Source of the DNA: Bacteroidales bacterium
GTDB taxonomy: Bacteria; Bacteroidota; Bacteroidia; Bacteroidales; PUMT01
Direction: 5' to 3'
Assembly (NCBI GenBank): GCA_007135095.1
Contig: SLJO01000198.1
Coordinates: 1-49,921 of the forward strand
Length of the DNA stretch: 49,921 nt
Positions 1-49,921 of this stretch are shown in pieces. Both the position numbers and the translations under genes were made by a program. The notes beneath the pieces are model-generated. The model did not search any database, had not been told where the DNA came from, and saw only the letters and a list, made by a program, of their open reading frames with translations. Within the stretch, counting starts at the first letter, position 1. Every line of letters begins with the position of its first letter.

Positions 1-1
1 A

Positions 2-1465
2 GGCGAAGATTACCTGCGCCTTGCTCCTGATGACAATCTTGAAGTAAGAAGATATTCAATTGGTGCCAGCCATAGTTTTGTCGCAAATGATAATCTGCGG
101 TTAAACACTACTGTTTTTGGCTATACAACAACAAGGAACTGGAAAAGGCAGGATTTCACATCTGATCCGGGTGCCTCCAACCTCACCGGGGTGGAGTGGG
201 GGGATGCAGCAATACCGGGAGGTGCCTTATTTCTTAGAAACAGCACAGGCAACAGGAACAGGCAGTTCGAGGTTGCCGGCATAGAACCCAGGCTTAATTT
301 CAGTTATGACTGGAATGGAAGAGAAAACATACTTGATGCAGGAACCCGGCTGCTTTATGAACGTGCATACGAACAAAGAGTGAACGGATCTGCTGCAGAT
401 GCTGTTTCCGGCGAGGTCAGGGACGATGAGGTAAGGACCGGTCATGCCCTTGGTGCCTGGGTCCAGAATAAAATGATTATTGATGAAAGGCTCTCTTTTA
501 CCGCCGGAGTGCGGACCGAAATGCTTGAATATGAGCGGCATATTGTGCGCAGCAATTTCAATGATGTAAATATCAGGAACAAAACTTTTCTGGCCGAAAT
601 AATTCCCGGCATGGGGATAAACTATAATTTTAGCAGGCAAAGTGGATTATTTGCCGGAGTGCACAGGGGTTTTGCCCCTCCACGAATCAAGGACGCAATA
701 AGCAGTGACGGGACCGATATGCAGCTTGATGCCGAAAAAAGCTGGAATTTTGAAGCAGGCACCAGGACCGGGCTTTTTAATGTCGCGGACTTTGAACTGA
801 CCTTGTTCATGATGGATTTTGCAAACCAGGTTATTCCAGTTTCTGAATCTTCCGGTGGATCGGGCGCCGGTTATATTAACGGCGGCCGCACCAACCACCG
901 GGGGGTGGAGGGTGAATTGATTTTGCGCATCTCCGAGTTAACCGGAATATCAGGTAATGTGGTTATGGGACTGAACTCAACGCTTACCCGTTCCGTGTTC
1001 ACCAGCGACCGGCTTGTTTTGCAATGTACCCATGACAATGGGAGCGGGGAGAAGACCTTTATCAATGTCAAGGGGAATAAGACTCCATATGCGCCTTCAA
1101 TGCTGGCATCAGGCTTTGTTCAGCTCGGTGGTGGAGAAGGATTCGGTTTCCGTATTGGCGGACACTTCACCGGCTCACAATATACGGACGTACTTAACAC
1201 GGTGAATGTTGACGACTGGTTTGCAATAGCCGCAAGTAATCCTGACCATATCTACTACCAGGCAACTGCAAACGGCCGCATAGGGATGCTGCCATCATTT
1301 TTTGTAATGAACGCTTCGGTATGGTACGACCTGCCCTCGGGCATGAATCTTAACCTGATGGTGAAAAACCTGTTTAATGAAAGGTATATTGCTTCCCGCC
1401 GGCCCCAGGGGATAAGGGTTGGGCTGCCAAGGCTGATAAATGCCGGGATCAGCTACAATTTCTGA
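2..1465 (+). CDS. TonB-dependent outer-membrane receptor, C-terminal part (5' end outside window)
   Basis: The reading frame is open from the first bases, so this is the 3' part of a longer gene. About 487 residues remain, all from the beta-barrel; the signal peptide and plug lie upstream. The sequence alternates aromatic and polar residues like barrel strands. It contains a FecA-like stretch (GVHRGFAPPRIKDA) and ends with the classic receptor C terminus: a NLFNERYIASRRPQG segment followed by a final strand closing on Phe (AGISYNF). Receptors of this type import iron chelates or other large ligands using energy from ExbB-ExbD-TonB, a set of which is encoded at 21.5-23.6 kb. The ligand cannot be read from this fragment; iron dicitrate or a siderophore is a guess from FecA resemblance. 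The GTG at 191 is internal, not the start. Confidence 0.9.
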   Translation, partial: GEDYLRLAPDDNLEVRRYSIGASHSFVANDNLRLNTTVFGYTTTRNWKRQDFTSDPGASNLTGVEWGDAAIPGGALFLRNSTGNRNRQFEVAGIEPRLNFSYDWNGRENILDAGTRLLYERAYEQRVNGSAADAVSGEVRDDEVRTGHALGAWVQNKMIIDERLSFTAGVRTEMLEYERHIVRSNFNDVNIRNKTFLAEIIPGMGINYNFSRQSGLFAGVHRGFAPPRIKDAISSDGTDMQLDAEKSWNFEAGTRTGLFNVADFELTLFMMDFANQVIPVSESSGGSGAGYINGGRTNHRGVEGELILRISELTGISGNVVMGLNSTLTRSVFTSDRLVLQCTHDNGSGEKTFINVKGNKTPYAPSMLASGFVQLGGGEGFGFRIGGHFTGSQYTDVLNTVNVDDWFAIAASNPDHIYYQATANGRIGMLPSFFVMNASVWYDLPSGMNLNLMVKNLFNERYIASRRPQGIRVGLPRLINAGISYNF

Positions 1466-1546
1466 TTTCCCCGGGCTTTCATGGTGTCGGGGCAGGAACC
1501 TGTGGCAGGGCGCAGGCCTGATGATCAATCATTGTCGCATCTTTTT

Positions 1547-1577
1547 AAACCCGCAGGCATGCTACCTGCGGGTTTTT
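1547..1577 (+). terminator. Rho-independent terminator of the receptor gene, overlapping the ddl 3' end
   Basis: An 11-bp perfect stem (AAACCCGCAGG paired with CCTGCGGGTTT) has a 7-nt loop and runs into a T tract on the plus strand. It lies 82 bp after the receptor stop. The loop holds the TAG stop codon of ddl read on the minus strand, and the right arm is the last ddl codons. On the minus strand the hairpin is followed by AAAAAG rather than Ts, so it should work mainly for plus-strand transcripts. Confidence 0.8.
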
Positions 1578-2554
1578 CTGTATTCTATTGCATCTTCCAC
1601 TGCCATTGTGAAAAGTTCAGTGATATCCAGCCCTAAGGCTTCTGCCTGCTGGGGGATGATGCTAGTATCGGTCATCCCCGGTACTGTGTTGATCTCCAGA
1701 AAATAAAATTTCCCATCGTTCAGTATGTAATCTGCCCTGACAATGCCGCGGCAATCAAGTATATCGTAGATGGCAGATGAGATCTTCTGACATGCTTTTG
1801 TGAGGCCGGCCGATATCCTGGCAGGCGTAATCTCATCGGCCTGCCTTTTGTATTTGGCATCAAAGTCAAAGAACTCGTTTTTGCTTACTATCTCGGTAAG
1901 GGGGAACAGCACCTGCCTGTCAGCGCTCTTGAATACTCCGCCGGTAAGTTCTGTGCCGCTGATAAACTCCTCTATTATCACCTCGTTATCCTCACCCATG
2001 GCTTTATGAATGGCATCTTTTATCTGCGATTCCTTTGTGACCCTGGTTACTCCGAAACTGGATCCGCCATTGTTGGGCTTGATAAAGCAAGGCAACCCGA
2101 TTTCAGTTGCAATCCTGCGGCTGTCAAATTCATAATTCTGCCGTACAAGCATGGCTTTGGGAGAGAGGATGCCAAAGTTATTAAGGAATCCCTTACATAC
2201 ATACTTGTTGAAGGTAAGTGCCGAGGTAAGCACCCCGCTGGTTGTGTAAGGAATACCCAGCAGGTCAAAATAGGCCTGCAGTTTTCCATCTTCTCCCGGA
2301 GTGCCGTGAATAGCCATGAATACACAGTCAAACACTATTTTTTCCCCGTTAATGGTAATCGAAAAATCACTCCTGTCTATCACCGGCCCCGGATTGTCGG
2401 GCGTTCCCTGTATCCACTCATCACCCTTCATGGTTATGAGCCATGGATTATATAGTTTTTTATCAAGCGATTTTTCGATGTTGAAGGCACTTTCCACGGA
2501 AACAATATATTCTGATGAATCTCCGCCGGCAGTTATGGCAATGTTTTTTCGCAT
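1562..2554 (-). CDS. ddl: D-alanine--D-alanine ligase
   Basis: Joins two D-alanines with ATP in the cytoplasm to make the dipeptide that ends peptidoglycan precursors. The protein has 330 residues, a normal family length. Seen in order: an N-terminal Rossmann-like region with the SE pair at 14-15, HGTPGEDG at 83-90, the ATP-grasp loop PCFIKPNNGGSSFGV at 155-169, an AKY segment of the omega loop near 233, and the metal/ATP signature FLEINTVPGMT around 285-295. It is the last gene of a minus-strand run PASTA, T9SS protein, rluD, ddl, which places it in an envelope-related operon. It starts at ATG without a recognisable Shine-Dalgarno, as is usual in Bacteroidetes. Its final codons form one arm of the terminator of the convergent receptor gene. 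Confidence 0.95.
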   Translation of the reverse strand: MRKNIAITAGGDSSEYIVSVESAFNIEKSLDKKLYNPWLITMKGDEWIQGTPDNPGPVIDRSDFSITINGEKIVFDCVFMAIHGTPGEDGKLQAYFDLLGIPYTTSGVLTSALTFNKYVCKGFLNNFGILSPKAMLVRQNYEFDSRRIATEIGLPCFIKPNNGGSSFGVTRVTKESQIKDAIHKAMGEDNEVIIEEFISGTELTGGVFKSADRQVLFPLTEIVSKNEFFDFDAKYKRQADEITPARISAGLTKACQKISSAIYDILDCRGIVRADYILNDGKFYFLEINTVPGMTDTSIIPQQAEALGLDITELFTMAVEDAIEYRKTRR

Positions 2555-2606
2555 TTTTAAGGATTAAGATTTTTACGGTATATGATGGTGTAAAAATAAG
2601 AAAGCT

Positions 2607-3653
2607 TTAATCTTCATCATCTCTCCCGCCGGTATATTTTCTCCACTTTTCAACCAGACTTTGCATATCCCCTGGTAATGCCGATTCGAAATACAACTCC
2701 TCCCCGGTAGCGGGATGTATCAATCCGAGTGATTTTGCATGAAGCGCATGGCGGGGCAGGGTTTTAAAGCAGTTGCGAACAAACTGCCTGTATTTGGTAA
2801 AGGTTGTGCCTCTCAGGATAAGATCACCCCCATACCTTTCATCATTGAACAGCGGATGGCCAATATGTTCCAGATGGACCCTGATCTGGTGGGTCCTTCC
2901 GGTCTCCAGCCGGCATTCCAGCATGCTTACGTATCCGAAATTTTCGATCACTTTATAATGGGTAATTGCATGCCTGCCTTCCGCCCCGTCGGGAAAAACA
3001 TCCATTTTCATTCTGTCCTTCAAATGCCGGCCTATGTGCCCTTCTATTGTTCCTTCGGCTGGTTCGGGTACCCCCCAGACAATGGCAATGTATTCCCTTC
3101 TGGTCTTTCTGTCAAAAAATTGTTTTGCAAGACGGTTCATTGCCAGTTCTGTTTTGGCTACCACAAGCAGCCCGCTTGTGTTTTTATCTATCCTGTGGAC
3201 AAGTCCCGGCCGTAATTCTCCCGATTTGAACAGCGGCATGTCCCTGAATCTCCATGCCAGGGCATTCACCAGTGTCCCGCTGTAGTTGCCATGCCCCGGA
3301 TGTACTACCATGCCCGCCTCCTTGTTCACGATCACAAGATGGTCATCCTCATAAATCACATCAACTGGTATTTCCTGTGGGATCAGCTCTATCTCCCTGG
3401 GAGGATAGGCCATTACGATTGTGACAATATCGTTTGGCCTTACTTTGTAATTTGACTTTACCGGTATATCATTTACCAGTATGTTCCCCGCCGATGCCGC
3501 ATTTTGAATCCGGTTCCTTGATATATTCTCTATTCTGTTTACAAGAAACTTGTCTATGCGAAGCAAATTTTGCCCGGGATCTGCCACAAACCTGAAATGC
3601 TCATACAAATCGGCCGATTCTTTAATCTCCTCGCCGTGTAAATTTTCCGACAT
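2607..3653 (-). CDS. rluD: 23S rRNA pseudouridine synthase, RluD/RluA family
   Basis: Converts specific uridines of large-subunit rRNA to pseudouridine. An N-terminal S4 RNA-binding domain covers about residues 30-80 (LRIDKFLVNR, ISRNRIQNAASAGNILVN). The catalytic domain carries the RluA-family motif GLVHRIDKNTSGLLVVAKT with the nucleophilic Asp at 156, followed by GRTHQIRVHL. At 348 residues it matches the RluD subgroup, which has the S4 domain. The specific target (the helix-69 uridines in E. coli RluD) is inferred from family only. The gene starts 11 bp after the T9SS gene stop and ends 52 bp before ddl, so co-transcription is likely. PASTA-rluD-ddl is a neighbourhood I recognise from other Bacteroidetes. 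Confidence 0.93.
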   Translation of the reverse strand: MSENLHGEEIKESADLYEHFRFVADPGQNLLRIDKFLVNRIENISRNRIQNAASAGNILVNDIPVKSNYKVRPNDIVTIVMAYPPREIELIPQEIPVDVIYEDDHLVIVNKEAGMVVHPGHGNYSGTLVNALAWRFRDMPLFKSGELRPGLVHRIDKNTSGLLVVAKTELAMNRLAKQFFDRKTRREYIAIVWGVPEPAEGTIEGHIGRHLKDRMKMDVFPDGAEGRHAITHYKVIENFGYVSMLECRLETGRTHQIRVHLEHIGHPLFNDERYGGDLILRGTTFTKYRQFVRNCFKTLPRHALHAKSLGLIHPATGEELYFESALPGDMQSLVEKWRKYTGGRDDED

Positions 3654-3664
3654 ATTAGTTTTGG

Positions 3665-5527
3665 TTATTGTGTAATCAGGATCTTTTTGGTTTCAATACC
3701 GGTGGTGCCTATCTGCGCCTGTAAAAAATAAATACCGGGAGGGAAGGATGAAAGTTCTATAGAGTGGATATACCCTGTGCCCTGGTATACCATCTGGCCA
3801 AGCCGGTTAAATAACTTATATGTTACCGAACCTGGTTCCGTTTCAGGTTCCAGATCAATATAAAGTACACTGGCTGCCGGGTTCGGATATATTTTAATTC
3901 CTGCTTTTTCCCTGGTGTTATTGCCAGATGAGGAAGAGAGGGGATTGCCAACTACCGGCCGGATCATAAGAGATCCTTTAAATGAGGTGTTTATCCACTC
4001 CCCCCGGATATTGTAAAATATCCTGCTGCTGTTATCGCGGTTTACATCCCAGCCTATATTGAGAAACTCGGGGGTTGTCTGAATTATACCCGCATAGAAA
4101 ACCCTGGAAACATGAACGGGTGAATCCAGATGATAGGTATGGAACCGGTTCAGACCGTCTTCATAAACAGGCCTGGCCCCTTCCTGGGAGTATATAAGAT
4201 TTCCCGGTTTACCGTTGTTATCATCCCATACGGCAATGTTGAAGTATTGCCTGGAGATATGGTCAAGCGACTGGTTGAAGTAAATATTGATTGCCCGCAG
4301 GCTGTCTGAACTGTATGTTGTGAACTTGTATGCAATCCTGGCATTTTCAGTGCCCCCGCCATAGAGCCCGTATCCGTTCTCGGCAGTCCCGTCATCAAGG
4401 GCGAAATAGTTGCTGAAGGCCTGTAGGTAGGTTAAAGTATCGTTCCCTTTATTGTCGAAGTCATCTGTTGAAAGCCAGGCCTTTACCTTGAAGAGGGCAG
4501 AGTCAATGTTCCCGCCACTGAAAGAGTAGGCCAGGTGCGGACTGTAATTGTGGGTCTCCGAAGGACCAATATTGACTGACCCTCCGGAAAAGCTATGGAC
4601 CGTCCGGTTTTCATAAATATCGGTCACAGAGAACTGCCGGCTTATACTCCGTGTTACATTGTCATTGTTCCGGTAGGTGACCGGGAGCAGCGACCCCATT
4701 TCGGCAACCCGCCCGAACTGAAAATGCTTCCAGGGCATAGACTCGTAATTATTAAGCAGTGAGCTTAAAGGCCTGACGAATGCAACATCCCTGAAGATGG
4801 TGTCGCTATGGGTCCTGTTTTTATTCAGGTACACATAGTCCAGATGCCAGTGATCTGCATTTCCCATGGCACCCTGGTTAAAGCGGTTATCAGCAAGTGA
4901 GGCAATATTGGAGAACCGGAACCGGAACCCTTCCCGCAGGTAACCGGTACTTAGTACAGGGACCATGACAAGCCTGAATTCATGTAAGGTGTCGCCCGGA
5001 ACCGACCATACCACTCTCCATTGTTCCGTTTCCGGCGAATAAAATTCAAGTCTGAGGGAATCGTGTGGTTGAGGCTCATCGCCCTTACCCTGAGGCTGGT
5101 AGAAAAAACTCAGATATATGCTGTCCTCAGGCTGGTAATCCAGGTTTATTGGCCCGGATGTAAGCTGATCGGCAATAAAGGGCCAGGTTGATGCATGTTC
5201 ATAGAGGGCGCCGGTATAATCTATTGCATCAAATGTGGCTACTCCTATGGAGACAGGGTTTACAGGATAATCATTATTGATAAATACATTTCTGTCCGAC
5301 CACCTTTTGGGATCAGGGTATACCCGTGACTCCGAAAAATCGTCAAAAAAAGGCAGCTCCAGCATTCCTGTAAAGCCAGATTTCAAATAGGGGGCATCCC
5401 GATATTTTTCCTGTACAGACTGGTTTACCTGAATACCTGAAAGAATTTCCTGTGAAAAGGCAGGAAGCAAACCATAAACAAAAAAAATCAGGCTGGTGCA
5501 AGGTAATATCTTCTTAATCAAGTTCAT
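3665..5527 (-). CDS. Secreted protein with T9SS type A sorting domain
   Basis: A 620-residue exported protein of unknown function. I start it at the ATG at 5527, which gives a clean Sec signal peptide (MNLIKKILPCTSLIFFVYGL, cleavage near AFS-Q). The longer upstream reading adds 23 residues that only shadow the PASTA gene. The last ~75 residues are a T9SS type A sorting domain: KIYPNPAASVLYIDL, then LFNRLGQMVYQG, LSSFPPGIYFLQ and ETKKILITQ. The middle is rich in beta strands, with a domain resembling the lectin/MAM-like sandwiches of Bacteroidetes surface proteins (W, Y and F-rich, residues ~40-240). The start overlaps the PASTA stop by 14 nt, so the two are translationally coupled. This suggests a role in envelope or T9SS function rather than a random cargo. 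Confidence 0.85.
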   Translation of the reverse strand: MNLIKKILPCTSLIFFVYGLLPAFSQEILSGIQVNQSVQEKYRDAPYLKSGFTGMLELPFFDDFSESRVYPDPKRWSDRNVFINNDYPVNPVSIGVATFDAIDYTGALYEHASTWPFIADQLTSGPINLDYQPEDSIYLSFFYQPQGKGDEPQPHDSLRLEFYSPETEQWRVVWSVPGDTLHEFRLVMVPVLSTGYLREGFRFRFSNIASLADNRFNQGAMGNADHWHLDYVYLNKNRTHSDTIFRDVAFVRPLSSLLNNYESMPWKHFQFGRVAEMGSLLPVTYRNNDNVTRSISRQFSVTDIYENRTVHSFSGGSVNIGPSETHNYSPHLAYSFSGGNIDSALFKVKAWLSTDDFDNKGNDTLTYLQAFSNYFALDDGTAENGYGLYGGGTENARIAYKFTTYSSDSLRAINIYFNQSLDHISRQYFNIAVWDDNNGKPGNLIYSQEGARPVYEDGLNRFHTYHLDSPVHVSRVFYAGIIQTTPEFLNIGWDVNRDNSSRIFYNIRGEWINTSFKGSLMIRPVVGNPLSSSSGNNTREKAGIKIYPNPAASVLYIDLEPETEPGSVTYKLFNRLGQMVYQGTGYIHSIELSSFPPGIYFLQAQIGTTGIETKKILITQ

Positions 5528-6347
5528 CCATATGCATATCTTCAGATGTGACGGGCATCTGCAGCAGTGTTGAATCAAGTGACAGCCAGAGGTCAATTAT
5601 CGAACCCAGCTGCATTCGCAGGTCTTCGGAATATTCCGGCCTTTGCCTCCATACAAATGCATTCAGCGAATCCTCCTGGGTTCTGACCGTGGCATCATAA
5701 AGGGTGGCGCCTATGTTAAGAGAAGACTCCAGTATTTTGTTCCTTGCCTCTTCCTGTCTCAGATATGCCAGATCAGGCACAGAAGTAGTCTGCGTGCTAA
5801 GGCCCTCTCCAACGACCAGGTCAATTCTTTCTCCCCTGACAACCAGTTCCCCGGGCTTTATAACTTCACCCTGGTATTGCTGGCTGAGCACATTATTAAT
5901 TGCAAGATCGGGGACATAAATTAGTTTTCCAACCTCAAAGCCATGGGTTTCTATAATTGCCCTTGCCTGCCGGAGTGAAACCCCTGTGACATCAGGCACG
6001 GCGATTCTTTCGGGGTTCATTGCATTTATGGTAAGGAAAATCGTCCTGTTTTCTTTAACCCGGAAATTGGGTGCCGGATTCTGATCTATTACTCTTCCTC
6101 TTTCTTCCTGGCTTATGTATACGGAATCGGCCACCTTATAGTTCAGCCGCCTTGCCCTGGTAACCATTTCAGCCTCTTCAACAGTTAGTCCGCGCAGGTC
6201 AGGAACGGCATAAGCCTTGCCATGCCTGGTATACATTCTCAACCCGATATATACGGACAGGAGTATAAAAATACCTGTGCCGGCGATAATAAGTAGATGT
6301 TTCAAAAACGTCCTGCTCTTCAGGAACCGCAGATATTCATGCATCAT
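5514..6347 (-). CDS. Membrane-anchored PASTA-domain protein
   Basis: 277 residues: a short cytoplasmic N terminus, one transmembrane helix at about 16-36, then three extracytoplasmic PASTA repeats at about 46-110 (YAVPDLRGLTVEEAE), 114-181 (IAVPDVTGVSLRQAR) and 188-258 (TSVPDLAYLRQEEAR). PASTA domains are known from Ser/Thr kinases and penicillin-binding proteins, where they bind peptidoglycan or regulate cell-wall synthesis. Here there is no kinase or transpeptidase domain, so this is a free-standing periplasmic PASTA protein. Being first in the operon with a T9SS protein, rluD and ddl fits a cell-wall role. The product opens with two Met; either could be used. Ligand and partner are not known from sequence. 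Confidence 0.9.
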   Translation of the reverse strand: MMHEYLRFLKSRTFLKHLLIIAGTGIFILLSVYIGLRMYTRHGKAYAVPDLRGLTVEEAEMVTRARRLNYKVADSVYISQEERGRVIDQNPAPNFRVKENRTIFLTINAMNPERIAVPDVTGVSLRQARAIIETHGFEVGKLIYVPDLAINNVLSQQYQGEVIKPGELVVRGERIDLVVGEGLSTQTTSVPDLAYLRQEEARNKILESSLNIGATLYDATVRTQEDSLNAFVWRQRPEYSEDLRMQLGSIIDLWLSLDSTLLQMPVTSEDMHMDELD

Positions 6348-6425
6348 TTGTTTTCTGTCCTGTTTTTATATACTTGAAACGTAAAGCTGCCGGTACTATT
6401 ATATGGTTATGGGAATAATTGAGCA

Positions 6426-8339
6426 TTATCTTTGCGTCATAAGCTTGTTAATTGCATCCAGATTTTCTGAATTACAAATATCTTTAGCCTCGGTGGTGTA
6501 AAGATAGTTAATCCGATCCTTGTATTTTTCGGTAATCCTGCCTCTTACTATTTTCATGGTGCTGTTAAGTAAGGTGTTGCTTTCTGTAAATCCCTCATCG
6601 AGTACCCCTATTGAGGCCGGAAGCCAGCGCTGGGGGAACATCTTCTCGAACTTCCTGCCTATTCTGTATTCATTCAGTTCCATTTCAATAAGCTTAAGAA
6701 GTGCTTCCTGGCCCTCGAGGGTTTCAGGGCGGAGATTTTTTTCCTTAAGCCAGCGTTTCATTTCTTCCCTGTTCGGAACAATCAGGGCAATGGTATAGGG
6801 GTTTTGGTTGTTGTAGAGCATACATTGTTCTATGTACCGCGACTGTTCGGAAAAGGCTTCCTCTATACCTTCGGGACTGTATTTTTCACCATCGTCGGAG
6901 ATCAGCAGGCTTTTAAACCTCCCCAGCACATAAAGAAACCCGTCCTTATCCATATATCCCATGTCTCCGGTATAGAGCCACCCGTCAACAATGATTGATT
7001 CTGTTGCCTCCTGGTTTTTCCAGTATCCTTTCATCACATTTTCACCCCTGACAACAATTTCTCCTTTTTCTCCTGCAGGAAGTTCATTTCTGTTTTCATC
7101 GCAGATTCTGAGTTCCAGGTCACTGACAAGATAACCGGATGACCCCAGCTTGTGCCTGGATTCAGAATTGGACGAAATAATCGGCGATGCTTCTGATAAG
7201 CCGTATCCCTGGAACATCGGGATGCCCAGTGCATAAAAGAATCTCTGCAGTTCCAGGTCTAGCAATGCTCCGCCTCCAATAAAAAACCTTAACCTGCCGC
7301 CAAAATTTTCCCTTACCTTTTTAAATAATACGGCATCAAAGGCCTTAACCATGGGTTTGAGCAGTATCCTGAAACCCCTGCCCCTGTTCCATCCGTTACC
7401 ATTATAGGCATAGGCGGTTTTCAGGCCTGCATTAAACAGATGCTTTGCCAATTTACCCTTTTGCCGTACACCCCCCTCGATATTTTTTCTGAAATTCTTT
7501 GCCAGTGCAGGAACGCTAAGTAAAAATACCGGTTTTACTTCCTTTATATTCTGCGGAATATTTTTGAGCGTTTCCAGGGGTGTGTTGCCTGCCTGAATAG
7601 ATGCCATGCTGGCTCCGCTGGCTATAAGGGTGTATATGCCAGCGGTATGGGCAAAGGCATGGTCCCAGGGAAGGATAAGAAGAGTGGTGTACCACTGGGG
7701 CACATCCATCAGGCTCCTTGCCTGTTCAACATTTGCCGTATAATTCCGGTGTGAAAGAATTATTCCTTTCGGGTCGGCTGTTGTACCGGAAGTATAGCAG
7801 ATGTTGGCATAGTCATCACCCTTGATGGTGCTCCAGGATGCATTGAACTTGTCTGCATGATTTACCAGAAATTCTTTGCCCATCTGGCGGACGTCTTTGT
7901 AAAGGAGGTCCTTTGAATCCATTTCATCATAATGGTCCAGGAGGATAACCTTTTCAAGTTCCGGAAGTTCATGCTTCAGATTCCTGATCTTATGGGCATG
8001 TCCTCCTGAGATAATGATGATTTTTGAACCCGAGTGAGCAAGGCGGAACTTTATTTCCGAGGCATCGCCCAGTTTAACCGATAAAGGGATATTGATCGCA
8101 CCTGCATAAAGCACTCCGAGTTCAGATATTACCCAGTCATTCCTGCCTTCAGATAATAGGGCGATCCTGTCTCCTTTTTCCACACCCAAACTCATAAGTC
8201 CAGCGGCAAATTCAAAAACTGCCTTTCGGATATCGTGATAACTTGAACTTTCATAATCTTTTTGCCTTTTTTCAAGCATCAGCGGATTATTTCCATATTT
8301 TTTTACACTTTCCTCAAACAGTTCAATGATAGTCTGCAT
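6426..8339 (-). CDS. Long-chain fatty-acid--CoA ligase (AMP-forming)
   Basis: Activates fatty acids with ATP to acyl-AMP and then acyl-CoA. The 637-residue protein belongs to the adenylate-forming (ANL) superfamily. Visible motifs: the P-loop-like YTSGTTADPKG at 182-192, GYGLSEASP at 378-386, the TGDMGYMDKDGF motif at 457-468 and the hinge GRFKSLLISDDGEKYSPE at 473-490. A Lys in the C-terminal subdomain (STMKIVRGRI) is a candidate for the adenylation lysine. Length and the N-terminal region match the long-chain acyl-CoA synthetases (FadD15-like) common in Bacteroidetes, but chain-length preference is inferred. The gene appears to be transcribed alone: 78 bp separate it from the PASTA gene and a promoter candidate lies upstream. 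Confidence 0.9.
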   Translation of the reverse strand: MQTIIELFEESVKKYGNNPLMLEKRQKDYESSSYHDIRKAVFEFAAGLMSLGVEKGDRIALLSEGRNDWVISELGVLYAGAINIPLSVKLGDASEIKFRLAHSGSKIIIISGGHAHKIRNLKHELPELEKVILLDHYDEMDSKDLLYKDVRQMGKEFLVNHADKFNASWSTIKGDDYANICYTSGTTADPKGIILSHRNYTANVEQARSLMDVPQWYTTLLILPWDHAFAHTAGIYTLIASGASMASIQAGNTPLETLKNIPQNIKEVKPVFLLSVPALAKNFRKNIEGGVRQKGKLAKHLFNAGLKTAYAYNGNGWNRGRGFRILLKPMVKAFDAVLFKKVRENFGGRLRFFIGGGALLDLELQRFFYALGIPMFQGYGLSEASPIISSNSESRHKLGSSGYLVSDLELRICDENRNELPAGEKGEIVVRGENVMKGYWKNQEATESIIVDGWLYTGDMGYMDKDGFLYVLGRFKSLLISDDGEKYSPEGIEEAFSEQSRYIEQCMLYNNQNPYTIALIVPNREEMKRWLKEKNLRPETLEGQEALLKLIEMELNEYRIGRKFEKMFPQRWLPASIGVLDEGFTESNTLLNSTMKIVRGRITEKYKDRINYLYTTEAKDICNSENLDAINKLMTQR

Positions 8340-8411
8340 GGTTAATTATTTTGGGAGCGATTACTAAAAGGCACTTCCATGTTCATCTGATATTTTTCCT
8401 GATGCCGGAAG

Positions 8412-8419
8412 CAAATATA
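8412..8419 (-). promoter_or_regulatory. Candidate -7 box for the acyl-CoA ligase
   Basis: On the minus strand this reads TATATTTG, an exact match to the Bacteroidetes -7 consensus TAnnTTTG, about 73 bp before the ATG. No good TTTG -33 element is found at the expected spacing, so confidence is moderate. Confidence 0.4.
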
Positions 8420-8799
8420 ATGTTTTGCCCGGATTGTCATAACAGGTTTCATACGATTAATTAAGGTTGTTATAATTTATATTTCAAATTTTATTTTTAT
8501 CTGTTCATATTTACCAGTTAATTTGCAGGATGGTAACCCGCCATGCAATGCTCATAGCCTTGTGCAATAACTTTTTATCAAGGGTCATTTCATGCTCAGT
8601 ATTTCACTCATTTAATACCCCCCCTGGTTTGTTGACTGCGTCGATTTCACATGCATTATTTCGTCTCGTTTTGCAATGGTTTTTGGATGTGAAATTCATG
8701 GCTTTTTATGTCATTCAGTGAGATGGGGGTTTCATGAGAACAAATTGGTCAGTTTTCCGACATAAAAGAGGCGGTTATCAAAAAAAATATTCAAATATT

Positions 8800-8829
8800 T
8801 TTGCATTTTCGATTTTTGGTCTACTTTTG
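8800..8829 (+). promoter_or_regulatory. Bacteroidetes-type promoter of the SPOR lipoprotein gene
   Basis: TTTG at 8800-8803, 18 bp, then TACTTTTG at 8822-8829, matching the phylum's sigma-A pattern (TTTG ... TAnnTTTG). The leader would be about 15-45 nt depending on which start codon is used. Confidence 0.55.
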
Positions 8830-8852
8830 ATAGTATTCGGGTTTCAGGCAAA

Positions 8853-9350
8853 ATGAATTTAATACAGATTATTTCAGAACTTATGCAAAAGCTTACTATC
8901 ATTTTTTTGGCAACACTCCTTCTGTCCGGAGGATGCGATTTCATCGAAAGGATTAACCCTTTCGCGGAGAGTACCGATACGCTGGAAATTTACAGGCAAC
9001 GGCAGGACAGCATCCGCAGTGCCGAGCTGCTGAGAATACAGCAGCAGGAAGCAAGACTTGAGCAGGCAAGAGCCGACAGCATCCAAAGGGCTCAGGACGA
9101 GGCACAAATATTGAGGGATGCAGAACGCTATCATCTGATTGTAGGTGCTTTCCGGACACCCTCATATGCAAGTGATTTTCATCAAGTTGTCCGGACCCAG
9201 GGTCATGACTCAAGAATACTGATGTCTGACAATAATTTCCATCTTGTAACCATCAGTTCGCTCAATGATTACCGGGCTGCGCTAAATGAGCTGGCAGCAA
9301 TCAGGAATCAGGGCGAACATTATGATGCATGGCTTTATATAGCCAATTAA
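8853..9350 (+). CDS. Lipoprotein with coiled coil and SPOR domain
   Basis: 165 residues. A second in-frame ATG at 8883 gives a more typical lipoprotein signal (MQKLTIIFLATLLLSGGC) and may be the real start. The lipobox is imperfect, with Ser at -3. Residues ~45-90 are rich in Gln, Arg, Glu and Ala (RQRQDSIRSAELLRIQQQEA) and should form a coiled coil or extended linker. Residues ~91-165 are a SPOR domain (YHLIVGAFRTPSYASDFHQ ... VTISSLNDYRAALNEL). SPOR domains bind denuded peptidoglycan glycans, usually at division sites. The likely location is the periplasmic face of the outer membrane, attached to the cell wall. It stands alone downstream of a good promoter. Confidence 0.87.
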   Translation: MNLIQIISELMQKLTIIFLATLLLSGGCDFIERINPFAESTDTLEIYRQRQDSIRSAELLRIQQQEARLEQARADSIQRAQDEAQILRDAERYHLIVGAFRTPSYASDFHQVVRTQGHDSRILMSDNNFHLVTISSLNDYRAALNELAAIRNQGEHYDAWLYIAN

Positions 9351-9533
9351 AGAGAATATACCACAGAGCAATTATTCTCCCTGCTGCTGATTACTGTAGT
9401 TTGCAGGGCGGAATCACCCTTGTTGCCTTGTAACACAAAAAGACATGTACAAAGCATGGGTGATCTTACGCTTTCCCTGGTTTTGAAAGCATGACTTAAG
9501 GATGGCCTGGATTTTTTAACTAAAGTTTAACCG

Positions 9534-10937
9534 ATGAACGATTTCAAAAAGGCGTTGAATGATTCTGCACCACTGAGATGGGGAATAATGTTGCTTGTAA
9601 GTTTTACGATGGCAACCAATTATTATTTTTATGATGCCTTATCACCCTTGAAATTCCTTATGGAGCGCGAGCTTGGTTTCACCTCTGCTGAGTATGGCTT
9701 TTTTCAGGCAGCCTATTCAATTCCTAATGTGTTTCTTTTAATGGCTATCATAGGCGGGATAATACTTGATAAAATTGGGATTCGCATCACCGGATTCGCC
9801 TTTATTTTCATACAGTTTTTCGGTGCTGTAGTTACTGCCTACGGTGCATCTCCCTATTTCAATGAAGGCGGATGGGGATATGATTTCATGAATTCATTCC
9901 TAACTGCCTATTCTCCGGCCCTGAAGATGACCTCCCTGGGGTTTTTCCTTTTCGGGCTGGGTGCAGAAACAAGTATTGTGGTAATATCCAAAGTTATTGT
10001 TAAATGGTTCAAGGGGAAGGAGATCGCCCTTGCCCTGGGTATGAATGTTGCTATTGCCAGGCTGGGGATGGGTGCCGCGATGATGATTTCTCCGCGCCTT
10101 ATTATTGACAGTACCCAGACTACCCCGTTATGGCAAAACTGGACAATGCCAATATGGTTCGGGGCATTATTGCTGGGAATTGGTTTGCTGACTTTTTTGG
10201 TTTACACTATATGGGACGTCAGGTTTGACCGCAGAGTAGAGGAAAGGATGGAAACCGACCCCACCGAACAATTCAGGTTTTCCGATTTGCTGGATCTTAT
10301 CACAAACCGCAGCTTTATTTACATTTCTATGCTTTGTGTACTGTTTTATTCAGCCGTTTTTCCTTTTATGAAATATGCTCCGGACCTGATGATAAATAAA
10401 TTTGGTGTTGCACCCACCCTGGCAGGGGATATATCATCCATATTGCCATACGGCACCCTTATTTTCACCCCCTTGTTTGCCTGGTATTGTGATTACAAGG
10501 GCAGATCGGCATCACTGATGATATACGGAAGCTTGCTTCTGGTCGTTGTACACCTGACCTTTGCGGTTACAAATATTACACCTTATGTGCCAATGTTTAT
10601 TCTCGGAATAGCCTTTTCCCTTGTTCCTGCTGCCATGTGGCCTGCTGTTACAAAAATTGTTCCCACCCGCCGGATCGGTACAGCCTACGGAGCTATGTTT
10701 ACCGTTCAGGCTGTGGGACTGATGTTGTTCCCGTGGCTGATCGGACTGGTACTTGATGCTACAAATCCTGGTGTGGCCGAAACAATTTCTGCCGGCGGTA
10801 ATGCCGTATATGATTATACCCAGGTGCTCTTTATGCTGGCCGTGCTGGGTATTCTTGGCCTGCTGTTTTCATGGCTGCTCAAGAGGGAGGACAAAACTTC
10901 AGGATACGGACTGGAGGAGCCCAATAAAATGGATTGA
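9534..10937 (+). CDS. Major facilitator superfamily transporter, MFSD1-like
   Basis: A 467-residue inner-membrane carrier with about 12 hydrophobic helices. It has the MFS loop motif after helix 2 (GGIILDKIGIRITG) and a WFKGKEIALALGMNVAIARLG segment. That segment recalls the conserved region of MFSD1-type carriers, which in animals export dipeptides from lysosomes; this resemblance is from memory, and substrate transfer across kingdoms is speculative. The C terminus is short and charged (LKREDKTSGYGLEEPNK). The 183-bp gap before it has no clear promoter or terminator, so it could be read through from the SPOR gene. It converges with purA, 51 bp away. Confidence 0.87.
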   Translation: MNDFKKALNDSAPLRWGIMLLVSFTMATNYYFYDALSPLKFLMERELGFTSAEYGFFQAAYSIPNVFLLMAIIGGIILDKIGIRITGFAFIFIQFFGAVVTAYGASPYFNEGGWGYDFMNSFLTAYSPALKMTSLGFFLFGLGAETSIVVISKVIVKWFKGKEIALALGMNVAIARLGMGAAMMISPRLIIDSTQTTPLWQNWTMPIWFGALLLGIGLLTFLVYTIWDVRFDRRVEERMETDPTEQFRFSDLLDLITNRSFIYISMLCVLFYSAVFPFMKYAPDLMINKFGVAPTLAGDISSILPYGTLIFTPLFAWYCDYKGRSASLMIYGSLLLVVVHLTFAVTNITPYVPMFILGIAFSLVPAAMWPAVTKIVPTRRIGTAYGAMFTVQAVGLMLFPWLIGLVLDATNPGVAETISAGGNAVYDYTQVLFMLAVLGILGLLFSWLLKREDKTSGYGLEEPNKMD

Positions 10938-10988
10938 TCACCTCCTTCCGGCACATCGGCAGAAAGTAATTATATGATATAAAGCTGG

Positions 10989-12266
10989 TTACCGCGATGA
11001 TGGAGGGTAAACCGTTGCTGTGCGGTCCGGGCCAAGGGAGATTATTGTTACCGGCACCCCGGTCTCCTTTTCAATATAATCTATGTAATTTATAAACTCA
11101 CCGGGAAGACGGGTGTAATCGTTTATTTTTGAAACATCGTCACTCCATCCCTTCATTTCCCTGTAAATGGGTTCCAGGAGCTGCGCAGTATCAAAAGGAA
11201 GGGAATCCAGAACCTCCCCCTTTGACTTATAACCTGTGCATATCTTCAGGGTATCGAATCCGCTGAGAACATCTGCCTTGGTAATTATGAGGCGGGTAAC
11301 GCCGTTAATCATTATTGAATACTTCAGGGCCGGGAGGTCCAGCCATCCGCAACGTCTTGGCCGACCGGTTGTTGATCCGAACTCGTTGCCCTGGCTGCGC
11401 ATTCTGGCGCCGGTTTCATTCTCCTGTTCAGTGGGGAATGGTCCGCCTCCCACACGGGTGCAATAAGCTTTAAAAACCCCTAATACTTCGCCGATCATTG
11501 AGGGGGCAATTCCCAGTCCGGTACACGCACCTGCACAAATAGTATTGGAGGATGTTACATAAGGGTAGGATCCGAAATCAATGTCCAGTAAAGTTCCCTG
11601 TGCGCCCTCAGCCAGCACTTTTTTGCCCTCTTTTATGAGCCGGTTGATTAAATGCTCGCTGTCAACCATCTGGTAAGACCTGATAACCTCAATGGCTGAA
11701 AACCATTCTTCTTCGTAATTTTCAGGTTCATCATGATAATCATACAGCTTTAGAATCTCCCTGTGTTTGTCCTTTAAATAGTTGTATTTCTCGATGAAAT
11801 CGGGCATAATAATATCGCCAACACGCAATCCGTTACGGCCGGTTTTATCCATGTAAGTGGGGCCGATTCCCTTGAGGGTCGATCCTATCCTGGTTTCGCC
11901 CTTGGAGGTTTCAGAAGCCGCGTCCAGTATCCGGTGTGAAGGAAGTATCAGGTGAGCCTTTTTGGAGATAACAATATTCTCCCGCGGTAATACTCCCATT
12001 TCTTCAAGAGCCTTCGTTTCCCTGTGAAAAACAACGGGGTCAATTACCACTCCGTTCCCTATGAGGTTTAATTTTTCCTTGTGGAAAATACCTGAAGGGA
12101 TCGTGTGCAACACATGCTTGACCTGGTTAAATTCCAGTGAGTGACCGGCATTGGGGCCACCCTGGAAGCGTGCAATAACATCATAATCCGGCGTGAGCAC
12201 ATCCACGATCTTTCCTTTTCCCTCGTCTCCCCACTGGAGACCCAGAAGCACGTCTACTTTATGCAT
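10989..12266 (-). CDS. purA: Adenylosuccinate synthetase
   Basis: Catalyses the GTP-dependent condensation of IMP and aspartate, the first committed step to AMP. 425 residues, a normal length. The N-terminal signature is clear (GLQWGDEGKGK, residues 9-19, with the catalytic Asp at 14), followed by GGPNAGHS with the catalytic His at 42. QGTLLDIDFGSYPYVTSSN and the GRPRRCGWLD loop are also present. It lies 127 bp downstream of a Fur-family regulator, which follows rel. This order is one I recognise in Bacteroidetes and links purine nucleotide supply with the stringent-response gene. Start at ATG (12266), no Shine-Dalgarno. Confidence 0.96.
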   Translation of the reverse strand: MHKVDVLLGLQWGDEGKGKIVDVLTPDYDVIARFQGGPNAGHSLEFNQVKHVLHTIPSGIFHKEKLNLIGNGVVIDPVVFHRETKALEEMGVLPRENIVISKKAHLILPSHRILDAASETSKGETRIGSTLKGIGPTYMDKTGRNGLRVGDIIMPDFIEKYNYLKDKHREILKLYDYHDEPENYEEEWFSAIEVIRSYQMVDSEHLINRLIKEGKKVLAEGAQGTLLDIDFGSYPYVTSSNTICAGACTGLGIAPSMIGEVLGVFKAYCTRVGGGPFPTEQENETGARMRSQGNEFGSTTGRPRRCGWLDLPALKYSIMINGVTRLIITKADVLSGFDTLKICTGYKSKGEVLDSLPFDTAQLLEPIYREMKGWSDDVSKINDYTRLPGEFINYIDYIEKETGVPVTIISLGPDRTATVYPPSSR

Positions 12267-12393
12267 ACAAACAGTTTTTAAAAATGCACGCCAAATTACA
12301 AATAATTTATTGATTTTTTACCGGGCCACTCACAGGATGTTTGCACAATACCTGCATATTCAAGTTTTTCATGTTCCCTGACCGGAGTGACAA

Positions 12394-12846
12394 TCAGTTA
12401 TTGACTCCAGGTTCTTCTTTTTTTCCGTAAATGTAAAGTGAGTGATGGGTTGGCTTGAAATTAGCCAGATTACAGGCCGTTTTAATTATTTCATGTATGC
12501 GGGGATCGCAAAATTCAATAACCTCTCCTGTTTTGGTATCTATAAGGTGGTCATGTTGCTTGCATTCATGGGCTTTTTCAAACTGGGCAATGTTCTTTCC
12601 GAATTGATGTTTGACAACAAGGTTACATTCCAGCAAAAGGTCGATGGTATTATAAAGGGTTGCCCTGCTGACCCTGTAGTTCTTGTTTTTCATGGATATA
12701 TAAAGTGATTCTATATCGAAATGCCCTTCGTGTGAGTATATCTCGTCTAAAATAGCATACCTCTCAGGTGTTTTTCGATGCCCTTTTTTTTCCAGATATT
12801 CGGTAAAGAGCTTTTTCACTGTGTCTTTCGAATCTATGCAAGCCAT
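12394..12846 (-). CDS. Fur-family transcriptional regulator
   Basis: 150 residues with the Fur fold: an N-terminal winged helix ([24 protein letters not shown] ... [18 protein letters not shown]) and a dimerisation domain with a His-rich metal site ([10 protein letters not shown] at 93-102, [11 protein letters not shown] near 110-120, HH at 134-135). Unlike E. coli Fur, the first structural CxxC after HDHL is replaced by DTKTG, and there is no second CxxC, so the zinc-ribbon site is absent. The sensed signal (iron, peroxide, zinc) cannot be decided. The gene lies between rel and purA on the same strand, 77 bp after rel. Confidence 0.9.
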
Positions 12847-12923
12847 ATGTAGTCTAATTTAAAATAATGCTAAAGTAAAAAAATTTTTTTAAACAGCAGT
12901 ATTTTGACGGAAGTTTAATTAAA

Positions 12924-15170
12924 CTATTCCTGGATTGTCTCAATCCGGTTTACAGAAACCACGCCATTTATCTTAAACAGATTCATGATAAGATTGTTCA
13001 GGTGCTTGGTGTCATGAACATAAAGCTCAATGCTTCCCTCAAATATCCCATCATGTGTTTCTACGGAAATTCTTCTGATATTGGCGTTCAGATCGCGGGA
13101 AATAACATTGGTAATGGAATTTACAATTCCTATTTTGTCTATTCCCTTGATCCTTACCCCGGCAAGGAAAGAGAGGATCTTATGCTTGGTCCATTTAGCC
13201 GATACAATGAGGTTGCCGTGACTTGACATCAGCTTGGTCGCAGTAGGACATTTGGTTGAATGGACAATAATTGTTTCATTCGGGCTTTTATATCCGACAA
13301 TATCATCTCCCGGAATGGGATTGCAGCATTTTGCAATCCGGTAATTCTTGCCGGGCTCATCGATACCTTCACGGATTATAAGTGGCTGGCCCGGATCGGT
13401 TGAGTCTGGCTGGCTGGTGTAAGGTTTTTCGGCGGGTTTTTTGCTTTTTTGAATATTTTTACTGTAAGTAAGTTCCCAGTATCTGATCCATTTGCTTTTC
13501 GTATTCTTTTTTAAGACTTTCTTCATGTTTTCGAGCGAAATAATACCGCTTCCTATTTTGAAATAAAGATCATCTTTGTTTTCAGCTTCATATCCTTCAA
13601 TAAGTTTCTTGATAATCCTGGAATTGGGATAAAGATTAATCTCCTTAAGCTTTTCCTCAAGTGTCTTCTGACCGGCTTCAATGCGCCGCCTGCTTTCTGC
13701 CCTCAGGGCACTTTTAATGCTGGATTTGGCTTTTGCCGTTATTGCAAAATCAAGCCATTCCCTCTGTGTCCGCTGGCTTTCAGAAGTCAAAATTTCAACC
13801 TGGTCGCCATTGGACAATGGTTGATTCAACGGCACAAGCTTCTGGTTTACTTTTGCCCCGATTGCCTTATCACCTACCTCGGTGTGTATCTCATAGGCAA
13901 AATCAATGACTGTTGCATTTGTGGGCAGGGTAATAATTGTGCCCTTGGGCGTGAATACCAGTATCTCGGTTGCAAACAGGTTGAGCTTGAAATCGTCTAT
14001 AAACTCAAGTGCATCAGAATTTGGGGTTTCCAGAAGTTCCCTGACCCTTTTTATCCATTTATCCAGTTCCGATTCCCCCTTTCCGTTGCTTTTATATTTC
14101 CAGTGGGCAGCGAATCCTCTTTCTGCTATATCGTTCATCCTGGTTGTGCGGATCTGGACCTCTACCCATTTTCCGTTTGGCCCCATGACTGTGCCGTGAA
14201 GTGACTCATAGCCGTTTGCCTTTGGAGTGCTTACCCAGTCTCTGATTCTTTCCGGCTTGGGCATGTAGATATCGGTAATGAGCGAGTAAATGTTCCAGCA
14301 TTGAACCTTTTCAGGTATCGTGGGATTGGGCTCAAAGACTACACGTATGGCAAAAAGGTCATATATCTCTTCAAACTTAACCTTCTTGGTTTCCATTTTG
14401 CTGTAGATCGAATAGATTGATTTCGGGCGGCCACTTATGTCATAACTGATGGTGTGCTCGTTGAGCTTCTCAATAATGGGCAGGGAAAATTTATTGATGA
14501 ACAGTTGTCTCTTTTTTTCACTTTCTTTGATTTTATTGAGAATCTCATTGTATACCTTCAGGTTCTGATATTTGAGCGCAAGATCTTCCAGTTCTGTTTT
14601 GATTGTGTAAAGTCCGAGCCGGTGAGCAAGAGGCGCAAAAAGGAAACTGGTTTCGCTGGCGATTTTAAGCTGCTTGTTCCTTGATAATGAATCCAGGGTT
14701 CTCATGTTATCAAGCCGGTCTGCAATTTTGATCAGGATTACCCTTACATCATCTGAGAGGGTAAGAAGCAGCTTTCTGAAGTTTTCTACCTGGATGGAAG
14801 ATTTTTTATCAAAAACACCGGCTATTTTTGTCAGCCCGTCAATGATCACTGCTATTCTATCTCCGAAATTATGGCGAATATCCTCAAGAGTGTACTCCGT
14901 ATCCTCCACCACATCATGAAGAAGGGCCGATATTATCGATTTGCTGCCAAGCCCGATCTCGGTTGCAACTATTTTACTTACCGCTATGGGATGAATAATA
15001 TACGGCTCGCCTGATTTTCGCCTCATATCCCTGTGAGCTTCATTGGCAAACAGAAAGGCTTTGTGTATCAGTTGCCGGTCGTCCGGATCAAGGATATGGG
15101 TGCAATGATCCAGAAGGTCTTCGAACCTCTCATTTATATCTCTTACTTCTTCTTCTGTCTGGATCATCAT
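12924..15170 (-). CDS. rel: Bifunctional (p)ppGpp synthetase/hydrolase
   Basis: Makes and degrades the stringent-response alarmone. 748 residues in the usual order: HD hydrolase domain with HDVVED at 85-90, synthetase domain (RPKSIYSIYSKM; PKANGYESLHGTVMG; EVQIRT), TGS domain at about 400-465, a Cys-containing region (KCCNPIPGDDIVGY) and a C-terminal ACT domain. The intact HD motif implies hydrolase activity. The synthetase loop reads RIRD at 298-301, the basic RXKD-like version known from bifunctional enzymes rather than the acidic EXDD of mono-functional RelA. It begins a minus-strand cluster with fur and purA. The 224 bp upstream, up to the M16 gene, show no other gene. Confidence 0.95.
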   Translation of the reverse strand: MMIQTEEEVRDINERFEDLLDHCTHILDPDDRQLIHKAFLFANEAHRDMRRKSGEPYIIHPIAVSKIVATEIGLGSKSIISALLHDVVEDTEYTLEDIRHNFGDRIAVIIDGLTKIAGVFDKKSSIQVENFRKLLLTLSDDVRVILIKIADRLDNMRTLDSLSRNKQLKIASETSFLFAPLAHRLGLYTIKTELEDLALKYQNLKVYNEILNKIKESEKKRQLFINKFSLPIIEKLNEHTISYDISGRPKSIYSIYSKMETKKVKFEEIYDLFAIRVVFEPNPTIPEKVQCWNIYSLITDIYMPKPERIRDWVSTPKANGYESLHGTVMGPNGKWVEVQIRTTRMNDIAERGFAAHWKYKSNGKGESELDKWIKRVRELLETPNSDALEFIDDFKLNLFATEILVFTPKGTIITLPTNATVIDFAYEIHTEVGDKAIGAKVNQKLVPLNQPLSNGDQVEILTSESQRTQREWLDFAITAKAKSSIKSALRAESRRRIEAGQKTLEEKLKEINLYPNSRIIKKLIEGYEAENKDDLYFKIGSGIISLENMKKVLKKNTKSKWIRYWELTYSKNIQKSKKPAEKPYTSQPDSTDPGQPLIIREGIDEPGKNYRIAKCCNPIPGDDIVGYKSPNETIIVHSTKCPTATKLMSSHGNLIVSAKWTKHKILSFLAGVRIKGIDKIGIVNSITNVISRDLNANIRRISVETHDGIFEGSIELYVHDTKHLNNLIMNLFKINGVVSVNRIETIQE

Positions 15171-15394
15171 TATCCTGCCTGATTGTGAATTCCAGGCTGA
15201 AAGATATTATTCAGTCCGGAGTTCTGTAAAAGTAAACATTTTAGAGTTCATTTCGGAGCTATCTATGCGCAATTTGACCTGTGTTACCAGTATTAAAACG
15301 GATTATATTAAACTTTCTGATATGTGATAGTACAAATAAAGGGCCATTTAAGAAACACCGGAGATTATATTTCCGTGTCAGGCGATGTTTTTGG

Positions 15395-16672
15395 TTACTC
15401 ACTTCCTGCCACCACTTCATACATTGATCCCGGCGATAAATACCTGGCTGAAAGATCGAGCAATTCGGAGGGGCCTATGCTACGTATAGTAGAGATTATT
15501 TTTTTGTAAAAGCCTGTATCCAGATCATGTTCCAGCAGGTTCCTGATGCTTTCCGCACGTGCAAAAGGCCCGTCAAAATCTCTTAGCAACTCACCCAGCA
15601 TCTGGGTTCTGGTAAGCTCTAGCTCCCTTTTGGAGACGGGCTTACTGCAAAGCTTATCCAGTTCCCTGTATATCGCCTTTAACGATTTTTTCCGGTAACT
15701 GGTCCCCACCTCAGAAACGATAACAAGATAACCGCTGTTCCTCAGGGTTACCAGGGCAGAACCGATTCCGTATGTATACCCCTTTTTTTCACGTATGTTC
15801 TGCATCAGCCTTGAGCCAAAATGACCGCCAAGCAAATTGTTCAGCACCAGCATTCCCGGATAGTCGGGGTGTGACCTGGTGAAGGTTTCCCGGCCTATCC
15901 GGATGGCAGACTGGACAGCACCGCTTCGGGGAACGAATATCTGCCTTTTCGGCGATGGCTTCTTTTCCTTTTTGGTGTCGCTGATTTTCCCAAAAGAGCC
16001 CCAGTCACCTCCGAAGAGTTCCCCGATTCTTGATGCAAGCATTGTCTGGTTATAATTCCCTGAAACAATGATCCTGCAGTTTTTTGAATGAAAGTACCGG
16101 GAATAAAACTCTGACAGGTCTTCCGGTTTTAAACTGTCAAAATCTGAACAGGAAAATGTCTGGCCGTAGGGATGTTCGGGCCCGTAAATCGCGAGGGCAA
16201 ACATTTCCCTGGCAAGGTTGCTTACCCTGGTTTTTTCGATCAGAAAGTTTTGTTTTCGGCGTTCCCGGTATGCCAGGAATTCCTCCCGGGGGAACGCAGG
16301 TTCCTTAACGATCTCTGCCAGCAGGGGCAGGATGATATCCATATACTTTTCGAGAAAATAGACGGTTACAAAAGCATTATCCCGGTCTGCCGAGGTGATC
16401 AGGTACGCACCATTATAATCAAGTTTTTCGGCAATTTCCTTACTGCTGCTTCCGGCTGTTCCTTCTGTGAGCATTGCTATCGCAGATGTTGCAACCAGCG
16501 GTCTGTGCTGCCACCATGTACCTGCCCTGAATATTATATCCATCCTGACGATGGGCTGACTGCCTGCAACGATCATGTATAGCGGAACGGAGTTTTTGAG
16601 AATTAAAACATCAGGCTCAATATTGCCGGGTGTAATCTCTTTTGCTGTTTTGGGTGCTTTACTGCGTATCAA
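15395..16672 (-). CDS. M16 peptidase-like subunit, catalytically inactive partner
   Basis: About 425 residues with the two-domain M16 fold but no HXXEH zinc motif; the equivalent segment reads VATSAIAMLTEGT. It keeps the C-terminal substrate-binding signature of the non-catalytic subunit (LLGGHFGSRLMQNIREKKGYTYG). M16B enzymes work as heterodimers of one zinc-bearing and one such subunit, and the preceding gene supplies the active half. There is no ATG near the natural N terminus. I choose the TTG at 16672, one base after the upstream stop, because it gives MIRSKAPKTAKEI, resembling homologue N termini. A TTG at 16729 would add 19 residues overlapping the upstream gene. No signal peptide is evident, so a cytoplasmic site is more likely. 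Confidence 0.88.
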   Translation of the reverse strand: MIRSKAPKTAKEITPGNIEPDVLILKNSVPLYMIVAGSQPIVRMDIIFRAGTWWQHRPLVATSAIAMLTEGTAGSSSKEIAEKLDYNGAYLITSADRDNAFVTVYFLEKYMDIILPLLAEIVKEPAFPREEFLAYRERRKQNFLIEKTRVSNLAREMFALAIYGPEHPYGQTFSCSDFDSLKPEDLSEFYSRYFHSKNCRIIVSGNYNQTMLASRIGELFGGDWGSFGKISDTKKEKKPSPKRQIFVPRSGAVQSAIRIGRETFTRSHPDYPGMLVLNNLLGGHFGSRLMQNIREKKGYTYGIGSALVTLRNSGYLVIVSEVGTSYRKKSLKAIYRELDKLCSKPVSKRELELTRTQMLGELLRDFDGPFARAESIRNLLEHDLDTGFYKKIISTIRSIGPSELLDLSARYLSPGSMYEVVAGSE

Positions 16673-16673
16673 G

Positions 16674-17921
16674 TCAGGGTTGTTTGTGGTTTGAACAATA
16701 ATAAAGAGTTGAAGAATTCCCGGGATCAAACAGTGAACCGGAGGTTTCCCTGATATCTGTGGTGCTTATTTCCCGGTATTTGCCTATCTCATCATTAATG
16801 ACTCCGGCATCTCCCAGTAATTCATGATATGCCAGGTCCATCGCTTTTTGAAGTATGTTCGCGTGTGCAAACTGCCTGGTTGCTTCCAGCTTGTTCTTAA
16901 CCTTGAGCAGTTCTTTCCCTGAGGGCGGATGCCTGGTGAAATCGCCGATCTCCCCCAGTATTACTTCATGGGCATGTTCGATCCCGATGTTATTTGCCGG
17001 CTTGCCCCTTATAATAAACAGTCCGGGATCCCTGTCACCTGTTATCCAGGCATTGATGCTGCTGAATATTTTTTTTTCCATGACCAGATGCCGGAAGAGC
17101 CTGGAAGATTTCCCTCCTGCCAGCAGATCGGAAATAAGGTCAATTGTGTAATACAATGGGGATTTTCTGCCACACATATTGTAGGCTAAAACAATCTCGT
17201 CTGATGGCACATCCCTGCTCACATTCATTTTCCTTGACCGCCTTTGCCGGGGTTCCTGCGGAAGTTCGCGTGATGTCTTTTTTCTCTTTTCAATGGGGCC
17301 GAACCATTCTTCTGCCAGTGTGAAACAGTGGTCTGCCTTAACATTACCGGAGATGCACAGAATGGCGTTTGACGGGCAGTAGTGCTCATAATAAAATTCT
17401 TTTATTTCATCAAGGGTAATGTTTTCAATATGGGCTAAATCCCTGCCGATGGTCGGCCATTTATACGGGTGGATCTTATAGGCGAGAGGGCGCAGGAGCA
17501 TCCACATATCACCGTAAGGCTGATTCAGGTAATGTTGTTTGAATTCTTCAATAACAACATTTTTTTGTATATCGAAACCTTTTTGTGTAAAGTGCAGATC
17601 CTGCATGCGGTCTGACTCAAGCCAGAGGCCGGTTTCCAAATTCGCTGCAGGCAGCTGTATGTAGTAATTGGTTATATCATTGCTGGTGAAAGCGTTATTT
17701 TCACCTGCGGCTTTCTGCACCTCCCTGTCGTAGGCACGTATATTCGCCGATCCGCCGAACATCAGATGCTCAAGCAAATGCGCCGATCCGGTCCTTTCCG
17801 GATGTTCGTCTGATGACCCTACATCATAAAGGATGTTCACTACTGCCATCGGGGTTGAATCATCCTCGTGGACAATGACTTTCAGGCCGTTCTCAAGCAG
17901 GGTTCTGGAAAAACTGATCAT
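16674..17921 (-). CDS. M16-family zinc metallopeptidase, catalytic subunit
   Basis: 415 residues with the inverted zinc motif HLLEH at 48-52 (GSAHLLEHLMFGG) and the downstream zinc-ligand Glu in VVIEEF near 125, followed by the second M16 domain (AGGKSSRLFRHLVMEKKIF). It belongs to the processing-peptidase/insulinase clan (M16B) that degrades peptides inside a two-subunit chamber. The next gene encodes the inactive partner and begins one base after this stop (TGA-C-TTG), which predicts translational coupling and 1:1 synthesis. There is no signal peptide, and substrates are unknown. The 206 bp upstream are shared with the divergent ClC gene. Confidence 0.92.
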   Translation of the reverse strand: MISFSRTLLENGLKVIVHEDDSTPMAVVNILYDVGSSDEHPERTGSAHLLEHLMFGGSANIRAYDREVQKAAGENNAFTSNDITNYYIQLPAANLETGLWLESDRMQDLHFTQKGFDIQKNVVIEEFKQHYLNQPYGDMWMLLRPLAYKIHPYKWPTIGRDLAHIENITLDEIKEFYYEHYCPSNAILCISGNVKADHCFTLAEEWFGPIEKRKKTSRELPQEPRQRRSRKMNVSRDVPSDEIVLAYNMCGRKSPLYYTIDLISDLLAGGKSSRLFRHLVMEKKIFSSINAWITGDRDPGLFIIRGKPANNIGIEHAHEVILGEIGDFTRHPPSGKELLKVKNKLEATRQFAHANILQKAMDLAYHELLGDAGVINDEIGKYREISTTDIRETSGSLFDPGNSSTLYYCSNHKQP

Positions 17922-18130
17922 TACCGGGTTCTTTAAGGGGTCCGGGTTAAGTTACCTGCCCGGTCCATTGACTTCATTTTCATATCCGGCACCGGCCAGG
18001 TTTCCGGTCTGCATCATAGATACATTTCCGGGCATTGTTCGACTGGCTTGATTGCACCAGACAAAAGTAACCAGAAAAAATTAACTTATAAACCCCGGGC
18101 CATTCTGTCACAATTAACCCGGCAAAATTG

Positions 18131-18138
18131 TATTTTTG
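18131..18138 (+). promoter_or_regulatory. Candidate -7 box of the ClC gene
   Basis: TATTTTTG fits TAnnTTTG exactly and ends only 7 bp before the ATG at 18146, so the mRNA would be leaderless or nearly so. No TTTG element is seen at -33. Confidence 0.35.
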
Positions 18139-18145
18139 TATTGAA

Positions 18146-19921
18146 ATGAAGAAAAAGACTTTAATATCCGGAATACTGATCTGGATCATAAAGAATATGA
18201 AGCACCGTCAACTGCTTCTTACCCTGAGTTTTATTATCGGGCTGGTGAGCGGGCTTGCAGCGGTTATTCTGAAAAATACTGTTTACTACACCAATGAGTT
18301 CCTCACAGGCCGCCTGGCTGCGGAAACCGGCAATCTAATATACCTTGCCTTTCCTGCAACAGGAATTTTCCTGACCGTGCTGTTTACCAGGTACCTTGTT
18401 AAAGACCAGATTTCCCATGGTGTGACTAAGGTCCTGCACTCCATATCCAGAAAGGATTCGGTTCTTGCACCGCATAATTCATTTTCTTCAATGATCGCGA
18501 GTACAATGACCGTGGGGTTTGGGGGATCAGTGGGGCTTGAAGCGCCCATTGTGCTCACCGGGTCATCGATAGGGTCAAATCTAGGCCGCTTCCTGAAGCT
18601 GGACTACCGGTCTGTTACCCTGCTGATTGCCTGCGGTGCAACCGGCGCGATTGCAGGTATTTTCAAATCACCTATCGCTGCTATGATATTCAGCCTCGAA
18701 GTGCTGATGCTGGATTTGACAATGTGGTCGATAATACCGCTTCTGATCGCTGCAGTCACAGGAGCCACCATTGCAACCCTGCTTCTCGGGCCGGCAGTTG
18801 TCTTTGATTTTACTATTCCTGAACCGTTTATGGTCAATTCCCTGCCGTGGTACATCCTGCTGGGTATTTTGTGCGGACTGGTGTCTTTTTATTTTACGTG
18901 GGGATCAATGAAGGTGGAAGCCAGGCTGCAGAAAATCTCCAGCCCCTATCACAGGTTGTTTTACGGCGGGGTGATCCTGGGTTTGCTCATCTATGTATTC
19001 CCCCCGCTTTATGGTGAGGGTTATGATACCCTGAGAGCCCTTTTGGGAGGAGTAGCCACTGAAATCGCCGCAGGCAGCCTGATTGCCACGTTACGTGACC
19101 ATTACTGGGTTTTTATCGGTTTCCTTGTTCTGATTCTTGTTTTCAAAGTAATTGCTATGGCTGCAACCACGGGAAGCGGTGGTGTGGGAGGTATATTTGC
19201 GCCCTCACTTTATATGGGCGGTATTACCGGATTTATTACTGCAAGCCTTATTAATAATTTTGCATTTATAAATGTTTCTGAGCGAAACTTTGCACTTGTC
19301 GGGATGGCCGGCATAATGTCAGGGGTTATGCATGCCCCGCTTACTGCAATTTTCCTTATTGCTGAAATAACCGGCGGATATGAACTGTTTATCCCTTTGA
19401 TCGTTACCTCAACTATTGCTTACATAACCATCATATATTTTGAGCCTCATTCAATATACACAAAGAGGCTCGCTGCCAGGGGTGAGCTGATTACCCACCA
19501 CAAGGACAAGGCAGTGCTTACCCTGTTTAAGATGGGCCAGGTTATTGAAACTGACCTTAAGACTGTGCCTCCGGAGGCTAACCTTGGAGAACTGGTAAAA
19601 ATTGTCTCGAAATCCAAAAGGAATATGTTCCCTGTCGTAGATGCAAAGGATAATCTTTTGGGCATAGTGCTGCTTGATAATATAAGGGAGATTATTTTTA
19701 AGCCTGCGCAGTACGAGAAAATCAAGGTAACTGATATTATGGATATGCCGCCTGCCACAGTCTCTCCCAATGAGAATATGGCATCTGTCATGAAAAAGTT
19801 CGAGGATTCAGGTGCATGGAATCTTCCGGTTCTGGACGACAAGAAATACGTGGGGTTCATATCCAAGTCCAAGATATTCTCCGAGTACCGGAAAATACTG
19901 ATGCAGTTTTCATCCGAATAA
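18146..19921 (+). CDS. ClC-family chloride transport protein with C-terminal CBS pair
   Basis: 591 residues from the ATG at 18146; a TTG at 18128 would add six. About 17 hydrophobic helices are followed by two CBS domains (~residues 450-590), which in this family bind nucleotides and regulate gating. Ion-path motifs: SHGVTKV at 90-96 replaces the GSGIP motif, GGSVGLEAP at 126-134 keeps the gating Glu at 132, and GSGGVGGIFAPSLYMGG is the third signature. In helix H the sequence PIAAMIFSLEV has Val at 186 where ClC-ec1 exchangers carry the internal proton Glu203. Channels such as ClC-0 and ClC-1 also have Val there. It probably conducts or exchanges chloride across the inner membrane; passive conduction is an inference. 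It seems to be transcribed alone. Confidence 0.9.
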   Translation: MKKKTLISGILIWIIKNMKHRQLLLTLSFIIGLVSGLAAVILKNTVYYTNEFLTGRLAAETGNLIYLAFPATGIFLTVLFTRYLVKDQISHGVTKVLHSISRKDSVLAPHNSFSSMIASTMTVGFGGSVGLEAPIVLTGSSIGSNLGRFLKLDYRSVTLLIACGATGAIAGIFKSPIAAMIFSLEVLMLDLTMWSIIPLLIAAVTGATIATLLLGPAVVFDFTIPEPFMVNSLPWYILLGILCGLVSFYFTWGSMKVEARLQKISSPYHRLFYGGVILGLLIYVFPPLYGEGYDTLRALLGGVATEIAAGSLIATLRDHYWVFIGFLVLILVFKVIAMAATTGSGGVGGIFAPSLYMGGITGFITASLINNFAFINVSERNFALVGMAGIMSGVMHAPLTAIFLIAEITGGYELFIPLIVTSTIAYITIIYFEPHSIYTKRLAARGELITHHKDKAVLTLFKMGQVIETDLKTVPPEANLGELVKIVSKSKRNMFPVVDAKDNLLGIVLLDNIREIIFKPAQYEKIKVTDIMDMPPATVSPNENMASVMKKFEDSGAWNLPVLDDKKYVGFISKSKIFSEYRKILMQFSSE

Positions 19922-20105
19922 AATTATGATTATCAAGTATATGACAATTTTAAATTGACGCACAGAGGAATGAAAAATTGCTCTTCCCTTTATCGCAGCA
20001 AAAAAAGGAAGCAAAAAATGCCGCCGCTACAGTAATTTCCCGGAAATCCAATCTGTTGTCTGAAATCCGGGAACGCTACATGGAACTCATTACCTTAAAA
20101 TAGTG

Positions 20106-20113
20106 TATTTTTG
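20106..20113 (+). promoter_or_regulatory. Candidate -7 box of glyA
   Basis: TATTTTTG matches TAnnTTTG and lies 47 bp before the chosen glyA start at 20161. Transcription starting about 7 bp later would fall before the ATG at 20128 as well. No clear -33 element. Confidence 0.4.
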
Positions 20114-20160
20114 AAGTTCTTAACAATATGCACACGTTAAAAAATATAAATTCTGCAATT

Positions 20161-21441
20161 ATGAAGAGAGACACGAAAATATTTGAGCTGATACAAAGGG
20201 AAGACAAAAGGCAGCTTGAGGGATTAGAACTTATTGCCTCTGAAAACTTTGTAAGCGATCAGGTTATGGAGGCCATGGGATCATGCCTTACAAATAAATA
20301 TGCCGAGGGATATCCCGGCAAACGTTATTATGGTGGTTGTGAAATTGTGGATGAGGTTGAACAGCTGGCAATTGACAGGGTAAAAAGCTTGTTCAACGCG
20401 GAATATGCCAATGTACAGCCCCATTCCGGTGCCCAGGCAAATGCGGCGGTTATGCTCGCCCTGTTGAAACCTGGTGATGTTTTCCTGGGGCTTGACCTTT
20501 CGCATGGAGGCCATCTTACCCACGGATCACTCGTTAATTTTTCAGGCATATTGTATAAACCTTTAGCTTATGAGGTTAAGAGGGAATCGGGACTTGTGGA
20601 TTATGATATGATGGAGGAGCTTGCCCGCAGGGAGAAACCCCGGCTTATTGTTGCCGGGGCGTCGGCCTATTCGAGGGACTGGGACTATAAACGGATGCGC
20701 GGGATAGCTGATCAGTGCGGGGCCTTGCTGATGGCTGATATAGCTCATCCTGCCGGACTGATTGCTGCAGGCCTTCTTAACCACCCTTTTCCGCATTGCC
20801 ACATTGTTACGTCCACTACCCACAAAACATTGCGGGGTCCCAGGGGTGGAATAATCCTTATGGGGAGCGATTTTGAGAACCCATGGGGATCAAAGACCCC
20901 GAAGGGCGCTGTAAAAATGATGTCGCAAATTATAAATTCCGCTGTTTTTCCCGGCACACAGGGAGGTCCGCTTGAGCATGTCATAGCGGCCAAAGCAGTG
21001 GCATTTGAAGAGGCGCTTTCGGAAAACTACCGGAAATACATGTCGCAGGTCAAAAAGAATGCAGTGGTAATGGCGGCCGCATTTGTTGAAAAAGGGTATA
21101 AGATAATCTCCGGGGGGACTGATAACCATTCCATGCTTATTGACCTGCGTACCAAGGTGCCTGACCTTTCGGGGAAGGTTGTCGAAAATACACTGGTAAA
21201 GGCCGATATCACCCTGAATAAGAATATGGTGCCATTCGACAACCGGTCCCCTTTTCAGGCTTCCGGCATTCGTATAGGAACACCGGCTATTACTACAAGG
21301 GGCCTGACTGAAACTGACATGATAGAGGTTGTGGAACTTATCGATGATGTGATAATGAATGTTACTGATAAGCGAATGGTAGCCATTGTAAAGCAAAAGG
21401 TGAATTCCCTTATGGCAAAATTTCCCAAATTTGCCTGGTGA
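20161..21441 (+). CDS. glyA: Serine hydroxymethyltransferase
   Basis: Interconverts serine and glycine with tetrahydrofolate, feeding one-carbon units to purine and thymidylate synthesis; uses PLP. From the ATG at 20161 it has 426 residues and begins [11 protein letters not shown], matching the family N terminus. An ATG at 20128 would add 11 residues with no family support. Motifs: [38 protein letters not shown], the PLP-lysine segment [15 protein letters not shown], and [17 protein letters not shown]. It is likely monocistronic; the next gene is convergent and 94 bp away. Confidence 0.97.
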
Positions 21442-21535
21442 ACAGACAATTGTGTGAATGCAATTAAGGATAATCCGGACTGATGGCCGGATGAAGGGAT
21501 GATCAATATTTCAGTGATCCGGCAGCCTGGAAAGA

Positions 21536-22366
21536 CTATTGAAGGCGGAAATGGTAAGTTATCGTGCCCTTTTGAAATTGAGCGGCATCAGGACTGACAT
21601 TGAACTTTGCACGTTCGGCAGCCCTTCTGGCATTAATCATAAGATTTTCGTTCAGGGTGGTGGATCCGCGAACTCCGGGAATCGCATTGGTCACGTCGCC
21701 GTTCCTGTTCACTGTAACTTCCACTACCACTATTCCTTCTACCTGGTGATTGTAATCGGGAAGGGGAAGGAGTTGGGGATTTCTCCCTGCAAGAGAAAAT
21801 GAGACACCGTCAGGGCTTCCGCTGTCGCCCCCTGTCCTGTGCGGGGAATCGGGCAGTCCGGTTTCTCTTCCCTGGTTCCCTGGACCCGTTGTTTCCCCCT
21901 CGCTGGTACCTGTGTTGCCATCGGCTGTCCTCCCGGGGAACAGTGCACTGGGATTTGGCCTTCTTTCAGGAACCGCCTCTGCCACCTCCTGTGGAACTGG
22001 CTCTTCAACTGGTTCAGGCCGGGGTTCTTCAACAGGAGCAACCGGTTCAGGCTGTCTTACCTGCTCCACCCGTGGCTGGGGAATTGATGGTGCCTCTTCG
22101 ATATCCTGGGTAATGACCGCTACGTCGGTTTCCGTTTCGGTTACCGGTCGCGGCCTGGGTGGAGGAGGAGTAGCCTGCTGCCGTGACGGCTGTGTGAAGC
22201 CCAATCCATCCTCATCTGTGCCGAAGTTTATTATGATTCCTTCTTCCCCGGGAAGGGGCAAAGGCGTGGAAAAACCGAGAAAAAAGATAATAAGCAGCAC
22301 CACCACATGAAATATAGTGGTTCCGATGATGCCCCGATTATTATTATTTTCAATAAATTCCCACAT
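21536..22366 (-). CDS. tonB: Energy transducer TonB
   Basis: 276 residues: one N-terminal transmembrane helix (TTIFHVVVLLIIFFLGFS), a long Pro/Glu/Val-rich periplasmic spacer (residues ~60-170, with PRPRPVTETETD and VEEPRPEPVEEPVPQ), a Gly/Thr-rich stretch, and a C-terminal TonB domain (IVVVEVTVNRNGDVTNAIPGV ... AARRAAERAKFNV-like region ending ITYHFRLQ). It transmits proton-motive force from ExbB-ExbD to outer-membrane receptors such as the one at the left end. It starts 6 bp after the exbD stop and is the last gene of the exbB-exbD-tonB operon. TolA-like function is an alternative, but the C-terminal domain favours TonB. Confidence 0.92.
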   Translation of the reverse strand: MWEFIENNNNRGIIGTTIFHVVVLLIIFFLGFSTPLPLPGEEGIIINFGTDEDGLGFTQPSRQQATPPPPRPRPVTETETDVAVITQDIEEAPSIPQPRVEQVRQPEPVAPVEEPRPEPVEEPVPQEVAEAVPERRPNPSALFPGRTADGNTGTSEGETTGPGNQGRETGLPDSPHRTGGDSGSPDGVSFSLAGRNPQLLPLPDYNHQVEGIVVVEVTVNRNGDVTNAIPGVRGSTTLNENLMINARRAAERAKFNVSPDAAQFQKGTITYHFRLQ

Positions 22367-22372
22367 ATTGAT

Positions 22373-22765
22373 TTATCTCGCGGTTGTTGCAAGTATTAAT
22401 CTGTACCTGTTATCTTTTGCTATATTCATAACATTCACCACCTGCTCCATGGGAACGCTTCGGTCCACATGCAGGGAGATGGTCGGTTCGATCTCACCCG
22501 ACAGTCTTTCCCGCAAAACCCGTTCCAAATCAGAAATTTCTACCGGTGTGGTTTCAACAAAATACTCAAAATTTCTTGATATTGATACGGTAGTTATCGG
22601 ATTGGACATTGTCTGGTGGGTGCTCTGGGGCAACAGCAACTTGAGGGCATTGGGTGCTATCAGGGTTGATGTTATCATAAAAAAAATCAAAAGCAGGAAC
22701 ACTATATCAGTCATTCCTGACATACTGAATCCGGCTTGAATCTTATTTCTGGAACTCAATGACAT
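22373..22765 (-). CDS. exbD: Biopolymer transporter ExbD
   Basis: 130 residues: a short cytoplasmic N terminus, one transmembrane helix with the conserved proton-carrying Asp (GMTDIVFLLLIFFMITSTL, Asp near 21), and a periplasmic ExbD/TolR domain. With ExbB it forms the proton-driven motor that energises TonB. It sits between exbB (118 bp upstream) and tonB (6 bp downstream). Confidence 0.93.
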   Translation of the reverse strand: MSLSSRNKIQAGFSMSGMTDIVFLLLIFFMITSTLIAPNALKLLLPQSTHQTMSNPITTVSISRNFEYFVETTPVEISDLERVLRERLSGEIEPTISLHVDRSVPMEQVVNVMNIAKDNRYRLILATTAR

Positions 22766-22883
22766 TTTTGCCAGTTTTTAGTTAAAAAGAATTTTAAAAT
22801 GCAGATATCTTCCCTCCGGTGACGGCCGTAACACATCTGATGAGTCCGGTAAGCAGTGGTTTTTCACGACCGTTTGTGTGTGC

Positions 22884-23585
22884 CTATTTTACCGGTTCAT
22901 TGAGAAGGTCCATGAATTCAGTGGTATTTGCCTCCAGCCGGAATACAACTTTTTCTACTTTTGCTACCAGCCCGTTGTAGGCAAGATAAGCGATAATGCC
23001 AACCATCAGTCCGGCCATCGTGGTTATCATTGCTGTATAGATTCCATTTGACAGAAGTGAAACGTCAATATTGGCCCCTGCATTGGACATGTCATAAAAT
23101 GCCCGTATCATACCCATAACCGTACCAAGGAACCCGATCATCGGAGCAGCACCGGCAACAGTTGCCAGGAAAGGCAGCCCCTTTTCAAGTTTGTATATTT
23201 CAAGTTTACCCACATTCTCAACTGCAGCGCTTATGTCATTAAGGGGGCGCCCCATCCGGCTGATGCCCTTTTCTATCATTTTGGCAACCGGATTTTCGGA
23301 CGACTGGCAAAGAGTAATGGCTGAGTCAAGTTTATCATCGTGGATGTAATCCTTTATTTTATTCATAAAATTGAGGTCTACCTTTTCCGCTTTTTTAATA
23401 GCGAAATAGCGCTCGAAAAAAATGTATACCGCTATGATCGACAGCACAATTATAGGGATCATTACCCAACCCCCTTTAAATGCCAGTTCCCAGTATGACA
23501 TTGTGAGTTCTCCCTGATCCTGTAAAGGGTCCAGATTATTCAGATTGTCGGAGACATTGATCTGAAGTAATAATAATTTGCTCAT
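22884..23585 (-). CDS. exbB: MotA/TolQ/ExbB proton channel family protein
   Basis: 233 residues with three transmembrane segments: GGWVMIPIIVLSIIAVYIFF near 39-58, and two in the C-terminal half (FLATVAGAAPMIGFLGTVMGMI; GIYTAMITTMAGLMVGIIAYLAYN), the latter pair carrying the ExbB/TolQ signature. It forms the stator pentamer around ExbD and drives TonB. A start at the internal Met29 (MSYWELAFKGGW) is possible, but homologues in the phylum often have such N-terminal extensions. First gene of exbB-exbD-tonB, preceded by a strong promoter match. Confidence 0.93.
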   Translation of the reverse strand: MSKLLLLQINVSDNLNNLDPLQDQGELTMSYWELAFKGGWVMIPIIVLSIIAVYIFFERYFAIKKAEKVDLNFMNKIKDYIHDDKLDSAITLCQSSENPVAKMIEKGISRMGRPLNDISAAVENVGKLEIYKLEKGLPFLATVAGAAPMIGFLGTVMGMIRAFYDMSNAGANIDVSLLSNGIYTAMITTMAGLMVGIIAYLAYNGLVAKVEKVVFRLEANTTEFMDLLNEPVK

Positions 23586-23673
23586 ATTAAACTTATAATT
23601 GAAATTTTAGAATTTGATAAATAACTGAATATAGACCTTTAATATTGTATCCTGAGCCTGCTAATCCTGATCG

Positions 23674-23705
23674 CAAAAATACATCAATCATTTAACTTAT
23701 ACAAA
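23674..23705 (-). promoter_or_regulatory. Bacteroidetes-type promoter of exbB-exbD-tonB
   Basis: On the minus strand TTTG (23705-23702), 20 bp, then TATTTTTG (23681-23674). It lies in the 198-bp gap between tamB and exbB and predicts a leader of about 80 nt. It argues that exbB is transcribed independently of tamB. Confidence 0.6.
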
Positions 23706-23783
23706 ATATTACAGGCATATTAACCATTGATGTATTTAAAGATTATTGCCCTTATATCCAGTAATTTATGCCGGAGTGTGGCA

Positions 23784-26700
23784 TCATAGATCTTCCTCCT
23801 CGCGTAACGGGAATAATCTGTTCCAATATCGGTTAAGCAGTTCGTCAAAACTGTCAAAATCTTCCCTGTAAAAAAGCCCTACTCCCTGCGTATATGGCGA
23901 AAGGTAAGGCCTGATAAGATTGTCGTTCGCCCTTGTAAATGCTTTAAGCCTGAGTTTGCCGCTCCGGTTGAGTTTAATATCAATATCGACATCACCTACA
24001 ATATTGCTTGTGTTGGTCTGGCGTCCGCCCACATCAACGTGGCCGTTTATACTGACCCTGTCATTGAGCAATTGCGTGGAAAGCGCCAGTTCCACCTCAT
24101 CCGTGGTTATTTCATCACCGGGCCTCCAGTTGACACCAAAATCAACGTCACGGCTTAACTGGGAAAGCCAGTTACTCAACTGGTTTGAAAAAAATTCACT
24201 TACAGTTGTCATGCTTGCCTCTGTTGCACTCATTCCAAGTGTGGAGCCCCTGCCCAGCCCCGACATGTCCTGCTCGGGAAGAAAATTGTTTATAACAAGC
24301 AGGGAGAGGAATTGCCTGTTCCTTTTTTCTTCGGTATTTAGTATTCCCTGAACGTGCTGCCGGGTATCCGGGTCGGCTGTCGGCACCTCTATGTCAAAAC
24401 TGATATCCGGGGTCATCAGTTTATCCTTCATTATAATCTGGCAATCAACCGGAATGCGTCTCGCGTACCTGTCGTCCGTGCCGTTGTCCAAAGCGCCCAT
24501 CAGTGGCTTCAGCTGGGTTCTGAGCCTGTAAACCGCCCTCAGGTCGATATTGGCGTCAAAAGGGTCGCCATTCCATATTATTCTCCCACCGCGCTCAATA
24601 TCAAATCTTTTGTTGATCACGTTTTGCAGTGTAAATAAATAATGGCCCTGATCTATGGTGTATTCTCCGAACATATTGAACTGCCCGAGGGTATTTATCT
24701 CAAGTTTAAAAGAACCGCTGCCCCGCCCGCGGATAATATCGCCAATTTTTGAATCAAAAATGATCTGCACCTCCGCATCAGGTGTTACGTCCAGGTTGAA
24801 ATTCAACTGTATGCCTGATAAATCAACCTCGTAACTTCTGATTTCCTGTGCGGGGTTTTCATTAGGAGGCAGCATCGAATCCCGGGTAAAGCTCAGGAAA
24901 TGAAGGTCGCCTATTTCAGCACTCTTGCGGAGAGGTATAAAAAACCGGGTGTTACGTTCGGTGCGCGCTGATATATTCATTGTTAAATTATTGGAAGGGC
25001 CGGTAATATGAACCAGTCCGCTGGCAAACACCCGTCCGTAGAACATCTCGTTTTCCCTCTCTGTTGTATTCAGGGCCATGAACCTCTCCGGGTAGAGGTA
25101 TATATTGAGATCAAAGTCTCTGAAATTATTATGCGACACCGTTCCGTTGGCCCGGCAGGTGTTATGCTGGGGGTCGTATACCAGCAAATCCTTAAAAACA
25201 ATGTTGTTGTTTTTTATTGTAACATCATGGGTGAAGTTGTACCGGGTTTTCAGGTAATCCACCGTAAAGGAGGCCTTCTGCAATAAGACACTGCCATTGA
25301 ACATCGGTTCCCTCAGGGTTCCGTTCAGCTTCAGGTCGCCGCTGGCCAGCCCCCTCAGGTTTCCGAAAATTTCATCCAGGTACCCGTCAAATGCCTGGAG
25401 ATTGATCTTGCTAAGGGACACGTCAAAATCCAGCATCCTGGTACCGGGCAGATAGCTGCCTTCGATGTTGATGATCCTGTCTTCATCCCTGTCGCTGTAT
25501 GTATGGATCGATATGCTTCTGTCAGTATTGTCCCAGGTGCTTAAAATTTTTAAATCACCAAAGTCCTGATGGTTCAGGAACATTTCCCTGATCTCCAGGT
25601 CTGCTTTTAAAACCGGATTTGCGTGTATGTCTGAGAGGCTTGCGTTTCCGTCAATTATTCCTGCAACATGAAGGTTAACAAGGACGGCTATCAGTTCAAT
25701 ATTTTGAAGGTCAATATTTTTAAACTCCATATGAAGCGAGTCATACTGGTATTCAGATAATTTCCCTTGTATCTTTAAATGCTGGTCATCACGCCCGAAC
25801 ATAAAATTTTCGACATGGTATGAGGTGGAATCCAGCCTGACCCTGCCAGGAGCAACGTTCCATAGTGAATCAGCAATAATTATCCGGGAGGGACTGATGT
25901 TTACATTGACCAGGGGGGTTTCCCTTCCGGGATTGTCTTCAAAACTAAGGGAGGCAAAAATATTACCCTTGTATCTTATATCTTCCCTGTTGTCCCATCC
26001 GGTCTCAAAACTGATACTGTCATTCAGTATACTGGATATCAGGTTGATGTTTTCTAACCGGAAACGGTTGCCAATAATAAGATTTTCCGCGCTGGATGTT
26101 ATCCTGAACAGCGAATCTGTTGACCGGGAGTCAACGACCAGGTTTGTCAGGCGGTGTTTGTTGAACCTTAATTCTTTTGTATGGCCATTGATCCTGGTAT
26201 TGTATGTTGACGGGTCATAGGCTCCCTCGATCATTGTTCCCGATGCTAATGAAAGTTCAGGGATAAAGAATTCTGTAAAACCTGATGCCTCCTTCAAATG
26301 GATGCTGAACTTGAAAATGTTGCCGGTAGCTTCAGGATAGTCGTTGTGATACCCTGTGTAGGAAGGGATATAATTGCTTATAAGCTGGTTAAAAGACCTT
26401 ATGATGGTGGCAAATTCATAATTTCCCTCAACTCTTGCTTCGGCAAGGTCTGAAGATAGTGTGATCTGCCTGTAATCGCCTGCACCTGTGGCTTCAAGAG
26501 CAGCACTGTCAATTTTGAAAACTTGACCGTCTCTTTGAAATACAGCATTTACCAGGTCTATTTTACCATTGAGGTTATCAATGTTATCGCCCCTGAAGTT
26601 TGCAGTTGAAACAAAGGACAATTCCAGCGCCGGGTCCTCCTGGTTGAGGTTCAGGTTGTATAACCGGGCACCGGTTACATTGGTGGCGAAGTCAAAAACC

Positions 26701-28196
26701 GGAATTTCTTCAGAAAGATCTATGCTTCCCAGGAAATTCAACATGATGTTTGGATCGGTTATATTTGCTGATCCTTCAAACTTGCGGTCTGCCAGGTGCC
26801 CCTCAAGCCGGATGTTATTATAGGTGTAGTCAAATATAAACACAGAGTCAATTGTTCCCTCCATGTTGGCATGGACACCGGCACCGGGCGATATCTGCCC
26901 GTCAAGTCCGGCATTGAATGAAATTCTGCCAATCTGGTCCGACCCGGCCAGGGTGCCGGCATCAAAATCCACTGCTTTGAGTTTGCCGTTGAAATTCAGT
27001 CGGTTGTCAGAAGCAGGCTGCAGTGAAAGATCGGAAATTAAAGTGCCCAGACCCGTATTCAGCTCGCCAAACGCTACAAAATCATAGATGAAACCGGTGA
27101 ATTTACCCTTGTAGCTTAATCTCCCCAAAACGGACAGATCTACCGGGAACTGATCAGCCACGCTCTCACTGGCTGCGACGGGCCTCGCCAGCTTCATCAT
27201 TTCTTCGGCAGATGAAATGAATTCATGCAGGTCAAGGAAAATGAATGTCTCGCCAAAATCAGGCAATCCCACCATATTGAAATCGGCCAGCAACGAGGTT
27301 TCTTCCAGGCCCCGTATCTTTATGTCGCTGCCTTTGAGGTTGTTTATCCTGCCTGTCACATCGCCCGACATCAGAACCTCCAGATCAATTTCCTTGAGCC
27401 CGGGAGCAAAATATGCTATATCCAGGGAGTTCACCACCGAAGAGTTAAAACGGCCGTCAAGGCTGACAAGGCCTGCAAAATCCCTGAAAGCCTCAAATCC
27501 GCTGTATTTCATGTGAAAATGGTCCAGGCTGAGCCTGGAGCGGGGACTGGCAATATTCAGGTTTCTGATTTCCATTCCCGATTTTGAAATACTGTTTTCA
27601 GAGGCGAGATGATTCAGGGTAAAGCCACTCTTATCGCTGAAATTAAGGAATTTAATATTAAAATGTACGGAGTCAGGAGTGGTACGGATCTTATTTGCAA
27701 GAAAATTCAGCTGGCTGACTTCGAGGTCTCCGAAATTTATGCCATACCCGCGCTCAGGACGGTCATATTTCTGATATGAGAAACTCGCATTTTCTAAATT
27801 TACAGCATTAATGATGAAATCCCACCTGGCTTTTTCGGTATTTTCCGATGACAGTGCATCGACAATAAACTGCAGGTTTAACACCGAGTCTGCATCGGAG
27901 CGCAGTCTGATCTGCGCATTATGCATGTTTATCTGGTTGAAGTGGATACGTTTTTCGGTTCTGTTGAGGTAGTTGATTGTGGCAATAAGCCGGTCTGCTT
28001 TCAGGAGGGTGTCTCCCTGCTGATCTTCAATATGGATTTCCCTTAAAATAACCCTGTTGAAAAAAACAATATCAACCTTTCCCACCTCAAATTTAGCATT
28101 AAGGTTGGCTGATACCTGTTTTGCAATTTGTCCGGCGAGATAGGTCTGCACCGACGGCCACTGTACAAGGAAATAAGCTCCCACAGGAAGTGACAT
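23784..28196 (-). CDS. tamB: TamB-type translocation/assembly protein (DUF490)
   Basis: A very long periplasmic protein (1470 residues from the ATG at 28196) made of repeated AsmA/TamB-like beta-taco segments (recurring GxxxSLxDI- and VxGxGxY-like strands). It ends with the DUF490/TamB C-terminal domain (FGEYTIDQGHYLFTLQNVI, RIIWNGDPFDANIDLRAVYR). TamB-like proteins bridge inner and outer membranes and are implicated in outer-membrane protein assembly and phospholipid transport. The N-terminal helix is cut by the first ATG: in-frame codons upstream to about 28241 encode KKLFRIAGIIALIV, completing a signal anchor, but there is no ATG, GTG or TTG there. Divergence from tsaD is an arrangement I recognise in Bacteroidetes. 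Confidence 0.9.
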   Translation of the reverse strand: MSLPVGAYFLVQWPSVQTYLAGQIAKQVSANLNAKFEVGKVDIVFFNRVILREIHIEDQQGDTLLKADRLIATINYLNRTEKRIHFNQINMHNAQIRLRSDADSVLNLQFIVDALSSENTEKARWDFIINAVNLENASFSYQKYDRPERGYGINFGDLEVSQLNFLANKIRTTPDSVHFNIKFLNFSDKSGFTLNHLASENSISKSGMEIRNLNIASPRSRLSLDHFHMKYSGFEAFRDFAGLVSLDGRFNSSVVNSLDIAYFAPGLKEIDLEVLMSGDVTGRINNLKGSDIKIRGLEETSLLADFNMVGLPDFGETFIFLDLHEFISSAEEMMKLARPVAASESVADQFPVDLSVLGRLSYKGKFTGFIYDFVAFGELNTGLGTLISDLSLQPASDNRLNFNGKLKAVDFDAGTLAGSDQIGRISFNAGLDGQISPGAGVHANMEGTIDSVFIFDYTYNNIRLEGHLADRKFEGSANITDPNIMLNFLGSIDLSEEIPVFDFATNVTGARLYNLNLNQEDPALELSFVSTANFRGDNIDNLNGKIDLVNAVFQRDGQVFKIDSAALEATGAGDYRQITLSSDLAEARVEGNYEFATIIRSFNQLISNYIPSYTGYHNDYPEATGNIFKFSIHLKEASGFTEFFIPELSLASGTMIEGAYDPSTYNTRINGHTKELRFNKHRLTNLVVDSRSTDSLFRITSSAENLIIGNRFRLENINLISSILNDSISFETGWDNREDIRYKGNIFASLSFEDNPGRETPLVNVNISPSRIIIADSLWNVAPGRVRLDSTSYHVENFMFGRDDQHLKIQGKLSEYQYDSLHMEFKNIDLQNIELIAVLVNLHVAGIIDGNASLSDIHANPVLKADLEIREMFLNHQDFGDLKILSTWDNTDRSISIHTYSDRDEDRIINIEGSYLPGTRMLDFDVSLSKINLQAFDGYLDEIFGNLRGLASGDLKLNGTLREPMFNGSVLLQKASFTVDYLKTRYNFTHDVTIKNNNIVFKDLLVYDPQHNTCRANGTVSHNNFRDFDLNIYLYPERFMALNTTERENEMFYGRVFASGLVHITGPSNNLTMNISARTERNTRFFIPLRKSAEIGDLHFLSFTRDSMLPPNENPAQEIRSYEVDLSGIQLNFNLDVTPDAEVQIIFDSKIGDIIRGRGSGSFKLEINTLGQFNMFGEYTIDQGHYLFTLQNVINKRFDIERGGRIIWNGDPFDANIDLRAVYRLRTQLKPLMGALDNGTDDRYARRIPVDCQIIMKDKLMTPDISFDIEVPTADPDTRQHVQGILNTEEKRNRQFLSLLVINNFLPEQDMSGLGRGSTLGMSATEASMTTVSEFFSNQLSNWLSQLSRDVDFGVNWRPGDEITTDEVELALSTQLLNDRVSINGHVDVGGRQTNTSNIVGDVDIDIKLNRSGKLRLKAFTRANDNLIRPYLSPYTQGVGLFYREDFDSFDELLNRYWNRLFPLREEEDL

Positions 28197-28314
28197 AACG
28201 ATCAGTGCAATGATACCTGCTATCCTGAATAATTTTTTGATAACTTTGGGGTTTGTATTTGAAACGTAAAAAAAGAAAAAAAAGTTTTATAAATAACTAA
28301 TTTAGCGAATAATA

Positions 28315-29340
28315 ATGCCGATTACCATACTTGGGATAGAATCTTCCTGTGATGATACAGCTGCTTCGGTAATCACCGATGGTATATTATGCTCCAATGT
28401 GATTGCAGGCCAGGATGTTCATATCAGGTACGGGGGAGTGGTGCCGGAACTGGCCTCCAGGGCTCACCAGCAAAATATCGTGCCCGTGGTGGACCTTGCC
28501 CTCCGGGAAGCAGGCATATCAAAGCATGATGTTTCTGCCGTGGGATTTACGCGCGGACCCGGACTAATGGGGTCATTGCTTGTAGGAACCTCTTTTGCCA
28601 AAGGATTTGCACTTGCAATGGATATTCCACTGGTGGAGGTTAACCACCTGCAAGCCCATATCCTTGTGCATTTTATCAGGGAACCCGGTATCAGTAAGGA
28701 ATTTCCATCTTTTCCCTTTATATGCCTTCTGGTTTCAGGCGGACATACCCAGCTTGTCCTTGTGAAGGACCACCTGTCAATGGAGGTTCTCGGGCAGACT
28801 ATTGATGATGCTGCAGGTGAGGCATTTGACAAGTGCGCCAAGATAATGGGATTACCCTACCCCGGGGGCCCCTGGATAGACAGGCATGCAAGGGATGGCG
28901 ATGCTGAAGCGTTCAGGTTTGCCCGCCCTTCAACAGGAAACCTTAATTACAGTTTCAGTGGCCTGAAAACATCCTTTTTGTATTTTGTACGTGATGCTGA
29001 GAAAAAGGATCCCGGTTTCCTTGAAAGGAATCTCAATGATCTTTGCGCATCGCTTCAGCATACCATAATACAGGTTCTTATGGTAAATCTCATTAATGCC
29101 TCGGAACTGACCGGCGTTAAGGAAATAGCCCTGGCTGGCGGGGTTGCCGCAAACTCCGGCTTGCGGAAAGCAGTGGCGGACTATGGAAAACAACACGGCA
29201 GACAGGTTTATATTCCCAGGCCGGCATTTACAACTGATAATGCCGCAATGATTGCCATCAATGCCTATTACAAGTACCTGAAAAATGAGTTCTCAGCACA
29301 GAATATTGTTCCTGAGGCCAGGTTGAAAATCAGTATTTAA
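28315..29340 (+). CDS. tsaD: tRNA N6-adenosine threonylcarbamoyltransferase TsaD
   Basis: Transfers the threonylcarbamoyl group to A37 of ANN-decoding tRNAs (t6A), with TsaB and TsaE. 341 residues of the Kae1/Qri7 ASKHA fold. Motifs: LGIESSCDDTAAS at the N terminus; the metal-binding pair in NHLQAH (His111, His115); VSGGHTQLVLV; DDAAGEAFDKCAKIMGLPYPGG; LAGGVAANSGLR; and TDNAAMIAI with the third metal ligand Asp. Divergent from tamB with a 118-bp gap. The last 11 bp overlap the 3' end of the convergent mini T9SS gene. Confidence 0.97.
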   Translation: MPITILGIESSCDDTAASVITDGILCSNVIAGQDVHIRYGGVVPELASRAHQQNIVPVVDLALREAGISKHDVSAVGFTRGPGLMGSLLVGTSFAKGFALAMDIPLVEVNHLQAHILVHFIREPGISKEFPSFPFICLLVSGGHTQLVLVKDHLSMEVLGQTIDDAAGEAFDKCAKIMGLPYPGGPWIDRHARDGDAEAFRFARPSTGNLNYSFSGLKTSFLYFVRDAEKKDPGFLERNLNDLCASLQHTIIQVLMVNLINASELTGVKEIALAGGVAANSGLRKAVADYGKQHGRQVYIPRPAFTTDNAAMIAINAYYKYLKNEFSAQNIVPEARLKISI

Positions 29341-29746
29341 CTACCCGGAAGGTTTTGGAGAATTGACCATCACTGGTAAACACCTTAAGCAGGTATGCAG
29401 ATCTCTGCAGGGACTGTATATCTATTTGTATGTGATTGCCGGAATCATCGGTTTTTTCAAGGCTGAGCCTTCTCCCGAAAAGGTCATACAATTCAACATG
29501 CATTTCCAGCTGCCTGGTTGTTTGCCATTCCACTCTTATAAAGTCAGTTGCCGGATTCGGATAGACTTTCAATTCAACGCCCTGCAGACCGCTGCCCTCA
29601 GTCATCGCAGTCTCCGGCTGCGGAAATTCTCCGGCAATGACCGGTTCGTTGCTGCTTTCAATCGAAGTTTCAGGGAATGAAACTGATTGTCCGGCCAGGT
29701 GAATGCAAAAACTCAGAAAAAATAAGAGGGTGTAGATATGTTTCAT
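29330..29746 (-). CDS. Small secreted protein consisting mostly of a T9SS sorting domain
   Basis: 138 residues. A Sec signal peptide (MKHIYTLLFFLSFCIHLAGQ, cleavage near AGQ-S), a ~38-residue acidic and Ser/Thr/Pro-rich linker, then a T9SS type A sorting domain from about 58 to the end (LKVYPNPATDFIRVEW, VELYDLFGRRLSLEK, YLLKVF, KTFRVVKY). No room remains for a cargo domain. The function is unknown: it could be a remnant of a larger cargo, a small surface adhesin, or a T9SS-associated accessory. Its stop lies inside the last codons of tsaD. A TAATTTTG box lies 46 bp upstream. Confidence 0.8.
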   Translation of the reverse strand: MKHIYTLLFFLSFCIHLAGQSVSFPETSIESSNEPVIAGEFPQPETAMTEGSGLQGVELKVYPNPATDFIRVEWQTTRQLEMHVELYDLFGRRLSLEKTDDSGNHIQIDIQSLQRSAYLLKVFTSDGQFSKTFRVVKY

Positions 29747-29791
29747 AAGCTGCCTGCTGTTTTAATGCAATTCAACACCTCTAAAAGTACG

Positions 29792-29799
29792 CAAAATTA
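29792..29799 (-). promoter_or_regulatory. Candidate -7 box of the mini T9SS gene
   Basis: Minus strand TAATTTTG fits TAnnTTTG, 46 bp before the ATG. No -33 TTTG at the right distance. Confidence 0.35.
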
Positions 29800-29942
29800 G
29801 AACACAAGACAACATTCTTTAACTATTTTTAAGGTTTCCTCTCACCATTGCATTCCTGCAGAGCGCAAGACCTGTAATTATGCATGATTTTACCCGGCAA
29901 AACTACAAAATTGCCCGCCCTGCCTTTCTTATTTATTATAAA

Positions 29943-30069
29943 AAATTTCGGTCGAAACCCGGTCGAAATTATTTTTTTAAGATCAGCCAATTTTACCACT
30001 GAACAGACGATTACAAGTAAGATTTTTTTATATTTGAAATTTTTCCGAAAGCCGGTCGGAATATTTTTT
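29943..30069 (+). repeat. Two copies of an operator-like element upstream of the first fadL gene
   Basis: Copy A (29943-29979) contains GGTCGAAA twice in direct orientation, 11 bp apart (29950-29957 and 29961-29968), and a 7-bp inverted pair AATTTCG/CGAAATT. Copy B (30037-30069) is a related sequence: CCGAAAGCCGGTCGGAA with arms TTCCG/CGGAA and the same T-rich tail. The shared core is CGAAA-n-CCGGTCG followed by an AT step and a T run. Copy B begins directly after the promoter box TATATTTG, where a repressor would block initiation. The 29747-30105 gap otherwise holds no gene. Confidence 0.55.
30029..30036 (+). promoter_or_regulatory. Candidate -7 box of the first fadL paralogue
   Basis: TATATTTG, exact TAnnTTTG match, 69 bp before the ATG at 30106 and directly followed by repeat copy B. 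No clear -33 element; a poor -33 would fit an activated or otherwise regulated promoter. Confidence 0.4.
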
Positions 30070-30105
30070 GTTTATTTACCCATTATTGCCCATTAACCTT
30101 AAACC

Positions 30106-31665
30106 ATGAATATGAGAAAACTTTTAATTTTAGCTGTTGCGGCGGGTTTTATGACCAACATAACCTATGCAGGCGGTATTATGACAAATACCAATCAAAG
30201 CGCTGCTTATATAAGAATGATGGCCCGGGATGCTTCCCTGGGAATTGATGCGGTCTATTACAACCCTGCCGGCCTTACCCGGCTTGGCGATGGATTGCAT
30301 TTATCACTCAATAACCAGTCTGTATACCAGACTCGTAAAATTGATAACTCCTTTGCCCTCCTGAATGACGGCTATTATCAGGGGGATGTCACAGCACCAC
30401 TTTTCCCCAGTATTTATGCCGTATACAAAACCGGGCGCATTGCCGTGTCAGGAGGGTTTATGCCTGTTGGCGGCGGGGGCGGAGCCGAATATAACAGGGG
30501 CCTTCCATCATTTGAGACCAATTTTGCTTCACTTCCCATGATGCTGTCTGCGCAGGGAATAAATACAAATGCCTATGATGTGGATATTGTCTTTGAAGGC
30601 TCTTCAATTTTTTTCGGTGGACAACTGGGAGTGAGCTATCAGCTTTCCGACATGGTGGATGTGTACGGGGGAGTCAGGTATGTTTCTGCCACCAATACCT
30701 ATAAAGGGCATCTGCGGAACTTGATGATTAATCCTGCGCATCCGTTGAATCCCGGAGGGGGAATGACCGGCGGCCAGGATTTCTTCAATTCAATTGCAAC
30801 AGTTACTTCAGGTGCCGCCCAAAGTGTACAGAGACTGATTGACGAAGACCTTGGCGGACTAACCCTTGATCAGGCAGTTGCTATGGTTCCCGATTTTACA
30901 GAGGCCCAGGCTGCCCAGCTGGCCGGAGGACTGGGCGATTCCTATAATGATCAACTGACCATTGCGCAGATCCAGGGAGCCTACCAGACAACCTCAGCCA
31001 CTGCGGCTGCTACTGCCGGTGAGCTTGCCGACAGGCGTGTTGATGCCAGGCAGACCGGCACAGCAATTGCCCCTTTGCTGGGAGTTAATGTTTCTTTCTC
31101 CGAGAGATTCAATATCGGTATAAAATATGAGTTCCTGACAAAGCTTGAACTTGAAAATGACACCGAAATCGATCAGACCGGGATGTTTCAGGATGGGGAT
31201 AAAACCCGGAGTGATATGCCGGCAATGCTGTCTGTAGGTGCTGCATACCGTGCAACACAAAAGCTGAATGTGGCTGCAGGCATGCATTACTATTTCGACA
31301 AATCGGCCGACTATGGCAAGGCCCTGCCAAACAAGGACATAATTGACAATAACTTCATTGAGCTTGCTCTGGGACTCGAGTATGATCTGACCGATAACCT
31401 GCTTGTCAGTGCCGGTTATCTTCGCACGCAAACAGGGGTGAATAAAAACTTTCACAGTGACCTGAGCCACAGTCTTTCTACAAATTCCATTGGCTTTGGG
31501 GGACGTTACTCAATAAATGAAATGATGGCTGTAAATCTTGGTTTTCTTAGAACATTTTATGAAGAAGATTCAATACAGCAGAATTTTGGCCTGCTGGGCA
31601 CTGCACACGAAATCTATAATCGTTCGGCAATGGTTGTTGCCATAGGTGTTGATTTCAAATTCTAG
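30106..31665 (+). CDS. FadL/OmpP1-family outer-membrane protein, paralogue 1
   Basis: 519 residues with a signal peptide (KLLILAVAAGFMTNITYA-G), an N-terminal hatch start (GGIMTNTNQSAAYIRMMAR) and the family's DAVYYNPAGLTRL segment, then barrel strands ending VVAIGVDFKF. FadL/TodX proteins move hydrophobic compounds such as fatty acids or aromatics across the outer membrane. Compared with its tandem neighbour it carries an extra stretch at about 210-305, Ala/Gln-rich and probably helical (LGGLTLDQAVAMVPDFTEAQ ... ATAAATAGELADRR), which would form a long extracellular or periplasmic loop. The acyl-CoA ligase at 6.4-8.3 kb could act on imported fatty acids, but the two are not linked. A terminator follows at 31687. 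Confidence 0.9.
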   Translation: MNMRKLLILAVAAGFMTNITYAGGIMTNTNQSAAYIRMMARDASLGIDAVYYNPAGLTRLGDGLHLSLNNQSVYQTRKIDNSFALLNDGYYQGDVTAPLFPSIYAVYKTGRIAVSGGFMPVGGGGGAEYNRGLPSFETNFASLPMMLSAQGINTNAYDVDIVFEGSSIFFGGQLGVSYQLSDMVDVYGGVRYVSATNTYKGHLRNLMINPAHPLNPGGGMTGGQDFFNSIATVTSGAAQSVQRLIDEDLGGLTLDQAVAMVPDFTEAQAAQLAGGLGDSYNDQLTIAQIQGAYQTTSATAAATAGELADRRVDARQTGTAIAPLLGVNVSFSERFNIGIKYEFLTKLELENDTEIDQTGMFQDGDKTRSDMPAMLSVGAAYRATQKLNVAAGMHYYFDKSADYGKALPNKDIIDNNFIELALGLEYDLTDNLLVSAGYLRTQTGVNKNFHSDLSHSLSTNSIGFGGRYSINEMMAVNLGFLRTFYEEDSIQQNFGLLGTAHEIYNRSAMVVAIGVDFKF

Positions 31666-31686
31666 CTGATTCCATTTCCATAACAA

Positions 31687-31715
31687 AAGGCTGTCCCTGT
31701 CAGGGACGGCCTTTT
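31687..31715 (+). terminator. Rho-independent terminator after fadL paralogue 1
   Basis: A 12-bp stem with one G-T pair (AAGGCTGTCCCT with AGGGACGGCCTT), 3-nt loop GTC, then further Ts. It lies 21 bp after the stop, so the two fadL genes are probably transcribed separately. Confidence 0.88.
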
Positions 31716-32070
31716 TGCGCATACGGATATCTCACAGGTGGCCGTGACCGGAGAAGTTCTTCAGGACTGCAGTTTGCGGGTTCCTTATTTGCGGGTATGC
31801 CCGAAACCGGCCTGAATTTGTGAGTTATTTTTTTGCTCAAAACTTTTTCTAATTCAAAAAATGAACTTAACTTTAAAGAAGGGCCGGGCAAATTAAAAAA
31901 TTAGTCCCGAACCGGATCGTGAATATTGATTTCGTTTTTCCGGAATCAGATGTTATGTAAGTGACATGATATTATTAAAATAAGGCTGACAAACTTTATT
32001 TGATGTTGCGGGCAACCTGGTGCTTGAGAATAACAATATTGTTAAGCATTTTTAATATAAATCATCATTT
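31716..32070 (+). promoter_or_regulatory. Intergenic region upstream of fadL paralogue 2 with operator-like sites
   Basis: 355 bp without a supported gene. At 31907-31932 is a degenerate third copy of the element found upstream of paralogue 1 (CCGAACCGGATCG then GAATATT). At 32031-32044 is a perfect 14-bp palindrome TAACAATATTGTTA, ending 26 bp before the ATG, where a repressor could act. No convincing TTTG/TAnnTTTG promoter pair is found. Confidence 0.4.
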
Positions 32071-33453
32071 ATGAGAAAATATTTTGTATTGCTTGTAACT
32101 GTAATTATTTCGGCGACGGCGGTATCTGCAGGCGGCATCTTTACAAATACCAACCAGAGTGCTTCTTTTATCAGAATGCCCTCAAGGGGTGCTTCTCTCG
32201 ATATTGATGCGGTATACTACAACCCGGCCGGCCTTACCAGACTTGCTGAGGGGTTGCATATATCACTGAATAACCAGTATATTTCCCAGAACCGGACAAT
32301 CACAAACAACATGTCGCCGCTGAATCAGAATGAATTTAAGGGCACTATGTCGGTTCCGGTTTTTCCCAGTGTTTACGCAGCCTATAAAACAGGAAACCTG
32401 GCTTTTTCCCTTGGCCTTAACATTATTGGCGGCGGCGGGGAAGTCGTATATGAAAACGGGCTGCCTTCAATTGAAACCTCAGTGGCAGCCCTCGTGCCTG
32501 CACTTGACCGTTATGGTGTTACGGGGTACAGAAACAATGTTTATTTTCAGGGATCCTCAGTATTTTACAGCGGACAGCTGGGTGCTTCCTTCGAGATGTT
32601 TAATATTGTTTCAGTATACGGTGGTGCACGTGTCGTTATGGCAGTCAATACTTACGAGGGTCATCTCAGAAATGTCCAGGTAAATACCCCTGAAGGATGG
32701 ATGAAACCCGGCACCTATTTAAGGGAGTTTGTTGCGCCGCTGCGGACCGGGGTGCAACAGAGGATTATCCTTGATGCGGCCAATTCCATAGATATTAGCA
32801 CCGCTGACAGCGAAGTCGATGTGTCTCAGAAGGGGAATGCCATTGCACCCATAGTGGGTTTAAGCATCAAGCCAAATGAGAGGCTTAATATCGGCGTAAA
32901 ATATGAGTTTTTGACTGAGCTGGAATTAAGGAATCAGACTGTTGCCGACGGCACCGGTTTATTTCCCCACGGGAGGACCTTCCGGAACGATTTGCCCGCC
33001 CTGCTATCGTTTGGGGCTGCATACCGGGCAACACCAAGGCTGAATGTTGCCGGCGGCATGCATTATTTCTTTGACATGGAGGCCAGTTACGGGAGGACCG
33101 TTGACGGGGCTCCTGCTGCCAACCAGGATCTAATTGACAATGATTTCATTGAGATCGCCCTTGGAGCTGAGTACCTCCTTACCGATGCCCTGATTGTCAG
33201 CGGGGGCTACCTTCGTTCACAGTCGGGGGTCAATGATAGATTCCAGAATGACATAAGCCATAGTCTCACTGCAAATAGTTTCGGAGTTGGCGGGCGAATT
33301 GCAATAAATGAAATGATCGCCGTGAACTTAGGGTTCATGATGTCATTATACGTTGAAGATTCAAGGAGATATTCCTATAGCGGCCTTTCAGTTACCGAGA
33401 GCTATAACCGTGACAATATGGCTGTAGCTCTCGGACTGGACCTGCGTTTTTAG
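32071..33453 (+). CDS. FadL/OmpP1-family outer-membrane protein, paralogue 2
   Basis: 460 residues: signal peptide (MRKYFVLLVTVIISATAVSA-G), hatch start GGIFTNTNQSASFIRM, DIDAVYYNPAGLTRL, and barrel ending VALGLDLRF. It aligns with the upstream gene almost end to end, so the two come from a tandem duplication. It lacks most of the Ala-rich helical insertion; between strands it has only a shorter segment (PGTYLREFVAPLRTGVQQR). Predicted role: uptake of a hydrophobic compound, perhaps different from paralogue 1 since the loops differ. It has its own upstream region with operator-like sequences. Confidence 0.9.
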   Translation: MRKYFVLLVTVIISATAVSAGGIFTNTNQSASFIRMPSRGASLDIDAVYYNPAGLTRLAEGLHISLNNQYISQNRTITNNMSPLNQNEFKGTMSVPVFPSVYAAYKTGNLAFSLGLNIIGGGGEVVYENGLPSIETSVAALVPALDRYGVTGYRNNVYFQGSSVFYSGQLGASFEMFNIVSVYGGARVVMAVNTYEGHLRNVQVNTPEGWMKPGTYLREFVAPLRTGVQQRIILDAANSIDISTADSEVDVSQKGNAIAPIVGLSIKPNERLNIGVKYEFLTELELRNQTVADGTGLFPHGRTFRNDLPALLSFGAAYRATPRLNVAGGMHYFFDMEASYGRTVDGAPAANQDLIDNDFIEIALGAEYLLTDALIVSGGYLRSQSGVNDRFQNDISHSLTANSFGVGGRIAINEMIAVNLGFMMSLYVEDSRRYSYSGLSVTESYNRDNMAVALGLDLRF

Positions 33454-33541
33454 TACTGTTTTCACCCGGAGCAGCACCAAAGTGTTTTAAGCGGCCGGAT
33501 GGGCCTGAGGGTATTTTCAGTTCCGTTGTGAGCGGGCAGCT

Positions 33542-34753
33542 TTAGTTATCCGTTTCACCTGTCATCAAAAACAGCGGCTTCATTTCGAAGCTCTCGTAAA
33601 TTGGCCTGAGCCTTGCAGTATTGTAATGCCTGCTTACGTTCACCAGTTTCTTCTTGCTTGTAACCACGTCAATCGGCACATTGTCGTAACGTCCGTTTTG
33701 CAGGACCACAAGTCTTCCGTGAATGCCTTTTAAAATAAGGTCAAGTGCCAGGTTGCCGAACGCCATCGGGACAATGGAGTCTATTGCATCCGGGTCTCCG
33801 CCCCTTACAAGGTAGCCAAGCTTCTGGTTGATAACATTAATAGGCTTGCCACCGTTGTATTTTGCTGAAAGGCGCACTACTTCCGATGAAACAAGGTCGC
33901 CGATGCCACCAAGCTTAGCGTGCCCGTAGGCATCTTTTTCCTGGCTCTGGAAAACCATTTCCCCGCCTTCGTACATTGCTCCTTCCGATACAAGGACTAC
34001 CGAATAATTGCTGGGGTTGTTCTTCCGGTCTTCCACCATCAGCTTGGTGAGTTTTTCCATATCAAACTTATATTCAGGTATCACGCAGCGGTTTGCTGCC
34101 CCTGCCATGGTCGGAAGCATTGCTGTGAACCCTGCATAACGCCCAAAGACTTCCAGTACAAGAAACCGCTCATGTGAGCCTGCTGAAGTCCTCAATATAT
34201 GGGTCATCATTATGGTACGGGTAATGCAGGTGCTGAAGCCAATGCAATAATCAGTTCCAGGAACATCATTGTCCATTGTTTTAGGAATGGCTATGACCTT
34301 TACTCCTTCCCTGTACAATCTTACCCCGTAACTCAGAGTATCATCACCACCTATAGGGATCAGGAAATCTATCCCCAGAAAAGCCAGGTTTTGCAGCACC
34401 ACCGGAGTCAGGTCATTTATTTCCTCTTTGAACTTGTCCTTCAGATGATCAGGCACCTGGGCTTTCCTGACCTTGCTGGGGTTGGTACGGGAGCTGTGCA
34501 GAAATGTGCCGCCGGTCCTGCCTGCCCTGTTAACTATTTCTTCGCTGAGCTCCTGGTAATACTCCCTGTTATTGAGCTTGGGATCAGGCTTCATTTCCAT
34601 TATCCCCGCCCATCCGCGACGGATTCCTATTACTTTGTACCCTTCACGCAGTGCTCTTATGGTGACCGCCCTGATGGCGGGATTCAGTCCGGGAACATCC
34701 CCGCCTCCTGTGAGTATGCCGATAATTCCTTTTACCTTTTTTGTTGTGGCCAT
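33542..34753 (-). CDS. 6-phosphofructokinase, probably pyrophosphate-dependent type
   Basis: Phosphorylates fructose 6-phosphate in glycolysis. 403 residues of the PFK-A superfamily: GILTGGGDVPGLNPAIRA at the N terminus, IPIGGDDTLSYG at 132-143 and IPKTMDND at 156-163. In this family Gly-Gly-Asp-Gly at the first site marks ATP enzymes, while GGDD (second Asp here 138), together with Lys in PKTxDND (Lys158), is the signature of PPi-dependent enzymes. Both PPi-type residues are present, so PPi use and reversibility are predicted, not proved. Some clade members with mixed residues use ATP. The gene is preceded by one of the best promoter matches in the window and is probably monocistronic. Confidence 0.9.
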   Translation of the reverse strand: MATTKKVKGIIGILTGGGDVPGLNPAIRAVTIRALREGYKVIGIRRGWAGIMEMKPDPKLNNREYYQELSEEIVNRAGRTGGTFLHSSRTNPSKVRKAQVPDHLKDKFKEEINDLTPVVLQNLAFLGIDFLIPIGGDDTLSYGVRLYREGVKVIAIPKTMDNDVPGTDYCIGFSTCITRTIMMTHILRTSAGSHERFLVLEVFGRYAGFTAMLPTMAGAANRCVIPEYKFDMEKLTKLMVEDRKNNPSNYSVVLVSEGAMYEGGEMVFQSQEKDAYGHAKLGGIGDLVSSEVVRLSAKYNGGKPINVINQKLGYLVRGGDPDAIDSIVPMAFGNLALDLILKGIHGRLVVLQNGRYDNVPIDVVTSKKKLVNVSRHYNTARLRPIYESFEMKPLFLMTGETDN

Positions 34754-34789
34754 GAATTATTAAATTATTTGATTATTAGTTGAAGACCC

Positions 34790-34820
34790 CAAAATTATAA
34801 AAAAAAATACAACGGTCAAA
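34790..34820 (-). promoter_or_regulatory. Bacteroidetes-type promoter of the phosphofructokinase gene
   Basis: Minus strand TTTG (34820-34817), 19 bp, TAATTTTG (34797-34790); full match to both elements at standard spacing. Predicted leader about 30 nt before the ATG at 34753. Confidence 0.65.
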
Positions 34821-34870
34821 TCGAATTATGCTTTTGGGATGCACTATCTGCCGGATAACTTACGGCTGGT

Positions 34871-35296
34871 TTAACGGCAGCTCTCAACTCTTTCAATTTC
34901 CAGGTTGGTGATTTCCCAGCTAAATTCATCAGATTCAATGTCCCTGTTCCTCAGGGAGCTGCTCCGGTAATACATTCCATTTATCCTTCCTGTCTTGGCC
35001 AGTTTTGGATTAATACATAATTCAGTCTCATCGCTTGTCTCTTCCAGAACGGCACCCATGTAAAATTCGATATCGTAGGTCACCGCGACAGGATAGTCAT
35101 TATTGTTTTTTATTTTGAGCCTTAATTCCAGCGGACTGCTGCTGTCAAGCCACTTCGAGCTGGCCCACCGGTACTGTATTTCTACTCCCTCTACTGTTGA
35201 ATGGTCAACGTAGCGCCTCTGGGCAATGGACTGATGGCTTGCGGCAAAAAAAACAAACAGAAGGGTGAAAACCGAGAATACAAAAATTTTTTTCAT
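34871..35296 (-). CDS. Secreted protein of unknown function
   Basis: 141 residues with a clear Sec signal peptide (MKKIFVFSVFTLLFVFFAAS, cleavage near SIAQ-R). The mature part is about 115 residues, predicted all-beta (VEIQYRWASSKWL, LRLKIKNNNDYPVAVTYDIEFY), with two Cys, one in ELCIN and one near the C terminus (VESCR), that could form a disulfide. The pattern recalls small Ig-like periplasmic domains, but I do not recognise a family. It lies 49 bp downstream of pheT on the same strand and may be read through from it; no separate promoter is evident. Confidence 0.75.
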   Translation of the reverse strand: MKKIFVFSVFTLLFVFFAASHQSIAQRRYVDHSTVEGVEIQYRWASSKWLDSSSPLELRLKIKNNNDYPVAVTYDIEFYMGAVLEETSDETELCINPKLAKTGRINGMYYRSSSLRNRDIESDEFSWEITNLEIERVESCR

Positions 35297-35345
35297 AATA
35301 GTTTATTTTAAATGGGTTTACTTATTAATGGCTATATTTTAAATA

Positions 35346-37811
35346 TTAATCGTTGGTTCTCCTGATTCTTGCACCTGCATTTTTTTCAAAGGCCCTGGCA
35401 AGCCTGTCCATTACAGCATCTATCTGCCTGTCCTTAAGGGTTCCTTCCATGTCCTGCAATATAAAGCTTATGGCCAGTGATTTTCTTCCTTTGGTTATAT
35501 TCTCCCCTTCATACACATCAAAGAGATTGATGTTTTTAAGAAGGCTCTGTTCAGTCTTAAAGGCGATTTCCTGTATAATGCTGAAGTTCACGCTCTTGTC
35601 AACTTCCATAGCCAGGTCGCGCCTTACCTCGGGATACCTGGGCAGTTCAGTGTAAACGGTTGTTTTCTGTGCAGCGTAGCTGATCAGCTCATCCCACCTG
35701 ATATCGGCATAGAAAACCTGGTTTTTAATATCCGCTTTTTCCAGATGAGAGGGGTGGACAGCTCCGTATTCAGCTATAACCTTCTCTCCTGCCATAACCT
35801 GCAGGCCGTAAAGGAATACCTTATCATTCTCCGGTTCGTTATATTTCAATTCATCGGGATCAACACCTATGCGCCTGAAAACCTGTCCGACATATGCTTT
35901 TATATCAAAAAAGTCTGACGGCTTTCCTTTACTGTTCCACCGGACTGTTCCACTTGTTCCGGAAAGAAAAATGGCCAGTCGCGTGGCTTCCCGGTAGTGA
36001 TTCAGGTCGCCCTTTTCCCTGGCATTGCCAGAATAGCTGTATATATTTCCGAATTCGTAAAGCTTAAGATCGTGATTTTTCCTGTTGGCATTATACAGCA
36101 CAGCCTCAAGTCCGCCAAAAAGCAGGGTCTGCCGCAGACAGTCAAGATCAGTGCTGAGTGGATTGATGATCTTTACCAGCTTTTGTTCGGAAAACGACGG
36201 CGACTCTGTGTACCAGGATGACCGGGTAAGGGAGTTGGCAATTATTTCGTTGAATCCCAGACTGGTAAGCATGTCTGCCACGGCATGTGAATATTTTTCC
36301 CTGTCGGGCTTTTCCGAATATGAAATTGTGGAGTGCACGCTTTCCGGGGCGGGTATATTGTTGTACCCGTAAATCCTGAGGATTTCCTCAATCACATCGG
36401 CCCGCCTGGTAACATCAACGCGGTAAAGAGGCACCTCCACCGACAGCTTGCCTCCCTTCTCTTCCAGGAGATTAAAATCAAGCAGGCACAGTATTGTTTT
36501 TATCCCTTGCCTGTCAATTTTCGTGCCTGTCATCCGGTCAATATAATCATACTCCATATCCAGTTTAACCGGTGCTACAGGCTCCGGATAGACATCAGTT
36601 ATTTCCGATGATATTGAACCTCCCGCAATTTCCTTTATAAGCATTGCAGCCCTTTTAAGGGTATAAACGGTGATTGAAGGATCGGACCCGCGTTCAAACC
36701 GGAAAGAGGCATCGGTGTTGAGCCCGTGCCTTCGTGCTGATTTACGTATGGAAACGGGATCAAAACAGGCGCTTTCGAGGAATATATTGACGGTTTCTCC
36801 GGTCACGCCTGAGACTGTGCCGCCGAGAATACCGGCAAGGCACATTCCTTCCTCCTCATTGCATATCATCAGGTCTTCCGGTGACAACAACCGCACTTCC
36901 TCATCGAGTGTTGTAAATTCAGTTTCATCGGGCAAGGGGCCGATTATTACTTTCTTGCCTTTTATCCTGTCAGCATTGAATGCATGGAGCGGCTGTCCCG
37001 TTTCATGCAATACATAATTGGTTATGTCTACAATATTATTTACCGGCTTCAATCCTATTGATCTGAGCCTGTTTTGCAGCCATTTGGGTGAGGAGGCAAC
37101 TTTCACTCCCGATATGGTCAAACCCGAATACCTTATACAGCTTTCGGTATCCTTGATAATGACATCAATGGGATAGTTATTGTTGTCGGACCTGAAGTCA
37201 CCTGTATCGGGCCTCTTCAGATTCACCTCCATGGACTGCCCAAGCCAGGCTGCAAGGTCACGGGCAACGCCGTAATGAGAGGCTGCGTCAATACGGTTGG
37301 GAGTGAGTCCGATCTCAAAGATTGTGTCTTTTTCAATTTTGAAATATTCACTGGCGGGCGTTCCCGGCACCGTATCATTATCAAGAACCATAATCCCGTC
37401 ATGTGAATCACCCAGACCAAGTTCATCCTCGGCGCATATCATTCCTTCGGACAGCTCTCCGCGTATCTTTGTTTTTTTAATGGTCATGCTGCCGGCGCCC
37501 CTGTAAAGTGTTGTCCCGGTTAGCGCCACCGCCACTTTCTGGCCCTCTGCCACATTGGGCGCGCCGCATACAATCTGAAGGATCCTGCCATGCCCTGCAT
37601 CAACCCGCGTAAGGCTAAGTTTGTCTGCATCCGGGTGTTTTACACAGGAAACAACTTCTCCGGCGACCACCCCTTCAAGGCTGCCTTTTACAGGCTCAAA
37701 CAATTCCAGGCCTTCAACTTCAAGTCCGATGCTGGTCAGTATATCTGATATTTCCAGCGGGGTGAGATCTGTTGGAATATATTCTCTGAGCCAGTTGTAG
37801 GAGATCTTCAT
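35346..37811 (-). CDS. pheT: Phenylalanine--tRNA ligase beta subunit
   Basis: 821 residues, full length for the bacterial beta subunit. In order: N-terminal MKISYNWLREY, a tRNA-binding (EMAP-like) domain at about 40-155 (VVSCVKHPDADKLSLTRVD, IVCGAPN), the B3/B4 editing region with SACFDPVSIRKSARRHGLNTDASFRFERG, the B5 domain, the catalytic-like core (EEILRIYGYNNIP) and a C-terminal anticodon-binding FDX-ACB domain (ELPRYPEVRRDLAMEVD). It forms an alpha2-beta2 enzyme with PheS, which is not encoded here, so pheS and pheT are unlinked in this genome. This is usual in many Bacteroidetes. Confidence 0.97.
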   Translation of the reverse strand: MKISYNWLREYIPTDLTPLEISDILTSIGLEVEGLELFEPVKGSLEGVVAGEVVSCVKHPDADKLSLTRVDAGHGRILQIVCGAPNVAEGQKVAVALTGTTLYRGAGSMTIKKTKIRGELSEGMICAEDELGLGDSHDGIMVLDNDTVPGTPASEYFKIEKDTIFEIGLTPNRIDAASHYGVARDLAAWLGQSMEVNLKRPDTGDFRSDNNNYPIDVIIKDTESCIRYSGLTISGVKVASSPKWLQNRLRSIGLKPVNNIVDITNYVLHETGQPLHAFNADRIKGKKVIIGPLPDETEFTTLDEEVRLLSPEDLMICNEEEGMCLAGILGGTVSGVTGETVNIFLESACFDPVSIRKSARRHGLNTDASFRFERGSDPSITVYTLKRAAMLIKEIAGGSISSEITDVYPEPVAPVKLDMEYDYIDRMTGTKIDRQGIKTILCLLDFNLLEEKGGKLSVEVPLYRVDVTRRADVIEEILRIYGYNNIPAPESVHSTISYSEKPDREKYSHAVADMLTSLGFNEIIANSLTRSSWYTESPSFSEQKLVKIINPLSTDLDCLRQTLLFGGLEAVLYNANRKNHDLKLYEFGNIYSYSGNAREKGDLNHYREATRLAIFLSGTSGTVRWNSKGKPSDFFDIKAYVGQVFRRIGVDPDELKYNEPENDKVFLYGLQVMAGEKVIAEYGAVHPSHLEKADIKNQVFYADIRWDELISYAAQKTTVYTELPRYPEVRRDLAMEVDKSVNFSIIQEIAFKTEQSLLKNINLFDVYEGENITKGRKSLAISFILQDMEGTLKDRQIDAVMDRLARAFEKNAGARIRRTND

Positions 37812-37855
37812 TTGTACAATTCAGGTTTATCGGGTTCAAATTCAATCAAAACATA

Positions 37856-37863
37856 CAAAAGTA
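37856..37863 (-). promoter_or_regulatory. Candidate -7 box of pheT
   Basis: Minus strand TACTTTTG matches TAnnTTTG, 45 bp before the ATG at 37811. No -33 element at standard spacing. Confidence 0.4.
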
Positions 37864-37929
37864 AAAGAAAAATCAAAACATCGATAAGGTATTAATCATA
37901 AATCATGCCGTAGTGTCCGGAAATTTTTA

Positions 37930-37959
37930 TTGAAACTCATATGCAATTAAATATATTTG
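37930..37959 (+). promoter_or_regulatory. Bacteroidetes-type promoter of the surE-lpxB operon
   Basis: TTG at 37930-37932, 19 bp, TATATTTG at 37952-37959. It overlaps the most upstream in-frame TTG (37957), which therefore cannot be a translated start; this supports the TTG at 37987. Confidence 0.55.
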
Positions 37960-37986
37960 CATATTAATATTTTTAAACGCAAAGAA

Positions 37987-38778
37987 TTGAAAGAAAACAA
38001 TAGCAAACCGTTGATTCTGGTAACAAACGATGACGGCATCCATGCTCCGGGACTAAAGGCCCTGACTGAACTGGCGCGAAAACTCGGAGATGTTGTTGTA
38101 GTAGCACCCGATGAAGGCCGCTCGGGCATGTCCCACGCAATAACCATTAAATATCCCCTGAGATTGAATAAAATCAAGGATGAAGAGAATCTTGCAATTT
38201 ATTCATGCTCGGGTCATCCTGCCGATTGTGTCAAGCTTGCAGTCAATCAGTTACTCGACCGCAAACCTGATCTTCTGATATCAGGAATAAACCACGGATC
38301 CAACTCGTCAATATCGGTGGTTTACAGCGGCACCATGGCGGCGGCGATTGAAGGCGGGCTGCACGGGATTCCCTCAATTGGGTTTTCAATTACCGATTTT
38401 TCATCCCGGCCCGATTTTTCAGCAAGTTGTTTTTTTGGCGAGCAAATAATAATGAATACCCTGAGCGACGGATTGCCTGAGGGGGTTTGCCTTAATGTGA
38501 ATTTTCCCAAATTGCCGCAGAAAGACATCAAGGGCATCAGGATTTGCAGGCAGGCCAAGGGTTTGTGGATTGAGGAATTTGATAAGCGCGTTGACCCTCA
38601 CAGGCGCGAATATTTCTGGCTTACCGGCTATTTTGACAATTATGAACCCGATAATGAAGATACAGACGAGTGGGCGTTGAAGCACAATTATATTTCCGTT
38701 GTTCCTGTCAGGGTTGATTTTTCAGATACTAAGGCAATGGCTAAACTTAGATCACTGTATGCAAAAAATGGTATATAA
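37987..38778 (+). CDS. surE: 5'/3'-nucleotidase SurE
   Basis: Metal-dependent phosphatase acting on nucleoside monophosphates. The N-terminal motif LILVTNDDGIHAPG carries the Asp-Asp metal pair, followed by VVVVAPDEGRSGMSHAIT, CSGHPADCVKLAV and SGINHGSNSSISVVYSGTMAAAIEG, all SurE signatures. There is no ATG before the conserved core. I choose the TTG at 37987 (263 residues) because the other in-frame TTG (37957) lies inside the promoter box. The end overlaps the next small gene by 11-20 nt, starting a run surE, membrane protein, lpxB, spoIID-like. Confidence 0.93.
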   Translation: MKENNSKPLILVTNDDGIHAPGLKALTELARKLGDVVVVAPDEGRSGMSHAITIKYPLRLNKIKDEENLAIYSCSGHPADCVKLAVNQLLDRKPDLLISGINHGSNSSISVVYSGTMAAAIEGGLHGIPSIGFSITDFSSRPDFSASCFFGEQIIMNTLSDGLPEGVCLNVNFPKLPQKDIKGIRICRQAKGLWIEEFDKRVDPHRREYFWLTGYFDNYEPDNEDTDEWALKHNYISVVPVRVDFSDTKAMAKLRSLYAKNGI

Positions 38779-39055
38779 TACACAAAGAACCGGCTTTATC
38801 CTGGGGGTCATACTTCCCCTGATATCGTTAACGGCTTTCTACCTCTTCAGATACAACGATATTTCCGTTCCTGAGTTTTTACGGTTTATATATTTCAGGG
38901 ATATCCTTTCCCCGCTGCTGAGCCTTAATATTTTACCAAATCTCATTCTTTTTTTTATATTTATCCGTAATGACTTTTTATTCTCTGCACGCGGTGTTCT
39001 GCTGTCTACTTTTTTGTTCGCGGGACTTGTTATTATTTTTAAGGTCATATCCTGA
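38759..39055 (+). CDS. Small membrane protein between surE and lpxB
   Basis: About 98 residues from the ATG at 38759, or 95 from the ATG at 38768. Three hydrophobic segments can be seen: TGFILGVILPLISLTAFYLF, LLSLNILPNLILFFIFI and GVLLSTFLFAGLVIIFKVI. It overlaps the surE end in another frame and ends 2 bp before the lpxB ATG, so translational coupling on both sides is likely. I do not recognise the family. Its position suggests an inner-membrane role tied to lipid A or envelope metabolism, which is inference only. The longer reading from 38699 is rejected since it lies inside surE. Confidence 0.75.
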   Translation: MQKMVYNTQRTGFILGVILPLISLTAFYLFRYNDISVPEFLRFIYFRDILSPLLSLNILPNLILFFIFIRNDFLFSARGVLLSTFLFAGLVIIFKVIS

Positions 39056-39057
39056 TT

Positions 39058-40176
39058 ATGAGGTATTACATTATTGCAGGTGAAGCTTCGGGAGATTTGC
39101 ACGGCTCGGCATTGATGAAGGCCCTCGGCCGTCTTGACCCTGATGCCGATTTCAGGTTCTGGGGCGGAGACCTTATGCAGGAGGCCGGCGGAACTCTTGT
39201 CCGCCATATTAGAAAGACCAGTTTCATGGGTTTCTGGGAGGTTCTGAAAAACCTCGGTTCAATTTATGAAGGCATTAGATTCTGCAAAAGGGATATTGCC
39301 TCCTACCAGCCCGACGCATTGATCCTTATAGACTACCCGGGTTTTAATCTGCGTATGGCCAGGTACGCTAAAAATCTCGACATCAGGGTTTTTTACTATA
39401 TATCTCCAAAAGTCTGGGCCTGGAATTCCTCCCGGGTCGAGACGATAAGGAAATACGTGGACCATATGCTCACAATCTTTCCTTTCGAGACAGGTTTTTA
39501 TGAACGGTTCGGATACAGGGTTGACTATGTAGGAAATCCATTGATGGATGCAATTGAAAACCGTCCTTTCAGGGAGGAGCAGTTTGATGAGTTCACTCAA
39601 AGAAACAACCTGGCGGGGAAACCGGTTATTGCCATACTCGCCGGCAGCCGTATCCAGGAAATTGAAAAGTCACTTCCCCTCATGTTGTCAGTTACCGGTA
39701 AATTTCCCGGATACCAGTTCATTATAGCAGGGGCGCCTTCAATTGCACCCGAAGTCTATCTTAAGCACACTAAAAACCAGGTCAGGATACTTTTCAGCCA
39801 GACTTATGCCCTCCTCCGGCATTCGGCTGCCGCAATGGTTGTGAGCGGTACGGCCACGCTTGAAGCAGCACTGCTGGATGTGCCCCTGGTGGTATGCTAC
39901 AGGGGCTCTTTTCTGTCCTACCATATTGCAAGGCGATTCATCAGGGTCAGGTATATATCGCTTGTTAACCTGATTGCCGGAAGGGAAATCGTCAGGGAGC
40001 TGATCCAGAATGACTTTAACAGTGCAAACCTGGCGAATGAACTGGATAAAATCCTGAATGACAGCCAGGCAAGAAAAAATATGAAGAATGAATTCATCCA
40101 TTTAAGGCAGCTGGTAGGCGGGCCGGGTGCTTCCCGGAAGGCTGCTGAAAAGATAGTCGGTTACCTTAATGCTTGA
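39058..40176 (+). CDS. lpxB: Lipid-A-disaccharide synthase
   Basis: Peripheral inner-membrane glycosyltransferase (GT19) that joins UDP-diacylglucosamine and lipid X into the lipid A disaccharide. 372 residues. Motifs: IIAGEASGDLHGSALMKAL at the N terminus, SFMGFWEVL, LIDYPGFNLRMA, YYISPKVWAWNSSRV, ILAGSRIQEIEKSLP, and SGTATLEAALLDVPLVVCYR in the nucleotide-sugar site. It starts 2 bp after the small membrane protein and is followed directly by the SpoIID-domain gene. It shows that this organism makes lipid A. Confidence 0.96.
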   Translation: MRYYIIAGEASGDLHGSALMKALGRLDPDADFRFWGGDLMQEAGGTLVRHIRKTSFMGFWEVLKNLGSIYEGIRFCKRDIASYQPDALILIDYPGFNLRMARYAKNLDIRVFYYISPKVWAWNSSRVETIRKYVDHMLTIFPFETGFYERFGYRVDYVGNPLMDAIENRPFREEQFDEFTQRNNLAGKPVIAILAGSRIQEIEKSLPLMLSVTGKFPGYQFIIAGAPSIAPEVYLKHTKNQVRILFSQTYALLRHSAAAMVVSGTATLEAALLDVPLVVCYRGSFLSYHIARRFIRVRYISLVNLIAGREIVRELIQNDFNSANLANELDKILNDSQARKNMKNEFIHLRQLVGGPGASRKAAEKIVGYLNA

Positions 40177-40182
40177 TTGCGT

Positions 40183-41343
40183 ATGAGAAATATGTTCACG
40201 GCTGTTTTTATCTCCGGCTGCTTTTTGCTGTTTTGTGCTCCTTTATACCCGTCAGTAGTAAGGATAAGTATTTTCAATGAGCATTTCCTTTCAGCCGTCG
40301 TAATTACCCCGCATGACGGGGAATACATTGTGTCGGGCGACCGGGAGGAAGTGCTTGTGCTCAAGGAAAATGATGTTTTGTATATCTCCAGGAAAGGTGA
40401 AGGATTGTTCATTAGCAGCAGGTCCGGTTCTCCGGGCATTTTTGAAAGTGTTTCTGTCCGTGCCACCGCTCCCGGCCACGGCATCGGCATAAGGCCGCTG
40501 CAGCCCTCCCTGGAGGAAGTACTTTATCATGGTGATCTGTATATGACTGTGAATTACGGCCGCATAAGCATGATAAATGAAACAGATAAAAGCCTTTACC
40601 TTGCAGGCGTGGTGGAAGCCGAATCGGGTACCGGTGCAGCAGCGATGTACTACAAGGCGCAGGCGGTGATTTGCCGGACATACCTATACAACAGTCTGCA
40701 CCGGCATGCCGATGAGGGTTTTGATCTTTGTGATGAGGTACACTGCCAGGCTTATAAAGGCAGGATGACCGGGAACAAGGTTATCCTTGAGGCGGTAAAA
40801 GCCACATCCGGCAAAGTGATTACCTGTGAGGAGGGTAAACTTATCCCGGCGGTTTTCCATGCCAATTGCGGAGGCCAGACGGCAAGCTCGGATAATGTAT
40901 GGCTTCAGTCCAAATCCTGCCTGCAGCCGGTGACTGATCCATGGTGCCGTGGAAGACCCGGTTCCCTCTGGCAGAAGACCATAGATGCAAGCGAGTGGAA
41001 ATCCTACCTTGTCAGCATGGGTTTTAATGAAAACAGCGGTCAAAATTCATCTGCCGGTTTTGATATGAGACAGCAGAACAGGAGTTTTTTTTACCGTGTT
41101 GGCGATTTTGCTATCCCTTATCGCAAAATCCGTGCTGACTGGAATTTGCGGTCGGCATATTTTGATATTGAAACTGCCGGGCAGGGCAGTAAGATCCTGA
41201 TCCGGGGCAGGGGTTACGGTCATGGCGCAGGGCTTTGTCAGGAAGGGGCAATGGTGATGGCAGTAAAGGGATATAATTTTATTGATATATTGCAGTTCTA
41301 CTATACAGGCATTTCAATAGCAGATATTGAACAGTTGTTTTGA
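40183..41343 (+). CDS. SpoIID/LytB-domain protein, probable peptidoglycan lytic enzyme
   Basis: 386 residues from the ATG at 40183, 6 bp after the lpxB stop; a TTG at 40177 would add two. It has a signal peptide (MFTAVFISGCFLLFCAPLYP-S). The second half carries the SpoIID domain: LAGVVEAESGTGAAAMYYKAQAV, ICRTYLYNS, a CDEVHCQAY segment, FHANCGGQTASS and the C-terminal GRGYGHGAGLCQEGAMVMA. SpoIID of Bacillus is a lytic transglycosylase that acts on denuded glycan during engulfment; non-sporulating bacteria have homologues in cell-wall turnover. The conserved catalytic Glu is probably in EAESG. Paired with the SPOR lipoprotein at 8.9 kb, which binds the same kind of glycan, it hints at septal wall remodelling, by inference. 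Confidence 0.9.
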   Translation: MRNMFTAVFISGCFLLFCAPLYPSVVRISIFNEHFLSAVVITPHDGEYIVSGDREEVLVLKENDVLYISRKGEGLFISSRSGSPGIFESVSVRATAPGHGIGIRPLQPSLEEVLYHGDLYMTVNYGRISMINETDKSLYLAGVVEAESGTGAAAMYYKAQAVICRTYLYNSLHRHADEGFDLCDEVHCQAYKGRMTGNKVILEAVKATSGKVITCEEGKLIPAVFHANCGGQTASSDNVWLQSKSCLQPVTDPWCRGRPGSLWQKTIDASEWKSYLVSMGFNENSGQNSSAGFDMRQQNRSFFYRVGDFAIPYRKIRADWNLRSAYFDIETAGQGSKILIRGRGYGHGAGLCQEGAMVMAVKGYNFIDILQFYYTGISIADIEQLF

Positions 41344-41406
41344 ATATGCATTCGTGAGCGATGCACGGATTTGCGCTGAACTTGATACTTTTTATTTGAA
41401 AAGATT

Positions 41407-42138
41407 ATGATCGCACTGATAAATAAGGAAATCGGCAGTTTTTTCAGTTCTCTCACAGGCTATATTGTGATTTCCGTGTTCCTGGTTATTAACGGACTGT
41501 TTATATGGGTTTTTCCCGGTGAGCTTAATATTCCTGAAAGTGGCTATGCCACCCTTGACACACTTTTTATTATTTCTCCCTGGGTATTTCTCTTCCTTGT
41601 TCCCGCTCTCACCATGCGGACGTTTTCAGAGGAAAAAAAATCGGGCACCATGGAATTGCTGCTGGTAAGACCTTTGACCGATTTTAGTATTGTAATGGCC
41701 AAATTCATCGCTGCAGTAACCCTGGTGCTCATTTCCCTTATACCTACACTGGTTTACTTCTGGTCATTACACACCCTCGGCAACCCTTCAGGCAACCTTG
41801 ATACCGGTGCCATCCTGGGATCATACACGGGGTTATTCTTCCTTGGCAGCTGTTATGCAGCCATTGGTGTGTTTTCTTCCTCTCTTACTGAAAATCAGAT
41901 CATAGCCTTTATTCTTGCCGTGTTGCTCTCTTTCTTTTTTTTTACAGGCTTTGAAATGTTAAGTGCCCTTCCCCTTCCTTTCAGGGCAGATGAATTTCTG
42001 TTATACCTGGGAATAAATGAGCATTACAGCTCAATCAGCAGGGGAGTGGTTGATACCCGTGATATAGTCTATTTTGTTTCGCTTATTGCACTGTTTTTAT
42101 TTTTAACCCGTACCGTGCTTCAAAGCAGGAAATGGTAA
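41407..42138 (+). CDS. gldF: ABC-2 type permease, GldF-like
   Basis: 243 residues with six transmembrane helices and little else (TGYIVISVFLVINGLFIWVF near the start; AAVTLVLISLIPTLVYFWSL; ILAVLLSFFFFTGF). The cytoplasmic segment TMRTFSEEKKSGTMELLLVRPLT is the hallmark coupling region of ABC-2 permeases. Adjacent GldG identifies it as GldF of the gliding-associated ABC complex (GldA-GldF-GldG). The ATPase GldA is not in the window; in Flavobacterium it is also unlinked. The gldG gene begins 12 bp downstream. Confidence 0.88.
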   Translation: MIALINKEIGSFFSSLTGYIVISVFLVINGLFIWVFPGELNIPESGYATLDTLFIISPWVFLFLVPALTMRTFSEEKKSGTMELLLVRPLTDFSIVMAKFIAAVTLVLISLIPTLVYFWSLHTLGNPSGNLDTGAILGSYTGLFFLGSCYAAIGVFSSSLTENQIIAFILAVLLSFFFFTGFEMLSALPLPFRADEFLLYLGINEHYSSISRGVVDTRDIVYFVSLIALFLFLTRTVLQSRKW

Positions 42139-42150
42139 ATTACCCTGATA

Positions 42151-43854
42151 ATGCATAAAAGAGAATATAGAAAACAACAATTGCTCAGGCTTGGTTTCCT
42201 GATAGTTTCCATTGTTTTGATATGCATAATATCAAACCAGCTTTTTTTCAGGTTCGACCTGACTCAGGATAAGCGCTATACTCTTTCACCGGTTACAAAG
42301 GAAATTTTAAATGGGCTGGATGATATAATTTATATACAAGTATATCTCGATGGTGACCTGCCTGTAGGGTTCAGGCGGATGCGCAACTCGATAAGGGAGA
42401 TGATTGATGAATTCAGGGTCATTGCCTCCGGGCCTGTGCACTACGAGTTTATTGACCCTGCAGGAATCGACGATAATGCCCTGAGGGAGGATCTTTTTTT
42501 TGAGCTTCACAGCAAAGGCCTCAGGCCAACAAACATCGACATAACCGAAAGGGGGGGGCGAAGGTCACAAAAGCTGGTTTTCCCCGGAGCACTTGTATCC
42601 TATAAGGGTATTGAAATGCCGGTAAATTTTTTGAAAAACAATCCGGCTCTTCCTGCTGAGCAGAACCTGAACAATTCCATCCAGAGTATCGAATACGAAC
42701 TTATCAGTTCTATTCACACCTTAAAAAACCCGGAAACAAAAAAAGTTGCCTTCCTGGAAGGGCATGGTGAGCTTGACGAGCTGCTGGTTGCAGGCATCAG
42801 TGATGCAATTGTGAGGTATTACGATATTTACAGGGGACGGATAAATGAACAGGATCTCCAAAGCCTCGATGATTATCATGCACTGATAATAGCAAAACCG
42901 GTAAAGCCCTTTTCTGAGCAGGAAAAATATATCATTGACCAGTATATAATGAAAGGCGGCAGTGTAATGTGGTTCATCGATCCTGTCGCCATTGACCTGG
43001 ATAGCCTGACCTATGCCAGTGAGGCAATTGCATTGATAAATGATCTGAATATCGACGACCAGCTTTTCCGGTATGGCATCAGGCTCAACCCCAACCTGGT
43101 AATGGATATGAATTGCCTGCTGATACCCGTTAATGTGGCACTGGCTGATGAACAGGCAAGATTCGTGCCTGTTCCCTGGTATTTTTCACCTCTGCTGGCA
43201 GGTAATGAAGCACATCCCGTTACAAGGGGCCTGAATTTTGTGAAAGCAGAATTTGCCAGTGTAATTGACACCGTTGGCACTGATACACTGATAAGCCGGG
43301 AAGTACTTTTGCGCACCTCCGAAGCAACCCGTGTGGTGAACGCTCCTTTGCTGGTCAGCCTGGATATGGCCCGGCAACAGCCTGTCCCCGGCGATTTTGG
43401 AAATCGCCACCAGCCGGTTGCTGTTCTTCTTGAAGGAGAGTTCCCCTCAGTGTTTGCAAACCGGGTGATTTCCGGCATTATTGGCCGTGATGATCCTGAC
43501 TTCAGGGAAAGGGGAGAAAGAACCCGTATGCTGGTTGTGGCTGACGGTGATATAATACGAAATGATGTAACCCTTTCGCAGGGTGTTCCCGAGCCGCTGC
43601 CACTGGGATTTGACAGGTATTCGGAACAGACATTCGGAAACCGTGAATTTGTCCTCAACGCTCTTAATTATCTCATGGATGAGGCTGGCCTGATGGAACT
43701 GAGGACAAGGGAGCTTCAGCTTCGTTTGCTTGACCGTGCAAGGATCAGGAGGGACCTTTCAATGTGGCAGGCGATAAATATGATAGTACCACCGGGAATT
43801 GTCCTCTTGTCAGGTCTGCTGTACAACTGGTCAAGAAGGAAAAGGTTTGCCTGA
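42151..43854 (+). CDS. gldG: Gliding-associated ABC auxiliary protein, GldG-like
   Basis: 567 residues: an N-terminal transmembrane helix (LGFLIVSIVLICIISNQLFF), a periplasmic N domain starting FDLTQDKRYTLSPVTKEIL, a central ABC-auxiliary domain (KKVAFLEGHGELDELLV; YHALIIAKPVKPFSEQEKYI; YIMKGGSVMWFIDPVAID), and a C-terminal transmembrane helix with a basic tail (GIVLLSGLLYNWSRRKRFA). Family members pair with ABC-2 permeases. In Flavobacterium the gldA, gldF and gldG genes are needed for gliding, although the transported substrate is unknown. 12 bp after gldF and 28 bp before the DUF4340 gene, so all three probably form one operon. Confidence 0.9.
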   Translation: MHKREYRKQQLLRLGFLIVSIVLICIISNQLFFRFDLTQDKRYTLSPVTKEILNGLDDIIYIQVYLDGDLPVGFRRMRNSIREMIDEFRVIASGPVHYEFIDPAGIDDNALREDLFFELHSKGLRPTNIDITERGGRRSQKLVFPGALVSYKGIEMPVNFLKNNPALPAEQNLNNSIQSIEYELISSIHTLKNPETKKVAFLEGHGELDELLVAGISDAIVRYYDIYRGRINEQDLQSLDDYHALIIAKPVKPFSEQEKYIIDQYIMKGGSVMWFIDPVAIDLDSLTYASEAIALINDLNIDDQLFRYGIRLNPNLVMDMNCLLIPVNVALADEQARFVPVPWYFSPLLAGNEAHPVTRGLNFVKAEFASVIDTVGTDTLISREVLLRTSEATRVVNAPLLVSLDMARQQPVPGDFGNRHQPVAVLLEGEFPSVFANRVISGIIGRDDPDFRERGERTRMLVVADGDIIRNDVTLSQGVPEPLPLGFDRYSEQTFGNREFVLNALNYLMDEAGLMELRTRELQLRLLDRARIRRDLSMWQAINMIVPPGIVLLSGLLYNWSRRKRFA

Positions 43855-43882
43855 CTGGCATGAATAATTATACTCTATACCC

Positions 43883-44872
43883 ATGAAAAAGCACCGGCTC
43901 CGGATCGCCATAATAATCCTGCTTGCGCTGCTGGTTGTTTTTCTCCATGAATACAGGGGAAGAACGGCACTTGGCCGCAGAGGACTGACTGTTGCCGTGA
44001 CCAGGCCTGAAAGGGTGAGCGGCATAATTATCACTGATGATCAGCGGCAGGTTGTTCTCCGGAAAGAAAACGGCATATGGATGGTAAATGACCATCAGGC
44101 AAGGGAAAAGGCGGTTGAGATGTTAATGCAGACCCTCGGGCGGCTCAGGGTTAGTAATCCTGCTCCACTCTCCATTCAGGAAGAACTGAATGAAAAGCTT
44201 TCGAAGGAATCTGTACGTATTGATATACGCAAAGGAAGGCGGCTGACGACATATCTTATCCATTCCGCAGGCGGGGATGAACCCACCTATATGCTTATGC
44301 AGGGGAGTTCCCGGATTTACAGAACAGAAGTTACAGGCTTCAGCGGAAATGTAGCTTCCCTTTTTGTTTCTGAAGAATCCTACTGGAGGGATAATCTTCT
44401 TTTTAATTATAATTCTGCTGAAATTGCTGAGGTGATAGTTAAACATGCTGATAACAATGATGGTTCATTTGTGCTCAGGCAAAGCCCGGAAAGGAATTTC
44501 AGCCTCTACGGCTACCCGGACGGCAGGCAGGCCGGTAATTTAAATGATTCTTTGGCAATCAGGTACATGGCTAATTTTTTTTACACCCCGTATGAGCGGC
44601 TGGCCAATGCAAAAGAACTTGGGCTCACTGATTCGCTGATGGGGGCCCGGCCGGATTATCTTATAAAAGTGACCAGCCGGGATGGAACCTCCTCAGAGGT
44701 CAGGTTCCATAAAATCATCACGGGAAGCAATGAACGGGGTGATTCACTGGAGTTTGACATTTTCCGGCTTCATGGAATTATCAATGAAGGAAATGACATG
44801 ATTATTGTTCCCTGGCATTCGGTCGATCTCCTTTTACGTCGCCGCTCATATTTTCTTCCTGATAAAAGTTAA
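43883..44872 (+). CDS. DUF4340-domain membrane-anchored protein
   Basis: 329 residues with an N-terminal transmembrane anchor (LRIAIIILLALLVVFLHEYR) and a periplasmic region of repeated DUF4340-type units (RQVVLRKENGIWMVNDHQAREKAVEMLMQTLGRL; ESYWRDNLLFNYNSAEIAEVIV; ERLANAKELGLTDS). Proteins of this domain family regularly follow ABC-2 permease plus GldG-type genes in diverse bacteria, so it is probably a third extracytoplasmic component of the same transporter. Function beyond that is unknown. The 233 bp after it, up to dnaN, hold a GC-rich palindrome (44927-44936) and no gene. Confidence 0.85.
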   Translation: MKKHRLRIAIIILLALLVVFLHEYRGRTALGRRGLTVAVTRPERVSGIIITDDQRQVVLRKENGIWMVNDHQAREKAVEMLMQTLGRLRVSNPAPLSIQEELNEKLSKESVRIDIRKGRRLTTYLIHSAGGDEPTYMLMQGSSRIYRTEVTGFSGNVASLFVSEESYWRDNLLFNYNSAEIAEVIVKHADNNDGSFVLRQSPERNFSLYGYPDGRQAGNLNDSLAIRYMANFFYTPYERLANAKELGLTDSLMGARPDYLIKVTSRDGTSSEVRFHKIITGSNERGDSLEFDIFRLHGIINEGNDMIIVPWHSVDLLLRRRSYFLPDKS

Positions 44873-45105
44873 AAAGAGGTTACATTTGCAACCGGGCACG
44901 TACTTTCCGTAAAGCGGCAGATCCCCGCGGGCCCGCTGACGTTAATTTTGAAGGGATTGTTAATTCCGATGGTTTATGTTATTGCCCAGGTTATTTTTTT
45001 TTTGTATTATTGGTAATTGCAATTCCGCCTTAGAGTATTTAAAAACATTGCAATCCAGGCTCTTTTTATATATGTTGTTTGCTAATTAAACCTAAATCAT
45101 TTTAT

Positions 45106-46236
45106 ATGAAGTTTGTTATTTCCAGCACTGACCTGCTTAATCACCTGCAGGCTGTCAGCAGAGTTATCAGCAGCAAGAATACACTGCCCATTTTAGATAA
45201 TATTTTGTTTAAGCTTCAGGATAATGAGCTGGTGATAACCGCTTCCGATCTGGAGTCAACACTTACCACCCGCCTGACACTTGAGAATGCGTCGGGCGAC
45301 GGACTGATTGCCATTCCTGCCAGGCTCCTTACCGATACCCTGAAGGAATTTCCCGAGCAACCGCTTAGTTTTGAAATATCTACGGAAAACTACTCAGTGG
45401 TAATAAGTACAGAAAACGGCAAATTCAATGTCGTTGGCCAGAACGGCGAGGATTTTCCTCAATATCCCCTTCTTAAGGATGATGCAAAGACAACTGTGCG
45501 CATGAGCGCAGAGGTGTTGCTCCATGGTATATCCAGGGCTATATTCGCAACCGCCGACGATGAACTGAGGCCGGTAATGAACGGTATTTTTCTTGATTTT
45601 TCGTCTGATAATATGACATTTGTCGCATCGGATGCCCATAAGCTTGTCCGCTACAAAAGGTTTGATGTTCAAACCGAAACAGATTCATCATTTATTTTAC
45701 CAAAAAAGCCGGCTTCGCTGTTACGAAACATACTTGCCCGCGAAAAAGGTGATGTGGTTATCGAGTTCGACGACAAGAACGCGCTCTTTACCATGACAGA
45801 TTACCTTTTGGTCAGCCGGCTGGTTGAGGGCAATTACCCAAATTACAGCTCCGTGATACCCAGCGATAATCCAAATAAGCTGATAGCTGACAGGCTTGAC
45901 CTTATAAACAGCCTCCGCCGCGTATCTGTTTTCTCCAGTCAGGCCAGCAACCTGGTAAAACTCAAGCTTGGCACCAACCAGATAACTGTTTCTGCACAGG
46001 ATATTGACTTCAGTATTTCTGCATACGAAAAATTACAGTGCCAGTATGAGGGGGAAGAAATGGAGATAGGCTTCAAATCGACCTTCCTTATAGAAATATT
46101 GAATAACCTTGCTTCACAGGAGATTGTAATGGAACTCAGTGATCCTTCAAGGGCAGGTCTTTTTCTGCCGCTCGGAGCTGACAGTGATGATGATGATCTG
46201 CTTATGCTTCTGATGCCCATGATGATCAATATCTGA
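45106..46236 (+). CDS. dnaN: DNA polymerase III beta subunit (sliding clamp)
   Basis: 376 residues. I start at the ATG at 45106, giving MKFVISSTDLLNHLQAVSRVI, the normal N terminus; the reading from 45079 adds nine residues with no family support. Three clamp domains can be followed: LPILDNILFKLQDNELVITASDLE, GRFNV-like NGKFNVVGQNGEDFPQYP, and the C-terminal hydrophobic-pocket end LLMLLMPMMINI, where the usual MPMR/L ending is slightly changed. dnaN after gldG and before a 3'-5' exonuclease is a layout I recognise in Bacteroidetes. dnaA is not adjacent, so this is not evidently the origin region. Confidence 0.96.
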   Translation: MKFVISSTDLLNHLQAVSRVISSKNTLPILDNILFKLQDNELVITASDLESTLTTRLTLENASGDGLIAIPARLLTDTLKEFPEQPLSFEISTENYSVVISTENGKFNVVGQNGEDFPQYPLLKDDAKTTVRMSAEVLLHGISRAIFATADDELRPVMNGIFLDFSSDNMTFVASDAHKLVRYKRFDVQTETDSSFILPKKPASLLRNILAREKGDVVIEFDDKNALFTMTDYLLVSRLVEGNYPNYSSVIPSDNPNKLIADRLDLINSLRRVSVFSSQASNLVKLKLGTNQITVSAQDIDFSISAYEKLQCQYEGEEMEIGFKSTFLIEILNNLASQEIVMELSDPSRAGLFLPLGADSDDDDLLMLLMPMMINI

Positions 46237-46340
46237 TCAGCCGGTTGCCATTATCATGGATAATTTACTAACCCTTAAACATCAGTTTGCTGCTCCCTGA
46301 AAAGTGTGGCGCCGTATGTTTTGTTAAATATTTTCTTATT

Positions 46341-47108
46341 TTGATACTGAAGCTTAGAAACCCGTTGATATTTTTCGATCTGGAAACCACCGGCACCGAT
46401 GTAGTTAATGATCGCATTGTAGAATTATCATACCTGAAAATTTTTCCCGACGGAAAAGAGGAAAGCAGGACCTGGCGTGTTAATCCGGGCATGCCCATAC
46501 CCCCCGAGGTCACCCTTATCCACGGAATATCCGACGATGACGTCAGGGATGCACCCGGCTTCCAGCAGATTGCACAAACACTGGCCAACGATTTTGAGGG
46601 CTGCGATTTTGCAGGGTTCAACTCAAACAAGTTTGATATCCCGTTACTTGCCGAGGAGTTTCTGAGGACGAACGTGGATTTTGACATGAAAAAACGCAAG
46701 TTCATCGATGTCATGATAATATTCATGAAGATGGAGCAGCGCAATCTTGCAGCCGCATTGCGGTTCTACTGCAACAAGGAGCTTGATAACGCCCACAGCG
46801 CCGAGTCCGATACCCGGGCTACCTACGAGATATTACAGGCTCAGCTTGACCGCTACGATGACCTTGAAAATGATGTTGAGGCACTTTCAAAATTTTCAGC
46901 TCATACCCGGAATGTTGATTATATGGGGCGTATTGTTTACAATGATCAGGATGTGGAGGTTATAAATTTCGGAAAATATAAAGGGATCCCGGTAGAGGAG
47001 GTTCTTGAAAAGGATCCCGGTTACTACGGATGGATCATGAAGGCTGATTTCCCCCTTTACACCAAAAAGGTACTTACCGGCATCAAATTAAGAAAGTTTA
47101 ACCGCTAG
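46341..47108 (+). CDS. DEDDh 3'-5' exonuclease with C-terminal ExoX-like domain
   Basis: 255 residues from a TTG at 46341, which gives MILKLRNPLIFFDLETTG like homologue N termini. The frame is open back to a TTG at 46287, but that extension has no family support. The DEDDh catalytic set is visible: FFDLETTG (Asp13, Glu15), GFNSNKFDIPLLAEEF (Asp) and AHSAESDTRATYEIL (His, Asp), so it is a DnaQ-family exonuclease. The C-terminal ~55 residues (VINFGKYKGIPVEEVLEKDPGYYGW) form the small domain found at the end of ExoX-like exonucleases (DUF3820 type). Its place behind dnaN suggests proofreading or repair at the fork, but it may equally act in RNA metabolism. Confidence 0.9.
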   Translation: MILKLRNPLIFFDLETTGTDVVNDRIVELSYLKIFPDGKEESRTWRVNPGMPIPPEVTLIHGISDDDVRDAPGFQQIAQTLANDFEGCDFAGFNSNKFDIPLLAEEFLRTNVDFDMKKRKFIDVMIIFMKMEQRNLAAALRFYCNKELDNAHSAESDTRATYEILQAQLDRYDDLENDVEALSKFSAHTRNVDYMGRIVYNDQDVEVINFGKYKGIPVEEVLEKDPGYYGWIMKADFPLYTKKVLTGIKLRKFNR

Positions 47109-47180
47109 GACCCCCGGCCCGCCGGGTCAGCGATAAGGCCTGCAGCAGGTGTATTGAACAGAAAAGAAAAAGATTTTTAA

Positions 47181-47792
47181 ATGAAGATAATATGTATTGG
47201 GCGCAATTATGCCGATCATGCCAGGGAAATGAATGATTCCGTGCCGGAAAAACCTGTCTTTTTTTTAAAGCCTGAGACTTCCCTTATCGTTAACAATATG
47301 CCGTTTTTTTATCCCGGCTTTTCATCAGAGGTGCATCATGAGGTCGAAATAGTTTTGAAGGTCAACCGCCTCGGACGGTCTATTGATGAAAAATTTGCAC
47401 ACAGGTATTATGACGAGATAGGTGTAGGCATTGATTTTACGGCCCGTGACCTTCAGGCAGAATGCAAAAGGAAAGGGCTTCCCTGGGAGATGGCCAAGGC
47501 ATTTGACGGCTCGGCGCCCCTTGGCCGGTTTGTCAGGAAGAATAAAATTTCCGACATGGGGAATATCGCACTGCGTCTTGATTTAAATGGCAAAACAGTC
47601 CAGAAAGGAAACTCTGCCGACATGATCTTTAATTTCGATCAGCTGATTTCCTATGTTTCAGGCTTCATTACCCTTAAGATAGGAGATCTGATCTATACCG
47701 GCACCCCTGCCGGGGTGGGGGCAGTCAGGATCGGCGACCGGCTGCAGGCCTGGCTTAATGAAGAGTTGCTGCTTGATTTCTTCGTAAGGTAG
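47181..47792 (+). CDS. Fumarylacetoacetate hydrolase (FAH) family protein
   Basis: 203 residues, the single-domain size of the YcgM/FAHD1 subgroup, which hydrolyses acylpyruvates or decarboxylates oxaloacetate. The metal-binding acids are visible: HHEVEIV with Glu54 and Glu56, and GVGIDFTARD with Asp85. LVGA-type GDLIYTGTPAGVGAVRIGD near the C terminus closes the active site. The N-terminal KIICIGRNYADHA is the family's signature start. Substrate is not decidable from sequence. It follows the exonuclease by 72 bp, including a GC-rich inverted sequence at 47109-47128, and converges with the TspO-like gene. Confidence 0.92.
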   Translation: MKIICIGRNYADHAREMNDSVPEKPVFFLKPETSLIVNNMPFFYPGFSSEVHHEVEIVLKVNRLGRSIDEKFAHRYYDEIGVGIDFTARDLQAECKRKGLPWEMAKAFDGSAPLGRFVRKNKISDMGNIALRLDLNGKTVQKGNSADMIFNFDQLISYVSGFITLKIGDLIYTGTPAGVGAVRIGDRLQAWLNEELLLDFFVR

Positions 47793-47829
47793 CCAGGGTG
47801 TAATGTTCAGGGGTAATTCAATTACCCGC

Positions 47830-48555
47830 TCATTCAGGAACATATCTCCGGAAAGTAACCAGGGCCGTGAGCAACGTAATGGCAATAAACGACACCACGG
47901 CAGCTATTATAACCGACCTGTGATCCGGCCATGACCGGGCAATAATAATACCCGCCAGTGCCCACATTACGGCCAGCCCGGTAAATGGGTTCCGGTATTG
48001 GGTAAGGATCAGCATTGAGACGGCAACTCCTGCCAGAACCATAACCGATGCCCAGAATTCATCGCTTAAGCCCCATCCCTGCCAGTTAACTGCAACAAGA
48101 AACGCCGTTGCATTCGCAATGGTTGCTATGCAGATCCATCCAAGGTACATGCCAAAAGCAGATTTAGTGATGCCGGGACCAAGGGCTGTTATTCTTTGAT
48201 TTACCATTACCAGGGTTACCAGGAGCAGGAGCATTATAATCAGCGACAAGCCGGGTTTTTCATAATGCCAGGTCACTATCCACAATGCATTCAGCACGCA
48301 GCTGATGGCAAAGAGCCACCCGGTTGCATCCACCATAGCCCTGTTGCGGGGAACAAACTGCAGAATGCAGAATCCCAGCAGCAGGATATAAATGACTCCC
48401 CAGATCGAAAAGGTTATTCCGGCAGGCACAAAGAGGTTCGGATATTGAGCTGACAGCTCCCCCGTGGTTTTTCCGCCCAGTGGTATTGCATTTGCCAGGT
48501 AGTTCATCAGGATCATTATTGCAAAGGCAATAATATTGATTAATTTCAGTGACAT
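47830..48555 (-). CDS. TspO/MBR-related tryptophan-rich membrane protein
   Basis: 241 residues from the ATG at 48555; an upstream TTG at 48591 is less likely. Seven or eight hydrophobic helices. The first part resembles TspO/MBR proteins: NLFVPAGITFSIWGVIYILLL matches the PxGxxFxxxWxxxY core, and W-containing helices follow (NALWIVTWHYEKPG; MYLGWICIATIANATAFLVA). Classical TspO has about 160 residues and five helices, so this is a longer relative with extra C-terminal helices. Members bind porphyrins or act as stress sensors; the role here is unknown. It is 75 bp downstream of rnfA on the same strand but is probably not part of the Rnf complex. Confidence 0.82.
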   Translation of the reverse strand: MSLKLINIIAFAIMILMNYLANAIPLGGKTTGELSAQYPNLFVPAGITFSIWGVIYILLLGFCILQFVPRNRAMVDATGWLFAISCVLNALWIVTWHYEKPGLSLIIMLLLLVTLVMVNQRITALGPGITKSAFGMYLGWICIATIANATAFLVAVNWQGWGLSDEFWASVMVLAGVAVSMLILTQYRNPFTGLAVMWALAGIIIARSWPDHRSVIIAAVVSFIAITLLTALVTFRRYVPE

Positions 48556-48630
48556 AAACAATTGATTTGAACAGTGCTTAAAAATAATCAAATTAGCTAA
48601 GATTTCCCGCTGAAAAATAGCTGCCCGGCT

Positions 48631-49203
48631 TTAAACTATGCCTGCAAATCCCATGAACGCCATCGCAAGCAGGCCGGCTGCAACAAGTATTACCGGATTG
48701 CCCCTCATTGCTTTTGGAACATTCAGCAGCTCCAGCTGTTCACGGATGCCTGCCAGTATCACAAGGGCCAGTGTAAATCCAAGTGCATGGGCGATTGCAA
48801 AAACTACCCCGCTCATCAGGGTATAGTCCTGTTGTACAACCAGTATAGCCACCCCGAGAATGGCACAGTTGGTGGTCATCAGTGGCAGGAATATGCCGAG
48901 TGCCTGGTAGAGTGGCGGACTGACTTTTTTGAGCATTATCTCCACCATCTGGACCAGCGAGGAGATGACAAGTATGTATGTGACCGTGCGCAGGTATATC
49001 AGATCAAAAGGGATAAGAATATAGTGGGAAATCATGTAGGTCACTATTGCAGCAATGGTCATAACAAACATAACGGCACCACCCATACCTGCTGCAGTGG
49101 AGATTTTATTTGATACCCCGAAGAAGGGGCAAAGTCCGAGAAACTGCGCCAGTACAATGTTGTTTACAAGTATGGCCGATAATACTATTACAATATATTC
49201 CAT
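48631..49203 (-). CDS. rnfA: Rnf electron-transport complex subunit RnfA
   Basis: 190 residues, six transmembrane helices, inner membrane. Rnf couples ferredoxin:NAD+ electron transfer to sodium or proton pumping. Family features: NNIVLAQFLGLCPFFGVS with Cys25, and PLMTTNCAILGVA with Cys113; in RnfA/NqrE these Cys help bind a membrane-embedded [2Fe-2S] cluster shared with RnfE. It begins 15 bp after rnfE and is the last rnf gene. NqrE of Na+-NQR is close in sequence, but the partner context with a likely rnfG end fits either; I favour Rnf. Confidence 0.9.
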   Translation of the reverse strand: MEYIVIVLSAILVNNIVLAQFLGLCPFFGVSNKISTAAGMGGAVMFVMTIAAIVTYMISHYILIPFDLIYLRTVTYILVISSLVQMVEIMLKKVSPPLYQALGIFLPLMTTNCAILGVAILVVQQDYTLMSGVVFAIAHALGFTLALVILAGIREQLELLNVPKAMRGNPVILVAAGLLAMAFMGFAGIV

Positions 49204-49218
49204 TGCTGTTGTTGTTTG

Positions 49219-49797
49219 CTAGTTTTTCAATTTATTGGTCAGGGCTATAAGGTATCCCAGGGCAATAAAAGCACCCGGGGCCAGGATAAAAACCAGCATA
49301 CCGTCTTCGGCGATAAACTGGAATCCAAACAATGCATAGCTTCCAAGGATTTCGCGGGAGGCACCAAGCATAGTGAGGGCGAGGGTGAAACCGAGGCCCA
49401 TTCCGGCCCCGTCGATTATTGACGACCCAAGTGTGTTTTTTGATGCAAAGGCTTCCGCCCGCCCAAGTACAAAGCAGTTTACCACAATGAGTGGAATAAA
49501 CAATCCGAGCTGTTCATGCAGTGCAGGCATATATCCCGCCATTCCCAGATCGACTATGGTGACAAATGATGCTATGATCACAATATAGCTTGGTATCCTG
49601 ACCTTATTGGGCACAAAATCCTTGATAAGGGAAACAACAATATTTGACATGATTACCACGAAAAGAGTGGCCAGTCCCATGCCCATCCCGTTATATGCAG
49701 AGGTTGTCGTTCCGAGTGCAGGACACAATCCCAGCATCAGGGCAAATACCGGGTTTTCCCTGATGAATCCTTTAGTGAAATTTCTTACCTGGTCCAT
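49219..49797 (-). CDS. rnfE: Rnf electron-transport complex subunit RnfE
   Basis: 192 residues from the ATG at 49797 (MDQVRNFTKGFIRENPVFAL), the typical family start; a TTG at 49821 would add eight residues. Six hydrophobic helices. It mirrors RnfA with paired Cys motifs: LMLGLCPALGTTT (Cys25) and LIVVNCFVLGRAEAFA (Cys108), expected to share the intramembrane iron-sulfur cluster with RnfA. NqrD is the homologue in Na+-NQR. Order rnfG?-rnfE-rnfA fits Rnf operons. The remaining genes (B, C, D, most of G) would lie right of the window. Confidence 0.9.
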   Translation of the reverse strand: MDQVRNFTKGFIRENPVFALMLGLCPALGTTTSAYNGMGMGLATLFVVIMSNIVVSLIKDFVPNKVRIPSYIVIIASFVTIVDLGMAGYMPALHEQLGLFIPLIVVNCFVLGRAEAFASKNTLGSSIIDGAGMGLGFTLALTMLGASREILGSYALFGFQFIAEDGMLVFILAPGAFIALGYLIALTNKLKN

Positions 49798-49861
49798 AAA
49801 TATAATATTATAACTGTTCAATTTTTGCCCTGCAGTGCCGGGGCCCGGGTGTGCCGGATTA

Positions 49862-49921
49862 TTATCTTTGACCTTGTTTTTTCAGCACCTCAAATGCATT
49901 CCTGACAGCCTCACAATACGC
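49862..49921 (-). CDS. C-terminal end of a gene upstream of rnfE, probably rnfG
   Basis: Reading leftward from the window edge, one frame gives 19 residues (AYCEAVRNAFEVLKKQGQR) and a TAA stop at 49864-49862, 64 bp before rnfE. The helical, charged end fits the C terminus of RnfG, the FMN-carrying subunit usually encoded just before rnfE, but 19 residues cannot prove it. Other frames over this stretch are equally short, so the call rests mainly on context. Confidence 0.45.
   Translation of the reverse strand, partial: AYCEAVRNAFEVLKKQGQR

Follow-up and report, generated by a model that had tools for sequence, protein, structure and literature searches.

Predicted paired operators upstream of fadL and of an acyl-CoA synthetase gene in a genus of uncultured Bacteroidales

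Two elements upstream of the fadL1 gene of an uncultured Bacteroidales bacterium, copy A and copy B, are very probably the paired operators of a fatty-acid regulon, as judged from the conservation of the element before fadL genes of the genus and from the same pair of boxes before a second gene, fadD1. The stretch of DNA that was analysed, referred to here as the window, is 49,921 nucleotides long and makes up one of the 286 contigs of a 4.0 Mb assembly. The named records closest to it are Bacteroidales MAGs with isolate names of the form CSSed..., and our reading of these names and of the search listing is that they originate from soda-lake sediment. The window carries two tandem genes of the OMPP1/FadL/TodX family on the forward strand, namely, fadL1 at 30106-31665, which codes for an outer-membrane protein of 519 aa (Pfam PF03349, 46 bits against a cut-off of 29.7), and fadL2 (paralogue 2) at 32071-33453, which codes for 460 aa (PF03349, 40.2 bits) and is 52% identical to fadL1. 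Transcription of fadL1 may end at an intergenic hairpin at 31685-31715 (+), an inverted repeat with a terminator-like match inside it, and the scan that flagged it gave 7 terminator-like matches in the region compared to 4.5 expected. A divergent gene for a small protein with a T9SS type A sorting domain (TIGR04183) is at 29330-29746 (-), and copy A, which sits between this gene and fadL1, could have a bearing on the promoter of that gene too.

Copy A, the predicted distal operator, is at 29943-29979 (+) and holds two GGTCGAA half-sites as a direct repeat (29950-29956 and 29961-29967). Copy B, the predicted proximal operator together with a -7-like box, is at 30025-30078 (+) and its half-sites are TTTGAA (30033-30038), TCCGAA (30044-30049), and GGTCGGA (30054-30060). 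Inside each of the two copies TCGAA-type half-sites are 11 bp apart. The initial annotation had placed copy A at 29943-29979 and copy B at 30037-30069 and had described an 11-bp repeat in copy A, and the sequence reads as it claimed, with CGGTCGAAA at 29949 and again at 29960; a variant of it, CGGTCGGAA, was found at 30053 in copy B. The long core CGAAANCCGGTCG that had been proposed for the element is indeed present in both copies, at 29953 and 30046, but there is no third exact match in the whole 4.0 Mb assembly and the unit that is shared is the GGTCGAA-type half-site. With at most one mismatch, CGAAANCCGGTCG matched the genome 10 times compared to 20 times for the reversed control pattern, and the 8 matches besides those in copies A and B were all within ORFs of at least 80 aa. 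With at most two mismatches there were 6 matches in the window compared to 2.26 expected, and 6 matches were reached by 3 of 100 shuffles. The sequence TATATTTG, which had been taken for a promoter box, is found directly before copy B at 30029-30036 but as a promoter box it is not conserved. Its TTTGAA part precedes the next half-site by one 11-bp step, and in other genomes a third half-site is found at this position, for example TTCGAA in G003. Probably, TATATTTG is a third half-site and not a promoter.

When paralogue 1 was searched against 13 genomes of the genus, relatives were found in 12. Fourteen fadL upstream regions were read and 12 of these, from 11 genomes, were used for a profile of copy B (R1); the two left out were that of paralogue 2 of the window, where the element is decayed, and that of G005, where there are 77 bp to the contig edge. 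Copy B is kept over 54 positions in the 12 regions, with a mean column identity of 79% and a 1-bp gap in G011a only. The conservation per 10-base block was 0.73-0.93 over 30026-30075 whereas, it was 0.32-0.65 over 29886-30025, and the distance from the last half-site of copy B to the TT(C/T)ATTT(G/A) box was constant within 1 bp in all 12 regions. Judged by this pattern of conservation, copy B is a phylogenetic footprint. A lack of conservation before orthologous fadL genes had been named in the initial annotation as the observation that would speak against a regulatory site, and when this was checked the element was found to be conserved in the genus. A counterpart of copy A was present 93-95 bp upstream of copy B in 6 of the 12 regions and in the other 6 there was none at 6 of 7 letters; the blocks of copy A in the 12-row alignment were at 0.47 and 0.65, which is barely above their surroundings. 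For a wider comparison, 92 related fadL loci were found in named genomes and the best 80 of them were used. Strong matches to the copy-B profile were found at 9 of the 80, all in the CSSed group, five with the exact GGTCGA and the rest with variants of it, and in the 71 loci outside this group there was no GGTCGA within 250 bp upstream. These 9 matches are mostly from the genomes of the genus set under their public names, and the 12 strong matches within the genus are the sites from which the profile was built, and therefore neither set lends independent support. The fadL contig of G005 starts inside the element and a second contig of this genome ends with the same element, next to tsaD-like and T9SS-type ORFs as in the window (by eye). 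Both contigs, L022 (G005:C347) and L145/L164 (G005:C149), stop within one and the same part of the element, which looks like a break in the assembly. In the tree the G005 fadL falls into a third lineage, beside L046 (100/100).

A second target was found with the exact pattern TCGAAN5GTCGAA, which matched 11 times in the 13 genomes. Eight matches were before fadL, one was at the G005 contig end, which probably leads on to fadL, one was inside a short ORF of G008, and one, in G006, was followed at 162 bp by a gene for a long-chain acyl-CoA synthetase (AMP-binding, PF00501); we termed this gene fadD1. Orthologues of fadD1 were found in 7 of the 13 genomes of the genus (84-100% identity) and two were found in a sister genus (67% identity), and all nine have two boxes upstream that are 96-98 bp apart, the spacing in the two sister-genus genes being 96 and 98 bp. 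In the seven genes of the genus the boxes are at -162 to -165 and at -66 to -68 from the ATG, and the proximal box of G010 reads GGTCTA. In the seven 250-bp stretches before fadD1, GGTCGA was found 14 times, and 2000 shuffles gave 0.077 on average and 3 at most. Of the 60 hexamers shared most widely, those that have at least 3 G/C and occur in all seven upstream regions were GGTCGA, GTCGAA, and their complements only. The proximal boxes of fadD1 have one clear half-site, and two half-sites 11 bp apart were seen, by the 6-of-7 rule, in the distal boxes of G006 and G012. In six genomes of the genus, that of the window included, fadD1 was not found, and in the window's genome fadL1 is the sole target seen. 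A second lineage of acyl-CoA synthetases (52-54% identity; G000, G002, G004, and G009) is without the paired-box layout, by eye, and its copy in G004 carries one GGTCGA. Another AMP-binding acyl-CoA synthetase gene (by eye) in the window itself, at 6426-8339 (-), was dropped as a target because it has no GGTCGA box in the 400 bp upstream. The suggestion of the initial annotation that the element is the binding site of a regulator of hydrophobic-substrate uptake is thus, at the level of predicted sites, well supported by the conservation before fadL together with the paired boxes of fadD1.

The two genes also share a register with respect to their probable promoters. Measured from the -7 box, the fadL cores are at -119 to -121, in the 6 genomes that have copy A, and at -26, and the fadD1 cores in the 9 upstream regions are at -121 to -122 and at -24 to -25. 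In G007 and G011a fadL the -26 core is absent and only a nearer core is shown; in G001 the box chosen by the script was 4 bp off and the corrected value agrees with the others. The spacing of the boxes is kept within 2 bp for each gene and differs by 1-5 bp between fadL and fadD1, and the DNA between the boxes has diverged. The probable -7 box of fadL1, at 30071-30078 (+), is TTTATTTA here and TT(C/T)ATTTG in the other 11 rows of the alignment, and it was placed by its constant spacing from copy B and by the shared register; that fadD1, with TATATTT(G/A), has the same register supports TT(C/T)ATTTG as the fadL -7 box. The -7 consensus of Bacteroidetes is given as TAnnTTTG in the excerpted text of PMC7366714. 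As far as that excerpt describes the sigma-ABfr promoters, fadD1 TATATTT(G/A) and fadL TT(C/T)ATTT(G/A) resemble them and are at the expected place, but the A at the second position is absent from the fadL box. No TTTG was recognised by eye in the -33 region of fadL.

The initial annotation had also proposed that the motif be scanned for in the genome and in related genomes, where matches scattered at random in coding DNA would count against it, and the scans that were run do not refute it. It is the location of the matches that counts and not their number, since the reversed controls matched about as often or more often genome-wide: 49 compared to 11 for TCGAAN5GTCGAA, 47 compared to 20 for GGTCGAN{86,92}GGTCGA, and 28 compared to 35 for GGTCGAN{10,22}TWNATTTG. 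The 20 matches of GGTCGAN{86,92}GGTCGA in the 13 genomes were before fadD1 (6) and fadL (1), in ORFs (12), and at one unassigned place (G002:C234), the 13 outside fadD1 and fadL all having been viewed. The 35 matches of GGTCGAN{10,22}TWNATTTG were before fadL (6), fadD1 (5), and a TetR gene (3), in a dispersed repeat (7), and elsewhere (14); 12 of these 14 were viewed, and 2 of the 7 in the repeat were judged by their letters only. The informative matches of the R1 profile were the G005 contig end (E 0.0016), copy A, which is the second-best match genome-wide though it was absent from the building of the profile (E 0.01), and the distal box of G006 fadD1 (E 0.049). When 20 weaker matches were viewed, 18 were in ORFs of at least 70 aa, the exceptions being L154 and the match at the G005 contig end, L145; among the 18, L151 and L153 are in short ORFs close before a longer gene and may be intergenic. 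There was no recurring gene among the 20, and the search for a wider regulon with R1 gave no further clear promoter matches in the genus. The dispersed repeat is about 100 bp long and occurs in several genomes of the genus, at 8621-8719 in the window (75% identity over 101 bp, E 3.6e-12) and in L015 (upstream of G004 fadL), L124, L186, L187, L188, L198, and L213. Close to one of its ends is GGTCGA(A/T)(C/T)TCACATG, and its interior has GATGTGA(A)(A); with its GGTCGA and TTCATTTG the repeat accounts for the 7 matches mentioned above.

Before paralogue 2 the element is at 31898-31932 (+) and aligns with copy B only through several gaps. Its score against copy B was reached by none of 1000 shuffles and by none of 117 other segments of the window, and the copy-B profile misses it, the best overlapping match being 2.8 bits at 31934. 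An A-like match before paralogue 2 was not significant (31 of 1000 shuffles and 7 of 117 segments). Judged by this gapped alignment, paralogue 2 is preceded by a decayed relic of the element. The element that had been described as common to both tandem genes is thus real in origin at paralogue 2 but is decayed there, and in the window its working form would be found only at fadL1; paralogue 2 therefore probably escapes this control. In the tree the lineage of paralogue 1 is supported at 100/100 and that of paralogue 2 at 95/94, with paralogue 2 itself beside G007 (87/59), and the paralogue 2 lineage adjoins two MAGs outside the group (91/97). Copy B is kept before the genes of this lineage in G007, G011 (G011b), G001, and G008.

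The initial annotation had offered as a second possibility that the copies are functionless relics of the gene duplication. This is true of the decayed copy before paralogue 2, but for copies A and B it is hardly credible since copy B is kept across species and the fadD1 promoters have the same boxes in the same register. A role of the elements as terminator or attenuator, in the form of RNA hairpins with a T run behind them, is also very improbable. A simple scan does flag both copies as terminator-like, and 82.3% of the cells of the inverted repeat of copy B are paired over the 12 rows, but this pairing was reached by 86 of 500 shuffles and the weak covariation by 82 of 500, and at the elements no Rfam family was matched. 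The attenuator was set aside because the covariation is not above that of shuffles, because each proximal fadD1 box is a single half-site with no pair of hairpin arms (by eye), and because a -7-like box is downstream of copy B. A real but rather doubtful alternative is an activator, such as one of the OmpR/PhoB or SARP type, which would bind the tandem 11-bp direct repeats next to the -7 box and take over the role of a -33 element in recruiting RNA polymerase, with another activator at the distal site. Exact TCGAA words upstream of fadL are most often 11 bp apart (12 pairs), and about 10 bp separate the end of the last fadL half-site from the -7-like box, which is similar to the 8 bp between SARP repeats and the -10 box in the excerpted text of PMC10936776. 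When direct and inverted repeats were counted in 11 of the 12 copies B (G011a, with its 1-bp gap, was left out) and in 6 copies A, copy A was nearer to a direct repeat (6.7 of 8 positions direct compared to 4.5 of 8 inverted) whereas, copy B was nearer to an inverted repeat (6.4 of 8 inverted compared to 5.0 of 8 direct). As copy A is direct-like and copy B is inverted-like, symmetry does not decide between a repressor and an activator. The single clear half-site in each proximal fadD1 box does not suit the activator and, moreover, an activator has no need of the narrow spacing of about 95 bp between the two sites.

As to the regulator itself, there was no evident candidate near fadL among the ORFs of at least 100 aa between 25000 and 37000; from 1 to 24000 the listing covered ORFs of at least 180 aa. 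In four stretches that were viewed around fadD1 only a small MerR-like ORF (by eye) was seen, in two of them and at a distance of about 5 kb. In other systems, several repressors of fatty-acid genes belong to the TetR family. A TetR-family protein encoded beside rnr (L034, G000:C266, in the window's own genome), which has a TetR_N domain, might repress fadL and fadD1 and also, in a part of the genomes, the gene that encodes it. No other regulator gene was seen downstream of the matches of the three pattern scans (with 33 of the 35 matches of one scan viewed), and GGTCGA was found 10-11 bp before a TAAATTTG box or a similar one in 4 of 8 readable upstream regions of the TetR gene. We nevertheless consider this protein an unlikely regulator, since the box is absent from the other 4 of the 8 regions, that of the window's own genome included, and where ORFs were checked the box lies within the last codons of rnr. 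Moreover, the TetR gene was not found in G002, G006, and G011, and of these G006 and G011 carry the boxes. The predicted structure of the protein had a mean pLDDT of 68.8, which is too weak for comparison. The TetR gene directly follows rnr in L034, L192, L193, L200, and L239 (G000:C266 and relatives), the protein is 83-88% identical to that of the own genome in the 7 relatives that were aligned, and GGTCGAAAA is present at the rnr end in 4 of 8 readable upstream regions.

Returning to the paired operators, the boxes, their conservation, their narrow spacing, their shared register, and the two target genes are read from the sequence, and from these we infer that a DNA-binding regulator, the same one for both genes, would serve fadL (outer-membrane uptake) and fadD1 (acyl-CoA synthetase) in this genus, and the boxes before fadD1 were seen in the sister genus as well. 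The proximal core would lie over the expected -33 region, 25-26 bp before the -7 box, and the distal core is about nine helical turns further upstream. The kept spacing suggests that the two bound sites may be in contact through a DNA loop. The most likely regulator is a repressor, which would cover the -33 region and be released by a fatty acid or an acyl-CoA; looping and release are proposed from the kept spacing and by analogy with FadR of E. coli. In the window's genome fadL1 keeps both sites, and paralogue 2 would have lost its working site. That the control is repression is a guess, for which the chances are about equal either way, and the statement as a whole, i.e., distal and proximal operators of one fatty-acid regulator with a looping repressor included, has in our estimate an even chance of being correct.

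The motif of E. coli FadR, a regulator from a different phylum, is presumably unrelated to the present boxes. The likeness between the two systems is in having two operators before exactly the genes for uptake and activation. In the excerpted text of PMC3460868, fadL and fadD are the only fad promoters of E. coli with two FadR sites, the sites being separated by 68 bp at fadD and 8 bp apart at fadL, and oleoyl-CoA releases FadR, whereas, here the spacing is wide and nearly equal at both genes, 93-98 bp from start to start. The same site stands before several fatty-acid genes, as in a fad regulon, in that it is found at fadL and fadD1, and two sites, as with FadR, were found in 9 of 9 regions at fadD1 and in 6 of 12 at fadL. 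The boxes of the SARP (AfsR-type) regulators of Streptomyces are alike in having 11-bp repeats close to the -10 or -7 box, but, going by the excerpted text of PMC10936776, they differ from the present arrangement, in which a second site is about 95 bp upstream, copy B is nearly a palindrome, and both the pathway and the phylum are other ones. No description of the control of fatty-acid genes in Bacteroidetes was found in the open-licence literature searched with a few terms; paired fad operators are known as a kind, and the motif, the lineage, and a regulator of this sort were not met in that literature. It may well be, with the odds evenly balanced, that this is a fatty-acid regulon of uncultured Bacteroidales with paired operators about nine turns apart, convergent with the layout of E. 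coli FadR. If this is true, a regulon of uncultured bacteria would be provided with a motif, two promoters under its control, and a spacing rule that can be tested, and paired operators at exactly fadL and fadD would be known from a second case.
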